A stretch of DNA of 64,000 nt from an uncultured Roseovarius sp. Its GTDB lineage: Bacteria; Pseudomonadota; Alphaproteobacteria; Rhodobacterales; Rhodobacteraceae. This document shows positions 1 to 64,000 of the stretch, in pieces. The notes under the pieces were generated by a model. That model was given only the letters and a program-made list of their open reading frames with translations, ran no database searches and was not told the origin of the DNA. The stretch covers positions 248,001 through 312,000 of the forward strand of contig CANMBU010000003.1 in assembly GCA_947496175.1 (NCBI GenBank), in the 5' to 3' direction. Positions within the stretch are counted from its first letter, which is position 1. Each line of letters opens with the position of its first letter. The position numbers and the translations under genes are program-made.

Positions 1-1440
1 TTGAAGCTCTCCGCTGTAGAGCAGGTCGCGTCTATCCGTGACGGTAACCTGAGCGCTGAGGCGTTGATGCAGGCCACTCTGGCGCGGATTGGCGAGGTCA
101 ATGGCACTGTGAATGCCATTGTATCTATGGGGGATGAAGAGGTGCTCTTGGCCGACGCGCGCAAGGCTGATGGCGCAGCAACGAAAGGTCCTCTGCATGG
201 TCTTCCCATCGCCATCAAGGATCTTGAGGATGCCAAGGGATTTCCCACCTCGCAAGGCTCACCCGCCTTTGCCGGGCACATGCCAGATGCGGACAGCCCC
301 TACGTGACGCTTTTGCGCGACGCCGGAGCCATCATAATCGGCAAAACCAACACGCCCGAATTTGGATTGGGCAGCCACACCTATAACCCGGTGCATGGCA
401 CGACAGCCAACCCCTATGACACCTCGCGCAGCTGCGGTGGATCGTCAGGTGGTGCAGCGGTGGCGTTGGCGACAGGCATGCTGTCGATTGCCGATGGCTC
501 TGACATGATGGGCAGCCTGCGCAATCCGGCAGGCTGGAACAATGTCTATGGCATGCGCCCCAGCTGGGGACGCGTACCGGGGGATGCGGGGGGTGACATG
601 TTCCTGCACCGTATTTCCACCAACGGCCCTATGGCGCGCACGCCCCAAGATCTGGCTCTGCTTTTGGATGTGATGTCCGGCAAAGGCGACCATGCGCCGT
701 ATGCGCAGGGGTTCGCGCAGGTCGGCACGCCAACACCCGATCTCAAAGGCAAACGCATCGCGTGGCTTGGTGACTGGTCCGGAGCCTGGGCCTTTGAAGA
801 GGGCATATTGGCGCTCTGTGAAACCGCTCTGGACACCTTCGTCAAAGAAGGCGCGCAGGTTGAGACACTTTCAGCCCCTTTTGACCGGGACCTTTTATGG
901 GAAAGCTGGACAACCTTGCGCAGCTGGTCCATGGCCGCATCTCTGGGGTCGGTTCTGGACAATCCAGCGACACATAACCAGCTCAAACCAGAGGCGGTGT
1001 GGGAAATCGAGGCCGGGCGCAAGCTTTCGGGTCTCGACGTGCACCGCGCCAGCGAAATCCGGTCTGATTGGTATCGCACCGCCGCGCAGCTTTTGCAGGA
1101 CTACGACGCGCTGGCGCTTCCCACCGCGCAAATCTGGCCGTTCCCGATGGAAAATACCTGGCCGCGTGAGATCGCCGGTCGCCAGATGGACACCTACCAC
1201 CGCTGGATGGAGGTGATGATCCCAACGAGCCTGGCTGGCCTTCCCGCCGTGGCCGTGCCGGCCGGTTTTGGGCAGGCGGGTCTGCCAATGGGACTGCAAC
1301 TCATTGGGGCGCACGGCAACGATGGGGGGTTGCTAAACATGGCGACGGGATATCACCAAGCGACCCAGTGGCCTCAAACACGCCCGCCGCAACTCCAAAA
1401 TTCCACTTTGCGTGCGCCGCCCCCCGCCGTTAGGCTGTGA
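1..1440 (+). CDS. Amidase-signature family amidohydrolase (5' end possibly cut)
   Basis: Amidase-signature (AS) hydrolase of 479 residues that would hydrolyse a C-N amide bond; the substrate cannot be told from sequence. The Ser-cisSer-Lys triad is readable: Lys73 in AIKDLE, Ser148 in the GGSSGG glycine-rich loop (146-151) and nucleophile Ser172 in [12 protein letters not shown]. The usual family motif reads D-T/I-G-G-S; here two Met residues precede the final Gly-Ser, a variant I believe occurs in one AS subgroup. The first codon is TTG at base 1, so the true start may lie upstream of the window. The stop overlaps the GTG of the next reading frame, but a better start for that gene lies 15 bases downstream. 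Confidence 0.85.
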
Positions 1441-1454
1441 ACGGGGAGGCGGAG

Positions 1455-2261
1455 ATGACCGAAACACGACCATTGGGTGTGCCCGACCTGGGCCATGTCA
1501 CGTTTTCGATGTTGAGCATGGCCTTGTCTCGCGCCTGGCAAGATATCCGACAGGCGCCGGGCTATGCGGTGATTTTTGCCGGTGTCTACGTGGTTATCGG
1601 CTGGATCATGGCGTGGGTGACATGGGTGACGGGACATAGCTACTGGCTTGTCTTTGCCGCCGTAGGCTTTCCACTCGTCGGACCGTTTGCAGCGGTCGGG
1701 CTTTATGAAGTCAGCCACAGGCTGGAACAGCGCATGTCTTTGACATCAAGAGAAGTTTTTGGCGTTATCTTCGATCAGCGCAACCGCCAACTGCCGTCGA
1801 TCTGTGCCGTCATCATCGTTATGTTTCTCTTTTGGTTTTTTGTTGGCCATATGATTTTCGCGCTCTTTCTCGGCTTTTCAACCATGACCAACATATCCTC
1901 CTCGTATGAAATTTATGTCTCACAAGACGGGCTGATGATGCTGGGCTTTGGCACGGTCATCGGGGCTGGGTTTGCACTCCTGCTCTACAGTATCACGGTC
2001 ATTGCCCTGCCGCTTTTGTTGGATCGCGAAGTGGATTTCGTCACTGCGATGATCACGAGTGTGCAGGTGGTTTTGCAAAATCCGGTGCCGATGATTCTCT
2101 GGGGCCTGACGATAGCGGCTCTGACCTTTCTGGCGATGTTGCCGGCCTTTCTCGGGCTTTTCGTGGTGCTGCCGCTTTTGGGGCATGCGACATGGCATCT
2201 TTACCGACTGATTGTCGAGGCCGGAGCGCAAGAGGCTGTTGGCGCTGAAGTCGAGGTGTGA
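1455..2261 (+). CDS. DUF2189 integral membrane protein
   Basis: Protein of 268 residues with about six hydrophobic segments, matching the DUF2189 family ([15 protein letters not shown] near the N-terminus, then paired membrane helices). Function unknown. I chose ATG 1455 over GTG 1437 because a Shine-Dalgarno GGGGAGG sits at 1443-1449. It follows the amidase by 14 bases and is probably cotranscribed with it. It converges with mazG (stop at 2298), leaving only a 36-base gap. Confidence 0.8.
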
Positions 2262-2297
2262 GGCCGCCTTATTGAAACGCACAGGATTGCAAGCATC

Positions 2298-3110
2298 TTA
2301 CGCCCGTTCCTCTGCCTTGGCCTGACCCCAAAGCGCATCCATCTCTTCCAAATCTGACTCCTCGGGCCGTTTGCCCCGCGCGGTCAACAATGCCTCAATC
2401 CGCTCGAAGCGCCGAGTAAACTTGGCGTTGGCGCGGCGCAGGGCTTGTTCGGGGTCGACCTTCATATGCCGCGCCAGATTGGCCATGACGAACAAGAGGT
2501 CTCCGAATTCCTCCTCGACCTTGTCAGGGCCCAGATCATCAGCAGCCTCACGCAATTCTTCTGCCTCCTCGGATATCTTGTCGATCACATGTCCCGCATC
2601 GGGCCAGTCAAACCCGACCCGTGCCGCGCGTTTTTGAAGCTTGACCGCCCGCAACAGCGCGGGAAGCCCAACGGCCACGCCGTCAAGAACCCCTGTCTGC
2701 GCCTTGGCCGCCCGTTCTGCGGCCTTCACCGCCTCCCAGTCGCGAATTTGCTGTTCGGCGGATTTGTCCCGGCTCTCGCTGCCAAACACATGCGGGTGGC
2801 GCGCGACCATCTTGTCGGAAATACCATTGGCCACATCGTCGAAATCAAACAGGTCACGATCCTCGGCGATTTGCGCATGAAACACCGCCTGCAACAGCAA
2901 ATCACCCAACTCATCGCGCAGCTCATCAAATGCTCCGCGCTCAATGGCATCTGCCACCTCATAGGCCTCTTCAATCGTATAGGGGGCGATGGTGCCAAAA
3001 TCCTGTTCAATATCCCAAGGACAGCCCGTGTCAGGATCGCGTAAACGGCGCATGATCTCGCGCAGGCGTGGCATCCCGCCTTTGGGGTCACGGATCAGGT
3101 CATCAGCCAT
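2298..3110 (-). CDS. mazG: Nucleoside triphosphate pyrophosphohydrolase MazG
   Basis: MazG hydrolyses non-canonical or excess (d)NTPs to NMP and PPi. The 270-residue product has the two tandem MazG domains of the long family form (E. coli MazG is about 263 residues). The first has CPWDIEQDF, EEAYEVADAIE and EELGDLLLQ (about 30-100), the second EEAEELREAADD and EEEFGDLLFVM (about 180-240); the acidic E-x-x-E / E-x-x-D clusters bind Mg2+. The frame is open further upstream, but ATG 3110 is preceded by AAAGGAGA at a good distance and begins the conserved MADDLIRDPKGG segment. It is divergent from the M20 gene, with 64 bases between starts. Confidence 0.93.
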   Translation of the reverse strand: MADDLIRDPKGGMPRLREIMRRLRDPDTGCPWDIEQDFGTIAPYTIEEAYEVADAIERGAFDELRDELGDLLLQAVFHAQIAEDRDLFDFDDVANGISDKMVARHPHVFGSESRDKSAEQQIRDWEAVKAAERAAKAQTGVLDGVAVGLPALLRAVKLQKRAARVGFDWPDAGHVIDKISEEAEELREAADDLGPDKVEEEFGDLLFVMANLARHMKVDPEQALRRANAKFTRRFERIEALLTARGKRPEESDLEEMDALWGQAKAEERA

Positions 3111-3174
3111 TGCACTGGTCTCCTTTCTGGCGTTGAGTGGACCCTGACGTTGCGCACGCAAGGAGTCCAGAGAC

Positions 3175-4350
3175 TTGGCCATCATCAATCGCATCGCCGG
3201 ATTTGCAGACGACATGACCGCCTGGCGGCGACATCTGCATGAGAACCCCGAACTGGGGCTGGAGTGTCATGACACCGCCGCCTTTGTGGTTGAGCGGTTG
3301 CGCGAATTTGGCATCACGCAGATTGAAACAGGGATCGCCAAGACCGGTGTTGTGGCCGTGATCGAAGGGCAAGGGGACGGCCCCACAATTGGCTTGCGCG
3401 CGGATATGGATGCGCTGCCCTTGGAGGAAACCAGCGGTGTCGCGCACAGCTCAACCCGACCCGGCGCGATGCATGCCTGTGGCCATGACGGGCACACCAC
3501 CATGCTTTTGGGGGCGGCGCGGTATCTGGCTGAGACGCGCAATTTCAAAGGCCGCGTGGCGCTCATTTTTCAGCCCAGCGAAGAGGCCAATCCGGGCGGC
3601 GCGCGCCTGATGGTCGAAGATGGGATCATGGAGCGTTACGACATTGATCAGGTCTATGCCCTGCACACCATGCCCAGCGAGGACGAGGGCAGTTTTTCTA
3701 CCTCTCCGGGGCCGTTTATGGCAGCGGTGGACACGTTTCATATTGATATCACCGGTCAAGGCGGACACGGGGCTTTCCCGCATGAAACCCGTGATCCCGT
3801 CATCGCGGCCGCAGGTATGGTGCAGGCGATTCAAACGATTGTGAGCCGGAACCACTATGCGCTTGAGGATCTGGTCGTGTCCGTCACGCAAATCCATACG
3901 GGCAGTGCCGAGAATATCGTGCCCGAGACGGCCTATGTGAACGGCACAATCCGCAGCTTTAATGAAGATGTCCGGCGCATGGCCCACACCCGGCTGTCCG
4001 AGGTGACGGCAGGGCAGGCCTCGTCTTATGGCGTATCGGCTGAGCTGCGCATCGAAGACGGGTATCCCGCGACGGTGAATCACCCTGCAGAAACGGAATT
4101 CGCGGCACGCGTGGCCAGTGAAATCTCTGGGTCGGAGCACGTATGCACGGACCGATCCCGCGAAATGGGGGCAGAGGACTTTGCCTTCATGCTCAATGCC
4201 CGACCCGGAGCGTATCTTTTTCTGGGGCAAGGTGAGGGGCCCATGCTGCATCACCCGAGTTTTGATTTTAACGATGCGGTGGCACCGGTTGGCGCGTCTT
4301 ATTTCGCGCGGCTTGTCGAGACGGCTCAGCCGGTGGGGGCCAAGGACTGA
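3175..4350 (+). CDS. M20 family amidohydrolase (hippurate hydrolase / N-acyl amino acid deacylase type)
   Basis: Dinuclear-metal peptidase/amidohydrolase of 391 residues of the HipO/AbgB-like M20D group; expected to deacylate N-acyl amino acids. Metal-binding elements seen: ADMDALPLEE, MHACGHDGHTTML (Cys and His ligands), PSEEANPGG, ALHTMP and, near the C-terminus, GAEDFAFML with HHPSFDFND. The interrupted dimerisation domain lies at about 185-300. Start TTG 3175 has AAGGAG at 3160-3165, spacing 9. The agmatinase-family gene follows after 15 bases, so the pair is probably an operon for nitrogen recovery from amide or guanidino compounds. Exact substrate unknown. Confidence 0.88.
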   Translation: MAIINRIAGFADDMTAWRRHLHENPELGLECHDTAAFVVERLREFGITQIETGIAKTGVVAVIEGQGDGPTIGLRADMDALPLEETSGVAHSSTRPGAMHACGHDGHTTMLLGAARYLAETRNFKGRVALIFQPSEEANPGGARLMVEDGIMERYDIDQVYALHTMPSEDEGSFSTSPGPFMAAVDTFHIDITGQGGHGAFPHETRDPVIAAAGMVQAIQTIVSRNHYALEDLVVSVTQIHTGSAENIVPETAYVNGTIRSFNEDVRRMAHTRLSEVTAGQASSYGVSAELRIEDGYPATVNHPAETEFAARVASEISGSEHVCTDRSREMGAEDFAFMLNARPGAYLFLGQGEGPMLHHPSFDFNDAVAPVGASYFARLVETAQPVGAKD

Positions 4351-4365
4351 AGAAAGGGGATACTT

Positions 4366-5343
4366 ATGGGACTGGAAGAGGCCAAGGAACAGGTGGATCA
4401 GGCGTTCACGCGCGATGATCTGAAGGGATTGTCCTTTGAGAACACCTTCGGGGGCGCCATATCATTTCTGCGTCGCCGTTACAGCAAGGACCTCACGGGT
4501 GTGGATATCGCCATCACTGGCATTCCTTTTGATCAGGCCGTGACCAACCGGACCGGCACGCGGTTTGGTCCCCGTGCCGTGCGTGAGGCCTCTTGCCTGC
4601 AGGCGTTTGATCCGCCGATGTATTGGGATGGGTTCAGCCCCTTGGAAGAGATGGCCATCGTGGACTACGGCGATCTGGCCTTTGATTACGCCAATATCCC
4701 TGCCTTTCCCAAGGCCCTGACCGATCATATCCGCACCATTCTGGAGGGCGGTGCCGCGAGCATTGCGATTGGCGGGGATCACTACATTTCCTTCCCCATC
4801 CTGCGCGCTTATGCCGAGAAATACGGGCCGGTGTCGCTCTTGCAGTTTGATGCCCATTCCGACACCTGGCCGGACGATGACATGGAACGGGTGGATCATG
4901 GCACGATGTTCTACAAGGCGGTGAAGGAAGGTCTGATTGATCCCGCACGGTCCGTGCAGGTCGGCATTCGCACGGTCAATGCCGACAATCTTGGCGTGCC
5001 CACGATCACCGCCCGCGAGGCGCATGAGATGGGACCTGCCAAAGTGGCGGAGAAGATCAAGTCCGTCCTGAAAGACAATCCCACCTATGTCACCTTTGAC
5101 ATTGACGGGCTTGATCCAGCCTTTGCGCCGGGCACCGGAACGCCGGTCTGGGGCGGGCTTTCCAGCTGGCAGGCGGCGGCGATCCTGCGCGATCTTGCAG
5201 GCATCAACATGGTGGGGGGTGACATGGTCGAAGTGTCCCCTCCGTTTGACACGACAGGGGCCACCGCCATTGCAGGGGCGCATGTGGTGACCGAGCTTTT
5301 GTGCCTCTGGGGCTGGACGCGGCGGGAAACCGGGGCATCTTGA
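4366..5343 (+). CDS. speB: Agmatinase / ureohydrolase
   Basis: Arginase-fold dimanganese hydrolase of 325 residues, likely agmatine to putrescine plus urea; a guanidinobutyrase or related guanidino-acid hydrolase is the main alternative. The full set of Mn ligands is visible: His139 in GGDHYIS, Asp162/His164/Asp166 in DAHSD, and Asp245/Asp247 in DIDGLDP. Ribosome-binding sequence GAAAGGGG lies just before ATG 4366. It sits directly behind the M20 amidohydrolase; urea produced here could be used with the urea transporter genes at the far end of the window, which is inference only. Confidence 0.85.
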   Translation: MGLEEAKEQVDQAFTRDDLKGLSFENTFGGAISFLRRRYSKDLTGVDIAITGIPFDQAVTNRTGTRFGPRAVREASCLQAFDPPMYWDGFSPLEEMAIVDYGDLAFDYANIPAFPKALTDHIRTILEGGAASIAIGGDHYISFPILRAYAEKYGPVSLLQFDAHSDTWPDDDMERVDHGTMFYKAVKEGLIDPARSVQVGIRTVNADNLGVPTITAREAHEMGPAKVAEKIKSVLKDNPTYVTFDIDGLDPAFAPGTGTPVWGGLSSWQAAAILRDLAGINMVGGDMVEVSPPFDTTGATAIAGAHVVTELLCLWGWTRRETGAS

Positions 5344-5373
5344 GCATTATCAGAACGATGAAAGGCGGGTTTG

Positions 5374-5781
5374 GTGCGCAAGGTGATGTGGCTTGTTGTG
5401 ATCCTGTTGGTGGCGCTTGTGGGCGTTGGGCTTTACGCGCGACTTGCTCCGTCAGATGTGGCACGCTGGCATGTCATGCCAGAGGGGGCGACGCCGGGGG
5501 ATAGTGCCGGGCAGGCTGTGCGCGTGATCGAGGCAGAGGACGGTTCCTTTACCAGACTTGATGAGATCATCCTGAACACACCGCGTACCGAAGTTCTGGC
5601 TGGCAGCGTCGAAGACGGCATGCGCACCTACATCACCCGCACCACACTTTTTGGATTTCCCGACTACACGACCGTGGCGCAAAAGGATGGGCAGATTACG
5701 CTGTTTGGTCGGTTGCGGTTTGGAAAATATGATCTGGGCGTCAATGCCAAGCGGCTTGACGGCTGGTTATCTCAACTCTGA
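5374..5781 (+). CDS. DUF1499 family protein with N-terminal membrane anchor
   Basis: Protein of 135 residues with an N-terminal hydrophobic segment (about residues 5-22) that is a membrane anchor or signal peptide, followed by a soluble DUF1499-like domain (TRLDEIILNTPRTEVLAG, then YITRTTLFGFPDY). Function unknown. Start choice is uncertain: TTG 5371, GTG 5374 and GTG 5383 are in frame; AAAGG at 5361-5365 fits GTG 5374 best. It follows the agmatinase gene by 30 bases and converges on the small secreted protein at 5788. Confidence 0.75.
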   Translation: MRKVMWLVVILLVALVGVGLYARLAPSDVARWHVMPEGATPGDSAGQAVRVIEAEDGSFTRLDEIILNTPRTEVLAGSVEDGMRTYITRTTLFGFPDYTTVAQKDGQITLFGRLRFGKYDLGVNAKRLDGWLSQL

Positions 5782-5787
5782 GCCTCT

Positions 5788-6015
5788 TCAGGACGAAATA
5801 CAGGCGTCGCTAACTTCCCGCCACATCGGATTGTTCAGCGACATCTGGCATTGCGCCAAAAAGCTCCGGCCGTCCACTTGCATACAAATCGTTTCGCCAA
5901 GCTCAACGCGCGCACCGGATTTGTCCGTGCAATAGCATTCGACCGTCTTGGTTGCGGCTGCGACCTGCGCCATCGCAGGCAGCATCAGCATTGAAAGCAA
6001 GAATACACGTGTCAT
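5788..6015 (-). CDS. Small secreted cysteine-rich protein, function unknown
   Basis: Product of 75 residues with a clear signal peptide (MTRVFLLSMLMLPAMAQVAA, cleavage expected near residue 20). The mature part of about 55 residues has five Cys (27, 29, 44, 56, 72), suggesting disulfide bonds in the periplasm or a metal site at CYC. I do not recognise a named domain. It is divergent from prfA; its 3' end lies 6 bases from the end of the convergent DUF1499 gene. Confidence 0.65.
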   Translation of the reverse strand: MTRVFLLSMLMLPAMAQVAAATKTVECYCTDKSGARVELGETICMQVDGRSFLAQCQMSLNNPMWREVSDACISS

Positions 6016-6077
6016 GACCCTTATTTAGCACAGTGTTGCGGCTTGACCAATACCAAGGAATGCGAGACACCCCGCCT

Positions 6078-7127
6078 ATGGTGCCTCTAGAGAGATTAGC
6101 TGAAATCACGCAACGCTTCGAGTTTATCGAGGCGCAAATGGCTGAGGGCGGTGGGGACATTGCCAAGCTGGGCCGGGAATATGCGGAATTGCGCCCGGTG
6201 GTTGAGGAAATCCGGGCGTATCAGGCTGCTCTTGACGATATTGAGGGAGCCAAAGCTCTTCTCGATGATCCGGAAATGAAAGAGCTTGCTGCCGAAGAGC
6301 TGGCGCAGTTGGAGGACGAATTGCCGCGCATGGAAGAGGCGCTGCAGTTGGCTTTACTGCCGCGCGATGAGGCCGATGCGCGCCCGGCGATTGTTGAGAT
6401 TCGTCCTGGAACCGGGGGCGAAGAGGCCGCGCTTTTTGCCGGGGATCTTTTGCGTATGTATCAGCGTTATGCCGAGGCGCGGGGCTGGTCTTTTGACATC
6501 ATTGAGTACAATCAGACCGAACTTGGCGGCGTCAAAGAAGTGGTGGCCAATGTGCGCGGTGAGAACGTGTTTGCCCGGCTGAAATACGAATCAGGTGTGC
6601 ACCGGGTACAGCGTGTCCCCGAAACGGAGTCCGGCGGGCGCATTCACACCTCGGCGGCGACGGTTGCAGTTCTGCCGGAGGCTGAGGATGTGGATATCCA
6701 AATTGATCAAAACGAACTCCGCATCGACACAATGCGCAGTTCGGGTGCAGGCGGGCAGCACGTTAACACCACCGATTCTGCAGTGAGGATCACGCACATC
6801 CCGTCGGGCATCGTGGTGACATCTTCTGAGAAGTCCCAGCACCGCAACCGCGAGATTGCCATGCAGGTGCTCAAGACGCGGCTTTATGATATGGAGCGCC
6901 AGCGCGCGCATGACGAGCGCTCGGCAGACCGCGCCGCACAAGTGGGTAGCGGCGACCGGTCCGAACGCATTCGCACCTATAATTTCCCGCAAGGGCGTAT
7001 GTCGGACCATCGCATCAACCTCACGCTCTACAAGCTCGATCAGATCATGCAGGGAGATCTGGACGAGACGATTGATGCGCTCACAGCTGATGCTCAGGCA
7101 AAATTGCTGGCGGAGATGAACGGGTGA
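6078..7127 (+). CDS. prfA: Peptide chain release factor 1
   Basis: RF1 recognises UAA and UAG and triggers peptidyl-tRNA hydrolysis. In the 349-residue product the universal GGQ motif is at 225-227 ([17 protein letters not shown]), and the P-x-T stop-codon recognition tripeptide is PET at 181-183 ([13 protein letters not shown]). The frame is open back to 6033, but ATG 6078 ([10 protein letters not shown]) matches the usual RF1 N-terminus; no strong ribosome site is visible for either start. The stop overlaps the GTG of prmC by four bases, so the factor and the enzyme that methylates its GGQ glutamine are translationally coupled. Confidence 0.95.
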
Positions 7128-7963
7128 ACCGAGTTTTTGCCGACCTTGTGCGAACGGCCAAGGCGGCGTTGGATCGAGCGGGGATTGAGCAGGCCGCGCG
7201 CGAGGCGCGAATACTGGCGGCGTTGGCTGCGGATATCCCGGCGGACCGCGCATCCCTGTCATTCAATGAGGTGGTGCCGGAGGCCGCTCAATCAAAGCTC
7301 GACAGCTTCGTGGCCTTCCGGATCCAGCGCATACCGCTGTCTCATATCACAGGTTGGCGCGCATTTTACGCTCATGAGTTTGCAGTTACGCCTGATGTGC
7401 TGGACCCGCGCCCGGAAACGGAAACGTTGATCGAGGCCGCTCTGGAAGATGAGTTCCGGCATGTGCTCGATCTGGGCACAGGGTCGGGGTGTATATTGCT
7501 GTCGTTGCTCGCCGCTCGCCCCGATGTGGCGGGGGTTGGTACAGATGTCTCAGCCAAGGCGCTTGATGTTGCCCTTGGCAATGCGACGCGTCTTGGCGTC
7601 GCAGAGCGCTGTCTTTTTCTGACATCAGATTGGTATGCGGATGTCGATGGATCGTTTGATCTGATCGTCTCCAACCCCCCCTATATTTCCGCGCAGGAGA
7701 TGGAGGGGCTGCAACCAGAACTCACATACGAGCCGCGAATGGCGTTGACGGATGAGGCAGATGGTCTGTCAGCGTATCGCAAGATCATCCCCGGCGCCGG
7801 GGAGCATCTGCGTTCAAATGGGCGTCTTTTGGTGGAAATCGGGTGGACCCAAAGTGCGCAGGTCGCGGCCCTGTTTGAGCAGTCAGGATTTACCAATGTT
7901 AACGTTCGGCCGGATCTGGAGGGGCGGGATCGTGTCGTTGGCGGTGTTTGGCCCGGAACCTGA
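7124..7963 (+). CDS. prmC: Release factor glutamine N5-methyltransferase
   Basis: PrmC (HemK) methylates the glutamine of the GGQ motif of RF1/RF2 using S-adenosylmethionine. The 279-residue product has the N-terminal helical RF-binding domain (about 1-85), the SAM-binding motif DLGTGSG (116-122) and the catalytic NPPY motif (184-187). The GTG start overlaps the prfA stop (GTGA), a common arrangement. Confidence 0.95.
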
Positions 7964-8189
7964 GGGCTATTGTTCACAAATCCGGCTGATTTTAGCGCTT
8001 TTTACGCAAAATCTGCGCTTAACCCTTGTACAGAAGCCGCTGGCATGCTTACTGATACGTGTCGCAGCGAGTTTGCACTCCGCAACGGGCGCGACGCCAA
8101 GCCAGCACATCACACCGGTTCATTCTTGGCGCAGGGGGCGCCAGCCGGTTGGAAAAGGCGCTTAGAGCAATAAGGCTGTCAAGTTAGTT

Positions 8190-8738
8190 ATGAGATCATC
8201 GAAGTCACGTTCGCGGAACAAGTCCAACCGCAACCGTTCGTCCATGGGCAATGTTGTCAACCGTGTGTTTGACAGTTCAGGCCCGGAAGGCAAGGTGCGC
8301 GGAACACCGCAGCAAATTATTGATAAGTACAATCAGCTTGCGCGCGATGCGCAACTGTCTGGCGATCGCGTTGCTCTGGAGAATTTCCAGCAACACGCGG
8401 AACATTACCTGCGTCTTCTGGGAGTGGCTCAGAAGGAACAGGAAGCGCGACGCGAAGAGCAAGAACGCCAAAACCGCGAACGCCAGGCCGAACGCGACCG
8501 CGAGCGTGTTCACCGGCAGGAGCGGGAAGCCAATGGCGGAGATCTGGCGGATGCACCTCAGCCTGATTTTGACCAGCCCGACATATCCGAGACAGAGAGC
8601 GGACTGGTTGAGACCCCCGAAAGTCAGTCCGACGCCCCGCCACCCAAACCAAAACGGCAGCGCAAGCCGAAGAAACAGGTGGAAGAAGCAGCCCCCGTAT
8701 TGGACGGTGGTGAGGAGCCTCCTGAAGCGGCGGAGTAG
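8190..8738 (+). CDS. DUF4167 domain protein, basic and charged
   Basis: Protein of 182 residues. The N-terminus (about 1-80) is the DUF4167 domain: an Arg/Ser/Asn-rich tract, then a helical segment with GTPQQIIDKYNQLARDA and NFQQHAEHYLRLL. Residues about 80-115 form a highly charged Glu/Arg helix likely to be a coiled coil, followed by an acidic, Pro-rich tail with a Lys/Arg patch (KPKRQRKPKKQ). The family is common in alphaproteobacteria; function unknown, and the basic N-terminus suggests nucleic-acid binding (inference). Its TAG stop lies inside the terminal inverted repeat of the element at 8735-8835. The 226 bases upstream (7964-8189) contain no gene or clear signal I can support. Confidence 0.85.
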   Translation: MRSSKSRSRNKSNRNRSSMGNVVNRVFDSSGPEGKVRGTPQQIIDKYNQLARDAQLSGDRVALENFQQHAEHYLRLLGVAQKEQEARREEQERQNRERQAERDRERVHRQEREANGGDLADAPQPDFDQPDISETESGLVETPESQSDAPPPKPKRQRKPKKQVEEAAPVLDGGEEPPEAAE

Positions 8739-8835
8739 GGTGGGTTTTCAACCCACCGACCCAATTTTGTAGACCGGGGCTCCCGCCCCGGATGTCGAAG
8801 CCGCGTTGGCCTGGTGGGTTGAAAACCCATCCTAC
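8735..8835. repeat. 101-bp symmetric palindromic element (REPIN/MITE-like) at convergent gene ends
   Basis: The two ends are 23-base inverted repeats (8735-8757 and 8813-8835) differing at one position. Each end is itself a hairpin (GGTGGGTT-TTC-AACCCACC at 8739-8757), and a third hairpin CCGGGGC-TCCC-GCCCCGG lies in the middle (8774-8791). Bases 2-4 of each end form TAG, and these are the actual stop codons of the DUF4167 gene (8736-8738, plus strand) and of rsmA (8834-8832, minus strand). It probably also terminates both transcripts, though neither hairpin has a long U-tract. Confidence 0.8.
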
Positions 8836-9677
8836 GGAAGGGCCGCCACCTCGCGCGCCAATGCACAAAACTGTTCCAAACCCACCGTTTCGGCTCGGTC
8901 CGTGGGTTTTATACCAGCGGCGATCAACCGGTCCTCGATATCTGGCGCCAGCCCCTTGAGTGCGGCGCGCAGCATCTTGCGCCTTTGGTTAAAGGCCTTG
9001 GCCACCACATGCTCCAACACCTTCTGATCAGCTTCAAAGCGAGGCTGAGGCAGGGCCGTCAGGTGCACCACGGCGCTTGAGACCTTGGGTGGTGGCGTAA
9101 AGGCTTCAGGTGGCAGGCTCAGCGCGATCTTGGCCTCAGTGCGCCATTGCGCCAGCACTGCCAGTCTTCCATAGGCTTTTGAACCGGGTTGCGCCACGAT
9201 GCGTTCAGCCACTTCGCGTTGGAACATCAGTGTCAGGCTTTGCCAGAAAGGTGGCCAACTCGGGGGTGTCAGCCAACGGATCAAAAGCTCGGTGCCGACG
9301 TTGTAGGGCAGGTTGGCCACCACCTTTATGGGGGCGGTCAGGTGTTGCGTTGCATCCAGGTCCAGCGCGTCGGCATTGATCACCTCAAGGCGCCCGGGGT
9401 ACGCCTGCGCAATCTCCGAGAGGGCCGCAAGGCAACGGGTGTCTTTCTCAATCGCCAGAACCCGTCGGGCCCCTTCGGCCAACAAGCCGCGTGTCAAACC
9501 GCCCGGGCCGGGACCGACTTCAAGCACGTCTGAGCCAGTCATGTCACCTGCGACGCGGGCAATCTTGGCGGTGAGATTGAGATCGAGCAGAAAGTTCTGG
9601 CCAAGGGATTTGCGCGCCGACAGATCATGCGTCGCAATCACCTCTCGCAGCGGAGGCAGCGCGTCGATCCCGCTCAT
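8832..9677 (-). CDS. rsmA: 16S rRNA dimethyladenosine transferase KsgA
   Basis: RsmA/KsgA dimethylates two adjacent adenosines in the 3'-terminal helix of 16S rRNA during late 30S maturation. The 281-residue product shows [10 protein letters not shown] (24-33), the SAM-binding [10 protein letters not shown] (about 53-62) and the catalytic NLPYNV (121-126). Its ATG overlaps the pdxA stop by four bases, so it is the last gene of the operon lptF-lptG-lptD-surA-pdxA-rsmA. Its TAG stop comes from the palindromic element at 8735-8835. Confidence 0.95.
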
Positions 9678-10648
9678 GCCCGGGCCTGCGCCATACGATC
9701 CGCAAGCCGCAGTGCTTCGATCATGGAGCTTGGATTGGCACGGCCTTGCCCCGCGATATCAAGTGCTGTGCCGTGATCGGGCGAGGTGCGCACAAAGGGC
9801 AGGCCCAGCGTAACATTCACGCCCCGGTCGAAATCCAGCGTCTTGATCGGGATCAGGGCCTGATCGTGATACATACAGATTGCCGCGTCGTAGGTTTCGC
9901 GTGCGGCGGCATGAAACAGTGTATCGGCACTCATTGGGCCTCTGAGGTCGAGCCCCTCTGGGCGCAGACGGTGCAGAACAGGCGCAATCAATTCGATTTC
10001 CTCACGTCCCATCTTGCCGCCTTCACCGGCATGGGGATTGAGCCCCGCAACGGCAAGGCGCGGAGCAGGGATGCCAAAATCGCGGATTAAACCGGCATGG
10101 GTAATCCGAATTGTGTCTTCAAGAAGCTCTGGCGTCAGGGCCGCTTTCACCTCTTCAAGTGCCATGTGAATAGTAACAGGCACAACGCGCAATTGCTCGC
10201 TGGCAAGCATCATCACAACCGTATCGACCTCGGCCAGTGCAGCCAGGTATTCTGTGTGGCCCGGGTAGATGAAACCTGCGCCGTCCTGCAAAGCCTGCTT
10301 GTGGATTGGCGCCGTGCAGAGTGCGTTGGCTTGTCCTGAGCATACCAGCTCGACACCGCGCGCAATCACATCCACGACGCCTTGCGCATTGGCGGCATCG
10401 GGTGCCCCGGTAGAGCGGGGAGCGCCGAATTTATGCGGCAGGATCGGCAAGGCTGAAGCAGACACGTCCGCTGTGGGATTGCTGATTTCACATAAGCGCG
10501 TCAGGTCCGCAAAATGTGCGGGATCACCAATGACGAAAAGCTCAAGCTCGCCACGCAGCGCCTGCCACGCTTTGACGATGATTTCTGGTCCGATCCCGGC
10601 AGGCTCACCACAGGTGACAGCGATGCGCCGGCCCTGTGTCGTCGACAT
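9674..10648 (-). CDS. pdxA: 4-hydroxythreonine-4-phosphate dehydrogenase
   Basis: PdxA oxidises 4-phosphohydroxy-L-threonine in DXP-dependent pyridoxal phosphate synthesis. The 324-residue product has the family features: [12 protein letters not shown] at the N-terminus, [21 protein letters not shown] with a metal His, [27 protein letters not shown] and a C-terminal [14 protein letters not shown]. It overlaps rsmA by four bases and abuts the surA-like gene, an arrangement common in proteobacteria. Confidence 0.95.
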
Positions 10649-11892
10649 CAGAATTCGACGATCCGCGCCTCGGCGCGTAGCTGTTCAAGAAAGCCATTGG
10701 CAAAGGATTCAAGCCTACGGCTGCTAATGAAATTCGTGAGCTGCTCCGCACTCGGGCCTTCGCCTTCGATCGAACGCACCCGGCCGCAGAGCATGAGAAC
10801 TACAAGGGTCTGGCCATTCGCGCGTGTCAGCGAATACGAAACCTCGCCGCGATCCAGCTTGGCCAGTTCCAGAGCAATATCAGACGGAATCTCATTGATC
10901 GCTTTACTCCCGCGCTCCAACACTTCCGGCGGCTGGCCAAAGGCTACACCATAAAGGTCATCGCAAGTATCGACATCGTTGGCGATTTGACGTGCACGTG
11001 CCAATGCCTGATCACTGCGCCCGCCATTGATGTAATAGGCGGCGTATTCGATGGCTTCGTATTCTGGGTTTGGAGCTTCAGTTTCTTGAATATCACGCAA
11101 CTGAAAGAGGGCGACTGCGCCTTCCAAGGGCAACGGATCGCTCACATCGCCAGGACCTAATCCAAGGGCGACGGCCTGCAGACCCTGAGGCAACTGTGTG
11201 ATCGGAACCCAGTCCATGCGCCCACCTTGCGCTGCGGTGCGTGACGCGGAAAACTCGCGGGCGGCCTGAGCAAACTGCGCCTCTGATGTGAAATCGCTGA
11301 TCCGGTTCGCAAGTTCCTGGACTTCCTGTTCTTGACCAGGTTGGATCGGCAAGATGATTTCAGACAAAAGAACGCGAATACCGGATGTTCCGGATGTTGC
11401 ATTGCGCGCACGCTCAATATCGTCTTCGTCTACAGACACGCGTGATCCGAAACGGGCTTGGGTAAATTCACGCCAGGTCAAACCTGCCGCGACAAAATCG
11501 CGAAAGGTGAGGGGATCAACGCCCTGTTGCGTAAGACCCTGAATCAATTCTTCGGAAGAGAGGTTCACGCGGGAGGCAAATTCCTCCATGCCAGCCTCAA
11601 TTTGTTCCGGCTCAATCTGAAACCCCAGTGCACTCGCAGCATCAAGCTTCAACCGGTCTTCGATCAATTGCTCCCGTGCCAGTTTCACTGGATCACCGGG
11701 CGCACGAAACACGGAAAGCATGCGCGCCCGTTGATCGATCTCGTATTGCGTTATGGACAGATCGTTGACCTTAATCGCGGTATCAAAAAGGTTTTGCGCC
11801 TGCGCCATTGAAGCAAAGGACATTGATCCGACGAATAAGAAGCTTGCAGCAACTGCCAGTCGTTTCAGAGCCGTTTGGGATGTATGTTTCAT
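10648..11892 (-). CDS. surA: SurA-like periplasmic peptidylprolyl isomerase / chaperone
   Basis: Periplasmic chaperone expected to escort beta-barrel outer-membrane proteins such as LptD, its neighbour. The product (414 residues from ATG 11892) has a signal peptide ending near AQAQN, a SurA N-terminal helical domain (KVNDLSITQYEIDQRARML onward), a parvulin-type rotamase region (about 165-275, including REFSASRTAAQGGRMDWV and GLGPGDVSDPLPLEG) and a helical C-terminus. A start at 11910 is also in frame and would overlap the lptD stop; ATG 11892 gives the more typical signal peptide. Similarity to E. coli SurA is moderate, so the name rests on domain order plus position in the lptD operon. Confidence 0.85.
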   Translation of the reverse strand: MKHTSQTALKRLAVAASFLFVGSMSFASMAQAQNLFDTAIKVNDLSITQYEIDQRARMLSVFRAPGDPVKLAREQLIEDRLKLDAASALGFQIEPEQIEAGMEEFASRVNLSSEELIQGLTQQGVDPLTFRDFVAAGLTWREFTQARFGSRVSVDEDDIERARNATSGTSGIRVLLSEIILPIQPGQEQEVQELANRISDFTSEAQFAQAAREFSASRTAAQGGRMDWVPITQLPQGLQAVALGLGPGDVSDPLPLEGAVALFQLRDIQETEAPNPEYEAIEYAAYYINGGRSDQALARARQIANDVDTCDDLYGVAFGQPPEVLERGSKAINEIPSDIALELAKLDRGEVSYSLTRANGQTLVVLMLCGRVRSIEGEGPSAEQLTNFISSRRLESFANGFLEQLRAEARIVEF

Positions 11893-11897
11893 GATAT

Positions 11898-14105
11898 TCA
11901 GTTTTCGCATGTTCGCACGTAGCTTTTATCGCGTGTTTTTGTGGTGAAGCCACGAAGCCCCACGGTAAGATTGATATCGGTTGTTGGTTCAAGAATAGTG
12001 GAAGAGGTGAAGCGACGCGAGGCCGAAAGTGTCACGTCAACACATTCGTTTGCATAAGTGATTCCAAGACCTGCCGAGACAGTTTCATCACTGGCCGCGT
12101 CAAACCGCCAATCTGCCTGGCCTGACCAGTGTTTTGAGATGCGGTAATTTGCGTCAAAAGCCCATTCAGAGACGTTGCCGGGACGGTCTTCTGCGGGGTC
12201 TTCGCGCAACCAGATATATGTGGCTCCGATACTCGCCACTTTGTTGACCAGACTGGCACGGGCCTCTGCCTTGGTGGTTGAAAGGTCGTCATCAAACAAA
12301 CCACGCGCGGTGAACGTCAATCCGTTGTCCGTTTTGATTTGTCCGGCAAGCAACAGGTCAGAGTATCTGTCTTGCAGGCCCGAGGAGTTGGTGAAGGCTG
12401 TGCCGCCCGCCGGATCCAACTGAAGTTCGTCTCGTACCACTTGACCCACTGCTAAGGATGTCTGCCAGCCGTCCACGCCATATCGCGTCCAGCTCAAACC
12501 GTAGGCGGCGCTCAATCCGCGTTCCCGACGATCCGGAGCCGTGAAGCGGGACGTGGCAAAGAGATTGCCCTCATCGAATTCGATCAGCGTGCTCTCATCA
12601 TTGGGCACAAAAGGATTTCTGCCCCCGACCCATGCCACTTGTAGCACTGGTTCAATGATATGGGTCGATCCGGCCTGGGTTGTCTTGAGCAGGGGCCAGC
12701 GGAGTTGAACAGCCGCTTCAGGTGTCAGTTCTGACGCTTCGGAGTCGCTGGTGGTTCCGGCATCCTGGATGCGAAAGAAATCAGCTGACAAGCCCAGCTT
12801 AACCTCGGCCAAGACGCCAGCTGACAAGGTCCACCCCCGCCGCCATTCCGAACTGAATGTGAATCGCGCAACATCGCGGCCATCGGCAAATGGGTCAAAA
12901 TCCGGCCCGTCAACGTCAAGATCTGAATTGCGGAAATGCCCGTGACCCTCAAAACCAAGCCGCACTTCGCCGCCTATAGAGTAGTTGACAGGTATACGAC
13001 GTTCGTACTCGCCGTTAATCACAACGGTGGGCAGGGTCTCATTGCTCTCACCGTCGCGCAGGGATTGAAACACAGTAATTGCACCGCGAATATACTCATC
13101 ACGGCGTGCGCGTTCGATCTCAAGCTCACTGTCGAGACGGTCTTTTTGAGAAAAATCGTAGTCCAGAAGATACGTGTCGTCGCTCGTTGCTTCGATATCA
13201 AACCTGAGAACAAAATCGCGCGGCAACTGAAATGTCCCATTCGCAAACACATAGGCCCGGTTTTCTCGCGGCCCGACGTCGTCATTACTAAACGCGCCAT
13301 TGAATTCTATGTTGCCGTTGGCAAAGGCCTGTCTGTAGCGCCATTCGAGTGTGCGGGTCTGTGTTGCAAGGTATGGTGTGAGCGTCAGGTCCTTGTGGTC
13401 CCCGATCTTGATAAAATAGGGCACGCGCACGCCAAAACCCAAAAGCGAAGAATTGCGGATCGACGGCACGAGGAACCCGGTGGCGCGTTCTAACGTTGGG
13501 TCCGGCAAGCGCAAACGCGGCAGATACAGGATTGGCGTATCCAGAACGCGCAGTTGCGCATCATCAAAGTAGAGTTGTCTTTCCTGTTGGTCATGCACAA
13601 CCCGTCGCGCACGAATCTGCCAGAGCGGTGGGCGACCGGTTTCACAGACTCGACAAGAGGTTACTGCTGCCTTGTAGAGCTGATTGTATCGCCCGTTGAC
13701 CCTTGCAATCTCGTTGGCTGCCAGCTGGATCTGATCGTCCATCACGATGCGAGCGCCGCGCAGGATGCCATTGTTCAAATCTCGGTCCAAGGCTGCGCTG
13801 TTGGCAAGCACGAAGAACCTTCCATCGGGCTCTTCAATGCGTATCGGGCCTTTGATAATCAACCGCTCCTGGGTACGGTCGTAAACCACTTCGCTCGCAT
13901 AGAGCCTTCGGCCATTGTAAAGCGCTTCGACATTGCCGGTCGCAACCAATTGCTCGCTACCATCAAGATAAACCTCGTCCGCGACCAGGATCGCCGGGCT
14001 GGGAGGTTGAGGCGCAGTTTCAAGCGTTTCGGATTGCGCCAAAGCGGCAGGCGCAGACAACAGCAAGACGGCCACAAGGAAGGATATGATGATTTGGAGT
14101 CTCAC
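11898..14105 (-). CDS. lptD: LPS assembly outer-membrane protein LptD
   Basis: LptD is the outer-membrane beta-barrel that inserts lipopolysaccharide into the outer leaflet together with LptE. The frame is open much further upstream, but GTG 14105 overlaps the lptG stop by four bases, has GGAGG just upstream, and starts a clean signal peptide (VRLQIIISFLVAVLLLSAP, ending near ALAQ). The product is then 735 residues: an OstA/LptA-like beta-jellyroll (about 35-160, ILVADEVYLDG to ARIVMDDQIQL) and a barrel of about 500 residues. Cys residues occur around the domain junction (TSCRVCETG) and near the C-terminus, consistent with LptD disulfides. Confidence 0.93.
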   Translation of the reverse strand: MRLQIIISFLVAVLLLSAPAALAQSETLETAPQPPSPAILVADEVYLDGSEQLVATGNVEALYNGRRLYASEVVYDRTQERLIIKGPIRIEEPDGRFFVLANSAALDRDLNNGILRGARIVMDDQIQLAANEIARVNGRYNQLYKAAVTSCRVCETGRPPLWQIRARRVVHDQQERQLYFDDAQLRVLDTPILYLPRLRLPDPTLERATGFLVPSIRNSSLLGFGVRVPYFIKIGDHKDLTLTPYLATQTRTLEWRYRQAFANGNIEFNGAFSNDDVGPRENRAYVFANGTFQLPRDFVLRFDIEATSDDTYLLDYDFSQKDRLDSELEIERARRDEYIRGAITVFQSLRDGESNETLPTVVINGEYERRIPVNYSIGGEVRLGFEGHGHFRNSDLDVDGPDFDPFADGRDVARFTFSSEWRRGWTLSAGVLAEVKLGLSADFFRIQDAGTTSDSEASELTPEAAVQLRWPLLKTTQAGSTHIIEPVLQVAWVGGRNPFVPNDESTLIEFDEGNLFATSRFTAPDRRERGLSAAYGLSWTRYGVDGWQTSLAVGQVVRDELQLDPAGGTAFTNSSGLQDRYSDLLLAGQIKTDNGLTFTARGLFDDDLSTTKAEARASLVNKVASIGATYIWLREDPAEDRPGNVSEWAFDANYRISKHWSGQADWRFDAASDETVSAGLGITYANECVDVTLSASRRFTSSTILEPTTDINLTVGLRGFTTKTRDKSYVRTCEN

Positions 14106-15193
14106 CCGTCCTCCATATGCAATAAAATCCCAATTGCCAGCATGAAAGATGCCAAAGGTGGCGCCCATGCCGCGAGATAAATCGGGATTTGGCCACTTTC
14201 TCCGAGGATTTGCGCGAAATTGCGAATGTAATGCAGGGTGAAACCCAGCATAACAGCAATAAGCACTGACAGCCCGGTATTGCTCAGACGTGAGTGACGC
14301 ATCGTGAAGGCGGCTGCGACCATCACCAGCGCCACGAGAAAGAGAGGTCTGGCGAGTTCCATTTGGAACCATACAGCATAGCGACGTGCGGAAAACCCGG
14401 CTTCTTCAAGCTGGTTTATGAACCGAGGCAGGTCCCAAAGGGCAATGTATTCGGGTTTGCCAAAACTGTCGATTATGCGGTCCTGCGTAAGGGCAGAAGG
14501 GATTGAGAGGCTTGATTTGATCTCTGCTCCGGCTTCCGAATTCACACCCTGAGAAAGCTTCCAAACCTTGGCGTTCGACAGTTGCCATTCGCCGTCCGCC
14601 AGCCGCGCTGTTTCCGCCACGATACGTTCCTCAGGCTGGCCGTCGCTTGAAAAGCTGATGAAGGTCGCGCCGAAAAGTGTGCTGACGTCCGAGCTTGCGC
14701 GCACAGCATGAATAACGGTTTGCCCATCACGACTGCCTTGGCGAAGCCAGAGGCCTTCTGAGGCAATAGCCAAAACACTCGTGCCACCACCTAGATGTCC
14801 ACTGACGACGTCGTTGTAGCGTTTCGAAGCCGCGGCAACGATCGGGTTGAAAACGGTAATCGCCAGAACACCGATCAACGCGGCCACAACGATGGGTGCA
14901 AGGAGACTGCGCAAGGCCGAACGCCCCGCGGCCCGCACGACAACGAGTTCGGATGATCGCGCCAGTCTTAGAAAGAGCGCAACAGCCGCAAGGATCATCA
15001 CAAGCGGCAGAATCTCATAATTTGCATGTGGAATGTTGAGCAGAACGATTTCCAGCACGTCAACAAAGGGCAGCTCCGGGAAATCCTGTAGCTCATCCAC
15101 GAGGTCTATCAGCGCAAGGAGGATCACGAAGACCGTCGTGATCGCCATGAAAATCCAGAAAAACTTGCGTGCGAAATAGTAATGCAAGATCAT
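14102..15193 (-). CDS. lptG: LPS export ABC transporter permease LptG
   Basis: Inner-membrane permease of the LptB2FGC complex that extracts LPS and feeds the periplasmic bridge. The 363-residue product has the YjgP/YjgQ layout: membrane helices near 15-110, a periplasmic jellyroll (about 130-265), and three C-terminal helices. ATG 15193 overlaps the lptF stop (ATGA); the open frame upstream is antisense-like filler. The lptG stop in turn overlaps the lptD start. Confidence 0.93.
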   Translation of the reverse strand: MILHYYFARKFFWIFMAITTVFVILLALIDLVDELQDFPELPFVDVLEIVLLNIPHANYEILPLVMILAAVALFLRLARSSELVVVRAAGRSALRSLLAPIVVAALIGVLAITVFNPIVAAASKRYNDVVSGHLGGGTSVLAIASEGLWLRQGSRDGQTVIHAVRASSDVSTLFGATFISFSSDGQPEERIVAETARLADGEWQLSNAKVWKLSQGVNSEAGAEIKSSLSIPSALTQDRIIDSFGKPEYIALWDLPRFINQLEEAGFSARRYAVWFQMELARPLFLVALVMVAAAFTMRHSRLSNTGLSVLIAVMLGFTLHYIRNFAQILGESGQIPIYLAAWAPPLASFMLAIGILLHMEDG

Positions 15194-16347
15194 GCCGCAC
15201 CCTCCGCAGAGGGCGGACTGGTCGTGTGCCGCCCTCGCCAGATCCGGCGCAGCATACCAGGTCGTGCCGCAAGATAGAGAAGGATAACGGTCAGCAACGC
15301 ACCTGTAGCTGCCGGCAGATACATCAAGGGCCACGCGCTGGCCCGGGCCAAAACCGCACCGCTGACGCCGCCTTCAATCAGCTTTATAAATATCAACAGC
15401 GTGAACGCCGCAACGATCTGCCACCAGACGCCAAAACGGCTGTACGTGCCGACCAGCAACATGGCAAAGCCTATCAGGGCAGCCACAATACACATCAGAG
15501 CCTGTGCGAACCGGCCATGCGCTTCGTAGAGAATTTGTGGCTCTGTCGCACCTGTTGTAGCAGCAACCACATCTGGTTGAAACAGCAGGTCGCTGGTGAG
15601 TGTAAAGGTCACGCGATTAAGATTCGTTGGATCCCGGGTGATCAGCGTGCTGATGTCGTAGGAAAAATCATCAAAATGTGTGGTGAAGAGGCGGTTTCCT
15701 TCGCCACGCAAATTCTGCGCCAAGCCGTCGACCATCACGAGTTTCGTGCCGCCGCCCTCTTGAACAAGGTAGGCTTGGGTAGAGGTGTATGTGACCGGGT
15801 TTTCCTCGTTTCGGCGATCTGACAGAAAGACGTCCTGAAGTTCACCTTCAGGGGTGATTTCACGAATATAGAACGTGATTCCCGGCGCAGGGTGCAGAAA
15901 CTCGCCTTCGGTCAGAAGCTTGGCGGTGATGTTTTGACTCACCTCAGTCTGACGAAGTTTCAGTTGGCCCAGGCTTTTGGGAATAAGATAGTGGCTCAGG
16001 ACCGACATCATCAACGCGATGAAAACCCCATAGATCAGGACCGGACGAATGAGCCGCCAAGGCGAATAGCCCGTCGCCTGTACGACCGTCAGTTCACTTT
16101 CCGTGGTCATCCGGTTGGTGACATAGACCGTTGCGGCAAAGGCCGCGATAGGCAGCACCACACCGATCACTCCGGGAAGGGTCAGAGCCGTGAATTCGAG
16201 GAAAACCCATGCCGGCTGGCCGTCGCCGATGAGACGGTCAAACATACGCACCGCCTTGTTGATCCAGAAGATCGACACAAGGACCAGGGCGAAGAACCCA
16301 AAGAGCACCATGAATTGCGACAGCATGTATCTGTCGAATCTGGTCAC
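15190..16347 (-). CDS. lptF: LPS export ABC transporter permease LptF
   Basis: Partner permease of LptG. The 385-residue product begins at GTG 16347 (MTRFDRYMLSQFMVLF) and shows the YjgP/YjgQ pattern: N-terminal helices with MTTESELTVVQATGYS (the coupling-helix region contacting the LptB ATPase), a periplasmic domain (about 130-265), and a helical C-terminus ending in a basic, Ser/Pro-rich tail. It is the first gene of the minus-strand operon and is divergent from pepA (174 bases between starts). Confidence 0.93.
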   Translation of the reverse strand: MTRFDRYMLSQFMVLFGFFALVLVSIFWINKAVRMFDRLIGDGQPAWVFLEFTALTLPGVIGVVLPIAAFAATVYVTNRMTTESELTVVQATGYSPWRLIRPVLIYGVFIALMMSVLSHYLIPKSLGQLKLRQTEVSQNITAKLLTEGEFLHPAPGITFYIREITPEGELQDVFLSDRRNEENPVTYTSTQAYLVQEGGGTKLVMVDGLAQNLRGEGNRLFTTHFDDFSYDISTLITRDPTNLNRVTFTLTSDLLFQPDVVAATTGATEPQILYEAHGRFAQALMCIVAALIGFAMLLVGTYSRFGVWWQIVAAFTLLIFIKLIEGGVSGAVLARASAWPLMYLPAATGALLTVILLYLAARPGMLRRIWRGRHTTSPPSAEGAA

Positions 16348-16521
16348 GAATAATCCCCCAAACCTCAGCCGTACTTTGAGGCAAAGTAATGGATTTACAA
16401 GGCGGTGGAAACCGTCAATCCTTCACGTTTTTGACCACTGGCGGAGAGGCACTGGTCAAGGATCAACACACAGGCTAGGTCTAGGTTCAATAACCAGACA
16501 GCGCCCGGGAGAATTGCCGTC

Positions 16522-17994
16522 ATGACCCAACCCGTATCCATTGAATTTTCTGAACTCGACCTTGAGGCTATTGCCAGTTTTGAAGGCCGTGTTGCGGTGG
16601 TGATTCCGGCTTCTGGCAAAATGGACGCAGGCGCGCGGCGCGTGAACCGACTGACGAAAAACGCCTTGAAGCGGCTTTTGGAAAGTGAGGCCTGGGAAAA
16701 GACCAAGGACGGAGAAGTCACAACGCTCGCATGGCCCGTCGGCTTGGGGGCCAAGGCGTTGGATGTGCTCTGTCTTGAACGGAACGCAAGCGACATTGAG
16801 GCCCGTAAGGGTGGCGCGGCGCTGGCCAAATCCAAGGGCGAAGACGCGCTCTTGGTTGTAGCGCCTCAAGTCCGGCGTGCTGCGGATTTGGCCCAAGGGA
16901 TCGCGCTGCGCGCCTATGCCTTTACAGAGCGCAAATCCAAGCCACCGAAATTGCAGGCACCCGTTACAATGATGGTCACCAAGGCCGATGACGTCAGCGA
17001 TACTGCGGCGCCGCTTCTGTCCGTGGCAGAAGGCGTGTTGATGACACGTGATCTGGTGTCGGAACCAGCCAACCATCTGACAACAGTGGAATTTGCCAAC
17101 CGTATCTCGGGGCTGGCTGATCTGGGGCTGAAGATCACTGTGCTGGAGGAAAAAGACCTCGAAAAGCTCGGCATGCACCTGCTTTTGTCGGTCGGGCATG
17201 GATCTGTCACGCCCTCCAAAGTGGCGATCATGGAATGGTCGGGCGGCAAGAAAGGCGATGCACCGCTTGCGCTGGTGGGCAAGGGCGTTGTCTTTGACAC
17301 GGGCGGCATTTCCCTCAAACCGGCCGCTGGCATGGAAGAAATGACCATGGATATGGGTGGTGCGGGCGTTGTCGTTGGCACGATGAAGGCGCTGGCTCTG
17401 CGTAAGGCCAAGGCCAATGTTGTGGGTCTCGTTGGGCTCGTGGAAAACATGCCGTCAGGGCAGGCGACACGGCCCGGAGATGTTGTGACGTCGATGAAAG
17501 GCGATACGGTAGAAATCATCAATACCGACGCAGAAGGGCGTTTGGTGCTGGCAGATGTGCTGTGGCACGCACAGAAAAAATACAAACCCGCCGCGATTGT
17601 GAATCTGGCCACGTTGACCGGGGCGGTGATTATTGCCCTGGGGCATGAAAACACAGGCGTCTTTTCCAATGATGACGGGTTTTGCAACAAACTGCTGAAG
17701 TCCGCTGGGGCCGAAGGCGAGGGGGCATGGCGCCTTCCCTTGGGAGAGGCCTATGACAAGCAGCTCAAATCCGACATTGCCGACATAAAGAATGTGGGCG
17801 GCAGACCCGCGGGCTCGATCACTGCGGCACAGTTCCTGCAACGCTTCATCGAGGACGGTATGCCGTGGATCCATCTGGATATCGCGGGCACAGCGCGTGT
17901 GAGCCATGACACGGATTTCGCCCCCAAGGGCGCGACCGGTTGGGGTGTGATGACGCTCAACCGGCTTGTGGCGGACCATTTCGAAGGCGCGTGA
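16522..17994 (+). CDS. pepA: Leucyl aminopeptidase (M17)
   Basis: Cytosolic dizinc/dimanganese aminopeptidase of 490 residues. The C-terminal catalytic domain holds the family signature NTDAEGRLVLAD (about 332-343) with metal ligands in VGKGVVFDTGGISLK and MTMDMGGAG and the bicarbonate-binding Arg of AEGRL. The N-terminal macro-like domain (about 1-160) is less conserved. Divergent lptF-pepA pairs are common in proteobacteria; holC follows with a one-base overlap (TGATG). Confidence 0.95.
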   Translation: MTQPVSIEFSELDLEAIASFEGRVAVVIPASGKMDAGARRVNRLTKNALKRLLESEAWEKTKDGEVTTLAWPVGLGAKALDVLCLERNASDIEARKGGAALAKSKGEDALLVVAPQVRRAADLAQGIALRAYAFTERKSKPPKLQAPVTMMVTKADDVSDTAAPLLSVAEGVLMTRDLVSEPANHLTTVEFANRISGLADLGLKITVLEEKDLEKLGMHLLLSVGHGSVTPSKVAIMEWSGGKKGDAPLALVGKGVVFDTGGISLKPAAGMEEMTMDMGGAGVVVGTMKALALRKAKANVVGLVGLVENMPSGQATRPGDVVTSMKGDTVEIINTDAEGRLVLADVLWHAQKKYKPAAIVNLATLTGAVIIALGHENTGVFSNDDGFCNKLLKSAGAEGEGAWRLPLGEAYDKQLKSDIADIKNVGGRPAGSITAAQFLQRFIEDGMPWIHLDIAGTARVSHDTDFAPKGATGWGVMTLNRLVADHFEGA

Positions 17995-18464
17995 TGGGGG
18001 CCGCTTACTTCTATCATCTGACACGGCACCCGCTGGAAGTGACCTTGCCGCAGCTTTTAGGCAAGGCGCGTGGTGCCGGATGGCGCGTGCTTGTGCGGGG
18101 GGTCGAGGATGCGCGTCTCGATTGGCTGGACGAAAAACTGTGGCTGGGACCGGACGAGAGTTTCCTGCCGCATGGCCGGGCCGGTGGGCCGCATGATGCG
18201 CGTCAGCCGATTTTGCTGAGCCGGGATACGGATACCGCGGCCAACAACGCACAGTGCTTGATGGCGATTGATGGCGCTGAAGTGAGTCCTGAAGAGGTGG
18301 GCGCGTTGGAACGGGCGTGCGTCTTGTTTGATGGCAATGACGAGACCGCGCTCAATCATGCTCGGGGGCAATGGAAGGCTCTGACGGATGCGGGGTGTGC
18401 CGCGCAGTATTGGTCCGAAGCCTCAGGCCGTTGGGAAAAGAAACACGAGGCGGGTGCCAATTGA
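17994..18464 (+). CDS. holC: DNA polymerase III chi subunit
   Basis: HolC links the clamp-loader psi subunit to SSB during replication. The 156-residue product begins MGAAYFYHLTRHPLE and contains the family segments LLGKARGAGWRVLVRG, LDWLDEKLWLG, FLPHGRAG and PILLS, then ALERACVLFDGNDETALNHARGQWK. ATG 17994 overlaps the pepA stop by one base. pepA-holC is a conserved pair. Confidence 0.92.
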   Translation: MGAAYFYHLTRHPLEVTLPQLLGKARGAGWRVLVRGVEDARLDWLDEKLWLGPDESFLPHGRAGGPHDARQPILLSRDTDTAANNAQCLMAIDGAEVSPEEVGALERACVLFDGNDETALNHARGQWKALTDAGCAAQYWSEASGRWEKKHEAGAN

Positions 18465-18491
18465 GCGGCTCCGCCGCAAAACTGTGCTTCA

Positions 18492-18508
18492 TTGGGGCGC
18501 TGCCCCAA
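18492..18508. repeat. Small GC hairpin between convergent genes
   Basis: TTGGGGC-GCT-GCCCCAA is a perfect 7-bp stem, followed by CCCCGGGATATTTT and an A/G-rich tract up to the end of the protease gene. I recognise this arrangement as a common intergenic hairpin in Rhodobacterales genomes (from memory). It lies between the ends of holC and the minus-strand protease gene and may act as a terminator. Confidence 0.5.
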
Positions 18509-18539
18509 ACCCCGGGATATTTTGAGCAAGAAGAAAGAG

Positions 18540-19121
18540 CTAGCGCGTCAGAATGAGGCGTCCATCTCGGATCTCAACCGAGGAAAAGCGCTCCAGGTAG
18601 CTCATTCCCAAGAGGGATTGATCCAATTCGCCGCCATTGACGCTGGCGGCGATGCCGCGGTCTTCGATGGGGCCGATCACGAAACTGTCGAGGCGGACTG
18701 GTGCTGTGGTGACCATGCCATTGGCCGTGCTGGAGCGTCCGACAAAGGCAAGGCTATCCGTGCTGAGCCCAACGCGGTCCGCATCCTCTTGTGTCAGAAC
18801 GATGAGCGTGGCACCGGTGTCGATAACGAAATCCACTGGCTGACCGTTGATATCTGCGGTGACGTAATAATGCCCATCCAGATCGCGTTTGAGCACAACC
18901 TGATTTTCGCCCACAGTGGTGAACTGGCCCGGGGAGACGGTGTTGCGAATGTCGCCCCACAACCCCACACCGGCGATCACCCCGATGAAAATCAGCCCCC
19001 AGATCACGGCATATTGCGCGTTCTTGCCCCAGGACGTGCGGTTCTGGGCAAAAAACCACCCCACAACGGCACATCCCAGAAGGACCAGGTACAAAAGGCG
19101 GGCTGTATCGTCACCACTCAT
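18540..19121 (-). CDS. TIGR02281-type retropepsin-like membrane aspartic protease
   Basis: Clan AA aspartic protease of 193 residues. Two or three hydrophobic helices occupy about residues 8-70, followed by a single retropepsin lobe: active-site motif FVIDTGATLIVL and a second conserved element in LLGMSYLERFSSVEIRDGRLIL. Single-lobe proteases of this type act as dimers. Start ATG 19121 gives the short MSGDDTARLLY N-terminus; longer in-frame starts overlap the upstream ABC-F gene. Natural substrate unknown. Confidence 0.85.
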   Translation of the reverse strand: MSGDDTARLLYLVLLGCAVVGWFFAQNRTSWGKNAQYAVIWGLIFIGVIAGVGLWGDIRNTVSPGQFTTVGENQVVLKRDLDGHYYVTADINGQPVDFVIDTGATLIVLTQEDADRVGLSTDSLAFVGRSSTANGMVTTAPVRLDSFVIGPIEDRGIAASVNGGELDQSLLGMSYLERFSSVEIRDGRLILTR

Positions 19122-19162
19122 GAGTTTGATATAAGGCCTCTTTTCGCGCGCCACCAGCGTCT

Positions 19163-21016
19163 TTATCGTGGGTCGACCGCCTCCAGACGTTCCAGAGCCG
19201 CCATCCAAAGCGCTTCCGCGCGGTCAAGGCCCTCCATCACTTCGCTGTATTTGCGTTGCCAGGCTTCCATGTCTGAGGTGCTGGCGTCGTCGTACATGGC
19301 CGGGTCGGCCAGCTTTGCCGATATCCGGTCGCGCATATCGTTTAGCTTTTCGACGCGCGCTTCGCAGGTTTTAACTTCTTGGCGTAGAGCTAGAATGGCA
19401 TCGCGCGACGGGCGCTTGGGTTTGGGTGGGACGTCGGCCTTGGGTTTTCCGTTTGGTTTTTGCTCCAACAGCATCGCGCGATAGCTTTGCAGGTCGCCCT
19501 CATAAGGCACCACCGTGCCGCCATGGACCAGCCAGAGCCGATCCGCCACGAGGCTGAGCAGGTGCATGTCATGGCTCACCAAAACAATCGCGCCGGTATA
19601 GGCGGTCAGGGCCTCGACAAGCGCCTCGCGGCTTTCGATATCCAGGTGGTTGGTCGGCTCATCGAGGATGAGCATATGCGGCGCATCAAGCGTGGCGAGC
19701 ATGAGCGAGAGGCGCGCCTTCTGCCCGCCTGAGAGTTTTCCCACCTTGGTGTCGGCCTGATCCGCGCCTATGCCAAAGCCTCCGAGACGCGCTCGCAGCT
19801 TGGCTTGTGCGGTTTCGTCCACATAACGGCGCAGATGATCCAGCGGGGTCTCATCGATGCGTAATTCATCAACCTGATGCTGCGCGAAATACCCCACACG
19901 CAGTTTGGAAGCGTTGTGTTTCTTGCCCCCAAGAACATCAAGACGGTCTGATAAAAGCTTGGAAAGTGTGGATTTTCCTTCGCCGTTGCGGCCTAGTAGG
20001 GCAATGCGATCATCCTGATCAATGCGCAGATCAAGTTTGCGCAAGACCGGTTCGCCACCATAGCCGGTTGCGGCTCCCTCAAGGCGCAGGATGGGCGGCG
20101 AGAGTGTTTCGGGCTCTGGAAAGGTAAACCGGCGCAAAGCCGCCTCTTGTGGCCGCGAAATGGGCTTCATCCGCTCCAAAGCCTTGATGCGGGACTGCGC
20201 CTGCCTGGCCTTGTCAGCCTTGTAGCGAAAGCGATCCACATAGGATTGCAAATGTGCGCGACGTGCGTCTTGTTTCTTTGCCTCGGCTTCGGCATTGGCC
20301 AGCCGCGCGGCGCGGGTTTCGGCGAATGTGTCGTAAGCGCCCTGATACAAGGTCAGCTTGCGGTCTTCGAGGTGCAGAATCGAGCCAACCGCGCGGTTCA
20401 GAAGTCCGCGATCATGGCTGATGACGATGACTGTGTGTGGATAACGCGCCAGATATGTCTCAAGCCAGAGCGCGCCTTCCAGATCCAGATAGTTGGTCGG
20501 CTCATCGAGGAGCAGAAGATCAGGCGCGGTGAAAAGCACTGCCGCCAAGGCCACGCGCATGCGCCAGCCGCCGGAAAAGGCAGAGCAGGGCATGGATTGT
20601 TCATCATTGGTAAATCCAAGCCCTTTGAGGATCGACGCCGCACGCGCCTCAGCACTCCAGGCATCAATATCGGCGAGCCGGGTTTGAATATCCGCAATGC
20701 GCGTCGGGTCTACGGCCGTCTCGGATTCGGCCAAGAGCGCTGCGCGCTCGGTATCCGCGGCCAGAACCGTGTCGATGAGCGAGATGTCACTGCCCGGCAC
20801 TTCTTGATCCACCCCGCCAATACGGGCGCGGGACGGCAGGGAAATTTCCCCTGTCTCTAGCGCAAGTTCGCCGCGGATCAGCTTGAAAAGCGTGGTTTTT
20901 CCTGTGCCGTTGCGACCCACAAGCCCAACTTTGTGGCCGTCCGGTATGACAGCAGACGCACCTTCAATTAAAGGGCGGCCTGCAACCGCGTAGCTTATGT
21001 TGTCGAACCTGAGCAT
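19163..21016 (-). CDS. ABC-F family ATPase (Uup/YheS type)
   Basis: Soluble ABC-F protein of 617 residues with two ATPase domains and no membrane segments. Domain 1: Walker [10 protein letters not shown] (about 35-43), signature [11 protein letters not shown], Walker [14 protein letters not shown] charged inter-domain linker follows (about 235-300, [17 protein letters not shown]). Domain 2: Walker [10 protein letters not shown], signature [10 protein letters not shown], Walker [12 protein letters not shown]. The C-terminus (about 540-617) is a predicted coiled coil. ABC-F proteins act on the ribosome; which subfamily this belongs to, and whether it has an antibiotic role, cannot be told here. 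Confidence 0.92.
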
Positions 21017-21152
21017 GGCCCTTGGGTGCCTTATCGCGGAGGGGAGGTCAATCGCGGCTTTTCAAAGCGGGGCGTGCATGTTAGTGGGGCGCCAATTCTG
21101 CGGCACAGGCGTGGGGCCTGGGCCGGATTTCCCAAAGGATAAAGAGGCTCTC

Positions 21153-21575
21153 ATGGCTGTCGAACGCACGCTCAGCATCATCAAACCCGATGCCACCAAA
21201 CGCAACCTGACCGGCAAGATCAACGCCAAGTTCGAAGACGCAGGTCTGCGGATCGTAGCGCAAAAGCGCATTCATCTGACCAAGGCGCAAGCCGGTGTGT
21301 TCTACGCCGTGCACGCCGAACGCCCGTTTTACGATGAGCTGTGCGAGTTCATAGCCTCTGAACCAGTTGTGGTGCAGGTGCTGGAAGGCGAAAGCGCGAT
21401 TGCCAAGAACCGCGAAGTCATGGGCGCGACGAACCCTGCCGATGCCGCACCTGGCACGGTGCGCGCCGAGTTTGCGGAAAGCGTCGGTGAAAACTCCGTC
21501 CACGGTTCTGATGCACCAGAAACCGCAGCAGTCGAGATTGCATATTTTTTCTCGGGGCTAGAGCTCGTCGGCTAA
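21153..21575 (+). CDS. ndk: Nucleoside diphosphate kinase
   Basis: Ndk transfers the gamma phosphate between nucleoside di- and triphosphates through a phosphohistidine. The 140-residue product has the expected length and the catalytic His117 in [12 protein letters not shown]; the N-terminus is [15 protein letters not shown]. The frame is open from 20997, but ATG 21153 has AAAGAGG at 21141-21147 and matches the family start. A strong terminator follows at 21596. Confidence 0.97.
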
Positions 21576-21595
21576 GCCCGAAGAGTTGCATGTCC

Positions 21596-21632
21596 AAAAC
21601 GGCGTGGCCATTTCTGGTCGCGCCGTTTTTTA
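21596..21632. terminator. Bidirectional rho-independent terminator
   Basis: AAAACGGCG (21596-21604) pairs with CGCCGTTTT (21621-21629), followed on the plus strand by TTTTTATTG; on the minus strand the stem is followed by TTTT. It serves ndk on the plus strand and the 41-residue ORF on the minus strand. Confidence 0.85.
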
Positions 21633-21639
21633 TTGTCTC

Positions 21640-21765
21640 TCAGAGAGAGGCAAAGTCGTTGAAAACCTGCCGCGAGATCACTTTGGGCGGAGCCTCGGGG
21701 GCGGGTTTAGGCGCTGAACCGGATGTGGACGCGCCCTGAGATGGGGTTGAAGCTGAAATTGCCAT
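21640..21765 (-). CDS. Small protein of 41 residues, unknown function
   Basis: A short open frame starting at ATG 21765 and ending TGA at 21640, 11 bases from the shared terminator at 21596-21632. The peptide is low-complexity at first (Ser/Thr/Ala, then a Pro-rich stretch with APKPAPEAPPK) and ends VISRQVFNDFASL. The composition is protein-like rather than random and the terminator fits it, but the ribosome site is weak (GCAGGCAA). I do not recognise the family. No hydrophobic helix or Cys. Confidence 0.5.
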   Translation of the reverse strand: MAISASTPSQGASTSGSAPKPAPEAPPKVISRQVFNDFASL

Positions 21766-21989
21766 TTGCCTGCACTTTCTGTCACCGACACTACCGCCGG
21801 CATACAATACACCGGGGTCTTAACGCCCCGCTTGGCAAGGCTCTGCGCGAATTGTGGCTAAATTGGGGCATAGACGCGCAGTCCATGGAAAGTGTTGTTA
21901 AAAAGCTATAGATACACGTTTCGGGCTTCCACGCGCACCAGCCTTTGGTGCCGCGTTGACGAAGTTTAGAACCGCAAAGGTGAATGCAG

Positions 21990-22619
21990 ATGGCCTCTTC
22001 TTTGAAACAAGACCCACACAAGCTGCGCGAAGGTAAGGAAAAGCACCTTGAAACGGCCATTGGTCGTGCGGTCCGCGAGTTTCGTAAAGGGCGGAACATG
22101 ACGGTGGCCGACCTTGCCAAGGCGACGGGGCTTTCGGTGGGCATGTTGTCGAAAATCGAAAACGGCGTGACATCGTCGTCTTTGACCACGCTGCAAGTGT
22201 TGTCAGCTGCCTTGAGTGTTCCGATCACTGCATTCTTCCGTCGGTTCGAGGAAAGTCGCGAGGCGGTGCATGTCAAAGCCGGAGAGGCGCTTGAGATCGA
22301 GCGAGAGGGCACGCGTGCGGGTCATCAGTACAATCTTTTGGGCCATATTGGCGGGAACAACAGTGGTGTTGTGGTTGAGCCATACCTGATTTCGCTTAAC
22401 GAGGAATCGGACGTGTTTCCCACCTTTCAACATGAAGGCATCGAGCTGCTCTATATGCTAGAGGGGGAGGTGCTTTATCGGCACGGCGATGAAACCTTTC
22501 ACCTGAAGCCCGGAGACAGCTTATTTTTCGATGCGGATGCGCCGCATGGACCAGAGGACCTGATCCAGCTTCCGGCGCGCTATCTGTCGGTGATTTCGTA
22601 TCCGCAAGGGAATGGATAA
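21990..22619 (+). CDS. XRE-family regulator with C-terminal cupin domain
   Basis: Transcription regulator of 209 residues: an N-terminal lambda-repressor-like helix-turn-helix (about 25-80, IGRAVREFRKGRNMTVADLAK then GLSVGMLSKIENG) and a C-terminal cupin (about 125-200, EGIELLYMLEGEVLYRHGDETF, LKPGDSLFFDADAPHGPEDL) that probably binds a small ligand. ATG 21990 is preferred over ATG 21984 because AAAGG at 21976-21980 is correctly spaced only for the former. It sits immediately upstream of glxB and is the obvious candidate regulator of the methylamine-nitrogen operon. Confidence 0.88.
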   Translation: MASSLKQDPHKLREGKEKHLETAIGRAVREFRKGRNMTVADLAKATGLSVGMLSKIENGVTSSSLTTLQVLSAALSVPITAFFRRFEESREAVHVKAGEALEIEREGTRAGHQYNLLGHIGGNNSGVVVEPYLISLNEESDVFPTFQHEGIELLYMLEGEVLYRHGDETFHLKPGDSLFFDADAPHGPEDLIQLPARYLSVISYPQGNG

Positions 22620-22627
22620 TTTTCCTG

Positions 22628-22650
22628 ATAAGAATATTAAATTCTCTTAT
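22628..22650. promoter_or_regulatory. Imperfect dyad upstream of glxB, candidate operator
   Basis: ATAAGAAT (22628-22635) faces ATTCTCTTAT (22641-22650), an AT-rich imperfect inverted repeat in an otherwise GC-rich region, 56 bases before the glxB start and just behind the XRE-cupin gene. A weak -35-like TTGAAA (22650-22655) adjoins it. By position it could be the binding site of the XRE-cupin regulator; that is inference. Confidence 0.4.
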
Positions 22651-22705
22651 TGAAACCTTGCGCCGTCCGCACTAGCCTTTGTTCAGACGGGTTTTGGAGG
22701 CTGCC

Positions 22706-23599
22706 ATGTGCGGAATCGTTGGACTGTTTCTCAAGGACAAGGCGCTGGAGCCAAAGCTTGGCGCGATGTTGACCGATATGCTGATCACCATGTCAGATCG
22801 TGGGCCGGATAGTGCGGGCATTGCGGTCTATGGAGAGGATCATGAAGGGCGTGCCAAGCTGACGCTGCAAGCTGCAGATCCAGCTCTTTTTAACGGCCTT
22901 GCAGGTGAGATTGAGGATGAGTGTGGTGTCGCAGTCAAACTTCGGATGATTGATACCCATGCCGTGCTCGACCTGCCCGAAGACAAGTTGGCGCAGGTGC
23001 GAGGGACGGTCAAATACCTGCGCCCGGATGTGCGCGTGATGAGTGCCGGTGAGGTGATTGAGATTTACAAGGAGGTTGGCCTTCCAGGGGAGGTTGCCAA
23101 GCGGTTTGACATTCCTGAACTGACCGGAAGCCATGGCATTGGCCATACCCGTATGGCCACGGAAAGTGCTGTTACAACCTTGGGCGCACACCCGTTTTCC
23201 ACTGGGGCGGATCAATGTCTTGTCCATAACGGGTCGCTCTCCAACCATAACTCTCTGCGCCGCAAACTGGCGCGTGAGGGCGTGACGGTAGAAACTGAGA
23301 ACGACACTGAGGTGGCCGCCGCGTATCTCACTTGGAAGATGCAGGAAGGGGCCACTCTTGGAGAGGCGCTGGAGGCGGGGATTGATGATCTCGACGGGTT
23401 CTACACCTTTGTGGTCGGCACCAAGGATGGCTTTGGCGTGGTGCGCGATCCGATTGCCTGCAAGCCTGCAGTCATGGCCGAAACCGATCAATATGTGGCC
23501 TTCGGCAGCGAATACCGCGCCTTGGTGAACCTGCCGGGGATTGAAGACGCCAAGGTTTGGGAACCTGAACCTGCCACTGTTTATTTCTGGAAGCACTGA
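22706..23599 (+). CDS. glxB: N-methylglutamate synthase subunit A / GlxB class II glutamine amidotransferase
   Basis: Glutaminase-type subunit of 297 residues. The N-terminal nucleophile Cys2 is exposed by the MCGIVGLF start, and the class II amidotransferase elements follow (SDRGPDSAGIAVY, GIGHTRMATES, HNGSLSNHNSLR, ENDTEVAA). With GlxC and GlxD it makes up the three parts of a split glutamate-synthase-like enzyme; in methylotrophic and Roseobacter-type bacteria the orthologous MgsABC forms N-methylglutamate from glutamate and methylamine. Start ATG 22706 has GGAGG at good spacing; earlier in-frame starts would block Cys2. The glxC start follows the stop after one base. Confidence 0.9.
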   Translation: MCGIVGLFLKDKALEPKLGAMLTDMLITMSDRGPDSAGIAVYGEDHEGRAKLTLQAADPALFNGLAGEIEDECGVAVKLRMIDTHAVLDLPEDKLAQVRGTVKYLRPDVRVMSAGEVIEIYKEVGLPGEVAKRFDIPELTGSHGIGHTRMATESAVTTLGAHPFSTGADQCLVHNGSLSNHNSLRRKLAREGVTVETENDTEVAAAYLTWKMQEGATLGEALEAGIDDLDGFYTFVVGTKDGFGVVRDPIACKPAVMAETDQYVAFGSEYRALVNLPGIEDAKVWEPEPATVYFWKH

Positions 23600-23600
23600 C

Positions 23601-24278
23601 ATGCAGACATTTGATCTCGAAGCGGACGGCCTGCGCGCACTCAATGAAACCTTGCAGGCTCAGGTGCAGACGACCAATGAGACCGCATGGGATGTGATCA
23701 ACCCCCGCGGCAGTCATGCGATTGCCGTTGGACTGGATGCGCCCATTGAGGTCACGGTGAATGGCTCAACCGGTTATTACTGTGCTGGCATGAACCAACA
23801 GGCCACTGTGCATGTGAAAGGCAATGTTGGACCAGGCGCTGCTGAGAACATGATGAGCGGTAAGTTGATCGTGGACGGGGATGCCAGTCAATATGCTGGG
23901 GCTACGGGGCATGGTGGGCTTTTGGTGATCAAGGGCAATGCCTCGTCGCGCTGTGGGATTTCCATGAAAGGTATCGACATTGTCGTGGGCGGCAATGTCG
24001 GCCACATGTCTGCATTCATGGCGCAGGCGGGGCATCTGGTGGTGTGTGGCGATGCAGGGGATGCTTTGGGTGATTCCATCTACGAGGCCCAGCTTTTTGT
24101 GCGCGGCTCTGTGAAATCGTTGGGCGCCGATTGCATCGAAAAAGAGATGCGGCCTGAGCATATCGCCAAACTGACCGAGCTTTTGGAGGCTGCGGGCATG
24201 GATGCTGATCCGGCTGATTTCAAACGCTACGGCTCAGCAAGGCAACTTTACAATTTCAACATCGACAACGCGTATTGA
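23601..24278 (+). CDS. glxC: N-methylglutamate synthase subunit B / GlxC (GXGXG domain)
   Basis: Product of 225 residues corresponding to the C-terminal beta-helical GXGXG domain of glutamate synthase, with repeated Gly-rich turns (GNVGPGAAENMMSG, GATGHGGLLVIKGNASSRCG, GNVGHMSAFMAQAGHLVVCGDAGDALGDS). It is structural and helps channel ammonia or methylamine between the other subunits. It lies one base after glxB and 12 bases before glxD. Assignment to N-methylglutamate synthase depends on the gmaS gene in the same operon. Confidence 0.88.
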   Translation: MQTFDLEADGLRALNETLQAQVQTTNETAWDVINPRGSHAIAVGLDAPIEVTVNGSTGYYCAGMNQQATVHVKGNVGPGAAENMMSGKLIVDGDASQYAGATGHGGLLVIKGNASSRCGISMKGIDIVVGGNVGHMSAFMAQAGHLVVCGDAGDALGDSIYEAQLFVRGSVKSLGADCIEKEMRPEHIAKLTELLEAAGMDADPADFKRYGSARQLYNFNIDNAY

Positions 24279-24290
24279 GAGAGGGCGATC

Positions 24291-25628
24291 ATGGCCAAGG
24301 ATGACAAGACCGCACCGCAGACTTTACCGCGTTATTCCAATACGTTCACGCCCGAGGTGAATGCCGAAATCCGCCGCGCGGCTTCGACGGGGATTTATGA
24401 CATTCGGGGTGGTGGTGCAAAACGCAAGGTGCCACATTTTGATGACCTGGTGTTTCTGGGGGCGTCGATGTCGAGGTATCCGTTGGAAGGGTATCGCGAG
24501 AAATGTGAAACATCGGTCACATTAGGCACACGCTTTGCCAAAAAGCCGATTGAGTTGAAAATCCCGATCACCATTGCCGGGATGAGTTTTGGCGCGCTCT
24601 CCGCGCAGGCCAAGGAAGCCCTGGGGCGGGGGGCGTCCATGGCGGGCACGTCCACGACCACAGGCGACGGTGGCATGACCCCCGAAGAGCGCGGGCAGTC
24701 CGAGCGGTTGGTCTATCAGTACCTGCCCAGCCGCTATGGCATGAACCCGGTCGACCTGCGCAAAGCGGACGCCATTGAGGTGGTTGTGGGCCAGGGCGCA
24801 AAGCCGGGTGGTGGCGGCATGCTTTTGGGTCAAAAGATTTCTGACCGCGTGGCCGAAATGCGGACGTTGCCCAAGGGCATTGATCAGCGATCAGCCTGTC
24901 GTCATCCAGATTGGACTGGGCCGGATGACCTTGAGATCAAGATCCTCGAACTGCGCGAGATCACCAACTGGGAAAAGCCCATTTATGTGAAAGTCGGCGC
25001 GGCAAGACCGTTCTTTGACACCACATTGGCGGTGAAAGCCGGAGCGGATGTTGTGGTCATTGACGGCATGCAGGGCGGCACGGCGGCAACGCAGGATGTG
25101 TTCATCGAGCATGTGGGTATCCCCACTCTGGCCTGCATCCGAGAGGCCGTCGCAGCGCTGCAGGAATTGAACATGCACCGTGAGGTGCAGCTCATCGTGT
25201 CGGGCGGCATCCGCTCGGGCGCGGATGTGGCCAAGGCGTTGGCGCTCGGCGCCGATGCAGTGAGCATTGGGACCGCGGCGATGATCGCCCTTGGAGACAA
25301 TGATCCCAAATGGGAAGCCGAATATCAGGCTCTGGGCAGCACCGCAGGTGCCTATGACGACTGGCATGAGGGCCGCGACCCGGCAGGGATTTCGACGCAA
25401 GACCCCGAACTGGCCAAGCGGCTGGATCCCGTGGAAGCAGGGCGCAGGCTCAACAATTATCTCAAAGTGATGACATTGGAGGCGCAAACACTGGCGCGGG
25501 CCTGCGGCAAGAACCACGTGCTCAACCTTGAGCCAGAGGATTTGCAAGCGCTGACGGTTGAAGCCGCCGCCATGGCAAAGGTCCCTCTTGCCGGAACCAC
25601 CTGGATTCCAGGGCAGGGCGGGATGTAA
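24291..25628 (+). CDS. glxD: N-methylglutamate synthase subunit C / GlxD (FMN-binding glutamate-synthase domain)
   Basis: Catalytic subunit of 445 residues homologous to the central FMN-binding TIM barrel of glutamate synthase. Seen: PITIAGMSFGALSAQAKEALG, the Gly-rich GQGAKPGGGGMLLGQKI, KVGAARPFFDTTLAVKAGADVVVIDGMQGGTAA and GGIRSGADVAKALALGADAVSIGTAA (phosphate-binding). A Cys in SACRHPDWTGPDD is where the Fe-S region would be, though the three-Cys signature of GltB is not obvious. The stop overlaps the ATG of the DUF3303 gene by one base. Confidence 0.9.
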   Translation: MAKDDKTAPQTLPRYSNTFTPEVNAEIRRAASTGIYDIRGGGAKRKVPHFDDLVFLGASMSRYPLEGYREKCETSVTLGTRFAKKPIELKIPITIAGMSFGALSAQAKEALGRGASMAGTSTTTGDGGMTPEERGQSERLVYQYLPSRYGMNPVDLRKADAIEVVVGQGAKPGGGGMLLGQKISDRVAEMRTLPKGIDQRSACRHPDWTGPDDLEIKILELREITNWEKPIYVKVGAARPFFDTTLAVKAGADVVVIDGMQGGTAATQDVFIEHVGIPTLACIREAVAALQELNMHREVQLIVSGGIRSGADVAKALALGADAVSIGTAAMIALGDNDPKWEAEYQALGSTAGAYDDWHEGRDPAGISTQDPELAKRLDPVEAGRRLNNYLKVMTLEAQTLARACGKNHVLNLEPEDLQALTVEAAAMAKVPLAGTTWIPGQGGM

Positions 25629-25888
25629 TGCCGCGATTCATGGGGATTGAGCGGTTCAAATCCGGGCAGTCCGGCCCGGTTTACGCGCGATATCATGAAA
25701 AGGGCCGCATGTTACCCGAAGGATTACGATACATCGACAGCTGGCTCAGCGCCGGTGATGATGTCTGCTATCAACTGATGGAAACGCAAAGGCCCGTAAC
25801 CTTTGACAGCTGGATTGCGAATTGGGACGATCTGGTGAATTTTGAAGTTATAAAATTAAAAGAAAAACCAACGGGGAGACAGAAATGA
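25628..25888 (+). CDS. DUF3303-like small protein in the methylamine operon
   Basis: Soluble protein of 86 residues (MPRFMGIERFKSGQSGPVYA onward, with RYHEKGRMLPEGLRYIDSWL and CYQLMETQRPVTFDSWIANWDDLVNFEVI). It resembles DUF3303, a small dimeric alpha-beta-barrel-like fold. The start overlaps the glxD stop by one base and the stop overlaps the gmaS start by four, so it is translated in lockstep with both neighbours. No catalytic motif is evident; a role in the methylamine pathway is inferred from context only. Confidence 0.8.
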   Translation: MPRFMGIERFKSGQSGPVYARYHEKGRMLPEGLRYIDSWLSAGDDVCYQLMETQRPVTFDSWIANWDDLVNFEVIKLKEKPTGRQK

Positions 25889-27219
25889 CAACAGACCTTG
25901 CCGCTTTTGCCGCTGAACGCGGTGTAAAGTATTTCATGATTTCCTTCACCGATCTGTTCGGTGGGCAGCGGGCCAAACTGGTCCCGGCACAGGCGATTGC
26001 CGACATGCAGGAGGAAGGCGCAGGCTTTGCCGGCTTTGCCACATGGCTTGATATGACACCGGCCCATCCTGATATGCTGGCCGTGCCTGACCCAAGCTCT
26101 GTGATCCAGTTGCCATGGAAGCCGGAAGTCGCCTGGGTCGCGGCCAATCCTGTCATGGAAGATGAGGACGTGGCCCAAGCGCCGCGCAATGTGCTGCGCC
26201 GCCTGATTGATGAGGCGGCGGGTGAAGGGCTGCATGTGAAGACAGGTATTGAGGCGGAATATTTTCTACTCACACCAGATGGCAATGCACTTTCGGACGA
26301 GTTCGATACGGCTGAAAAGCCCTGCTATGATCAGCAGGCAGTCATGCGGCGCTATGATGTGGTGCGCGAGATTTGTGACTACATGCTCGATCTGGGCTGG
26401 GGCCCGTATCAGAACGACCATGAGGATGCCAACGGCCAGTTCGAGATGAACTGGGAATTTGATGACGCGCTTCGGACAGCGGACAAGCACTCTTTCTTCA
26501 AGTTTATGACCAAGTCAGTCGCCGAGAAACACGGCTTTCGCGCAACCTTCATGCCCAAGCCGGTTGAGGGGCTGACCGGCAATGGCTGTCATGCGCATAT
26601 CTCGGTCTGGGACGCGCCGGGAGACAAAGCCAAAAAGAATGTCTTTGCCACCGACGCAACAGAAGGAAGTCAAACTGCAGAGCTGGGCTTGTCGGATCAG
26701 GGCGCGCATTTCCTGGGTGGTATCATGAAGCATGCCAGTGCTTTGGCTGCGATCACCAACCCGACCGTCAACTCATATAAGCGTATCAATGCACCCCGAA
26801 CGATGTCTGGTGCGACATGGGCACCGAATACCGTGACATGGACCGGCAACAACCGCACGCATATGGTGCGCGTGCCTGGTCCGGGCCGGTTTGAGCTTCG
26901 GCTGCCCGACGGGGCGGCCAATCCCTATCTCTTGCAGGCGGTCATCATCGCGGCCGGTCTCAGTGGCATTCGTCACAAGGCAGACCCTGGCAAGCGGTAC
27001 GACATCGATATGTATGCCGAAGGTCATAAGGTGCGCGGCGCGCCCAAGCTACCGCTAAACATGCTCGACGCGATCCGTACCTATGACAAGGACAAGGAAC
27101 TGAAGTCCATGCTGGGCGATGAATTTTCCGCCGCGTATATCAAGATGAAAACGCAGGAATGGAATTCCTTTACGTCCCATTTCAGCCAATGGGAAAAAGA
27201 CAATACGCTGGATATCTAA
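25885..27219 (+). CDS. gmaS: Gamma-glutamylmethylamide synthetase (glutamine synthetase family)
   Basis: Glutamine-synthetase-fold ligase of 444 residues (GS type III/GlnT-like group), which in methylamine users makes gamma-glutamylmethylamide from glutamate, methylamine and ATP. GS elements: N-terminal beta-grasp with FTDLFGGQRAKLV, metal-binding GIEAEYFLL and HEDANGQFEMNWEFDDAL, ATP/His element NGCHAHISVWD, and Arg-containing NRTHMVRVPGPGRFELRLPDG. A true glutamine synthetase role is the alternative, but the fixed position after glxBCD favours GmaS. No N-methylglutamate dehydrogenase genes (mgdABCD, sarcosine-oxidase-like) follow in this window. Confidence 0.87.
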   Translation: MTTDLAAFAAERGVKYFMISFTDLFGGQRAKLVPAQAIADMQEEGAGFAGFATWLDMTPAHPDMLAVPDPSSVIQLPWKPEVAWVAANPVMEDEDVAQAPRNVLRRLIDEAAGEGLHVKTGIEAEYFLLTPDGNALSDEFDTAEKPCYDQQAVMRRYDVVREICDYMLDLGWGPYQNDHEDANGQFEMNWEFDDALRTADKHSFFKFMTKSVAEKHGFRATFMPKPVEGLTGNGCHAHISVWDAPGDKAKKNVFATDATEGSQTAELGLSDQGAHFLGGIMKHASALAAITNPTVNSYKRINAPRTMSGATWAPNTVTWTGNNRTHMVRVPGPGRFELRLPDGAANPYLLQAVIIAAGLSGIRHKADPGKRYDIDMYAEGHKVRGAPKLPLNMLDAIRTYDKDKELKSMLGDEFSAAYIKMKTQEWNSFTSHFSQWEKDNTLDI

Positions 27220-27263
27220 CGCTTTGCGCGCTCATCTGTGAGTCAGGTTTACCGCGAAACGCT

Positions 27264-27767
27264 TTAGCTTAGCGCCATCTCCATGAAAACCACTTTGCCC
27301 TCGTGTTCCGGGGGCAGGGTGATACGTGGCGAAACATAGCTGAATCCCGCCTTTTCGTAGATATGCTGAGCAGCCTTGAACGTATGGAACGTATCAAGGA
27401 TGACTTTGGTGTAGCCTTGCGCTCTGACCCTTGCGAGAAGCTCCGCGATCATCTTGTCGCCAAGCTGAAGACCGCGAAACTCTGGGCGGACATACATGCG
27501 TTTGATCTCGCATGTCTTCTCATCATGACCAAAGAACGCAACGCAGCCCGCGGGCGCATCATCGACGCGTGTCAGGAGAAATCCGCCGGTCGGAGGGGCG
27601 TAAATCCCTGGGAGTTGGGCCAGTTGCTCTTCTAATCCGGCAAAGGCATGTGCCTGACCGGCGTTCGGGTCCTGGGTCAACGAAAAGGCGAACAGATCGC
27701 GGACCAGGGCGCGTGCCGCCTCAATCTCTTGGGGGTTTTCGATCTGAGCAATGTGGACTTGGACCAT
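27264..27767 (-). CDS. GNAT family N-acetyltransferase
   Basis: Acetyltransferase of 167 residues with the GNAT acetyl-CoA motif A, VRPEFRGLQLGDKMI (about 100-115), preceded by the beta-strand CEIKRMYV and followed by YTKVILDTFHTFKAAQHIYEKAGF. Substrate unknown. ATG 27767 has GAGGAA upstream at good spacing; a longer in-frame start exists at 27797. It converges on gmaS with 44 bases between the two stops. Confidence 0.82.
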   Translation of the reverse strand: MVQVHIAQIENPQEIEAARALVRDLFAFSLTQDPNAGQAHAFAGLEEQLAQLPGIYAPPTGGFLLTRVDDAPAGCVAFFGHDEKTCEIKRMYVRPEFRGLQLGDKMIAELLARVRAQGYTKVILDTFHTFKAAQHIYEKAGFSYVSPRITLPPEHEGKVVFMEMALS

Positions 27768-27876
27768 GACTGTTTCCTCGTTGGCTTCGTGACTCACACC
27801 GTAACGTGATCATTTGTGCGCGCCCACAGAAGGACGAGCCGTAGACCCCACGGTTCAGGTCTTTACCTAGGAATAA

Positions 27877-29655
27877 GTGAGTAAGAAGGCCAAGGGCATG
27901 ATGCGGCAATCCGACAGTTTAAAAAGTAAGGGCAAAGGGACTCTGACGCAGCAGGCACGCCTGTGGTCCGGTCTTGTCCTGATGGTCTATGTCACGGGTC
28001 ACTTTGTGAACCACGCTTTGGGACTTGTATCCCTGGCTTGGATGGATGGCATGCTGTCGGTGATGTCGCTCATCTGGAGCTCAATCCCGGGCACGGTCGC
28101 GCTTTATGGTGCGCTTGGTGTGCATGTGGTCTTGGCCGTGGTGAGCATTCTCAGCATACGCAGCTTGAAAATGCCAGTCTGGCGCTGGCTGCAGATCGCG
28201 TTGGGATTGGCTATTCCGTACTTGCTCGTGAGCCACATCATTTTCACGCGTGGATCAGAATTGCTCACGGGTGTTCCGGTCACCTATCTGCAGGAGCTGG
28301 CGTTGCTTTGGCCGGTCGCGGTGATCAAGCAAAATGCGTTGCTTCTCATTGTATGGACGCATGCGGTTCTGGGTCTGCATTTCTGGCTGCGGCTGAAAGA
28401 CTGGTATCAGGCTGGTAAATACGTGCTCATGCCCTTGGCCATATCGGTGCCGGTTCTGTCCATCGCAGGATGGATCACAGCGGCGCAACGTGAGCTGCTT
28501 TTGGTGAATGCCGCGCCAAACGGGCCGGAGGCCGTTCAATTGGCACAGAACATCGCCCGCGTCCGTGGAGCGGTCTCTGACATTCAGGCCTCGGCGCAAA
28601 TGTGGGTGCTTTATTTTCTGGCCGGGCTCGCCATTCTGTTTCTGGCTCTTTACCTATTCAGACGCGTGCGCCCGAAGGTGCGGGTGACTTACGGCGAAGG
28701 GCTGAGCGTTGAGGCGGCTCCGGGGGCATCTCTTTTGGACATCAGCCGTGACAACAAGATCGGCCACGTGTCCGTTTGCGGAGGCCGCGCGCGATGCTCA
28801 ACCTGCCGTGTGATGGTTCTCAGCGGCGCAGAAGGGTTGTCTCGCGTTGGTCCGGCGGAACGCAAACTGCTTGAAAAGATCAATGCGGAGCCGAATATGC
28901 GTCTGGCCTGTCAGGCCCGCGTGACAGGAAATGTCGATGTCCGCCCCATGATCCAACCCAACCGCGCCTCTGCCACGCCGCTTGTCACTGACCCGTTCGG
29001 ATGGGGCGTTGAACGCGAAGTCACTGTACTGCAGCTAAAAATCAACGACTTCAAACCTCTCGTCGACGGCAGCCTGCCTTATGATGTCGTCTATATTCTC
29101 AATCAGTTCCTGGATCTCATGGTGGAGCAGATTGAAAGCGAAGATGGCAAGGTCGACAAGTTTACCAATGATGGGTTGATTGCCATCTTCGGATTGGAAA
29201 CTCACAAGGTCGAAGCGGCCAGAGCGGCCCTTCGTGCTGCGGTGAAATGCCACCAGGTGAGCCAGCAGACCGATGGGGTGCTGGCTCAGCACTTGGACCA
29301 CCCGCTCAAGGTTGGAATTGGCGTGCACACCGGGCGTGCGGTGATCGGTCGTGTGGGCAAGATACCGGATCAGATTGAACCGAGCCCGGTGACGGCGATT
29401 GGCAGTGTCTCGGTCATTGCGCAATCCATCGGGGCGGTGACTGGCAAGCTTGATGCCTGTCTTGTGTACTCACTCTATACCCATGAACTGTGCGAGTTGG
29501 GCGTGCCCGACATGTTGGGTCAGCAAGGCAAAATCCAGATCGAAGGAATGACGGAAAAGGTGCCTTCGGTTATTGTTAAGAACAGCGGCCCGCTGAAGAA
29601 GAAGCTAGAGCTTATCCAGGCCGCGAGGTCGAAGCCCAAAAGAGAATACGCCTAA
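27877..29655 (+). CDS. CyaC-like membrane protein: diheme-type anchor, [2Fe-2S] ferredoxin and degenerate cyclase domain
   Basis: Protein of 592 residues with three modules. Residues about 28-262 hold six membrane helices with His42, His46, His83, His120, His162 and His168, like the succinate-dehydrogenase-type diheme anchor known from the redox-regulated adenylate cyclase CyaC of Sinorhizobium. Residues about 266-360 form a plant-type [2Fe-2S] ferredoxin (Cys301, Cys307, Cys310, Cys345). Residues about 380-570 have the class III cyclase fold (VDKFTNDGLIAIFG, VGIGVHTGRAVIGRVG), but the first metal Asp is Lys388 and the Asp, Asn and Arg of the catalytic GDxVNxxxR are Ser510, Val513 and Ser517. 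Asp432 and Lys428 remain. It is therefore probably not an active homodimeric cyclase. Start GTG 27877 has AGGA upstream. Confidence 0.85.
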   Translation: MSKKAKGMMRQSDSLKSKGKGTLTQQARLWSGLVLMVYVTGHFVNHALGLVSLAWMDGMLSVMSLIWSSIPGTVALYGALGVHVVLAVVSILSIRSLKMPVWRWLQIALGLAIPYLLVSHIIFTRGSELLTGVPVTYLQELALLWPVAVIKQNALLLIVWTHAVLGLHFWLRLKDWYQAGKYVLMPLAISVPVLSIAGWITAAQRELLLVNAAPNGPEAVQLAQNIARVRGAVSDIQASAQMWVLYFLAGLAILFLALYLFRRVRPKVRVTYGEGLSVEAAPGASLLDISRDNKIGHVSVCGGRARCSTCRVMVLSGAEGLSRVGPAERKLLEKINAEPNMRLACQARVTGNVDVRPMIQPNRASATPLVTDPFGWGVEREVTVLQLKINDFKPLVDGSLPYDVVYILNQFLDLMVEQIESEDGKVDKFTNDGLIAIFGLETHKVEAARAALRAAVKCHQVSQQTDGVLAQHLDHPLKVGIGVHTGRAVIGRVGKIPDQIEPSPVTAIGSVSVIAQSIGAVTGKLDACLVYSLYTHELCELGVPDMLGQQGKIQIEGMTEKVPSVIVKNSGPLKKKLELIQAARSKPKREYA

Positions 29656-29660
29656 AACGA

Positions 29661-29692
29661 CGGGGCGCGCCGATTGTCTTCGCCGCGCCCCG
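29661..29692 (-). terminator. GC-rich hairpin between convergent genes
   Basis: CGGGGCGCG (29661-29669) pairs perfectly with CGCGCCCCG (29684-29692) across a 14-base loop. On the minus strand it is followed by TCGTTTT, so it most likely terminates the grxD transcript; on the plus strand there is no U-tract after the CyaC-like gene. Confidence 0.65.
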
Positions 29693-29718
29693 GACAAACA
29701 ATGCTAATGCAGATTAGA

Positions 29719-30081
29719 TCAGGCGTTGGCTTCGCGTATTTTTTCGGCCGCGTCCTTGTCATAAGTCACACCATTCTCCTCAAAGAGCGTGTCCAACTCA
29801 CCTGACAAGGTCATCTCAGTGATGATGTCACAGCCGCCCACAAATTCGCCTTTGACATAAAGCTGCGGAACAGTAGGCCAGTCCGCGAAATCTTTTACGC
29901 CCTGACGAATAGCGTCATCGGCCAGCACATTCACGTCGAGATAGTCGACGCCCATGTAATTCAGCACACCGGCCACACGGCTTGAAAACCCGCATTGCGG
30001 CATGCTCTTGGTGCCTTTCATGTAAAGCACAACGTCATTGGCTTTGATGGTCTCGTCAATCTGGGTCTTCGCGTCACTCAT
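29719..30081 (-). CDS. grxD: Monothiol glutaredoxin (Grx4/GrxD type)
   Basis: CGFS-type glutaredoxin of 120 residues; these bind a glutathione-coordinated [2Fe-2S] cluster and pass it on, often together with BolA. Seen: [19 protein letters not shown] (active site CGFS), [19 protein letters not shown] (glutathione-binding TVP and GGCD). ATG 30081 overlaps the upstream membrane-protein gene by four bases. A bolA-family gene lies in the same transcript, about 0.8 kb upstream. Confidence 0.95.
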
Positions 30082-30644
30082 ATCGCGGCATCCTCTTGTG
30101 TTCGCAGGCCTTTGCAGACCCAAGTTAGTACTGTGCGCAAGTCGTCATGGTCAAGCGTGTCGCAAGTGCTTTCGACAAACGTTTCCAAACGCAGGTAGTC
30201 ATCCGGGAAGGTGATTTCCAGTTTGTTTCGCGACAGCTCTTGGGTGGGAAGGTTCTGCGCTTCGGCGGCGGCGCGTAAGCCGTCGAGAAAAACCATGTCC
30301 TCACGCCGGTCTTCCCAACGAAGCACGTAGCCTGCGTTTCCGCCGCGATCACGCTTCCGAATGATCGTGAGCACGCCCCGATCTGCCGCTTCAAACCGTA
30401 CATTACTTCCGGCGCACGCAGTCTGAAGTTGGGTTTCGGCCTGAAAAAGCGCAGTTTCAAGAAGGGCTGGCGAGACATGGCCTTTGGGCGCGTCCAGTTC
30501 CTTTTGAAATGTAGCATTACGTCGATTGATGTTTCGCACCGCAAAAACCAACAGAACGCTAAACGCAAATGCGCCGATCAAAAGCGCCTTTAGCAATGGA
30601 GACACAGACCTAGTCCCCGAAAACAACAGTTGGTGAAATGACAC
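30078..30644 (-). CDS. Single-pass membrane protein, unknown
   Basis: Product of 188 residues (GTG start at 30644). One hydrophobic helix at about 17-36 ([19 protein letters not shown]), then a soluble domain with two or three Cys ([22 protein letters not shown]) and a charged central part ([23 protein letters not shown]). I do not recognise the family. The stop overlaps the grxD start, so it belongs to the BolA/Grx transcript. Confidence 0.65.
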
Positions 30645-30680
30645 GGACCGGGCTGTCAGTCCTGACGAGGAGCAGGGCGC

Positions 30681-30917
30681 TCACTTGGTTTTGTTCCTTG
30701 GAACAAAGCGTTTGGCGTAGGCTTGTGGATCTTTGGGAACGGTCCACCGTGTGACATTGCCCCCGCCCACGCCGGATTGATAGTCGGACTCAAGAATATG
30801 ATCACCCTCGCCAGGATCGCTGCCCAGGCGTCCGGGGTCCTTACGCTGTCCCAGAACCGCCAAAGCGCCTATGGCCAACGCAATCAATCCAATTATGATG
30901 AGCAGCCCATATTCCAT
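30681..30917 (-). CDS. Small single-pass membrane protein, unknown
   Basis: Product of 78 residues: an N-terminal hydrophobic helix (about 4-23, GLLIIIGLIALAIGALAVLG) followed by a polar tail with a Gly-rich turn (SGVGGGNVTRWTVPKDPQAYAKRF). Its ATG overlaps the bolA-family stop by one base (TAATG), so it is translationally coupled to it. No recognised domain. Confidence 0.65.
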   Translation of the reverse strand: MEYGLLIIIGLIALAIGALAVLGQRKDPGRLGSDPGEGDHILESDYQSGVGGGNVTRWTVPKDPQAYAKRFVPRNKTK

Positions 30918-31159
30918 TAATCAGGAGCTTTCGTCGTCAGCGCCAAGGCGTGCAACTCGCCCGAAGGGCCATCCATTTTTCCCTTTAGCGCCGCATAAAC
31001 AGCCCTTTGTTGCTGTACGCGGTTTTTACCGCGAAAGCTCTCATCGACAACCTCGGCGGCGTAGTGGTTCCCGTCCCCGGCCAGATCGGTGATGGTGATC
31101 TTCGCCTCAGGAAAGGTTTCGCGGATCAGGTCTTCGATTTCCTGCGCTTGCATCGGCAT
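30917..31159 (-). CDS. BolA family protein
   Basis: BolA-fold protein of 80 residues; BolA proteins form [2Fe-2S]-bridged complexes with CGFS glutaredoxins. Family features: LIRETFPEAKITITDLAGDGNHYAAEVVDESF (the GDGNHY region carries the conserved His) and the C-terminal helix QQQRAVYAALKGKMDG with GELHALALTT. ATG 31159 is chosen because AAGGAG lies eight bases upstream; ATG 31153 is also in frame. It shares a transcript with grxD through two unknown membrane proteins. Confidence 0.92.
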   Translation of the reverse strand: MPMQAQEIEDLIRETFPEAKITITDLAGDGNHYAAEVVDESFRGKNRVQQQRAVYAALKGKMDGPSGELHALALTTKAPD

Positions 31160-31229
31160 GCGGAGCACTCCTTGGGTCATTGTCCAAGATGTAGAGAGCC
31201 ACGTGTCCGATGGCAAGGCATGGCAGGCC

Positions 31230-31802
31230 CTAGATCTCCTGACCTTTCTTTAATAGCTCGTCGATCAGTTCGCGCTGCAAAGCGCCGCTGTCCCCGCCGC
31301 CAAACTGCATTGCGCCGCCCGAGTATAGAGTGCCGTATGTTTTCGAAAGATTGATGATCTGCCCGAGACCGGAGATCAGTTGATCTTTCTCCAGGGCGGC
31401 GAGAGGATGGATATATGTGGCCCAAACCATGTCGTTGGCGATGGCGTAACGCCCGTCCAGCGCGCTGTCAAAATTGGCCTGCATCATACGTTTGAGCGCC
31501 CCTTCCTCGATGTTTTCTACTTTCTCCACGGGGGCCAAGGCACGCATTCGGTCGTTGTTGGGATCGGTGATGATCAACACCGGCACATCTGCGATCATCA
31601 GACGCCAGCGTCGTCCGTCCGACGCCGCCTCGGGGTCAAGCGCGCGCACGATGACATCCAGTCGCTCAAGGGTCATTGGCGCTTCGGACTCTGCCTGAAC
31701 CTCAGGAGCAGTCTCCTCAGGATTTGTGTCCGACTCGGCCTCCTGTGCTGTCACAGACAGCGGAAAGGCAATAAAAGCGAGAGTGAATAGAAAGCGGGAC
31801 AT
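31230..31802 (-). CDS. Exported protein, YbjN/chaperone-like fold possible
   Basis: Product of 190 residues with a signal peptide (MSRFLFTLAFIAFPLSVTAQ, cleavage near 20), an acidic Glu/Pro/Ala linker (about 20-45), and a domain at about 45-185 with MTLERLDVIVRALDPE, WRLMIADVPVLIITDPNN, ANFDSALDGRYAIANDMVWATYIHPLAALE and IINLSKTYGTLYSGG. The order of elements recalls the CesT/YbjN-like fold, which is a weak inference. Located between purL and the bolA-family gene on the same strand. Confidence 0.65.
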   Translation of the reverse strand: MSRFLFTLAFIAFPLSVTAQEAESDTNPEETAPEVQAESEAPMTLERLDVIVRALDPEAASDGRRWRLMIADVPVLIITDPNNDRMRALAPVEKVENIEEGALKRMMQANFDSALDGRYAIANDMVWATYIHPLAALEKDQLISGLGQIINLSKTYGTLYSGGAMQFGGGDSGALQRELIDELLKKGQEI

Positions 31803-31892
31803 GCGCGGACACCTTTCATGTTGCAGTACCGTGACGATGGCATGTCAATCGCACCACGCCAACATCACTCATGCAATCGTGAGAATGCGCGA

Positions 31893-34058
31893 TCAGGCGA
31901 ATGTGTTGGCAAATGCCGCGCGGAACGTGGTGCTGAGCTCATCCAATGGCGCGGATGCCTCGCCAAAACGGACCAGGTCGCCGGTGAATAGACCGACTTT
32001 TGATACAGATATGCCAGCTTCGCCCCCCGCCGTGAGTAAGGCATCGGCATTGTCCGCAGTTGTGGCGAGAAGATACCGCGCCTGATCTTCGCCAAAGAGT
32101 GTCCCGGCGTCGGCTGAGTCGATCACAACGCCGACGCCCGCGCTTTCGGCCAATTCAAATGCGGCCAAAGCCAATCCGCCATCTCCGAGGTCTGTGCACG
32201 CCACGATCTTGTCACGATGCGTGCGAATAAAATCGCCATGGCGTTTCTCGGTCGTCAAATCCACTGCCGGCGCGTCGCCCTCAACCCGGTCCAGCATCTC
32301 GGCCAGAAGTGCGGATTGGCCCAGATGGCCGGACGTTTCCCCGATCACGACGGCGACATGCCCTTCTTGAGCCTGTCCTGTGATTGCGTCTTGAGGCGAT
32401 TTGATCAGACCCACCGCGCCTATCGTCGGTGTCGGCAGGATCGCAGAGCCATCTGTCTCATTGTAAAGCGACACGTTGCCCGACACGATGGGCATGTCGA
32501 GCGCACCGACAGCCTCGCCAATGCCTTTGATGGCCATCACGAACTGACCCATGATCTCAGGCTTTTCGGGATTTCCAAAGTTCAGGTTGTCGGTTGTTGC
32601 CAGCGGGGTGGCGCCAAGCGCGGACAGATTGCGATAGGCCTCGGCAACTGCCTGTCTGCCGCCTTCCTTGGGGTTGGCTTTGACATAGCGCGGTGTGACA
32701 TCCGAGGTGAAGGCCAAAAGCTTTTCCGTGCCATGCACACGGATCAGTCCGGCACCTTGTCCGGGCAGGCGTGTGCTGTCGGCCATCACCATGGTATCAT
32801 ATTGCTCATAGACCCAGTGTCGCGAGCAGTAATTGGGTGCGGATATGAGCGCTTTGAGACCTTCGATCGGATCAATCTGGGGCAGGGTGGCCGGATCAAG
32901 CGGCACTGCCGGCGCAGGTTCAACCCATGGCCGGTCATATTCCGGCGCGCTGCCCGAAAGCGTGGCCAGTGGCAGATCGGCTTTGATCTCTCCCTTATGC
33001 TCGATCAGAAACCTGTCTTCGGCGATGGTCTCGCCCACAATGGCGAGATCGAGATCCCATTTCTCGAAAACTGCGCGCGCTTCGGCCTCAAGCTCGGGTT
33101 TGAGCACCATGAGCATGCGCTCCTGGCTCTCTGAGAGCATCATCTCATAGGCGGTCATATTCTCTTCGCGCTGTGGCACATCATCGAGGTTGAGCTTGAC
33201 GCCAAGCCCGCCCTTGTCGCCCATTTCCACCGCTGAGCATGTCAGGCCAGCCGCGCCCATGTCCTGGATGGAAATTACCGCGCCTGTGGCCATCAATTCC
33301 AACGTCGCTTCCATCAAGCGTTTCTCGGTGAAAGGGTCGCCAACCTGCACGGTCGGGCGTTTTTCTTCAATGGCGTCGTCAAACTCAGCGGAGGCCATTG
33401 TGGCTCCGCCAACACCATCCCGGCCGGTTTTCGCACCGAGATACACAACCGGCATGCCAACACCGGAGGCAGCGGAGTAGAAGATTTTGTCGCTGTCGGC
33501 GAGGCCAGCGGCAAACGCATTCACAAGGCAGTTGCCGTTATAGGCCGGATCAAACCGCACTTCACCGCCCGCGCACGGCACGCCAAAACAGTTGCCATAG
33601 CCGCCGATACCCTCGACCACGCCATGCACAAGCTGGCGTGTTTTGGGATGCGCAGGTTCGCCGAAGGAGAGTGAGTTCATCGATGCAATGGGCCGGGCGC
33701 CCATGGTAAAAACATCCCGCAGAATACCGCCAACACCAGTCGCAGCGCCCTGATAGGGCTCGATATAGGACGGGTGGTTATGGCTCTCCATTTTGAAAAT
33801 CACGGCCTGACCGTCACCGATATCAACAACACCGGCGTTTTCACCTGGGCCACAGATAACCTGTGGTCCCTCCGTCGGCAGGGTGCGCAGCCATTTCTTG
33901 GAGGATTTGTAGGAACAATGCTCATTCCACATGGCCGAGAAGATTCCCAGCTCGGTGAATGTCGGCTCTCGCCCGATGATGTCCAGAATGCGCTCATATT
34001 CATCGGGCTTCAGCCCATGCGCTTCGATCAAGTCTTGTGTGATCGCCGGTTCCTGCAT
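31893..34058 (-). CDS. purL: Phosphoribosylformylglycinamidine synthase subunit PurL
   Basis: Small-type PurL (721 residues), the ATP-dependent synthase of the PurLQS complex in purine synthesis. Seen: [14 protein letters not shown] near the N-terminus, [56 protein letters not shown], and the AIR-synthase-related C-terminal domains with [15 protein letters not shown]. Divergent from the PLP-enzyme gene across 130 bases (34059-34188), where a -35-like TTGACC (34141) is the only visible signal. Confidence 0.97.
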
Positions 34059-34188
34059 CAGACATCATCCCCCGAGAAAGGCCTGTTGGCGTCTCTTTAG
34101 GCCATCCATCCCGCAGGGGAAAGAGGGATGTGGAAGGTGGTTGACCGATTGCGTCAAATGCAGTCCAGTGCGTGGAAAGTGAGGGCAT

Positions 34189-35214
34189 ATGAAGATCATT
34201 GAAAACCCGTGGCGCGGCAAGGCCCTTCCCGATGAAAGTCTCAACGAAATTCCCATGCCCAGCACCGATGCGGAAGCTGTTGAAACGCTTTTGAGGCAAT
34301 GTCCCGCAGCAGGCGAGACACCTTTGGTCGAAGTCCATGGGTTTTCTGGCGCAGTCTGGGTCAAAGATGAGCGCAATCGTATGGCACTCGGCAGCTTCAA
34401 GGCGCTTGGTGCGGCCTATGTGATTGCGTGCGAGGCGTCTGAAACAGGTGCAGAGGAACTGAGCACGGCGTTGACAGGCCGCACTTATGTCACAGCCAGT
34501 GCAGGTAACCATGGCATGTCTGTGGCGGCTGGCGCTCGTGTTTTCGGAGCAGACGCTGTGATCTATCTGGCGGACACCGTGCCCGAAAGCTTTGCCGATC
34601 GTTTGCGCGAAAAAGGTGCGCGCGTGATGCGCGAAGGTGCCGAATATGAAGCGAGTGTCGCCGCGGCCATGCAGGCCGCTGAGGATAATGGCTGGGCGCT
34701 TTTGTCTGACACATCCTGGCCCGGTTACGTGATGCGCCCACACCGGCTGATGGAGGGGTATCTTGCGATGGCCGCGGAGGCTGCGCGTCAGATGCCCTCC
34801 GTGCCAACGCATATCTTCCTGCAAGCCGGGGTTGGCGGCTTGGCAGGAGCCTGTGCGGCCTACTTTCGGAAAATCTGGGGGGATGCGCCGCAGGTTTTGG
34901 TGGTGGAACCATCTGAGGCTCCTGCTTTGCAGGCGGCGATTGAGGCCGGACGCTTTGTAACGGCACAAGGCGGCGTGTCCGCCATGGGCCGGCTTGATTG
35001 TAAAGAAGCCTCGCTGATTGCTTTGAAGGGTCTCGCACGGGATGCCGATGCGTTTGTGACGATAACTGAGCAAGAAGCGGCAGAGGCATTACCCTCATTG
35101 GCCGAACAAGGGCTGGCGACAACTGAATCCGGCGGGGCCGGCATGGCGGCACGGCGCCTGATGGATTTGCCAGAAGGCACTGTCAGCCTGTGTATCCTGA
35201 GCGAGATGGCATAA
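34189..35214 (+). CDS. PLP-dependent ammonia-lyase, diaminopropionate ammonia-lyase-like
   Basis: Fold-type II PLP enzyme of 341 residues. PLP Lys is in MALGSFKALGAA; TASAGNHGMSVA is the substrate/cofactor loop, and QAGVGGLAGACAAY the phosphate-binding Gly loop; VVEPSEAPALQAAIEAG and ATTESGGAGM near the C-terminus match diaminopropionate ammonia-lyase (DpaL/YgeX) rather than classic threonine dehydratase. It is roughly 50 residues shorter than E. coli YgeX, so the true substrate is open. GAGGG precedes ATG 34189. The stop overlaps the M24 gene by one base (TAATG). Confidence 0.82.
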   Translation: MKIIENPWRGKALPDESLNEIPMPSTDAEAVETLLRQCPAAGETPLVEVHGFSGAVWVKDERNRMALGSFKALGAAYVIACEASETGAEELSTALTGRTYVTASAGNHGMSVAAGARVFGADAVIYLADTVPESFADRLREKGARVMREGAEYEASVAAAMQAAEDNGWALLSDTSWPGYVMRPHRLMEGYLAMAAEAARQMPSVPTHIFLQAGVGGLAGACAAYFRKIWGDAPQVLVVEPSEAPALQAAIEAGRFVTAQGGVSAMGRLDCKEASLIALKGLARDADAFVTITEQEAAEALPSLAEQGLATTESGGAGMAARRLMDLPEGTVSLCILSEMA

Positions 35215-36341
35215 TGAGTCTTTTCCCCGATGTTGAGTACGCCGCGCGACTTAACGTGGTTCAGACCGCCATGGCGCAGCAAGCGCTTGGTGCTCTGCTT
35301 TTGACGACAGAGCACGACATCCTTTACCTGACCGGTTTTCTGACGCGCTTCTGGCAAAGCCCGACACGCCCCTGGTTTCTGGTTGTGCCTGCCAGCGGCA
35401 AACCCATTGCGGTGATCCCGTCTATTGGCGCGGCGTTGATGGTGCGTGGCTGGATTGATGATGTGCGCACCTGGCCTGCGCCGGTGCCTGACGACGATGG
35501 TGTGGGCCTTTTGGCCGACACGCTGAAGGAAGTGGGCGGACCGGTCGGAATTCCCTCGCATTTGGAGACACATCTGCGCATGCCATTGGCGGATTTCGAC
35601 AGGCTGAAAGATCTGGCAGGACTGTCAATCGGCCCGGATCACGGCATCATGGCGGGAGCGCGTGCGATAAAATCCGAAGCAGAGATCACCAAAATTGAGA
35701 CCATTTGCGGCGTCGCCGGACGTGCCTTTGCGCGGATGACAGAGATTGCCGAAGAAGGCGTGCCGCTTTCCAATGTGTTTCGTGATTTTCAGCGCCTCCT
35801 GCTTGAGGAAGGTGCAGACTGGGTGCCATATCTTTCGGGAGGTGCAGGACCTGACGGGTATGACGACGTGATTTCACCGGCCAGCGACGCTCCCTTGCAA
35901 AAGGGCGATGTTCTTATGCTCGACACGGGCGCGTTGAAAGATGGGTATTTCTGCGACTACGATCGCAATTTTTCAGTCGGTGCCCCGTCGCCGCACGCCG
36001 CCAAGGCACATTCTCGTCTTATGCAAGCTGTGCAGGCTGGGCTGGAGATTGCGCGCCCTGGTGCGCGCGCCTGCGACCTTTGGCGCGCAATGGCGGACAT
36101 CGTGGGCGGCGGGGAAACGACGGGGCGGTTGGGACATGCGCTTGGCTTGCAACTGACCGAAGGGCTGTCGCTCATTCAGGCGGATGAGACCGAGTTGAAG
36201 CCGGGTATGGTGATCACATTGGAGCCGGGCACAGAAACCGTTGACGGTCGGATGATGGTGCACGAGGAGAACATCGTGATCACCGAAGGCGCACCGCGGC
36301 TGTTGTCGCCGCTTGCCGGGCCCGAACTGACAGTCATTTAA
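35214..36341 (+). CDS. M24 family metallopeptidase (Xaa-Pro dipeptidase-like)
   Basis: Creatinase/prolidase-fold protein of 375 residues: N-terminal domain about 1-150 and a pita-bread catalytic domain with all five dinuclear-metal ligands visible (MLDTGALKDGYFCDYDRNF, RLGHALGLQLTE, TLEPGTE, HEENIVITEG). ATG 35214 overlaps the ammonia-lyase stop by one base, so the two are coupled; together they could release and deaminate an unusual amino acid from a peptide or ectoine-like compound (inference). Its 3' end overlaps the convergent acetyltransferase gene by eight bases. Confidence 0.87.
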   Translation: MSLFPDVEYAARLNVVQTAMAQQALGALLLTTEHDILYLTGFLTRFWQSPTRPWFLVVPASGKPIAVIPSIGAALMVRGWIDDVRTWPAPVPDDDGVGLLADTLKEVGGPVGIPSHLETHLRMPLADFDRLKDLAGLSIGPDHGIMAGARAIKSEAEITKIETICGVAGRAFARMTEIAEEGVPLSNVFRDFQRLLLEEGADWVPYLSGGAGPDGYDDVISPASDAPLQKGDVLMLDTGALKDGYFCDYDRNFSVGAPSPHAAKAHSRLMQAVQAGLEIARPGARACDLWRAMADIVGGGETTGRLGHALGLQLTEGLSLIQADETELKPGMVITLEPGTETVDGRMMVHEENIVITEGAPRLLSPLAGPELTVI

Positions 36342-36789
36342 GCGAAAACGCCAAAAGCGGAAGACGGCGACCGGGAATTGAACCGGATGGCGCATCTCCG
36401 ATAACGTCCGCACCCATATGTTGGTAAAAGGCTGAAGCGTTGGGGTCGGCCTCTATCAGAAGCGTCCTTGCTTGCAAGCTTCGTGCCGTCTCTACGCACC
36501 AGTGGAAAAGCCTCTGACCTACACCTTGTCCCATATGCTCGGGATCCACATAAAGCAGGGCAAGGTCGATGTCTGCGCCGTTTGGCAAAAGCTGTGCGAC
36601 ACCTGCTAAACCAACTGGTGTTTGCGCCACGATCATTGGGTGTTTCAACGCATCTTTGCTGAGAATGAGTTCCTCTGTGCAGGCGTTCATGAATTCAGCG
36701 TCATAACCCCAATATGATTTGGAGCGCAGACACAACTGCGATAGCGCGGTGAGTTCCTTTGGCGAGGGTGGTCTGAGGTCTACTGTCAT
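36334..36789 (-). CDS. GNAT family N-acetyltransferase
   Basis: Acetyltransferase of 151 residues with the acetyl-CoA loop VDPEHMGQGVGQRLFHW (about 86-102) and motif B NASAFYQHMGADVIGD; the C-terminus SIPGRRLPLLAFSL is typical of a small-molecule GNAT subgroup. ATG 36789 preferred over GTG 36807; neither has a strong ribosome site. Convergent overlap of eight bases with the M24 gene. Confidence 0.8.
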   Translation of the reverse strand: MTVDLRPPSPKELTALSQLCLRSKSYWGYDAEFMNACTEELILSKDALKHPMIVAQTPVGLAGVAQLLPNGADIDLALLYVDPEHMGQGVGQRLFHWCVETARSLQARTLLIEADPNASAFYQHMGADVIGDAPSGSIPGRRLPLLAFSLK

Positions 36790-36880
36790 GCGCTGGAGCT
36801 TATACACGTAAACGCTTTTCGCGATAAACCTGAATCACAGGGTGTCGCGAAACGCAGCAAGACACCCAATCGTTGCACGC

Positions 36881-36911
36881 AAAAAAAAGGGCCGAGCGTA
36901 AGCTCGGCCTT
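36881..36911 (-). terminator. Rho-independent terminator downstream of the LysR gene
   Basis: On the minus strand GGCCGAGC-TTAC-GCTCGGCC is a perfect 8-bp stem followed by CTTTTTTTTG. It is about 150 bases past the stop of the LysR-type gene (37063), leaving a long 3' untranslated region (36912-37062) that holds a CCTCC anti-Shine-Dalgarno-like motif just before the stem. The remaining stretch 36790-36880 has a 7-bp hairpin (36840-36846 with 36861-36867) and no gene I can support. Confidence 0.85.
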
Positions 36912-37062
36912 AGTCCAACAGGGAGGTATGATGGCGCGTCACCAAAGTGAGCGCCGTCATGAGCGGGATATGTGAAGCGTTGCGCTCGTTTCAAGAAAAA
37001 AGAGGCCACATCATGAGCAATCCCGGTATGTGTGTTGTGCATGCCTCAGGCATCTCACTAGG

Positions 37063-37974
37063 TCATGCCAGGTTAAGTGGTTGTTCTTTCATGGTTTTCC
37101 TGTAGATCACAATCTCTTCCTGGACAAAATCCCGGAAGGCAGCGATGCGTTGTGACTGTCGTAGCTCTTCGGGATAGGCGAGAAATACAGGAACCTCAAC
37201 AGAGTGGACATCAGGCAGAATCCGCACAAGATCAGGAAAGTCACGACTCAGGTAGTCTGGCAAAACGCCTATGCCGATATTGTGCAAAACGCCCTGCAAA
37301 ACACCAAAGTAGTTGTTCACCGTCAACATGGAGGTCACATCATTCGTCATCAATTCCGCGACAAGCGTTGCAGCTGCACCAACCTGGGCTGAGCGCGGAT
37401 TTTGGCACAGAATGCGATGTTTGCTCAGGTCTTTCTGACTTTCAGGCGCGCCGTGTTGCTTTACATAGTCCGGTGTCGCAAAGAGGCACATATGCACGCT
37501 CATAAGCCGCTTGCGGATCAAATCAGCCTGGCTTGGTTCTTTCATCCGAATGGCGACATCCGCCTCGCGCATAGGCAGGTCCAGCACGCGCTCTTCCAGC
37601 ATGAGGTCGATATTGAGGTCAGGGTACTTTTCAAAGAGCTTCGGCAGGCGCGGCGCCAACCAGAGCGTGCCAAAGCCAATCGTCGTCGTCACGCGCAGTT
37701 CGCCAAAGACCTCTTCTTCACTGTCCCGAATTCGGGCCGTAGCCGCATCCAGACGCTTCATCATCGCGCGTGTGGCGTCGAACAGAAGCTCGCCCTGTTC
37801 TGTGAGGATCAATCCACGCGCATGACGGTGAAACAGCGTCACATTGAGTGATTCTTCCAACGCGCGAACCTGCCTTGAAACCGCGGATTGCGAAAGATGA
37901 AGCTGATCGCCCGCATGAGTGAGGCTTCCGGCATCTGCGACCGCATGAAAAATCCGTAATTTATCCCAATCCAT
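37063..37974 (-). CDS. LysR-family transcriptional regulator
   Basis: LysR-type regulator of 303 residues: winged helix-turn-helix at about 3-62 (KLRIFHAVADAGSLTHAGDQL then SQSAVSRQVRALEE) and a two-lobed effector domain (about 92-290). It is divergent from the indolepyruvate ferredoxin oxidoreductase gene, with a 6-6-6 inverted repeat (38005-38022) of LysR-box geometry between them, so control of that enzyme by an aromatic keto acid or related effector is a reasonable inference. Confidence 0.9.
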   Translation of the reverse strand: MDWDKLRIFHAVADAGSLTHAGDQLHLSQSAVSRQVRALEESLNVTLFHRHARGLILTEQGELLFDATRAMMKRLDAATARIRDSEEEVFGELRVTTTIGFGTLWLAPRLPKLFEKYPDLNIDLMLEERVLDLPMREADVAIRMKEPSQADLIRKRLMSVHMCLFATPDYVKQHGAPESQKDLSKHRILCQNPRSAQVGAAATLVAELMTNDVTSMLTVNNYFGVLQGVLHNIGIGVLPDYLSRDFPDLVRILPDVHSVEVPVFLAYPEELRQSQRIAAFRDFVQEEIVIYRKTMKEQPLNLA

Positions 37975-38004
37975 TTAAGCAACTTTCGAAACTGAATTTT
38001 GTTA

Positions 38005-38022
38005 TTCTGCGCAATAGCAGAA
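38005..38022. promoter_or_regulatory. TTCTGC-N6-GCAGAA dyad, candidate LysR-type operator
   Basis: A perfect 6-bp inverted repeat with a 6-base spacer, containing the T-N11-A pattern usual for LysR boxes, 31 bases upstream of the LysR-gene start and in the shared regulatory region with the oxidoreductase gene. Binding is inferred. Confidence 0.5.
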
Positions 38023-38073
38023 AACGACAAGCGGTTCCTATCCTCGAGTTAACGATTTCGAGAAATTGCTTGG

Positions 38074-38094
38074 TAGGTCATTATTTATGACCTA
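38074..38094. promoter_or_regulatory. TAGGTCAT-N5-ATGACCTA dyad upstream of the oxidoreductase gene
   Basis: A perfect 8-bp inverted repeat with a 5-base AT spacer, ending 48 bases before the ATG at 38143 and running into TATTATAG, a plausible -10 element. It differs from the LysR-like dyad at 38005 and looks like an operator for a second, dimeric regulator. Confidence 0.5.
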
Positions 38095-38142
38095 TTATAG
38101 AGATATCAACGCCCTCATGTGACGTTGGCAGGGAGGACATCG

Positions 38143-41100
38143 ATGAGCGATCAGAAGATATCTCTCAATGATCGGCTGAATCTTGAGAAATCACCCATTC
38201 TGCTCAATGGAACTCAAGCGCTTGTGCGGCTGATGCTGACGCAGGCCGCGCGGGATAAGGCGGCGGGGCACAACACGGCTGGCTATGTGACTGGCTATCG
38301 TGGCTCTCCGCTGGGTGCTGTCGATATGCAGATGAGCCGAGCCGAGAAAATCCTGACCGAGGCCAATGTGACATTCCAACCGGGTCTCAACGAAGACCTC
38401 GCGGCTACCGCGTTGTGGGGCACACAGCAAGCCGAGTTGCGGGGCGAAGGCAAATATGACGGGGTTTTTGGCCTCTGGTATGGCAAGGGCCCGGGTGTCG
38501 ACCGCACCGGCGATGTGATGCGTCATGCCAATATGGCCGGAACATCGCCTTTGGGTGGTGTCCTTATGGCGATGGGAGACGATCACACCGGTGAAAGCTC
38601 GACCGTGTGTCATCAATCCGATTGGGCGATGGTCGATACCTATATGCCGGTTCTATCGCCAGCAGGTGTTCAGGAAATCCTCGATTTTGGTCTTTACGGC
38701 TTTGCGCTGTCTCGCTTTGCGGGGGTCTGGTGTGGGCTGAAAACCATGAAAGACACAGTCGAAGTCACCAGCGTTGTGGATGGACGCATCGACCGGATGT
38801 CATTTGTCACGCCCGAGTTTGAGATGCCGGAAGGTGGATTGAACATCCGCCTTGCAGATCACTGGATCGCGCAGGAAGCGCGGATGATCGACCACAAACG
38901 CTTTGCCGCCGAGGCGTTTTCCCATGCCAACAAGATTGACAGGCGCATGATGGGCAAACCTGGGGCAAAGATCGGCTTTGTTGCGGCGGGTAAGAACTGG
39001 CTCGACCTGGTGCACGCGCTTGATTTGCTGGGCATTGACGCGGACGAGGCAGAGCGTCTGGGCCTGACGACATACAAGGTCGGGCAAACCTTTCCAATGG
39101 ATATGAAAGGGTTTGATGAGTGGGCTGAAGGGCTGGACCTTATTGTCGTGGTCGAAGAAAAACGCAAACTCATTGAAATCCAGATCAAGGAAGCGATTTT
39201 CGACAACCGTCAGGGGCGCCGTGTTTACGGGTGGTACAAAGGCGGGGCCGGCGGTCTGCATGAAGAAGAACTTTTCCCAACCCGTATGGCGCTTGATCCT
39301 GTCATGGTTGCCGAAAAGATTGGCGATATTCTGGTGGAGGAAGGACGCGGCACGGATCGTGTGAAAGCAGGCCTGCAAACCATTGAAGAAGCAAAGAAAG
39401 CTGACAATGCCAAGGATATGGCCGCGCGGCTTCCGTATTTCTGTGCCGGGTGCCCGCATAACAGCTCGACGAAGCTGCCCGAAGGCAGCCGCGCTTATGC
39501 CGGAATCGGCTGTCATTTCATGGTGCAATGGATGGACCGTGACACCGTTGGGTTCACCCATATGGGCGGCGAAGGGGCCAACTGGGTCGGGGAAGCACCG
39601 TTTTCCAAGCGCGACCATGTCTTTCAGAACCTGGGCGACGGCACCTACAATCATTCTGGCGTCCAAGCCATTCGTGCGGCTCTCGCGGCAGGTACGAACA
39701 TCACCTACAAAATTCTATTCAATGATGCTGTGGCCATGACAGGCGGGCAGGGCAATGAAGGGGGCTTGTCCCCAGATCGCATTGCTCGGGAATTGCAGGC
39801 CATGGGGGTGGAGCATGTCGCGGTGGTGTTTGATGCCAAGGAGGAGCCACGCAAAAGCGACTTCCCGTCTGGCATTGGCTGGCATGAACGTGCTGAGCTG
39901 TCTGCGGTTCAGGAAAAATTTCAGAATATCAAGGGCGTGTCGGCCATTGTTTACATACAAACCTGCGCCGCCGAAAAACGCCGCCGCCGTAAGCGGGGCA
40001 GTTTTCCGGATCCAGACAAGCGGGTGTTCATCAACTCGGACGTCTGTGAAGGCTGCGGGGATTGCGGCGTGCAATCGAACTGCGTGGCGATCGTGCCGAA
40101 AGATACCGAACTGGGCCGCAAGCGTGCCATTGATCAATCCAGCTGCAATAAGGATTTCAGCTGTGTGAAGGGTTTCTGCCCGTCATTTGTCACACTGGAA
40201 GGCGCAAAAATCCGCAAGGATGCGGCTGTTGATCTTGAACTGCCCTATATCGCGCCGCCCGCGCTGCCCAAGATCAAGGGAACTTATAACGTCGTGATCA
40301 CTGGGGTCGGAGGCACGGGTGTCGTGACAATCGGTGCTGTGATGGCGCAGGCGGCTCAAATAGACGGCAAAGGCGCGGGCATGATGGAGATGGCCGGTCT
40401 GGCGCAGAAGGGCGGTGCGGTGCATGTGCACTGCCGTTTGGCCGAAAGCCCTGAGGACATCAGCGCCATTCGGGTGGCCACGGGCGAATGCGATGCGCTC
40501 ATCGGCGGCGACCTTGTGGTCAGTGCGGGGGCCAAGACCCTTGGTCTGACACGCCAGGGACGCACCGGGGCCGTGGTTAACAGCCATGAGATCATCACTG
40601 GCGCTTTCACACAGGATACGGAATTCACTATTCCTGCGGATCGCTTGCAGCTTGCCTTGGAGGCGCGACTGCAAAAAGACGTGCATTTCTTTGATGCGCA
40701 TGAACTGGCACGGGCGAGCATGGGGGATGCGATTTATGCCAATATGCTGGTATTCGGCGCGGCCTGGCAAAAGGGGCTGTTGCCTTTGTCGAAAGCGTCG
40801 ATTGATGAAGCGATTGCGTTGAACGGCGCAGCGGTCGAGCAAAATCTGCGGGCCTTTGAGGTCGGTCGCTGGGCGGCCACGCATCCTGATGATGCTATGA
40901 ATCTCTACACCGCTGAAGTGGTGCAAAAGCCCAAGACGATTGAGGAAAAGATTACGTTCCGCGCCGATCATTTGGCGGTCTATCAGGGGCCGCGCTTGGC
41001 CAAGAGATATCGCAAGCTGGTGGACGGGGTCGAAGATGTTCGGGTGAAGGAATCCGTTGCGAGAGCGTATCACAAGCTTTTGTCGTACAAAGATGAATAT

Positions 41101-41562
41101 GAGGTGGCGCGGCTTTTGTTGTCGTCACGCCAGAAAGCCGGAGAAGAGTTTTCCGGCGATTTCAAAATGACCTACCACCTAGCGCCGCCGATCTTGGGGG
41201 GAAAGGGGCCTGATGGGCGGCCCAGGAAGCGCGAATTTGGGGCGTGGGTTGAGACGCCGCTACGTTTGCTAACCAAACTGAAGGGTTTGCGCGGCACGCC
41301 ATTCGACCTCTTTGGCTATAGCCGTGAACGGCGCATGGAACGCAAATTGATCAGGCAATATCAGAAGGATATGGCCAAGGTTCTGCCCAAGCTGGATGAC
41401 CAAACGAAGGATGCCATTGTTGCACTGGCAGAGCTTCCCCTACAAATCCGTGGCTTTGGCCCTGTGAAAGAGGCAAATGCCCAAAAGGCGGCCAAACAGC
41501 GTGAGGATTTGCTGGCCTTGATCCAGTCCGGGGGCACACCGCTATCGCAAGCCGCGGAATAA
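38143..41562 (+). CDS. Fused indolepyruvate ferredoxin oxidoreductase (IorAB-type)
   Basis: Single-chain 2-oxoacid:ferredoxin oxidoreductase of 1139 residues, expected to decarboxylate aryl-pyruvates (from Trp, Phe, Tyr) to aryl-acetyl-CoA. Order: pyrimidine-binding domain (about 1-400), TPP-binding domain (FAGCP-like CAGCPHNSSTKLPEGSR and LGDGTYNHSG then FNDAVAMTGGQGNEGG), an Fe-S region with CEGCGDCGVQSNC and CNKDFSCVKGFC (about 630-690), a KOR gamma domain (about 715-900, TGVGGTGVVTIGAVMA) and a C-terminal DUF6537-like domain. ATG 38143 has GGGAGGA upstream. Oxygen-tolerant fused forms of this type occur in aerobic alphaproteobacteria. Confidence 0.92.
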   Translation: MSDQKISLNDRLNLEKSPILLNGTQALVRLMLTQAARDKAAGHNTAGYVTGYRGSPLGAVDMQMSRAEKILTEANVTFQPGLNEDLAATALWGTQQAELRGEGKYDGVFGLWYGKGPGVDRTGDVMRHANMAGTSPLGGVLMAMGDDHTGESSTVCHQSDWAMVDTYMPVLSPAGVQEILDFGLYGFALSRFAGVWCGLKTMKDTVEVTSVVDGRIDRMSFVTPEFEMPEGGLNIRLADHWIAQEARMIDHKRFAAEAFSHANKIDRRMMGKPGAKIGFVAAGKNWLDLVHALDLLGIDADEAERLGLTTYKVGQTFPMDMKGFDEWAEGLDLIVVVEEKRKLIEIQIKEAIFDNRQGRRVYGWYKGGAGGLHEEELFPTRMALDPVMVAEKIGDILVEEGRGTDRVKAGLQTIEEAKKADNAKDMAARLPYFCAGCPHNSSTKLPEGSRAYAGIGCHFMVQWMDRDTVGFTHMGGEGANWVGEAPFSKRDHVFQNLGDGTYNHSGVQAIRAALAAGTNITYKILFNDAVAMTGGQGNEGGLSPDRIARELQAMGVEHVAVVFDAKEEPRKSDFPSGIGWHERAELSAVQEKFQNIKGVSAIVYIQTCAAEKRRRRKRGSFPDPDKRVFINSDVCEGCGDCGVQSNCVAIVPKDTELGRKRAIDQSSCNKDFSCVKGFCPSFVTLEGAKIRKDAAVDLELPYIAPPALPKIKGTYNVVITGVGGTGVVTIGAVMAQAAQIDGKGAGMMEMAGLAQKGGAVHVHCRLAESPEDISAIRVATGECDALIGGDLVVSAGAKTLGLTRQGRTGAVVNSHEIITGAFTQDTEFTIPADRLQLALEARLQKDVHFFDAHELARASMGDAIYANMLVFGAAWQKGLLPLSKASIDEAIALNGAAVEQNLRAFEVGRWAATHPDDAMNLYTAEVVQKPKTIEEKITFRADHLAVYQGPRLAKRYRKLVDGVEDVRVKESVARAYHKLLSYKDEYEVARLLLSSRQKAGEEFSGDFKMTYHLAPPILGGKGPDGRPRKREFGAWVETPLRLLTKLKGLRGTPFDLFGYSRERRMERKLIRQYQKDMAKVLPKLDDQTKDAIVALAELPLQIRGFGPVKEANAQKAAKQREDLLALIQSGGTPLSQAAE

Positions 41563-41638
41563 CTGTCACAAAGTTTTCATAGGGGCGCATGACAAAACGG
41601 GCCTATAACCCGGCAAACGAATCGAGCAGAGATCGGAT

Positions 41639-42502
41639 ATGCGTCAGGGCCGCCATATCGCACGCGACATCAGCTATGCCTATTCCGCGCAAACGCGTGG
41701 TGGTCGGGCGATGATCCGCACGATGGAGAACCTGACGGGACGCATCCGCTTGATCAAACGCGCCGAGGGTTATGAGCATGAGGTCGCGGCAGGTCGTGAT
41801 TTCTGGCAGGTGATGGTTGAACGCTACGGACTGAGCCTAGAGGTCACAGGCGGGAGCCTTGCCAACATTCCCTCTGAAGGCCCTCTTATTGTGATCGCCA
41901 ATCACCCTTACGGCATTCTTGATGGCCTGATGATGGGCCACATCCTGAGCCAGACGCGGGGGGATTTCCGTATTCTGGCCAATTCGGTGTTTCGTAAAGC
42001 CGAAGATCTCAATCGCGTGGTTCTTCCGGTGAGTTTTGATGAAACCAAAGAGGCTGTGACCCTCAACCTTCAGACAAGAAAAACTGCACTCAACTATTTG
42101 GGCCAAGGCGGTGCCATCGGCATTTTCCCCGGCGGTACCGTCAGCACGGGCGCACGCCCTTTTGGGCAACCGCTTGACCCCAGCTGGCGCAGTTTCACGG
42201 CGCGCATGATTGCGAAATCGGGGGCCAAGGTGGTGCCTATCTACTTCGAAGGTCATACCAGCCGATTGTTCCAAGTGGCCAGTCATCTGCACTCGACCTT
42301 GCGTATGGGCTTGTTGATCAAGGAATTCGGGAAACGCGTGGACACTCCTGTCGAGGTGGCCATCGGCAAGCCGATTGCGCAACATGAACTCGCTGAGCGT
42401 GCCACAGACGCGAAATCCCTCATGGCCTTTTTGCGTCATAAGACGTATGAGCTTGCCAATGGCGCGGTTGATCCCAACGCGCTCGGATTTGAATTTGAAT
42501 AG
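41639..42502 (+). CDS. Lysophospholipid acyltransferase family protein (PlsC-like, HX5D variant)
   Basis: Glycerolipid acyltransferase-fold protein of 287 residues. Block I reads NHPYGILDG, in which His and Asp are separated by five residues instead of the usual four (HX4D); block III is IFPGGTVSTG in place of FPEGTRS, and block IV-like VVPIYFEG follows. No obvious membrane helix beyond weakly hydrophobic stretches. Substrate could be a lyso-phospholipid or an ornithine-lipid-type lyso-lipid; not decidable here. Followed after 24 bases by murI. Confidence 0.82.
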   Translation: MRQGRHIARDISYAYSAQTRGGRAMIRTMENLTGRIRLIKRAEGYEHEVAAGRDFWQVMVERYGLSLEVTGGSLANIPSEGPLIVIANHPYGILDGLMMGHILSQTRGDFRILANSVFRKAEDLNRVVLPVSFDETKEAVTLNLQTRKTALNYLGQGGAIGIFPGGTVSTGARPFGQPLDPSWRSFTARMIAKSGAKVVPIYFEGHTSRLFQVASHLHSTLRMGLLIKEFGKRVDTPVEVAIGKPIAQHELAERATDAKSLMAFLRHKTYELANGAVDPNALGFEFE

Positions 42503-42526
42503 GGGCGCAATTGGCGCGCGCATCTG

Positions 42527-43339
42527 ATGGCAGTTGGCATTTTTGATAGCGGTCTAGGTGGGTTAACCGTGCTTGACGCGATCGAGGCGCGGCTGCCGGA
42601 TCTGCCGCTTCTGTATCTGGGCGACAATGCGCATACGCCTTATGGCGTGCGGGATGCGGATGACATTTTCAAACTCACCGATGCGCATGTACGCAGGCTT
42701 TGGAATGACGGCTGCAACCTTGTGATCCTGGCGTGCAACACGGCCTCAGCCGCGGCGTTGCGGCGTATGCAAGAAGCGGGTGTGCCGGAGGGCAAGCGTG
42801 TTTTGGGTGTGTTTGTGCCGCTGATCGAAGCACTGACCGAACGGAATTGGGGGGACAACTCTCCTCCGCGCGAAGTTGAGGTCAAACACGCAGCCCTGTT
42901 TGCAACTCCTGCCACCGTGCGCAGCCGCGCGTTCCAACGTGAGCTGGCGTTCCGCGCCATTGGCGTTGATGTGGAGGCGCAGGCCTGTGGCGGGGTGGTG
43001 GATGCCATCGAAGAGGGCGACATGATCCTGGCCGAGGCGTTGGTGCGCAGTCATGTGGATGCGCTCAAACGCAAGATGCCCAACCCGCAAGCTGCCGTTT
43101 TGGGGTGCACGCATTACCCGTTGATGGAGCATGTGTTTCAGGATGCGCTTGGGCCGGACGTCGCGGTCTATTCGCAACCGAAACTGGTCGCCGACAGCCT
43201 CAGCGACTATCTGGACCGGCGTCCCGATATGGTCGGTGAGGGGAGTGGCACGCGGTTTCTGACCACAGGTGATCCCAAGACGGTTTCAGACCGAGCCACT
43301 CTGTTTTTACGACGACGCATCGCGTTTGAGGCTGCCTGA
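42527..43339 (+). CDS. murI: Glutamate racemase
   Basis: Cofactor-independent racemase giving D-glutamate for peptidoglycan. The 270-residue product has the two catalytic Cys: Cys70 in LACNTASA and Cys194 in LGCTHYPL, with the N-terminal [14 protein letters not shown] and GDNAHTPYG. The ribosome site is weak (GGCGCGCATCTG before ATG 42527). Confidence 0.95.
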
Positions 43340-43421
43340 GGCCAAGCCCTGTGACATCGCGGTCCCTTGTCGGGCCACAAGAATTTTCCTAAACGCCAAA
43401 TATCATATGAAAGAGGTCACC

Positions 43422-44450
43422 ATGACCCATAAAATCGCCATTCTGGGCGCGTCGGGCTATACCGGTGCGGAGTTGATCCGGCTCATTGCGACGCATCCCA
43501 ACATGGACATCGTCGCCCTTGGGGCCAATTCCAAGGCCGGGCAATCCATGGCGCAGGTCTTTCCGCATCTGCGCCATCTCGACCTGCCGGATTTGGTTAA
43601 GATCGAGGATATCGACTTTACCAAGGTTGATCTGTGCTTTTGCGCGCTGCCGCATAAGACCAGTCAGGAGGTCATTTCTGCCCTTCCGCATGACCTGAAG
43701 ATTGTAGACCTGAGCGCCGATTTCCGGCTGCGCGATCCGGAGGCGTATGAGACCTGGTATGGCAATCCGCACAGCGCCGTCGAGATGCAGGGCGAGGCGG
43801 TATACGGGCTCACCGAGTTTTATCGCGAGGCCATTGCCAAGGCGCGCCTGGTGGCGGGCACGGGCTGCAACGCGGCGACCGGGCAATACGTGCTCCGGCC
43901 TTTGATTTCGGATGGTGTGATCGACCTGGATGACATCATTCTGGATCTCAAATGCGGGGTGTCCGGGGCAGGGCGCAGTCTAAAGGAAAACCTTTTGCAT
44001 GCCGAATTATCAGAGGGGTATCACGCCTACGCTTTGGGCGGGACGCACCGGCATCTGGGCGAGTTTGATCAGGAGTTTTCCGCCATTGCTGGACGTGACG
44101 TGAAAATCCAGTTTACCCCGCATCTCATTCCCGCCAACCGCGGGATTCTGGCCACAGGCTATGTCAAAGGCGATCCGGATGCGGTTTATGCGGCCTTGCA
44201 AAGCGCCTATGCCAATGAGCCGTTCATCGAGGTTCTGCCCATGGGCGAGGCCCCAAGCACGCGGCATATCCGCGGCAGCAACTTTTGCCATATCGGTGTC
44301 AGCCGGGACCGGATCGAAGGGCGCGCAATTGTTGTCGCCGCGCTGGATAACCTGACCAAAGGGTCCAGTGGGCAGGCCTTGCAAAACGCCAATCTGATGT
44401 TAGGTGAGGATGAAACGGCGGGGCTCATGCTGGCCCCCGTATTCCCGTAA
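43422..44450 (+). CDS. argC: N-acetyl-gamma-glutamyl-phosphate reductase
   Basis: ArgC reduces N-acetylglutamyl phosphate to the semialdehyde in arginine synthesis. The 342-residue product has the NADP-binding [15 protein letters not shown] (7-21) and catalytic Cys149 in [10 protein letters not shown]; it is the short-type ArgC. ATG 43422 is preferred because GAAAGAGG precedes it; an open frame continues upstream into murI. ccmE follows after 18 bases. Confidence 0.95.
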
Positions 44451-44468
44451 AACAAATGTGGTAGGCCG

Positions 44469-44915
44469 ATGAAATCGCTTAAGAAAAAACGCCGCGTTCA
44501 GATTATCGCCATCGCAACGGTGGCGCTTGTGCTGTCCACAGGGCTGATTGGGTATGCGCTGCAAGACGGGATAAACTTTTTCCGATCCCCGAGCCAGATC
44601 GTCGAAGAGCCACCTTTGCCAACGGAGGTGTTTCGCATCGGGGGATTGGTCGAAGAGGGCAGTATCGTGCGCGGGCAAGGCGAAACTGTCAGCTTCAGCG
44701 TGACCGATGGTGGCGCTGTGATCCCGGTCACGTATACGGGTGTATTGCCAGACCTTTTCTCAGAGAACGAAGGCATGGTTGGCACCGGCACATATGAGGA
44801 CGGTGTGTTCAGGGCGACAGAGATCCTTGCCAAGCATGATGAGCAATACATGCCCAAAGAGGTGATCGAAAGCCTCAAGGAGCAGGGTGTCTACAAAGAA
44901 CCGGACGGTAGCTGA
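44469..44915 (+). CDS. ccmE: Cytochrome c maturation heme chaperone CcmE
   Basis: CcmE carries heme covalently bound to a His in the periplasm and delivers it to CcmF. The 148-residue product has a single N-terminal membrane anchor (about 10-30), an OB-fold domain (about 52-120) and the heme-binding His123 followed by Tyr127 (LAKHDEQYMPKEV). It is separated from ccmF by the GTA-type lysis pair, an unusual interruption of the ccm genes. Confidence 0.95.
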   Translation: MKSLKKKRRVQIIAIATVALVLSTGLIGYALQDGINFFRSPSQIVEEPPLPTEVFRIGGLVEEGSIVRGQGETVSFSVTDGGAVIPVTYTGVLPDLFSENEGMVGTGTYEDGVFRATEILAKHDEQYMPKEVIESLKEQGVYKEPDGS

Positions 44916-44975
44916 AGGTTTTCTTAACCCCCTCAGTTGAGCCTTTTGCGGACCCAGAACAACTGGAATGCCGCG

Positions 44976-45587
44976 ATGCTCAATGTTCAAGAAGTCGCTC
45001 GACAGATCGTCGCCCGAGAGGGGGGCTTCGTTAATGATCTCGATGATCCTGGCGGAGCGACAAAACACGGGGTCACGATAGGAACGCTGAGGCGTCTCGG
45101 TCTTGATCTGACCGGGGATGACAAAGTGGACATTGCCGATGTGCGCGCTTTGCGTCCCGATCAGGCCGTGGATATTTTCCTGCGTCATTATTTTCAAAAA
45201 CCACGCATCGCCGACCTGCCAGACGTGCTGCAGGCCAGCGTCTTTGACATGTATGTCAATGCAGGGGGCAATGCCGTTAAAATTCTGCAACGGCTGTTAA
45301 GACAGATGAACCACGACGTGACGGTCGATGGAATGATTGGACCGCAAACGCTTGTTGCCGCGCGCAAGGCGGCGAAGGCGGCACCTGATCATATTGCCGA
45401 CGCCTACGGGATTGCGCGGCGGAATTATTACTTCCGATTGGCCGACCGGCGCGCAGCCTCTCGCAAATTCGCACGCAGCCGTTCGGGCGACAAAGGCGGC
45501 TGGATCAAGCGCGCCGAAGAATTCATTTCGCAGCGCTATCACCTGAGCAACACGGAATTTCGCGAAAGGACTGCGTCATGGGATTAA
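44976..45587 (+). CDS. GTA-type endolysin: GH108 N-acetylmuramidase with peptidoglycan-binding domain
   Basis: Peptidoglycan hydrolase of 203 residues. N-terminal GH108 lysozyme-like domain (about 1-85) with the catalytic Glu15 in AREGGFVNDLDDPGGATKHGVT, then a C-terminal peptidoglycan-binding region (about 90-175, MNHDVTVDGMIGPQTLVAARK). No signal peptide, so export would depend on the holin encoded next door, which it overlaps by ten bases. The pair matches the endolysin/holin genes that release gene transfer agents in Rhodobacter capsulatus. ATG 44976 chosen; TTG 44937 is an alternative start. Confidence 0.85.
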   Translation: MLNVQEVARQIVAREGGFVNDLDDPGGATKHGVTIGTLRRLGLDLTGDDKVDIADVRALRPDQAVDIFLRHYFQKPRIADLPDVLQASVFDMYVNAGGNAVKILQRLLRQMNHDVTVDGMIGPQTLVAARKAAKAAPDHIADAYGIARRNYYFRLADRRAASRKFARSRSGDKGGWIKRAEEFISQRYHLSNTEFRERTASWD

Positions 45588-46168
45588 TCGGCAGAGTTCT
45601 GTCCGTGCTTTTTGGCGGTGACCGCAATGTTGTTGCCGAAACCGCCGAGATCTTTCGGGTCAACGCGGAGGCGGCTGACCAGCGTGCAGCCAGCCTGCAG
45701 GGGGCCGCACTCGATCAGCTTTCAGCGGAATTCGCTCATGTCAAAGTGTCTTGGTATGATCGTTTCATCGACGGGTTGAACCGAATCCCGCGTCCAGCGA
45801 TGGCGCTTGGAACGCTTGGTCTGTTTCTAAGTGCGATGGTTGACCCGGTCTGGTTTGCCGAACGCATGCAGGGCATTGCCCTTGTGCCAGAGCCGCTTTG
45901 GTGGCTGTTGGGTGCGATAGTCAGCTTTTACTTTGGCGCGCGCCATCAGGCAAAAGGTCAGGAATTTCAGCGGTCTATCGCTGCAACCCTGGCACGTGTG
46001 CCACAAGTGATCACCGCTGTGGAAGACCTGCGCGCGCTGGATGCGCGCAGCCCGGGTGTGGCCCAAACGCAGTCAGATGCCACTTTGACGTTGGCGGCGG
46101 TGCAGCCCTCGGACAATCCGGCGCTGGATGACTGGCTGCGCCAGCGATCCCAACCCGCGACAATGTGA
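45578..46168 (+). CDS. GTA-type holin (three transmembrane segment family)
   Basis: Product of 196 residues matching the holin family associated with gene transfer agent release. Soluble N-terminal helix region (about 1-60), then two clear hydrophobic segments (about 75-92 and 106-126, PAMALGTLGLFLSAM and EPLWWLLGAIVSFYFGARH) and a polar C-terminal tail with a predicted amphipathic helix. ATG 45578 overlaps the endolysin stop by ten bases, so the two are co-translated. ccmF starts 58 bases further on. Confidence 0.83.
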   Translation: MGLIGRVLSVLFGGDRNVVAETAEIFRVNAEAADQRAASLQGAALDQLSAEFAHVKVSWYDRFIDGLNRIPRPAMALGTLGLFLSAMVDPVWFAERMQGIALVPEPLWWLLGAIVSFYFGARHQAKGQEFQRSIAATLARVPQVITAVEDLRALDARSPGVAQTQSDATLTLAAVQPSDNPALDDWLRQRSQPATM

Positions 46169-46226
46169 ACCGGTCGGCTTAACCGAAATCATTGGCCAGT
46201 CCCGAACGGCTGTTTATATTCAGCTT

Positions 46227-48200
46227 ATGATTACAGAGCTCGGGCACTTCGCACTCATCCTCGCCTTCTTTGTGGCGATCTTTCAAATGATCGTACCACT
46301 GGTGGGCGCGCATAACCGCTGGTCATCCTGGATGGCCACCGCAGAACCCGCAGCAAACCTACAGTTTGGCCTGACCGCGTTATCATTTGCGGCATTGACC
46401 TATGCCTTTGTCACATCAGACTTTTCTGTGCAGTTGGTGGCTCAGAACAGCCACTCTCTGAAACCGATGCTCTACAAAGTGACGGGAGTGTGGGGCAACC
46501 ACGAAGGCTCGATGCTGCTCTGGGTGTTGATTGTCACGCTCTTTGGGGCCTTTGCGTCTTGGTTTGGAGGCAATCTGCCACCGACCTTAAAAGCTCGGGT
46601 TTTGGCGGTGCAAGCGTCTGTTGGCGTTGCATTTTTTGCATTTATCCTTTTCTCGTCCAACCCGTTCCTGCGCCTGCCGGTGCCGCCCTTTGACGGGCAA
46701 GACCTCAACCCGCTTCTGCAAGACCCCGGTCTCGCCTTCCATCCGCCGTTTCTCTATCTGGGTTATGTCGGCCTTTCGATGACGTTTTCCTTCGCCGTTG
46801 CGGCCTTGATCGAAGGTCGTGTCGACGCGGCCTGGGGCCGCTGGGTGCGCCCCTACACATTGGCCGCGTGGATTTTCCTGACCATCGGCATCGCACTTGG
46901 CTCCTGGTGGGCGTATTATGAGCTTGGCTGGGGCGGGTTCTGGTTCTGGGATCCGGTTGAAAATGCCAGCTTCATGCCCTGGCTGATTGCGGCTGCTCTC
47001 CTGCATTCCGCCATTGTGGTGGAAAAGCGCGAGTCGCTTAAAAGCTGGACGATCCTTCTGGCGATCATTGCCTTTGGCTTTTCCATGGTGGGCGCGTTTA
47101 TCACGCGCTCCGGTGTTCTGACCTCTGTTCATGCCTTCGCCACAGACCCTGAGCGTGGAATGTTCCTATTGCTCATTCTTGGCTTCTTCATGATGGTGGG
47201 GCTGACGCTTTTTGCTGCGCGTGCCCATGTGATGCAGGCCAAGGGCGTGTTTGGACTGGTCAGTCGCGAGTCTTTCCTTGTGGCCAACAATGTGCTCTTG
47301 GGCGTTGCCACCTTTGTGGTCTTCGTCGGCACCATCTGGCCGCTCGTGTCCGAGCTTTTCTTTGACCGCAAGCTCAGCGTGGGGGCGCCATTCTTCAACA
47401 TGGCCTTCACGCCGTTCATGATCCTTTTGGGTCTGATCCTGCCAGTCGGGGCGCTTATGCCGTGGAAGCGGGGTGTCCTGTCGCGGGCCATCAAACAGCT
47501 GACTGGCGCGTTTGTTTTGGCTGTTGCAGTTGGCCTGCTGGTTTGGGCGATGCAGACCGAGCGCAGCGCGCTTGGACCCGTGGGTCTCTTTTTGGCCGCA
47601 TGGCTGGTCGCTGGTGCCGCCGTTGATCTCTGGAGCCGCACAGGCCGGGGTGATGATCGCTTTGGCCGCCTGCGCCGTTTGCCGCGCGCGGACTGGGGCA
47701 AGTCGGTGGCGCATGCGGGCTTTGGCATCACCATTGCAGGTGTCTCTGCGATGATGGCCTGGGAGAAGGAAGACATTCGTGTCGCTCAGATCGGTGAAAC
47801 CTATGACTTCGCCGGGTATGAGATCACCTTGGCCGATGTGAAAGACGTGGAAGGTCCCAACTATCTCTCCACAACGGCTGTGATAGATGTCGGTCAAAAC
47901 GGGCAGACGATCGTCTCGCTCAAGCCGGAAAAGCGCATCTACCCTGTAGCGGCCATGCCGACCTCTGAGGCGGCCATCGACAACGGCTTTTTGCGCGACA
48001 TCTATGTTGTGATCGGAGACCCGCAGGTGAATGGCGGCTGGGCGGTGCGCAGCTATTACAAACCTCTGGCCAACTGGATCTGGGGTGGCTCGATCCTGAT
48101 GGCTTTGGGCGGGGCCTTGTCGCTCAGTGACAGGCGCTACCGCGTGGCCGCAGGCGCACGCAAAACGCGCACAACACCCCAAGCGACGCCAGCCGAATGA
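46227..48200 (+). CDS. ccmF: Heme lyase CcmF
   Basis: CcmF ligates heme to apocytochrome c with CcmH. The 657-residue polytopic protein (about 14-15 membrane helices) has the WWD-domain signature WGGFWFWDPVENASFMPWL (about 230-248) and the large periplasmic loop in the C-terminal third (about 525-620). ATG 46227 (MITELGHFALIL) is the family start; an open frame upstream overlaps the holin gene. The stop overlaps the ccmH start by four bases. Confidence 0.96.
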   Translation: MITELGHFALILAFFVAIFQMIVPLVGAHNRWSSWMATAEPAANLQFGLTALSFAALTYAFVTSDFSVQLVAQNSHSLKPMLYKVTGVWGNHEGSMLLWVLIVTLFGAFASWFGGNLPPTLKARVLAVQASVGVAFFAFILFSSNPFLRLPVPPFDGQDLNPLLQDPGLAFHPPFLYLGYVGLSMTFSFAVAALIEGRVDAAWGRWVRPYTLAAWIFLTIGIALGSWWAYYELGWGGFWFWDPVENASFMPWLIAAALLHSAIVVEKRESLKSWTILLAIIAFGFSMVGAFITRSGVLTSVHAFATDPERGMFLLLILGFFMMVGLTLFAARAHVMQAKGVFGLVSRESFLVANNVLLGVATFVVFVGTIWPLVSELFFDRKLSVGAPFFNMAFTPFMILLGLILPVGALMPWKRGVLSRAIKQLTGAFVLAVAVGLLVWAMQTERSALGPVGLFLAAWLVAGAAVDLWSRTGRGDDRFGRLRRLPRADWGKSVAHAGFGITIAGVSAMMAWEKEDIRVAQIGETYDFAGYEITLADVKDVEGPNYLSTTAVIDVGQNGQTIVSLKPEKRIYPVAAMPTSEAAIDNGFLRDIYVVIGDPQVNGGWAVRSYYKPLANWIWGGSILMALGGALSLSDRRYRVAAGARKTRTTPQATPAE

Positions 48201-48652
48201 GACATGCGCTTGCCTTGATCCTGTGCCTGCTGGCAGCTCCCGTGGCCGCGGTGCAGCCGGATGAAATCCTGGATGATCCGGTGCTTGAAGAGCGGGCGCG
48301 GGACATCTCGGCGGGGTTGCGCTGCCTTGTCTGCCGGAATGAGAGCATTGATGAATCCCATGCCGATCTGGCGCGTGACCTGCGGCTCTTGGTGCGCGAA
48401 CGGCTTGTGGCCGGGGACAACGATGAAGAGGTCGTTGACTTTGTCGTGGATCGGTATGGCGAATATGTTCTGCTCAACCCGCTGACCAGCGGGTCAAACC
48501 TTGTGCTCTGGCTGGCAGGGCCCGGCATGCTCTTACTCGCAGGGGCGCTTGGCTGGGGGTATGTTCGACGTCGCGCCACCTCTGAGACCGTCGGAGAGGC
48601 TAAGCTCAGCGAAGATGAAGAAGCGCGGCTTCAGCAAATTCTCGACAAGTGA
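48197..48652 (+). CDS. ccmH: Cytochrome c maturation protein CcmH
   Basis: Membrane-anchored thioredoxin-like subunit of the heme lyase, 151 residues (short form, equal to the N-terminal half of E. coli CcmH). A signal peptide (about 1-18) precedes the redox motif LRCLVCRNESIDES and a C-terminal membrane helix (about 103-122). The CcmI-type half is not in this window. Confidence 0.95.
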   Translation: MRHALALILCLLAAPVAAVQPDEILDDPVLEERARDISAGLRCLVCRNESIDESHADLARDLRLLVRERLVAGDNDEEVVDFVVDRYGEYVLLNPLTSGSNLVLWLAGPGMLLLAGALGWGYVRRRATSETVGEAKLSEDEEARLQQILDK

Positions 48653-48732
48653 CTGTGCGTCGGCGTTGCCTTTGATCCTGATTAAGGGTTGAGTGGCGCG
48701 CGAATGAACTCGACGTGCCGGAGGGCAGAGCT

Positions 48733-49515
48733 TTGAAAGACTACAACACTATCACATTCGACATCACCGATGACGACATCGCGGTGCTGACGCTCAACCG
48801 GCCAGACAAGATGAACGCGCTCAATGCACAGATGCGGGCCGAGATCACCGATGCAGCACGCGTGGCCGGGCGTAAGGCGCGGGTTCTGGTGATGACCGGC
48901 AATGGCAAGGCGTTTTGTTCCGGTCAGGATCTGTCGGATACCGGTCGTGTGTCCGAGCTTGATCTGGAGCGGGTGCTGCGCGACGAATACGTGCCCATGC
49001 TGCACGCCATTGGAAATTGTCCGGTGCCCACAATCAGCGCCGTGAACGGGCCGGCGGCAGGGGCAGGGGCCAACCTGGCGCTGGCGGCGGATGTGGTGAT
49101 TGCATCCGAGAACGCCTATTTCCTGCAGGCTTTCACGCGCATTGGCCTCATCCCGGATGCCGGCGGCACCTTCTGGCTGCCGCGCCAGATGGGGGCGGCC
49201 AAGGCGATGGGGGCTGCCCTTTTCGCCGAACCCATCAGCGCACGGCAGGCCGATGACTGGGGCATGATCTGGGAAGCAGTCGATGAGGCGCTGTTTGAAG
49301 ACCGCTGGCGCGACCGGGCGGCGCATCTGGCCAAGGGGCCGACGCTGGCCTATGCCAACCTCAAACAAGCCATCCGCGGCAGCTGGGACAACGATCTCTC
49401 GGGTCAGCTTGACCTTGAAGCGCGGTTGCAAGGCGATTGTGGGAATTCCCGCGATTTTCAGGAAGGCGTGCTGGCGTTCATTGAAAAGCGCCCGGCGGAG
49501 TATGAGGGGCGGTGA
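48733..49515 (+). CDS. Enoyl-CoA hydratase / isomerase (PaaG-like)
   Basis: Crotonase-fold enzyme of 260 residues: CoA-binding NRPDKMNALN, oxyanion-hole segments GKAFCSGQDLSD and NGPAAGAGANLALAADVVIA, and catalytic-region FTRIGLIPDAGGTFWLPRQMG with Asp in place of the paired-Glu arrangement of mitochondrial hydratase, as in PaaG-type isomerases. TTG 48733 is chosen because GGAGGG lies just upstream; GTG 48715 is in frame but overlaps that site. Pathway (phenylacetate or other acyl-CoA) cannot be fixed; other paa genes are not nearby. Confidence 0.85.
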   Translation: MKDYNTITFDITDDDIAVLTLNRPDKMNALNAQMRAEITDAARVAGRKARVLVMTGNGKAFCSGQDLSDTGRVSELDLERVLRDEYVPMLHAIGNCPVPTISAVNGPAAGAGANLALAADVVIASENAYFLQAFTRIGLIPDAGGTFWLPRQMGAAKAMGAALFAEPISARQADDWGMIWEAVDEALFEDRWRDRAAHLAKGPTLAYANLKQAIRGSWDNDLSGQLDLEARLQGDCGNSRDFQEGVLAFIEKRPAEYEGR

Positions 49516-49579
49516 TGTTTCTGCGATGGAGTTGAGGTCGGCTTTGAGGCCATTCAAGACCTCTGCTCATCGCGCCCAT

Positions 49580-49643
49580 GGCACGGAATCAAGGGGCGTA
49601 GCCCCGCCGTGCCAGCGCCGGACCGGCCCTATGGGCCGGCGCT
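49580..49643. repeat. Structured intergenic element, copy 1
   Basis: Two adjoining hairpins. First: GGCACGG (49580-49586) pairs with CCGTGCC (49607-49613), enclosing AATCAA and an inner stem GGGGC-GTA-GCCCC. Second: AGCGCC (49614-49619) pairs with GGCGCT (49638-49643), with a GGACC bulge and an inner stem GGCCC-TAT-GGGCC. A diverged copy lies 210 bases downstream. No protein-coding function is apparent in 49516-50010, which otherwise holds no gene I can support. Confidence 0.65.
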
Positions 49644-49789
49644 TTGTCTGGCCTGGGCGCTCCGAAAATCTGGCTGACTGACGTGTCGGGGATAAAGCGC
49701 ATCGGTCATACGTCGGATGCGCCGTCCCCCAGTCCGACGCTGTCACGGCTTGTGTTGGACGGCAGCAGTGAGCCCAAGAAGACTCCTCT

Positions 49790-49852
49790 CGCGCGGAATC
49801 AAGGCGCGTAGCGCCGCCGCGCGATCGCCAGACCGCCCCCCGGGCTGGCGAT
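49790..49852. repeat. Structured intergenic element, copy 2
   Basis: Same architecture as copy 1: CGCGCGG (49790-49796) with CCGCGCG (49817-49823), enclosing AATCAA and GGCGC-GTA-GCGCC, then ATCGCC (49824-49829) with GGCGAT (49847-49852), an AGACC bulge and GCCC-CCC-GGGC. Unpaired bases are conserved between the copies while four stem positions change in compensating pairs, which points to selection or shared origin at the level of folded structure. Confidence 0.65.
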
Positions 49853-50010
49853 TGGTCCACGTGGGCGCTGAGATCAACGAATTCGCAGGCTTGGCTGCCA
49901 TAAAGTGACCTGAACCAATGGCATGTCGCCACCCCGCGGTCTGGCCATCGCGCGTCTTCGCACTCCAATTGGCTATGGCAGCTCCACCCGCAATGCAGTC
50001 ATCAAACAAA

Positions 50011-50046
50011 AACCACCCTCACAAGCGCATGTAAGGGTGGTTTTTT
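50011..50046. terminator. Rho-independent terminator at the gltA 3' side
   Basis: AACCACCCT (50011-50019) pairs with AGGGTGGTT (50034-50042) and is flanked by T/A runs on both sides (TTTTTT on the plus strand, TTTTTG on the minus strand). It lies 35 bases past the gltA stop and would terminate gltA; it can work in both directions. Confidence 0.85.
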
Positions 50047-50080
50047 ACTTGAGATCAAATTTTGCGTTGCCCCGACAGGA

Positions 50081-51376
50081 CTATCGCTTCTCCATATCCA
50101 CATAGTCCCGCAGCGTCTCGCCCTGATAGAGCTGACGCGGGCGGCCGATTTTGAGTTGTGGGTCGGCGATCATTTCTTTCCATTGTGAAATCCAGCCCAC
50201 TGTGCGGCTGAGTGCAAAGATCGGGGTGAACATCGAGGTGGGGAAGCCCATCGCATCCAGAATGATGCCGGAATAGAAGTCCACATTCGGGAACAGCTTC
50301 TTCTCGGCGAAATACGGGTCCGCCAGAGCCTGTTTTTCAAGCTCTTTGGCAACCTGAAGGGTGGGGTTGTTTTCCACCCCCAAGAGATCCAGAACCTCAT
50401 CGGCGGATTGCTTGAGAACCTTGGCGCGGGGATCGAAATTCTTGTAGACCCGGTGGCCAAAACCCATCAGGCGGAAATCATCGTCCTTGTCTTTGGCGCG
50501 GGCGATATATTCCGGAATGCGGTCAACCGAGCCAATCTCGCGCAGCATTTCAAGACAGGCCTGGTTCGCCCCGCCATGCGCCGGCCCCCAGAGACAGGCA
50601 ATGCCCGCGGCGATACAGGCAAACGGGTTGGCGCCGGAGGAAGATGCCAGACGCACTGTGGATGTCGACGCATTCTGTTCGTGATCGGCGTGCAGGGTAA
50701 AGATCCGGTCCATCGCGCGGCTCAGGATCGGGTTCACCTCATAGTCTTCGGCGGGCACGGCAAAGCACATGCGCAGAAAGTTCGAGGCATAGTCCAGCTC
50801 ATTGCGGGGATACACAAACGGCTGGCCCAGTGTGTATTTGTAGGCCATCGCCGCGATGGTCGGCATCTTGGCAATCATGCGGATCGAGGCGACTTCACGC
50901 TGCCAGGGATCGGAAATGTCGGTGCTGTCGTGGTAGAAGGCGCTCAGTGCGCCGACGACGCCCACCATGATGGCCATCGGATGCGCATCCCGGCGATAGC
51001 CGCGGAAGAGGAAATGCATCTGCTCATGCAGCATGGTGTGCATGGTCACGCGGTTCTCAAAATCCTCCAGCGTGGCCGCATCGGGCAGTTCGCCATAGAG
51101 CAGAAGGTAGCACACTTCGAGGTAGTGCGACTTCTCGGCGAGCTGATCAATCGGGTAGCCACGGTGCAGCAGCTCGCCTTTGCCGCCATCAATGAAGGTA
51201 ATCGTGCTGTCGCAAGAGGCGGTTGAGGTAAAGCCCGGATCATAGGTAAACACACCCGCCTGACCATAGAGTTTGCGAATGTCGATGACATCCGGTCCAG
51301 CTGTTGGCGAATAGATCGGCAGATCATAATCAGTGCCATCAATTGTCAGTTTTGCGGATTTTGTGCTTTCGGCCAT
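50081..51376 (-). CDS. gltA: Citrate synthase (type II, hexameric)
   Basis: Condenses oxaloacetate and acetyl-CoA at the entry to the TCA cycle. The 431-residue product is of the long Gram-negative, NADH-sensitive type, with [15 protein letters not shown] (catalytic His), [15 protein letters not shown] (His and Arg), the Asp-containing NVDFYSGI, and the N-terminal [30 protein letters not shown] 51376 has GGAG upstream; four codons earlier there is another in-frame start. It is followed by a strong terminator. Confidence 0.97.
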
Positions 51377-51448
51377 CGGGTTCTCCATCGTCTCGCGGAC
51401 ATCCTAAGACATCCCGCAGTGCATAGTGCTGCGACCCTTTAGGCTTGG

Positions 51449-52858
51449 TTAAGCCTGACCTTGGGCCGCATCGTTTATTCGGGCCAGAGATTCCTCCCGC
51501 CCAAGTACCAGCATCATGTCAAACACACTGGGTGTTGCGCTTCGTCCTGCAAGGGCTGCCCGCATGGGGCCGGCGAGCTTACCGAACTTGATGTCCTTGG
51601 TCTCCGCGAAGGCCATTGCAGCGGCCTCCAAAGCGTCTCTGGCCCACGTAACATCTTGCAATCGCGGCGTCAATTCTTTCAGTATACCACGGGATACAAT
51701 ATCAAGCTGACCCGCAGATTTTTCATCCGGTTCGATAGGGCGGTCTGTCAGAATAAACTCTGCTTTATCAATAAGTTCCGGGAATGTTTTGGCGCGTTCT
51801 TTCAGGCAATACATGCCGGATGACAACAGATCACGTTTTGCTGTTGGCAGGGTGTTCGCGCCGGAAGACGCCAGAAAACGCTCTAATTCATGCAGCAGTG
51901 CAGCATTGTCAGCAGCGGCGATATGCTGGCCGCAAAGATTCTCCAGTTTTTTGAAGTCGAACCGCGCCGGGGATTTGCCAATTCCGCCGAGGTCAAACCA
52001 CTCTTTGGCTTGGGCGTCGGTGAAGAATTCATCATCTCCATGACTCCAGCCTAACCGCGCCAGATAGTTGCGCATGCCTGCCGCCGGATAGCCCATCTTC
52101 TGGTATTCATCGACGCCAAGCGCGCCGTGACGCTTTGAGAGTTTTTTGCCATCTGGGCCATGAATGAGCGGAATATGCGACCAGACAGGGATGTCCCAGC
52201 CCATGGCCTCAAATACCATCATCTGACGCGCTGCATTGTTGAGGTGATCATCGCCGCGGATCACATGCGTCACCCCCATATCATGATCATCCACCGCCAC
52301 GGCCAGCATGTAAACGGGCGTGCCATCGCTGCGGAGCAGGACCATGTCGTCGAGTTGATCATTGCGGATCGTGACATCACCCTGCACCTGATCCCGAATG
52401 ACAGTGGTGCCATCCTGAGGTGCCTTGATGCGGATCACGTAGGGCATATCGGGATGGGTGGCCGGGTCCGCTTCGCGCCAGGGGCTGCGAAACAGGGTGG
52501 AACGACCTTCGGCGCGCGCCGCCTCACGAAAGGTCTGGATTTCGTCCTGTGTGGAGAAGCATTTATAGGCCTTGCCCTCGGACAGCAGCTGATGCGCCAC
52601 TTCGGCATGGCGGTCAGCGCGGTCAAACTGACTAATGACGTCGCCGTCATGATCCAGTCCAAGCCAGGCCATACCATCCAGAATGGCCTGCGTGGCCTCA
52701 GGCGTAGAACGTGCGCGGTCGGTATCCTCAATCCGCAAGAGAAACGTCCCGCCACGGCCCCGTGCATAAAGCCAGTTAAAGAGGGCTGTGCGTGCCCCCC
52801 CAATGTGGAGATAGCCCGTAGGCGAGGGGGCGAAACGGGTCACAACCTTTTGCGCCAT
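51449..52858 (-). CDS. gltX: Glutamyl-tRNA synthetase
   Basis: Class I aminoacyl-tRNA synthetase of 469 residues: HIGH-like motif in [18 protein letters not shown] and KMSKS-like motif in [12 protein letters not shown] (about 240-250), with the C-terminal helical anticodon-binding domain. Alphaproteobacteria usually carry two GltX-like enzymes, one of which may charge tRNA-Gln; which one this is cannot be told here. Same strand as gltA (73 bases between them) and divergent from comEC. Confidence 0.95.
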
Positions 52859-52950
52859 GAAAACGTTAACCTTTCAGTAAGAGGCAGAGGCCAAGCTTGC
52901 GTGCAAACCGGCGTGGTCTGTCTACCCAGCCGCTGCACAGGAAACAAGCC

Positions 52951-54984
52951 TTGAGCCATGCGCACGCATTTGCGGTTCGGCTGTGCCAGACCATCACACT
53001 GGTTTGGCTGTCGCAACGCGGGCATCTGTTCGGCTGGGTGCCCGTGTTTCTGGCCATGGGAGTCGGCGGATACTTTCTTCTGAAATTTGAACCTGGGGCG
53101 GCGCACTACGCTGTTCTGGCTTTGGGAATAGCTGTGTCTCTTGTCGCCGGTCGCTGGCTGGCGCCTGAGGTCCGTCCGGCACTCTGGGCTTTGTCACTGG
53201 TGGCTCTTGGCGGGGTCCTGGCCGGGGCGCGGGCGCACATGTTGGCAGAGCCTGTTCTTGGCTGGCGCTACTACGGTCCGGTGCAGGGGCGACTTGTGGC
53301 GCTGGATCGTTCGGCCTCTGACGCTTTGCGCCTGACACTGGACCAGGTGGTCCTGACCGGCATTCCGATGGATGAGATACCGGCGCGCGTGCGTGTGGCG
53401 CTGCATGGAGATCCTCCGATTGTGCCACTGACGCCTGGAACGACCCTGATCATGACTGCGCATCTGTCCCCACCCGGAGGCCCGGTTGAGCCTGGAGGAT
53501 TCGACTTCCAACGCCACGCCTGGTTTCAGCAACTCGGAGCCGTGGGGTACACCCGCACACCCGTTCTGCGCCTGAGACCGCCGGGGCAGGGGCAATGGAT
53601 CACCCGCACGCGCATGGCCCTATCTGCGCGGGTTCAATCCAAACTGGAGGGCGAGGCCGGGGCATTTGCTGCCGCCATCATGACCGGGGACCGATCGGCC
53701 ATGGGGCAGGACACGCTCACTGCTTTGCGGGTGTCCAATCTGGCGCATCTTCTGGCCATCTCGGGGTTGCATATGGGCTTGCTCACCGGGTTTGTTTTTG
53801 CCGCCTTGAGGTTGGGCTTTGCTGCGATACCGTCGCTGAATGTCCGCTGGCCAACACGCAAACTTGCGGCCATAGGCGCGTTTTTTGCAGCCGCCGGTTA
53901 TTTCGCACTCTCGGGGGGCAACGTCTCGACCGAACGGGCCTTTGTGATGGTCACGGTCATGCTGATCGCGGTGCTGGCGGACAGGCGCGTGCTGAGCCTG
54001 CGCTCGGTGGCGGTTGCGGCTATCATTGTGCTGGTTCTGCGCCCTGAGGCGTTGCTGGGGCCAGGGTTTCAAATGTCCTTTGCCGCAACCGCAGCCCTGA
54101 TTGCGGTGTTCAATGGCTTGCGAGCCCGGGATATTTCTCTCGGCCCACGCTGGTTGCGCCCTGCGGTGGCGGTGGTGATTTCCTCGGCTGTTGCAGGGCT
54201 GGCCACGGCGCCCATTGCAGCCGCGCATTTCAACCAGATCGCGCATTACGGTTTGATTGCCAATCTCCTGTCCGTGCCGCTCATGGGGGTGATCGTGATC
54301 CCAATGGCGGTGCTTGCTGGTCTGCTGATGCCATTTGGCCTCGAAGGCCCGGTACTCAGCATTATGGGGCTCGCGCTGGATTGGATCCTTGGTGTTGCGC
54401 ACACAACGTCCGGCTGGGAGGGCGCAAGAGGGATGGTGCCGTCTCCGGGTAAGGCGGTCTTGCCGCTCATCGCGCTTGGCGCGCTCTTTGCGCTTTTGTG
54501 GAAAGGGCGGTTGTGGATGTTGGGCGTTGCGCCTGTCGTCCTGGGTTTTGCGCTATGGGCCGGAACACCCAGACCGGATGTGCTCATCGCGGAAACCGGC
54601 GGACTTGTGGGCATTATGACGGATCAAGGTCGTGCGCTATCTAAACCTCGCGGCGCGGGCTTTGTTGCGCTCAACTGGCTTGAGAATGATGGCAATCCAA
54701 GCTCTCAGGACGCGGCAAACGCGCTTTGGTCAGAGGACGCAAGACGCGCATGGAAGATCACTCATTTGCTGGGCAAAAAGGCCGCTGAAAGCTTTGACAG
54801 CTGTGCTAGGGAGGATTGGGTGATCCTGTCCGCTGTGCCGCGTGACCTGAACCTGCCGTGCCGCGTCATTCATCCCAAAACGCTAAGGGCAAGCGGTGCG
54901 CTTGCCCTCTACAAAACAAAAGATGGGATCAAAACAATATCCGCGCGCGACGTCACCGGCACACGGCTCTGGCATGCTCAGTAG
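52951..54984 (+). CDS. comEC: ComEC/Rec2 DNA-uptake channel protein
   Basis: Inner-membrane channel for single-stranded DNA uptake. The product (677 residues from TTG 52951) has N-terminal helices, a DUF4131/OB-like domain (about 75-190), and the large competence domain with many membrane helices including [19 protein letters not shown] (about 250-268) and [13 protein letters not shown]. The C-terminal metallo-beta-lactamase domain seen in long ComEC proteins is reduced to about 120 residues without the HxHxDH motif. TTG 52951 has AGGAAA upstream; TTG 52897 (695 residues) is an alternative. In Rhodobacterales ComEC also takes up DNA delivered by gene transfer agents, relevant to the lysis pair at 45 kb. 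Confidence 0.85.
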
Positions 54985-55679
54985 CTTCGGATCAGCCCGA
55001 CCAGCTTGCCCTGAAACTTGACCTTGTCATCGGGCAGAACACGCGTTTCATAGGCCGGGTTCGCCGCCTCAAGTGCGATAGCATTGCCCCGGCGGTAGAA
55101 CTTTTTCAGGGTTGCTTCCTGATCCTCAACGAGGGCCACAACGATGTCGCCATTATCGGCCGAGTTGGTTTCGCGAATGATCACCACGTCGCCGTCATTG
55201 ATGCCGGCATCAATCATCGAGTCGCCCTTAACTTCAAGCGCGTAATGCTCGCCCGGGCCGCTGATCATATCGCCCGGCACGGCCACATTTCGGCTCGCAT
55301 GGGCAATCGCCTCAATCGGCACACCGGCGGCAATCCGGCCCATCAAAGGCAGTTCCATCACCTGTGCGGCATCAACCGGTTGCGCATTGGCAGGCTGTGG
55401 CGTGTCGGGTTTGTCACCCTCGATCACACGCGGGGTAAAGCCCGGAGCGCTGTCGCTGATCATGTTGTCCGGCAGTTTGACGATCTCAAGCGCCCGCGCC
55501 CGATGGGCGAGACGACGGATAAATCCACGTTCTTCCAGTGCGGTGATCAACCGGTGAATGCCGGATTTGGACCGCAGATCAAGCGCATCTTTCATCTCGT
55601 CAAAACTGGGCGGCACACCGTCGCGCTGCACCCGTTTATGAATGAACTCCAACAAATCGAGCTGCTTCTTTGTCAGCAT
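54978..55679 (-). CDS. lexA: SOS repressor LexA
   Basis: LexA of 233 residues: winged helix-turn-helix (about 1-65, [29 protein letters not shown]), self-cleavage site Ala118-Gly119 in MGRIAAGVP, and catalytic dyad Ser154 (KGDSMIDAG) and Lys192 (EATLKKFYR). GGAGGAA precedes ATG 55679. An alphaproteobacterial LexA box overlaps its promoter (55715-55743), so it represses itself. It converges with comEC, overlapping by seven bases. Confidence 0.96.
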
Positions 55680-55714
55680 GAAACCATTCCTCCAAGGCTC
55701 GTTGGTTTCTCTTT

Positions 55715-55743
55715 GTTCTATTCATGTTCATGTTTTGTGTCAA
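55715..55743 (-). promoter_or_regulatory. lexA promoter with overlapping LexA box
   Basis: On the minus strand: -35 TTGACA (55743-55738), a 17-base spacer and -10 TAGAAC (55720-55715). The direct-repeat LexA box of alphaproteobacteria, GTTC-N7-GTTC, reads on the plus strand at 55715-55718 and 55726-55729, covering the -10 and the downstream half of the spacer. This supports SOS autoregulation of lexA. Confidence 0.85.
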
Positions 55744-55773
55744 CAGGCCTGTGGATAAGTGGGGTTTGGGAGT

Positions 55774-55838
55774 GTCATCCTCGGACTTGATCCGAGGACC
55801 TCGGTGACCAAGAGGTCTCCGATCAAGTCGGGGATGAC
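55774..55838. repeat. Intergenic palindromic repeat between lexA promoter and moeA
   Basis: GTCATCC at 55774 and GGATGAC at 55832-55838 bound an imperfect inverted repeat; inside the left part is the hairpin CCTCGGA-CTTGA-TCCGAGG (55779-55797), and the right part carries the near-complement GATCAAGTCGGGGATGAC. I recognise the GTCATCC..CGGACTTGATCCG type as a widespread alphaproteobacterial dispersed element (from memory). It may serve as the moeA-operon terminator. Confidence 0.6.
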
Positions 55839-55860
55839 GTGCGCATGGAACGGCACGTTC

Positions 55861-57033
55861 TTAAAGTGCGATGTATTCAACCTGATCGCCTTTTTGACGC
55901 GGCGGATCTTCGGCTGGACGGACCAGAAGCACATCTGCATGGGCCAGCAGGCTAAGCAGACTGCTGTCTTGCCGTCCTTCTGGTACGATTTCCCCATCGT
56001 CCAAGGCTGCGCGCATGTAGTGCTCGCGCGGACCGCCCTTCGGCATGTCACAGCCCAGCCGCGCCGTTTGTCTCGGGGCAGGGCGGGCAGGCAAACCAAG
56101 CATGACACGGATCATCGGGGCCATGAAAACATGCCCACATACCATGGCAGATACCGGATTGCCCGGAAGGCCCAGCATCGCCGTATCACCCATACGCCCG
56201 GCCATCAGTGGCTTGCCAGGGCGCATCGCCACCTTGTAAAACGCCTGCTGCATCCCAAGGTCCTGCGCGACCTTGCCGACCAGATCATGATCGCCCACCG
56301 ATGCCCCGCCAATGGTCACCACCAGATCGGCCCCTTCGGCCAGTTCAAAGGTCGTTTCCAAAGAGGACCGTGTGTCTCTTGCGATGGGAAGAACACGGGG
56401 TTCCGCGCCAAGCTGATCCAGAAGCGCCTTGAGGCCAAATGTATTGGACGCGATGATCTGGTCCGGCGATGGGGTTTCGCCGGGCATCACCAACTCATCC
56501 CCGGTCGAAATCAAAGCCACACGCGGTTTGCGCGTCACCTCTATTTGCGCGACATTCATTGAGGCAAGCAGGGCGACATCTGACGGGCTAAGCTGTCTTG
56601 GCGCATTCAGGCTGTCGCCGATTTTGAAATCGCTGCCTGCCGGACGGATATGGGTTTTTGCATCGAGCTTGGATCCCAGCGTGATCTGATCGCCGTCGCG
56701 CGACACATCTTCCTGTATAACCACGCGTGTGGCGCCATCTGGCACCGGGGCGCCGGTGAAAATGCGCACGGCCTGGTCAGGTCCGACAGCGCCGCCAAAC
56801 CGATGCCCGGCGGCAGCTTCGCCAATAACCGTCAGGGACGCACCGGGTTCTGCGTCCTCATCCCGCACGGCATAGCCATCCATGGCAGAGCCATCGAAAG
56901 GTGGCTGGTCGCGCCGCGCCACGGCCGGTTGGACCAGCACGCGCCCACCGGCCTGCGCCAAGGGCACTGTTTCTGATTCAAGAGGAGAGACCAGCGCGAA
57001 GAGATGGTTCAAAGCTTCGGAGACGGTGATCAT
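55861..57033 (-). CDS. moeA: Molybdopterin molybdotransferase MoeA
   Basis: MoeA inserts molybdate into adenylylated molybdopterin. The 390-residue product shows the four-domain family layout with [17 protein letters not shown] (about 43-60), [56 protein letters not shown] (MPT-binding domain) and [16 protein letters not shown]. Start overlaps the moaC stop by four bases; it is the last gene of trpG-trpD-trpC-moaC-moeA. Confidence 0.95.
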
Positions 57034-57506
57034 CTGGCCTCAAATCGCCCCGATTTCCCGCCATCCTTGAGCAGCACGCGGATGCCGCCGATGTCCATCT
57101 CTTTGTCCACGGCCTTGACCATGTCATAGACGGTCAGCGCAGCCGTGCTCACGGCGGTCAATGCTTCCATCTCGACGCCGGTTTGCCCGGTCGTTTTGAC
57201 CGTTGCCTCTATTCCCACGCCGGGCAGGTCGGGATCGAGTGTTAACTCGACCGCAACCTTGGTGATGGGCAAGGGATGGCAAAGCGGGATAAGCTCGGGT
57301 GTCTTCTTGGCGCCCATGATCCCCGCCAAACGCGCGACAGAGAGCACGTCGCCCTTCTTGGCGCGGCCTTCTGATATGATATCAAAGGTTTGCGTGGCCA
57401 TCTTGACGTAACCTTCAGCCACGGCGATCCGGTCTGTCACCGCCTTGTCCGAAACATCGACCATATGGGCGTCGCCCTTGCCGTCGAAATGCGTCAGATC
57501 GGCCAT
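57030..57506 (-). CDS. moaC: Cyclic pyranopterin monophosphate synthase MoaC
   Basis: MoaC forms cyclic pyranopterin monophosphate after the radical-SAM step of MoaA. The 158-residue product has the family motifs [34 protein letters not shown] (substrate loop) and [24 protein letters not shown] 57506 overlaps the trpC stop by one base (TGATG). MoaA is not in the window. Confidence 0.95.
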
Positions 57507-58321
57507 CAAATCCCCCTTGGGGCCGGAGCGGCGGACAGAATACGGCGCGTGGCGGCGGCCACATCGTCCTGTCGCATAAGGGATTCCCCGATGAGAAAGG
57601 CGCGCGCGCCATAACGCGCCAGATCGGCGAGGTCGTCTGGCTCAAAGAGCCCGCTTTCGGTGACGATCATGCGATCCTCTGGCACCAGTTTCGACAATCG
57701 CTTGGTGACATCCAGCGATGTTTCGAACGTATTGAGGTCGCGGTTGTTGATGCCGATCATTGTCGAGGTAAGGCGCGCTGCGCGCTCCAACTCTTCTTCG
57801 TTATGGACTTCCAGAAGCGCATCCATGCCCCATTCAGTCGCCGCGGCCTCTAGCTCGGCCGCCTGACCATCATCGACCGAGGCCATGATGATCAGGATGC
57901 AATCCGCTCCCCAGGCACGCGCCTCAGCCACCTGATAGGTGTCATACATGAAATCCTTGCGCAGAACCGGCAGGCTGCACGCCTCTCTCGCGGCCACAAG
58001 GAACTCTGGCGCGCCCTGAAAGCTGGGTGTGTCGGTCAGAACAGACAAACAGGCCGCACCACCGTCCTCATAGGCTTCGGCTAAGGCAGGCGGATCAAAA
58101 TCCTCTCGGATCAAGCCTTTGGAGGGGCTGGCCTTTTTGATCTCTGCGATGAGGCCAAAGCCGGTCTTGCTGGCTTGTAGAAGCGCGTCGGTGAAAGGAC
58201 GAACCGCAGGGGCGTTCTCGGCCTCTGCTGTCAGCTCTTCCAAGGGCTTGGCGGCTTTGGCGGCTGCGATTTCCTCAAGCTTGTAGGCTTTGATCTTTTC
58301 AAGAATGGACGGCGTGCTCAT
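57506..58321 (-). CDS. trpC: Indole-3-glycerol phosphate synthase
   Basis: TrpC closes the indole ring of tryptophan. TIM-barrel enzyme of 271 residues with [18 protein letters not shown] (catalytic Lys), [54 protein letters not shown] and the C-terminal [29 protein letters not shown]. Start overlaps the trpD stop by four bases; the stop overlaps moaC by one. Confidence 0.96.
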
Positions 58322-59340
58322 GCGGCCTCCGATGTGATTTGGGCCAGCGTCTCAACCCGCGCCTTGGCCGCGCTGCTGTCAATGCTTTCGCGGGCCAGAT
58401 CAACGCCGGATTTCAGGTCGCTGGCTTTACCTGCAATGGTCAGGGCAGCAGCTGCATTCAGCAGTACAGCATCACGATACGCGCCTTTTGCTCCGTTGAG
58501 AAGTGCGCGGAACGCCGCGCCGTTTTCTTCCGGCGTGCCGCCAAGAATGGCTTCAAATGGATGCACCGGCAGGCCAAAATCCTCAGGATGCACCTCTAGA
58601 TCCTCAACGCCGCCATCTTCGTTCAAAGCGGCCACCCAGCTTGAGCCTGCAATGCTGAGCTCGTCTGTGCCATCGCCGCCATGCACCAGCCAGGCACGTT
58701 CTGATCCAAGTTGTCCCAGAGTTTCGGCCATGGGCCGGATCAAATCACGGCTAAACGCGCCCGTGAGTTGGCGTTTAGCACCCGCGGGGTTGGTCAAGGG
58801 GCCCAGAATGTTGAAAATCGTGCGCGTGCCAAGCTCTGCGCGCACCGGGCCGACATGCGCCATGGCCGGGTGATGCATCGGGGCCATCATGAAAGCGATA
58901 CCGGCACTTTCCAAAGCCTTTTCAACCACATCTGCGCCGACCATCACGTTGATACCCATCTGGGTCAGCGCATCGGCTGCGCCTGATTTTGAACTCAGAT
59001 TGCGGTTGCCATGCTTGGCCACGGGCACACCAGCGCCCGCCACCACAAAGGCAGTTGCCGTCGAAATGTTCAGAGTTCCCTTACCGTCGCCCCCGGTGCC
59101 GACAATGTCCATCGCCCCCTTGGGCGCTGTCACCTTGTTGCACTTCGCACGCATCACAGCCGCGGCGGCGGCGTATTCATCTACCGTCTCGCCCCGCGTG
59201 CGCAGCGCCATCAGAAAGCCGCCCATCTGCGCCGGTGTGGCCTCACCTTCAAAGAGGACGCTGAACGCGGCTTCCGCTTCGTCGCGGGTGAGCGCTCGGT
59301 CCGCCGCTGCGCCAATCAGAGGTTTCAGCGTGTCGCTCAT
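58318..59340 (-). CDS. trpD: Anthranilate phosphoribosyltransferase
   Basis: TrpD couples PRPP to anthranilate. The 340-residue product has [22 protein letters not shown] (PRPP-binding Gly motif), [21 protein letters not shown] and [35 protein letters not shown]. It overlaps trpG and trpC by four bases each. Confidence 0.96.
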
Positions 59341-59918
59341 GCGGGCACCTGCATGGTCTCAAGAAAGTTCTTCAAAAGCGCATGGCCATGTTCTGAGGCA
59401 ATAGATTCCGGATGAAACTGCACACCATGGATGGGCAACTGCTTGTGCCGCACCCCCATGATTGTGCCATCCTCAAGCTCGGCATTGATTTCCAGGCAAT
59501 CTGGGCAACTGTCGCGCTCAACCACAAGCGAGTGATAGCGTGTGGCCTCAAATGGCGAAGGCAACCCGGCAAAGACACCGGTGCCGTTATGGCGCATTTG
59601 ACCCATCTTGCCATGCACGATCTCAGCGTGACGCACGACCTTGCCGCCAAAGACCTGACCGATGGTTTGATGCCCGAGGCATACACCCAAAAGCGGTGTG
59701 CGGGTTTCCGCCGCCGCCTGCGTGAGTGCAAGGCAAATTCCGGCGCGATCCGGATCACAAGGGCCGGGTGAGAGCAGAATCCCTTCTGGTTTCAGCGCCA
59801 TAGCCTCTTGCACATCAATGGCATCATTGCGCCGGACCACCACGTTGGCGCCCAACTCGCCCACGTAATGCACGAGGTTATAGGTAAAACTGTCATAGTT
59901 ATCGATCAGCAGAAGCAT
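59337..59918 (-). CDS. trpG: Anthranilate synthase component II (glutamine amidotransferase)
   Basis: Glutaminase subunit of 193 residues feeding ammonia to TrpE (and possibly to aminodeoxychorismate synthase). Class I triad visible: Cys in [16 protein letters not shown], His and Glu in [12 protein letters not shown]-terminus [17 protein letters not shown]. It is the first gene of this minus-strand run; trpE, which often precedes it, is absent here because a divergent gene starts 125 bases away. Confidence 0.95.
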
Positions 59919-60042
59919 CGGTTTTGGCCAATTCGGATTGGGGCTGGAGGCCCGGGTATCAGTCGCGGTATACTTGTTCAGGCTTGCGCGAGAGCGTCAA
60001 GAGGCGCAAGATACAGAAAAAGCAAATTCGAGGGCAATAGCA

Positions 60043-61764
60043 GTGCTTCGTGGATTATTGGGAGGTCTCATCTCCGGGACGGCCGTATCGGGCGTCTGTT
60101 TGGCTGTGGCATCCGTCATTGTTGGCGGTGGCAACACCGGAACCGCTGCGGCGCGAAACGCGGACCAGCAGACAGAAGAGTCAGCCGCTGCACCGCAGAC
60201 TGCTGAGGTCGAGGTGCCGGCTGGATCGGAATTCAATCAAGGTTTAAGCGACGAAGCGGTGTCTTTGCCGGAACCTGAGCCATCCGCACCCAAAGAACCC
60301 GTAGGGCAGGCAGATGCGCCAGAGCCGGGTAGTCTTGCCGCTCTGTCCGAGTCCGACCTGGGATCAGCCAACGCACCAGAAATCGGCCAGATCGACAGCA
60401 GTCTGGAAACCCCCGAAGTGCCAACCGAAGAAGGTGGTGTGGCTCTGGGAGGCGATGAACCTGTCGTTACCATCGAACGGGGCAGGGCACCGGATGCACC
60501 ACAAGGGGACGACACAGTCAGCGTGTCCACCGAACCTGCGCAGCCTTTGACACCTGAGCCGGTGGAAGAGGAATCTGGACTACAAGTTGTTGAGACTGAG
60601 ACTGAGACGTCGGACCAAGCACCAGAAGCCGTGGTCGTAGAAGAAGCGGCGGTCGAAGAGGTTCCTCAGACACCGACAGAGAGCGAAGAGGCTGCACCTG
60701 AGGTCGCAACGGGAGCTGAAACACAGCAGGAGCCAGTCGCGGAAACGTCTGAAGCGACAGGACCTGAACCTGCAACTGCCACTGAAGACACTGGCCTTGC
60801 GCAGATCACCGAAGAAATCGAACAAGCCCCCACGCCTGAACCAGCACAGCCTGAAGTCAGCGAAGAGACGGCTCAGGCAGATGTAGGTCAACAAGACGAC
60901 AGGGTTCTGGACCTCGCACAGGCGGAATCCGCCACAGAAGAAGCGTCCTCAAGCGTGATTGGCAACATCGCTGATGGTGTCACCACGGACCGTTTGCCGC
61001 GCGTCGGCGATCCGGTTGAAACCGAAGAGGCGGCCTTGGAGCCGTCCGAAGATGAAACGGTGCCAGAGGCTGGAGCAGAGGATCTCAGACCAATTGATCG
61101 GTTTGCCGTTGAGTTCGAAAATGAGGGCGACAAGCCCTTGATGGCCATTGTCCTGATGGATGATGGCAATAGCCTCGTCGGACCCGAAGCCTTCACTGAT
61201 TTCCCCTATCCGATCAGCTTTGCAGTGAATGTGACCTCTCCAAACGCTAAGGAGATTGCGCAGAAATACCGCGATGCGGGACAGGAAGTTCTGGCCATGA
61301 CGAACCTGCCGGAAAATGCCGCAGCCCAGGATGTCGAAGTGGCTATGGGGGTCTATCTTGAGGCCGTCCCAGAGGCTGTGGGCATCATGGAAGGGCTGGA
61401 CACCGGGTTGCAGTCCAACCGCGAGGCCGCGGCGCAGCTGGCGCCCATCCTGCTTGCTTCGGGGCACGGGCTGGTCATGTGGCCCAATGGTCTGAACACA
61501 GCGCAGAAACTTGCCGCCCGCGAAGGCGTGCCGTCAGCGACCGTGTTCCGCGACTTTGACGGCAACGGGCAGGGCGCAACGGTTATCCGCCGTTTCCTTG
61601 ATCAGGCCGCGTTCCGGGCGGGTCAAGAAGAGGGCGGCGTCATCATGGTCGGCCGCCTGCGCCCCGATACAATCAGCGCGCTGCTCTTGTGGGGCCTGCA
61701 GGACCGCGCGTCTTCGGTGGCCTTGGCGCCAGTGTCGGCGGTGCTGAAAGCGTCGCAGCAGTAG
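60043..61764 (+). CDS. Divergent polysaccharide deacetylase family protein with long acidic linker
   Basis: Product of 573 residues. N-terminal membrane anchor (about 2-26, LRGLLGGLISGTAVSGVCLAV), then a linker of about 300 residues rich in Glu, Pro, Thr, Ala and Gln and almost free of basic residues (about 35-340), and a C-terminal divergent NodB-fold domain (about 365-573, KPLMAIVLMDDGNSLVG, YPISFAVNVTSPNAKEIAQKYRDAGQEVL, GHGLVMWPNGLN). The Asp pair of the family is present, but the usual His motif after the second strand reads MTNLPENA, so activity is doubtful. GTG 60043 has CGAGGG upstream; a longer start at TTG 59938 lacks support. The 190 bases after it (61765-61954) hold no gene I can support. 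Confidence 0.8.
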   Translation: MLRGLLGGLISGTAVSGVCLAVASVIVGGGNTGTAAARNADQQTEESAAAPQTAEVEVPAGSEFNQGLSDEAVSLPEPEPSAPKEPVGQADAPEPGSLAALSESDLGSANAPEIGQIDSSLETPEVPTEEGGVALGGDEPVVTIERGRAPDAPQGDDTVSVSTEPAQPLTPEPVEEESGLQVVETETETSDQAPEAVVVEEAAVEEVPQTPTESEEAAPEVATGAETQQEPVAETSEATGPEPATATEDTGLAQITEEIEQAPTPEPAQPEVSEETAQADVGQQDDRVLDLAQAESATEEASSSVIGNIADGVTTDRLPRVGDPVETEEAALEPSEDETVPEAGAEDLRPIDRFAVEFENEGDKPLMAIVLMDDGNSLVGPEAFTDFPYPISFAVNVTSPNAKEIAQKYRDAGQEVLAMTNLPENAAAQDVEVAMGVYLEAVPEAVGIMEGLDTGLQSNREAAAQLAPILLASGHGLVMWPNGLNTAQKLAAREGVPSATVFRDFDGNGQGATVIRRFLDQAAFRAGQEEGGVIMVGRLRPDTISALLLWGLQDRASSVALAPVSAVLKASQQ

Positions 61765-61954
61765 GGGCGGTAAGGTTCTGACGAGAGCGGGTATGACGGT
61801 CTGCTTTGTACAGTTCGCGGCCGCAGCAAAAAGCATTATGGGGGGCGGGAAGCCGTCATTTGCTGAGGTTGGTAGCCATGTCTGCCAAGCCGGTAAAAGC
61901 TGGCAGGCGCTGCGCATGCGTTGCTTCTAGTCAGGTCCACCGTCAATGAGTAAG

Positions 61955-62686
61955 CTACCGCGCATGTGCAACTTGGGTGTCGAGTGAGACGGCGTTCAAT
62001 AGCTTATCGCGTGTGACCTCTTTCTTTTCTCCCCGATACGTCGGTGCACCGCGTTCAAGGACAAGAAACGTATCTCCGAGTTCAAATGCGAAATCGAAAA
62101 ACTGTTCCACCAAAACGATCGCAATCTCGTTAGAGTGTTTCAGTGTCTTTATCACCTCGCCGATCTGCTTGATTACACTGGGCTGGATGCCTTCCGTTGG
62201 CTCGTCCAGCAAAAGCAGCTTGGGACGCGTAACTAAGGCCCTTGCAATTGCAAGTTGCTGTTGCTGCCCACCGGACAGATCTCCGCCACGTCTGCCGATG
62301 AAATCGCGCAGTATTGGAAACAAATCAAATACCTCATCCGGTATGTTTCGCCTTGTTTTCGGCAGTGCGGCAAAGCCGGTTTCCAGGTTTTCTTTCACAG
62401 TAAGATAGGGGAAAATCTCTCGTCCTTGCGGCACGTAAGCCACCCCTTTTTGTGCTAGACTATGCGCTGTGGTTTTGCCAATGGTCTCCCCGTCCAGACG
62501 ATAGGTTCCACTGCTGCGGGGGTGATTTCCTGATATGGCTTTGAGCAAACTGGTTTTTCCAACACCATTAGTGCCCATCACGCATGTGATCGCCCCTTGT
62601 CTTGCGTCGATGTCCACACCATGGAGAATCTGACTGCCGCCATAGTGGAGCGTGAGATCTCGTATCTGCAAAAGACTATCGGCCAA
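61955..62686 (-). CDS. urtE: Urea ABC transporter ATP-binding subunit UrtE
   Basis: Second ATPase of the high-affinity urea/short-chain amide transporter (branched-chain amino acid family). The 243-residue product has Walker A GTNGVGKTS, signature LSGGQQQQLAIARAL, Walker [15 protein letters not shown] and the LivF-like end. TTG 62686 with GAGGTG upstream is the best start (overlap of 11 bases with urtD); TTG 62698 is also in frame. LivF of an amino-acid system is the alternative, but urtD next to it has the Urt-type sequence. Confidence 0.87.
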   Translation of the reverse strand: MADSLLQIRDLTLHYGGSQILHGVDIDARQGAITCVMGTNGVGKTSLLKAISGNHPRSSGTYRLDGETIGKTTAHSLAQKGVAYVPQGREIFPYLTVKENLETGFAALPKTRRNIPDEVFDLFPILRDFIGRRGGDLSGGQQQQLAIARALVTRPKLLLLDEPTEGIQPSVIKQIGEVIKTLKHSNEIAIVLVEQFFDFAFELGDTFLVLERGAPTYRGEKKEVTRDKLLNAVSLDTQVAHAR

Positions 62687-63416
62687 GATACACCTCAATC
62701 ACCTCGTTGTTTGAGGTCACATGGTCAATTGATCCTTCGGCAAGCAGGGATCCCTCATGTAAAACCGTAACCTTGCAGTTCAGCCGGCGTACAAACTCCA
62801 TATCATGTTCCACCACCACGACAGCCCGTGTCTTGGCCGCTTCAACCAATATTTCTGTCGTGTGCTCCCGCTCAGCCGGGGTCATGCCGGCCGCCGGTTC
62901 GTCGACCAGAAGAAGCTTTGGGTCCTGGGCCAGCAACATGCCGATCTCCAGCCATTGCTTCTGTCCATGGCTGAGCTCTCCAGCCTTGCGATCAAGCGCG
63001 GCACTCAGACCGATTTCCTCAGCCAGTTCGGCGATGCGTTCTTGGTCCTCGCGACCGGGTCGGAAGAACAGGACGGCCAACGGACTGCGGTTCTTTTTCA
63101 GGGCGAGCATCAGGTTATCCGCAACGCTTTGATCTTCGAACACCGTAGGTCGCTGAAATTTGCGGCCAATCCCCACCTGCGCAATCTGGCTTTCGTTCAT
63201 GGACAGCAGCGATTGCGATTTCTCACCCCAGAGCACAGTGCCTTCGTCAGGTTTTGTTTTACCCGTCACGATATCCATGAATGTCGTTTTGCCCGCGCCG
63301 TTTGGGCCGATCACGGCGCGCATTTCGGCTTTGCCGATTTGAAAGGTGAGGTTGTTGATCGCCTTGAACCCGTCAAACGAGACCGATACTCCGGAGACTT
63401 CCAGAAGCTGGCTCAT
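62676..63416 (-). CDS. urtD: Urea ABC transporter ATP-binding subunit UrtD
   Basis: ATPase of 246 residues: Walker A GPNGAGKTT, Q-loop region QVGIGRKFQRPTVFED (characteristic of UrtD), signature-like ELSHGQKQWLEIGM (SHGQ instead of SGGQ, as usual in this subgroup), Walker B KLLLVDEPAAGMTP and ending VIEVYLGR. It overlaps the urtC stop by four bases and urtE by 11. Confidence 0.92.
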   Translation of the reverse strand: MSQLLEVSGVSVSFDGFKAINNLTFQIGKAEMRAVIGPNGAGKTTFMDIVTGKTKPDEGTVLWGEKSQSLLSMNESQIAQVGIGRKFQRPTVFEDQSVADNLMLALKKNRSPLAVLFFRPGREDQERIAELAEEIGLSAALDRKAGELSHGQKQWLEIGMLLAQDPKLLLVDEPAAGMTPAEREHTTEILVEAAKTRAVVVVEHDMEFVRRLNCKVTVLHEGSLLAEGSIDHVTSNNEVIEVYLGR

Positions 63417-64000
63417 TGGTCTGCTTCCTTCTCACGCAGGGCACCAGCATCTGGTCCCAGAGGCGCGCCACGGCGTTTGGGTGAACGCAGCTTTGCAAGG
63501 TGATCAAACAGCCCTCCAATGCCGCGCGGTGCAAAAAGCGTGACGCAGACGAAAGACAGACCAAGCAAGACAGTCCACCAGTCTACCCAGCTGATTACAT
63601 ATCCACCCAGCCGGATGTTGGGGGCCTGTCCGCCAGTGAACCATGTGGACAGCAACGACACGAGTGCGGCACCGATGACGGCCCCATAGAGCCTGCCACG
63701 CCCTCCAATCGCCACCCAGACCGCAAGATAGATCGAGGCAATAGGTGCAAGCTCTGCCGGGTTCACAATCCCGGCCTGTGGGTAGTAGATTGCCCCGGCT
63801 ATGCCAGCGATGATGGCGGTGAAAGTGAAGATAAAAAGTTTGTAGGCCTCAACGGAATACCCCAGAAACCGCACCCGCGTTTCGTCATCGCGGATGGCAC
63901 GCAGGACCGAGCCGAACTTGCCAGACACAAGCCATGTGCAAAGCAGATAGGCGGTGCCAAGCGCAATGGCGGAGGCCCAGAAGAACCACATCGACACCGT
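63413..64000 (-). CDS. urtC: Urea ABC transporter permease UrtC (5' end outside the window)
   Basis: C-terminal part (about 195 residues) of a LivM-type permease, continuing past base 64000. Membrane helices are visible (FFWASAIALGTAYLLCTW, YKLFIFTFTAIIAGIAGAIYY, ASIYLAVWVAIGG, WWTVLLGLSFVCVTLF) with the coupling-loop RAIRDDETRVRFLGYSVEAYK and the conserved VWVAIGGRGRLYGAVIGA. The stop overlaps the urtD start by four bases. urtA and urtB are presumably upstream, outside the window. Confidence 0.9.
   Translation of the reverse strand, partial: TVSMWFFWASAIALGTAYLLCTWLVSGKFGSVLRAIRDDETRVRFLGYSVEAYKLFIFTFTAIIAGIAGAIYYPQAGIVNPAELAPIASIYLAVWVAIGGRGRLYGAVIGAALVSLLSTWFTGGQAPNIRLGGYVISWVDWWTVLLGLSFVCVTLFAPRGIGGLFDHLAKLRSPKRRGAPLGPDAGALREKEADQ

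Follow-up and report, generated by a model that had tools for sequence, protein, structure and literature searches.

Two copies of a discrete repeat of about 170 nt lie head to tail, in the same orientation, between two convergent genes of an uncultured Roseovarius sp. Each copy is read here, with somewhat better than even confidence, as a non-autonomous, fold-dependent mobile repeat whose plus-strand fold is recognized in trans. The family is probably one of small mobile elements undescribed in the sources searched. Its units are discrete and dispersed, their fold is under constraint, and they vary at sites shared between genomes. What we infer is that the units transpose, and that a protein recognizes their fold. 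The window, that is, the whole stretch of DNA analysed, comprises 64 000 nt (contig CANMBU010000003.1, positions 248,001 to 312,000, forward strand).

The two copies occupy a 565-nt gap (49516–50080). A plus-strand enoyl-CoA hydratase-like gene stands on one side and a minus-strand citrate synthase-like gene (gltA) on the other; these names were taken from a preliminary description of the sequence and from reading of the translations. As that description held, the gap is, as far as checked, the sole gene-free stretch of more than 500 nt in the window: a rough gene caller gave two longer gaps, both of which contain plausible genes that it missed. An inverted repeat with 19-nt arms and AAAAA and TTTTT ends (50008–50045) lies next to the citrate synthase gene, on its 3' side, and is probably its terminator.

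Two adjacent hairpins had been reported in each copy, at 49580–49643 and 49790–49852, and were found as claimed, loops and bulges included. The paired differences between the copies are real in the outer stem (G:C/C:G and A:T/G:C), the inner stem (G:C/C:G) and hairpin 2 (G:C/T:A), which also holds an unlisted G:C/A:T change. The hairpins are the 5' parts of a longer, sharply bounded element, not the whole of it. A 49-nt ungapped core recurs at 84% identity 210 nt further on, and the repeat extends about 105–110 nt beyond the reported hairpins, to 49751 and 49958. Homology among 15 copies from the same genome likewise begins with hairpin 1 and covers about 170 nt. A covariance model of 179 positions (R2), built from these 15 copies and matching them by construction, aligns to 49579–49758 (171.4 bits) and 49789–49965 (182.4 bits), copies 1 and 2 themselves being among those used to build it. 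Two weaker R2 matches in the window, at 55400–55431 (E 0.0014; in a presumed coding region) and on the minus strand at 49614–49643 (E 0.41), were taken as chance. Across 128 non-redundant flanks, information drops to near zero outside the unit, which gives it sharp boundaries. The GGCAGC and TGAGCCC stretches of the 38-nt spacer resemble those beside other copies. The pair of subfamilies, A then B, is likewise present in the relative G054, and is therefore probably older than the split between the two genomes.

Table 1. Coordinates of the two elements and their parts in the window.
Feature	Position	Strand	Sequence or basis
Element copy 1, subfamily A, ~172 nt	49580–49751	+	R2 covariance model and flank boundaries
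Copy 1 hairpin 1 (H1)	49580–49613	+	GGCACGG, AATCAA, GGGGC-GTA-GCCCC, G, CCGTGCC
Copy 1 hairpin 2 (H2)	49614–49643	+	Sequence and predicted fold
Copy 1 conserved centre, GGGGATAAAGCGC; family consensus CTTGGCNGNCATAAAGTGC	49688–49700	+
Copy 1 3' segment	49719–49751	+	Complementary to H1 3' arm and H2 5' arm (X), and to H2 3' arm (Y)
Spacer between copies 1 and 2, 38 nt	49752–49789	+	Contains GGCAGC and TGAGCCC
Element copy 2, subfamily B, 169 nt	49790–49958	+	R2 covariance model match
Copy 2 hairpin 1	49790–49823	+	Sequence and predicted fold
Copy 2 hairpin 2	49824–49852	+	Sequence and predicted fold
Copy 2 conserved centre, CTTGGCTGCCATAAAGTGA	49890–49908	+
Copy 2 3' segment	49926–49958	+	Complementary to H1/H2 middle

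The anatomy of the family was taken from an alignment of 93 copies, from which copies above 80% identity or outside 168–184 nt were left out. H1 follows the consensus GCGCGG-AATCAA-GG(nn)C-GNA-G(nn)CC-G-CCGCGC, and H2 ATCGCC.GACCG...CGG..(T)GGCGAT. A conserved centre, CTTGGCNGNCATAAAGTGC, precedes a 3' segment with the consensus CGCCA.CCCGCGGTC.GGCGAT.GCGCGGCT. This last segment is an inverse repeat of H2 and the H1 3' arm, so the 3' end of the element is complementary to the middle of the hairpin pair; in copy 2, the inverted repeat 49811–49836/49936–49961 is 85% complementary. The unit begins with GCRCGG and ends with GCRCGGCT, the left-end motif thus recurring at the right. Among 159 distinct matches, the H1 loop is GNA in 121 and its closing pair, judged by alignment, is C-G in 151. 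The inner stem has 4 or 5 bp in 129 of them and 3 bp in 11 (3–5 bp in 140). The bulge AATCAA is kept in 65 of the 93 copies. The bulge also carries a GANTC site, GAATC in the window (49586–49590 and 49796–49800), and GANTC is present in 77 of the 93; CcrM methylation of this site could link the element to replication.

Copies elsewhere are numerous, and the preliminary interpretation is thus not refuted by a lack of further ones. R2 matches occur in 58 of 100 genomes in one sample and in 148 of 295 in a second, slightly overlapping one. Split by group, the first sample has matches in 58 of 60 genomes of the genus and in none of 40 from the class's other families; the 148 of 295 Rhodobacteraceae genomes correspond to 147 of 294 genera. 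The surveys of the family and of the relatives scored nine and 27 candidates per genome, respectively, with stricter filters. Because so few candidates were scored, weak carriers may be missed, and copy numbers are taken from separate genome counts. The own genome has 26 R2 matches, 23 near full length and three shortened (L044 and L045 are such shortened copies), and ten relatives have 93, 45, 54, 69, 40, 57, 34, 134, 1 and 2. Within one genome, subfamily B copies 88–96% identical over 214–243 nt are found at separate locations. Homologous copies at many non-homologous sites make this a dispersed intergenic repeat family. An exact-pattern search of named genomes returned at least 119 stretches. 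The genera among the matches listed include Sulfitobacter, Roseovarius, Salipiger, Pseudaestuariivita, Shimia and Ruegeria, and the rest of those listed are unnamed Rhodobacteraceae or Rhodobacterales bacteria and metagenome-assembled genomes; less familiar genus names were presumed to belong to Rhodobacterales. Plasmids of Salipiger and Pseudosulfitobacter hold partial matches (eight records). Phage origin was rejected: one subfamily B copy had no match among phage records at blastn sensitivity, and two exact patterns had none among viral contigs.

Two copies are too few for covariation to be significant. The H1 and H2 fold scores z = −2.55 in copy 1 and −2.10 in copy 2 against 200 shuffles, and fold alone is therefore only modestly unusual. 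The covariation first noticed between the two copies gained strength as 15 and then 93 were aligned. In the 15 own-genome copies, double changes fall in 7 of 23 predicted pairs. The 93-copy alignment was built without structure, from copies found with the structure model. In it, 96.6% of H1 and H2 cells are paired and 12 of 20 pairs carry double changes; the double-change cells number 149, compared with 39 on average in shuffles. Helix X, a long-range one of 20 pairs that joins the H1/H2 middle to the 3' end, is 91.9% paired and has double changes in 14 pairs (194 cells; shuffled, 61). Helix Y is 97.4% paired, with 33 double-change cells against nine in shuffles. When partners are slid by 1–3 columns, the paired share drops to 29–44% for the hairpins and X, and to 22–64% for Y. 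Compensatory changes thus exceed both shuffled and slid controls, neither of which is a phylogenetic null, in all three structures. The shuffle counts are no probabilities, since the copies are related, and copies that keep the structure are favoured because they were collected with a structure model.

The hairpins H1/H2 and helix X are mutually exclusive, and both covary. A local 3'-end hairpin, H3, was rejected: it is 80.8% paired, less than X or Y, though above shuffles on some measures (62 double-change cells against 29). Because H3 also exceeds shuffles, the folds are not cleanly separable. RNAalifold picks part of H1 with X and Y, and not H2. Minimum-energy folds include X in 88 of 93 copies under RNA parameters and in 72 under DNA parameters. 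The predicted energetically favoured fold of the whole 170-nt unit is thus the long-range one, which differs from the hairpins first reported. Alignment columns 51–170 and 55–165 covary, although H2 pairs neither of them. The left end, an internal segment and the right end, read at columns 4, 39 and 183, co-vary as triples: G-C-G in 56, A-T-A in 17 and C-G-C in nine of the 93 copies. Each of the two end sequences is complementary to one and the same stretch inside the element, and the plus strand can therefore adopt two mutually exclusive conserved folds. The triples are cited in support of a more specific proposal, which we consider unlikely. One internal guide would pair alternately with identical left and right ends, and the bistable plus strand would present both to a non-Y1 recombinase; the repeat would then represent a class of single-strand-folding mobile elements new to the sources searched.

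Paired changes might owe nothing to selection on the fold if a decaying repeat underwent quasi-palindrome correction by template switching. Between the near-identical copies L079 and L080 (or L097) the inner stem is swapped symmetrically, which is the outcome expected of such correction. We nonetheless hold this explanation to be very doubtful: bulge and GNA loops are conserved, helix X spans more than 100 nt and covaries as well, and the mismatch pattern of H2, described next, is not predicted.

Mismatches carry information on the strand that folds. In H2, G-T and A-C mismatches stand at 46:0 in the 93 copies and at 71:5 in 159 less filtered matches. This tolerance of G-T, and hardly of A-C, points to folding of the plus strand; H2 looks like a hairpin of that strand, as RNA or as single-stranded DNA. 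The corresponding ratios in H1 are 5:6 and 14:24 (the boundary pair accounts for 15 of the 24), and X leans the opposite way in the 93 copies, at 24:55. H2 by itself thus carries the strand argument, since H1 has no G-T bias and X the reverse one. Helix X has the look of a DNA inverted repeat, or of one decaying with no strand preference. Under DNA energies, most copies fold more stably as the minus strand (the plus strand is lower in 18 of 93), which lends no help to the single-stranded-DNA reading.

Placement among genes is skewed. Of 124 non-redundant copies, 61 lie in convergent gaps and four in divergent ones; tandem gaps contain 31 in one orientation and 28 in the other. The same rough caller gives nine convergent, 40 tandem and eight divergent among the 57 gene gaps of the window. 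The convergent enrichment (p ≈ 5e-18) assumes independence, and the context statistics rest on rough gene calls for copies many of which are related by descent. The flank, duplication and context statistics left out matches below 165 nt, with short flanks or with near-duplicate flanks; two flank comparisons, that of outer-stem complementarity included, dropped only identical flanks. The three plasmid matches examined, from the eight records, also sit between convergent genes. Cores at most 160 nt apart are arranged head to tail at nine loci (eight when the pair in the window is counted together with its G054 ortholog as one) and opposed at two, two overlapping spurious pairs being left out.

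A skew of this kind is what a bidirectional terminator or gene-insulation module between converging genes might produce, with H2 and its TTT tail stopping transcription. The 61 convergent copies, the three plasmid matches and one terminator-like match, at H2 of copy 1, agree with such a role. Terminator-like sites are nevertheless at chance level (one found; shuffled mean, 0.7), the T tail is short, and at 50008–50045 gltA already has beside it a strong inverted repeat that includes a T run. Several species have nothing, or genes, in the same slots, and avoidance of promoters would yield much the same placement. By the test of an intrinsic terminator, whose hairpin and T run follow the direction of the upstream gene, the repeat is none: orientation is unbiased and the scan is at chance. 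We regard the terminator explanation as very unlikely.

Functional RNA was the other half of the preliminary suggestion of either a functional RNA or a mobile repeat requiring its fold. The repeat family is well supported; the RNA half has received no direct support. In such a reading, the plus strand would be transcribed and would alternate between the two hairpins and the long-range helix; it might, for instance, be a module at 3' ends for regulation or RNA stability, or a multi-copy small RNA. The two covarying, mutually exclusive folds, the long-range energy minimum in 88 of 93 copies, the 46:0 ratio in H2 and the conserved centre all fit it. The even split of orientations in tandem gaps (31 against 28) speaks against a cis RNA transcribed from the genes alongside. 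The window was compared with 4227 Rfam families: none matched at gathering score, and under relaxed thresholds the best hit on the element had E 9.1. No sigma-70-type promoter match was found in 49400–50150, and copy number ranges from 1 to 134 between related genomes. A functional RNA appears quite unlikely on balance.

We return to the mobile repeat. Variation at shared loci is of several kinds. Of the G000 loci, 12 have an orthologous core among those fetched from G054 and G031, and at three of these 12 the subfamily differs; for one of them, the upstream flank can be aligned only at a greater distance. Eleven slot comparisons over eight core loci were made from pairs with both flanks within about 3 kb; left out were L033, L037 and L079 (one flank), pairs 8–14 kb apart, L083 in G000, L024 and L029. 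Nine of the other alleles hold 0.5–2.5 kb of other DNA instead of the core. G031 keeps the core at the L080 locus and adds a gene for a 340-aa rve/HTH protein; at the L081 locus, G000 lacks the core and the nearby flank. The shared flank usually stops 5–60 nt from the core, with exceptions at 82, 89 and 126 nt. None of these 11 comparisons revealed a clean recent insertion at high flank identity. At L039, the gap in six other species is short and gives no model match; flank identity there is 69–85%. An apparent empty site at L165 (G054), compared with L032, was rejected as an internal deletion that left two core ends, with GGC at the junction.

The slots at L097, L080, L081, L036, L022 and L039 are filled in other Roseovarius by unrelated genes between flanks that are almost the same (alleles L361, L363, L364, L366, L369 and L370, in that order). 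The genes encode ADI/DDAH-like, sulfotransferase and Hint-domain proteins and proteins with no Pfam match. It is as if the core slot were exchangeable.

Mobility would require the fold. A trans-acting protein would recognize the single-stranded (or extruded) plus-strand fold at the ends of the unit, and would copy or move it with no target duplication. Insertions outside promoters and genes would be the ones to survive. No mover was found. Y1_Tnp is absent from the own genome, and 130 of the 148 carrier genomes have no match to it. The element occurs in 18 of 30 Y1-bearing genomes of the family and in 130 of 265 others (p = 0.34). With absence in the own genome and no association in the family, a Y1/RAYT transposase is unlikely as the general present-day mover, and identity with REP/RAYT (REPIN) systems was rejected on the same grounds. 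No longer form with the same front end was found in the own genome. Scanning of offsets in 128 non-redundant copies revealed no target-site duplication, although old copies could have lost theirs; a standard MITE of a DDE transposon was rejected for want of one.

MITEs in general are small, carry no gene and have inverted-repeat segments. The Rhodobacteraceae repeat shares these features, with an outer inverted motif in a minority of copies; it differs in having no target duplication, no parent transposon that could be found, and core ends that are not simple terminal inverted repeats. The ends of IS200/IS605 elements and integron attC sites are single-strand hairpins that serve as recognition sites, and IS200/IS605 end sequences pair with an internal guide. 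The present repeat may be compared with these; it has no link to a Y1 transposase and carries no gene.

In kind, the repeat may be said to resemble ERIC or enterobacterial repeat units (RU) and REPINs. RU-1 measures 127 bp and RU-2 168 bp, according to PMC2759123, where such repeats are intergenic, 100–200 nt long, present in many copies and read as MITE-like mobile sequences, as here. They belong to other bacteria, and two alternative covarying folds have been examined in the Rhodobacteraceae repeat alone. REP, BIME and REPIN sequences are also extragenic palindromes in many copies, with two inverted units about a spacer (PMC3733652 and PMC3116915). Their units measure 20–40 nt and bear a GTAG or CGTC tag; by this measure the present repeat, at about 170 nt, with GCRCGG and GCRCGGCT ends, no such tag and no Y1/RAYT link, is not a REP or REPIN unit. 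The HRC-8-4 motif (PMC8632094) is a structured RNA candidate found only in Rhodobacterales, mainly between cco operons, and terminator-like. It shares with the repeat its confinement to that order and its hairpins, and is set apart, going by its description in the same text, by the dispersal of the repeat. Searches of an open-access library, with PMC3733652, PMC2864571, PMC8632094, PMC3281130, PMC3646047 and PMC12306157 consulted, turned up no description of the repeat; subscription papers, or open-access ones outside this set, may contain one.

Half of the sampled Rhodobacteraceae genera carry the repeat, with up to 134 copies in the genomes counted, and it has no matching Rfam model. If mobile, it would offer a natural system for fold-dependent transposition outside the known Y1 enzymes, and would probably contribute to intergenic variation at the ends of genes. 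If an RNA, it would be an abundant uncharacterized two-state one. Whichever reading holds, its presence could mislead intergenic annotation, the prediction of terminators and the calling of small RNAs in carrier genomes.

Further sequences adjoin the core in some copies. An outer inverted motif near TTGGCCTGAAGCGGACGTT lies some 32 nt upstream and 27 nt downstream of the core, mostly at near-constant spacing (examples are L126, L129, L163, L108, L115 and L071). It is present on both sides in eight of 128 non-redundant copies, at a threshold of at least 12 of 19 matches, and may be the end of a larger unit. An outer stem closing all copies was rejected. The complementarity of a copy's own upstream and downstream flanks (mean 16.3) matched that of a far control (16.3) and barely exceeded that of swapped partners (15.4), and the motif is therefore claimed for a minority only. 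Palindromes of the type GTCATCCCCGACTTGATCGGGGATCTC adjoin some cores (L041, L042, L043, L050, L088 and L094) and bear a resemblance, no more, to the CGTC-tagged alphaproteobacterial REPs of PMC3733652.
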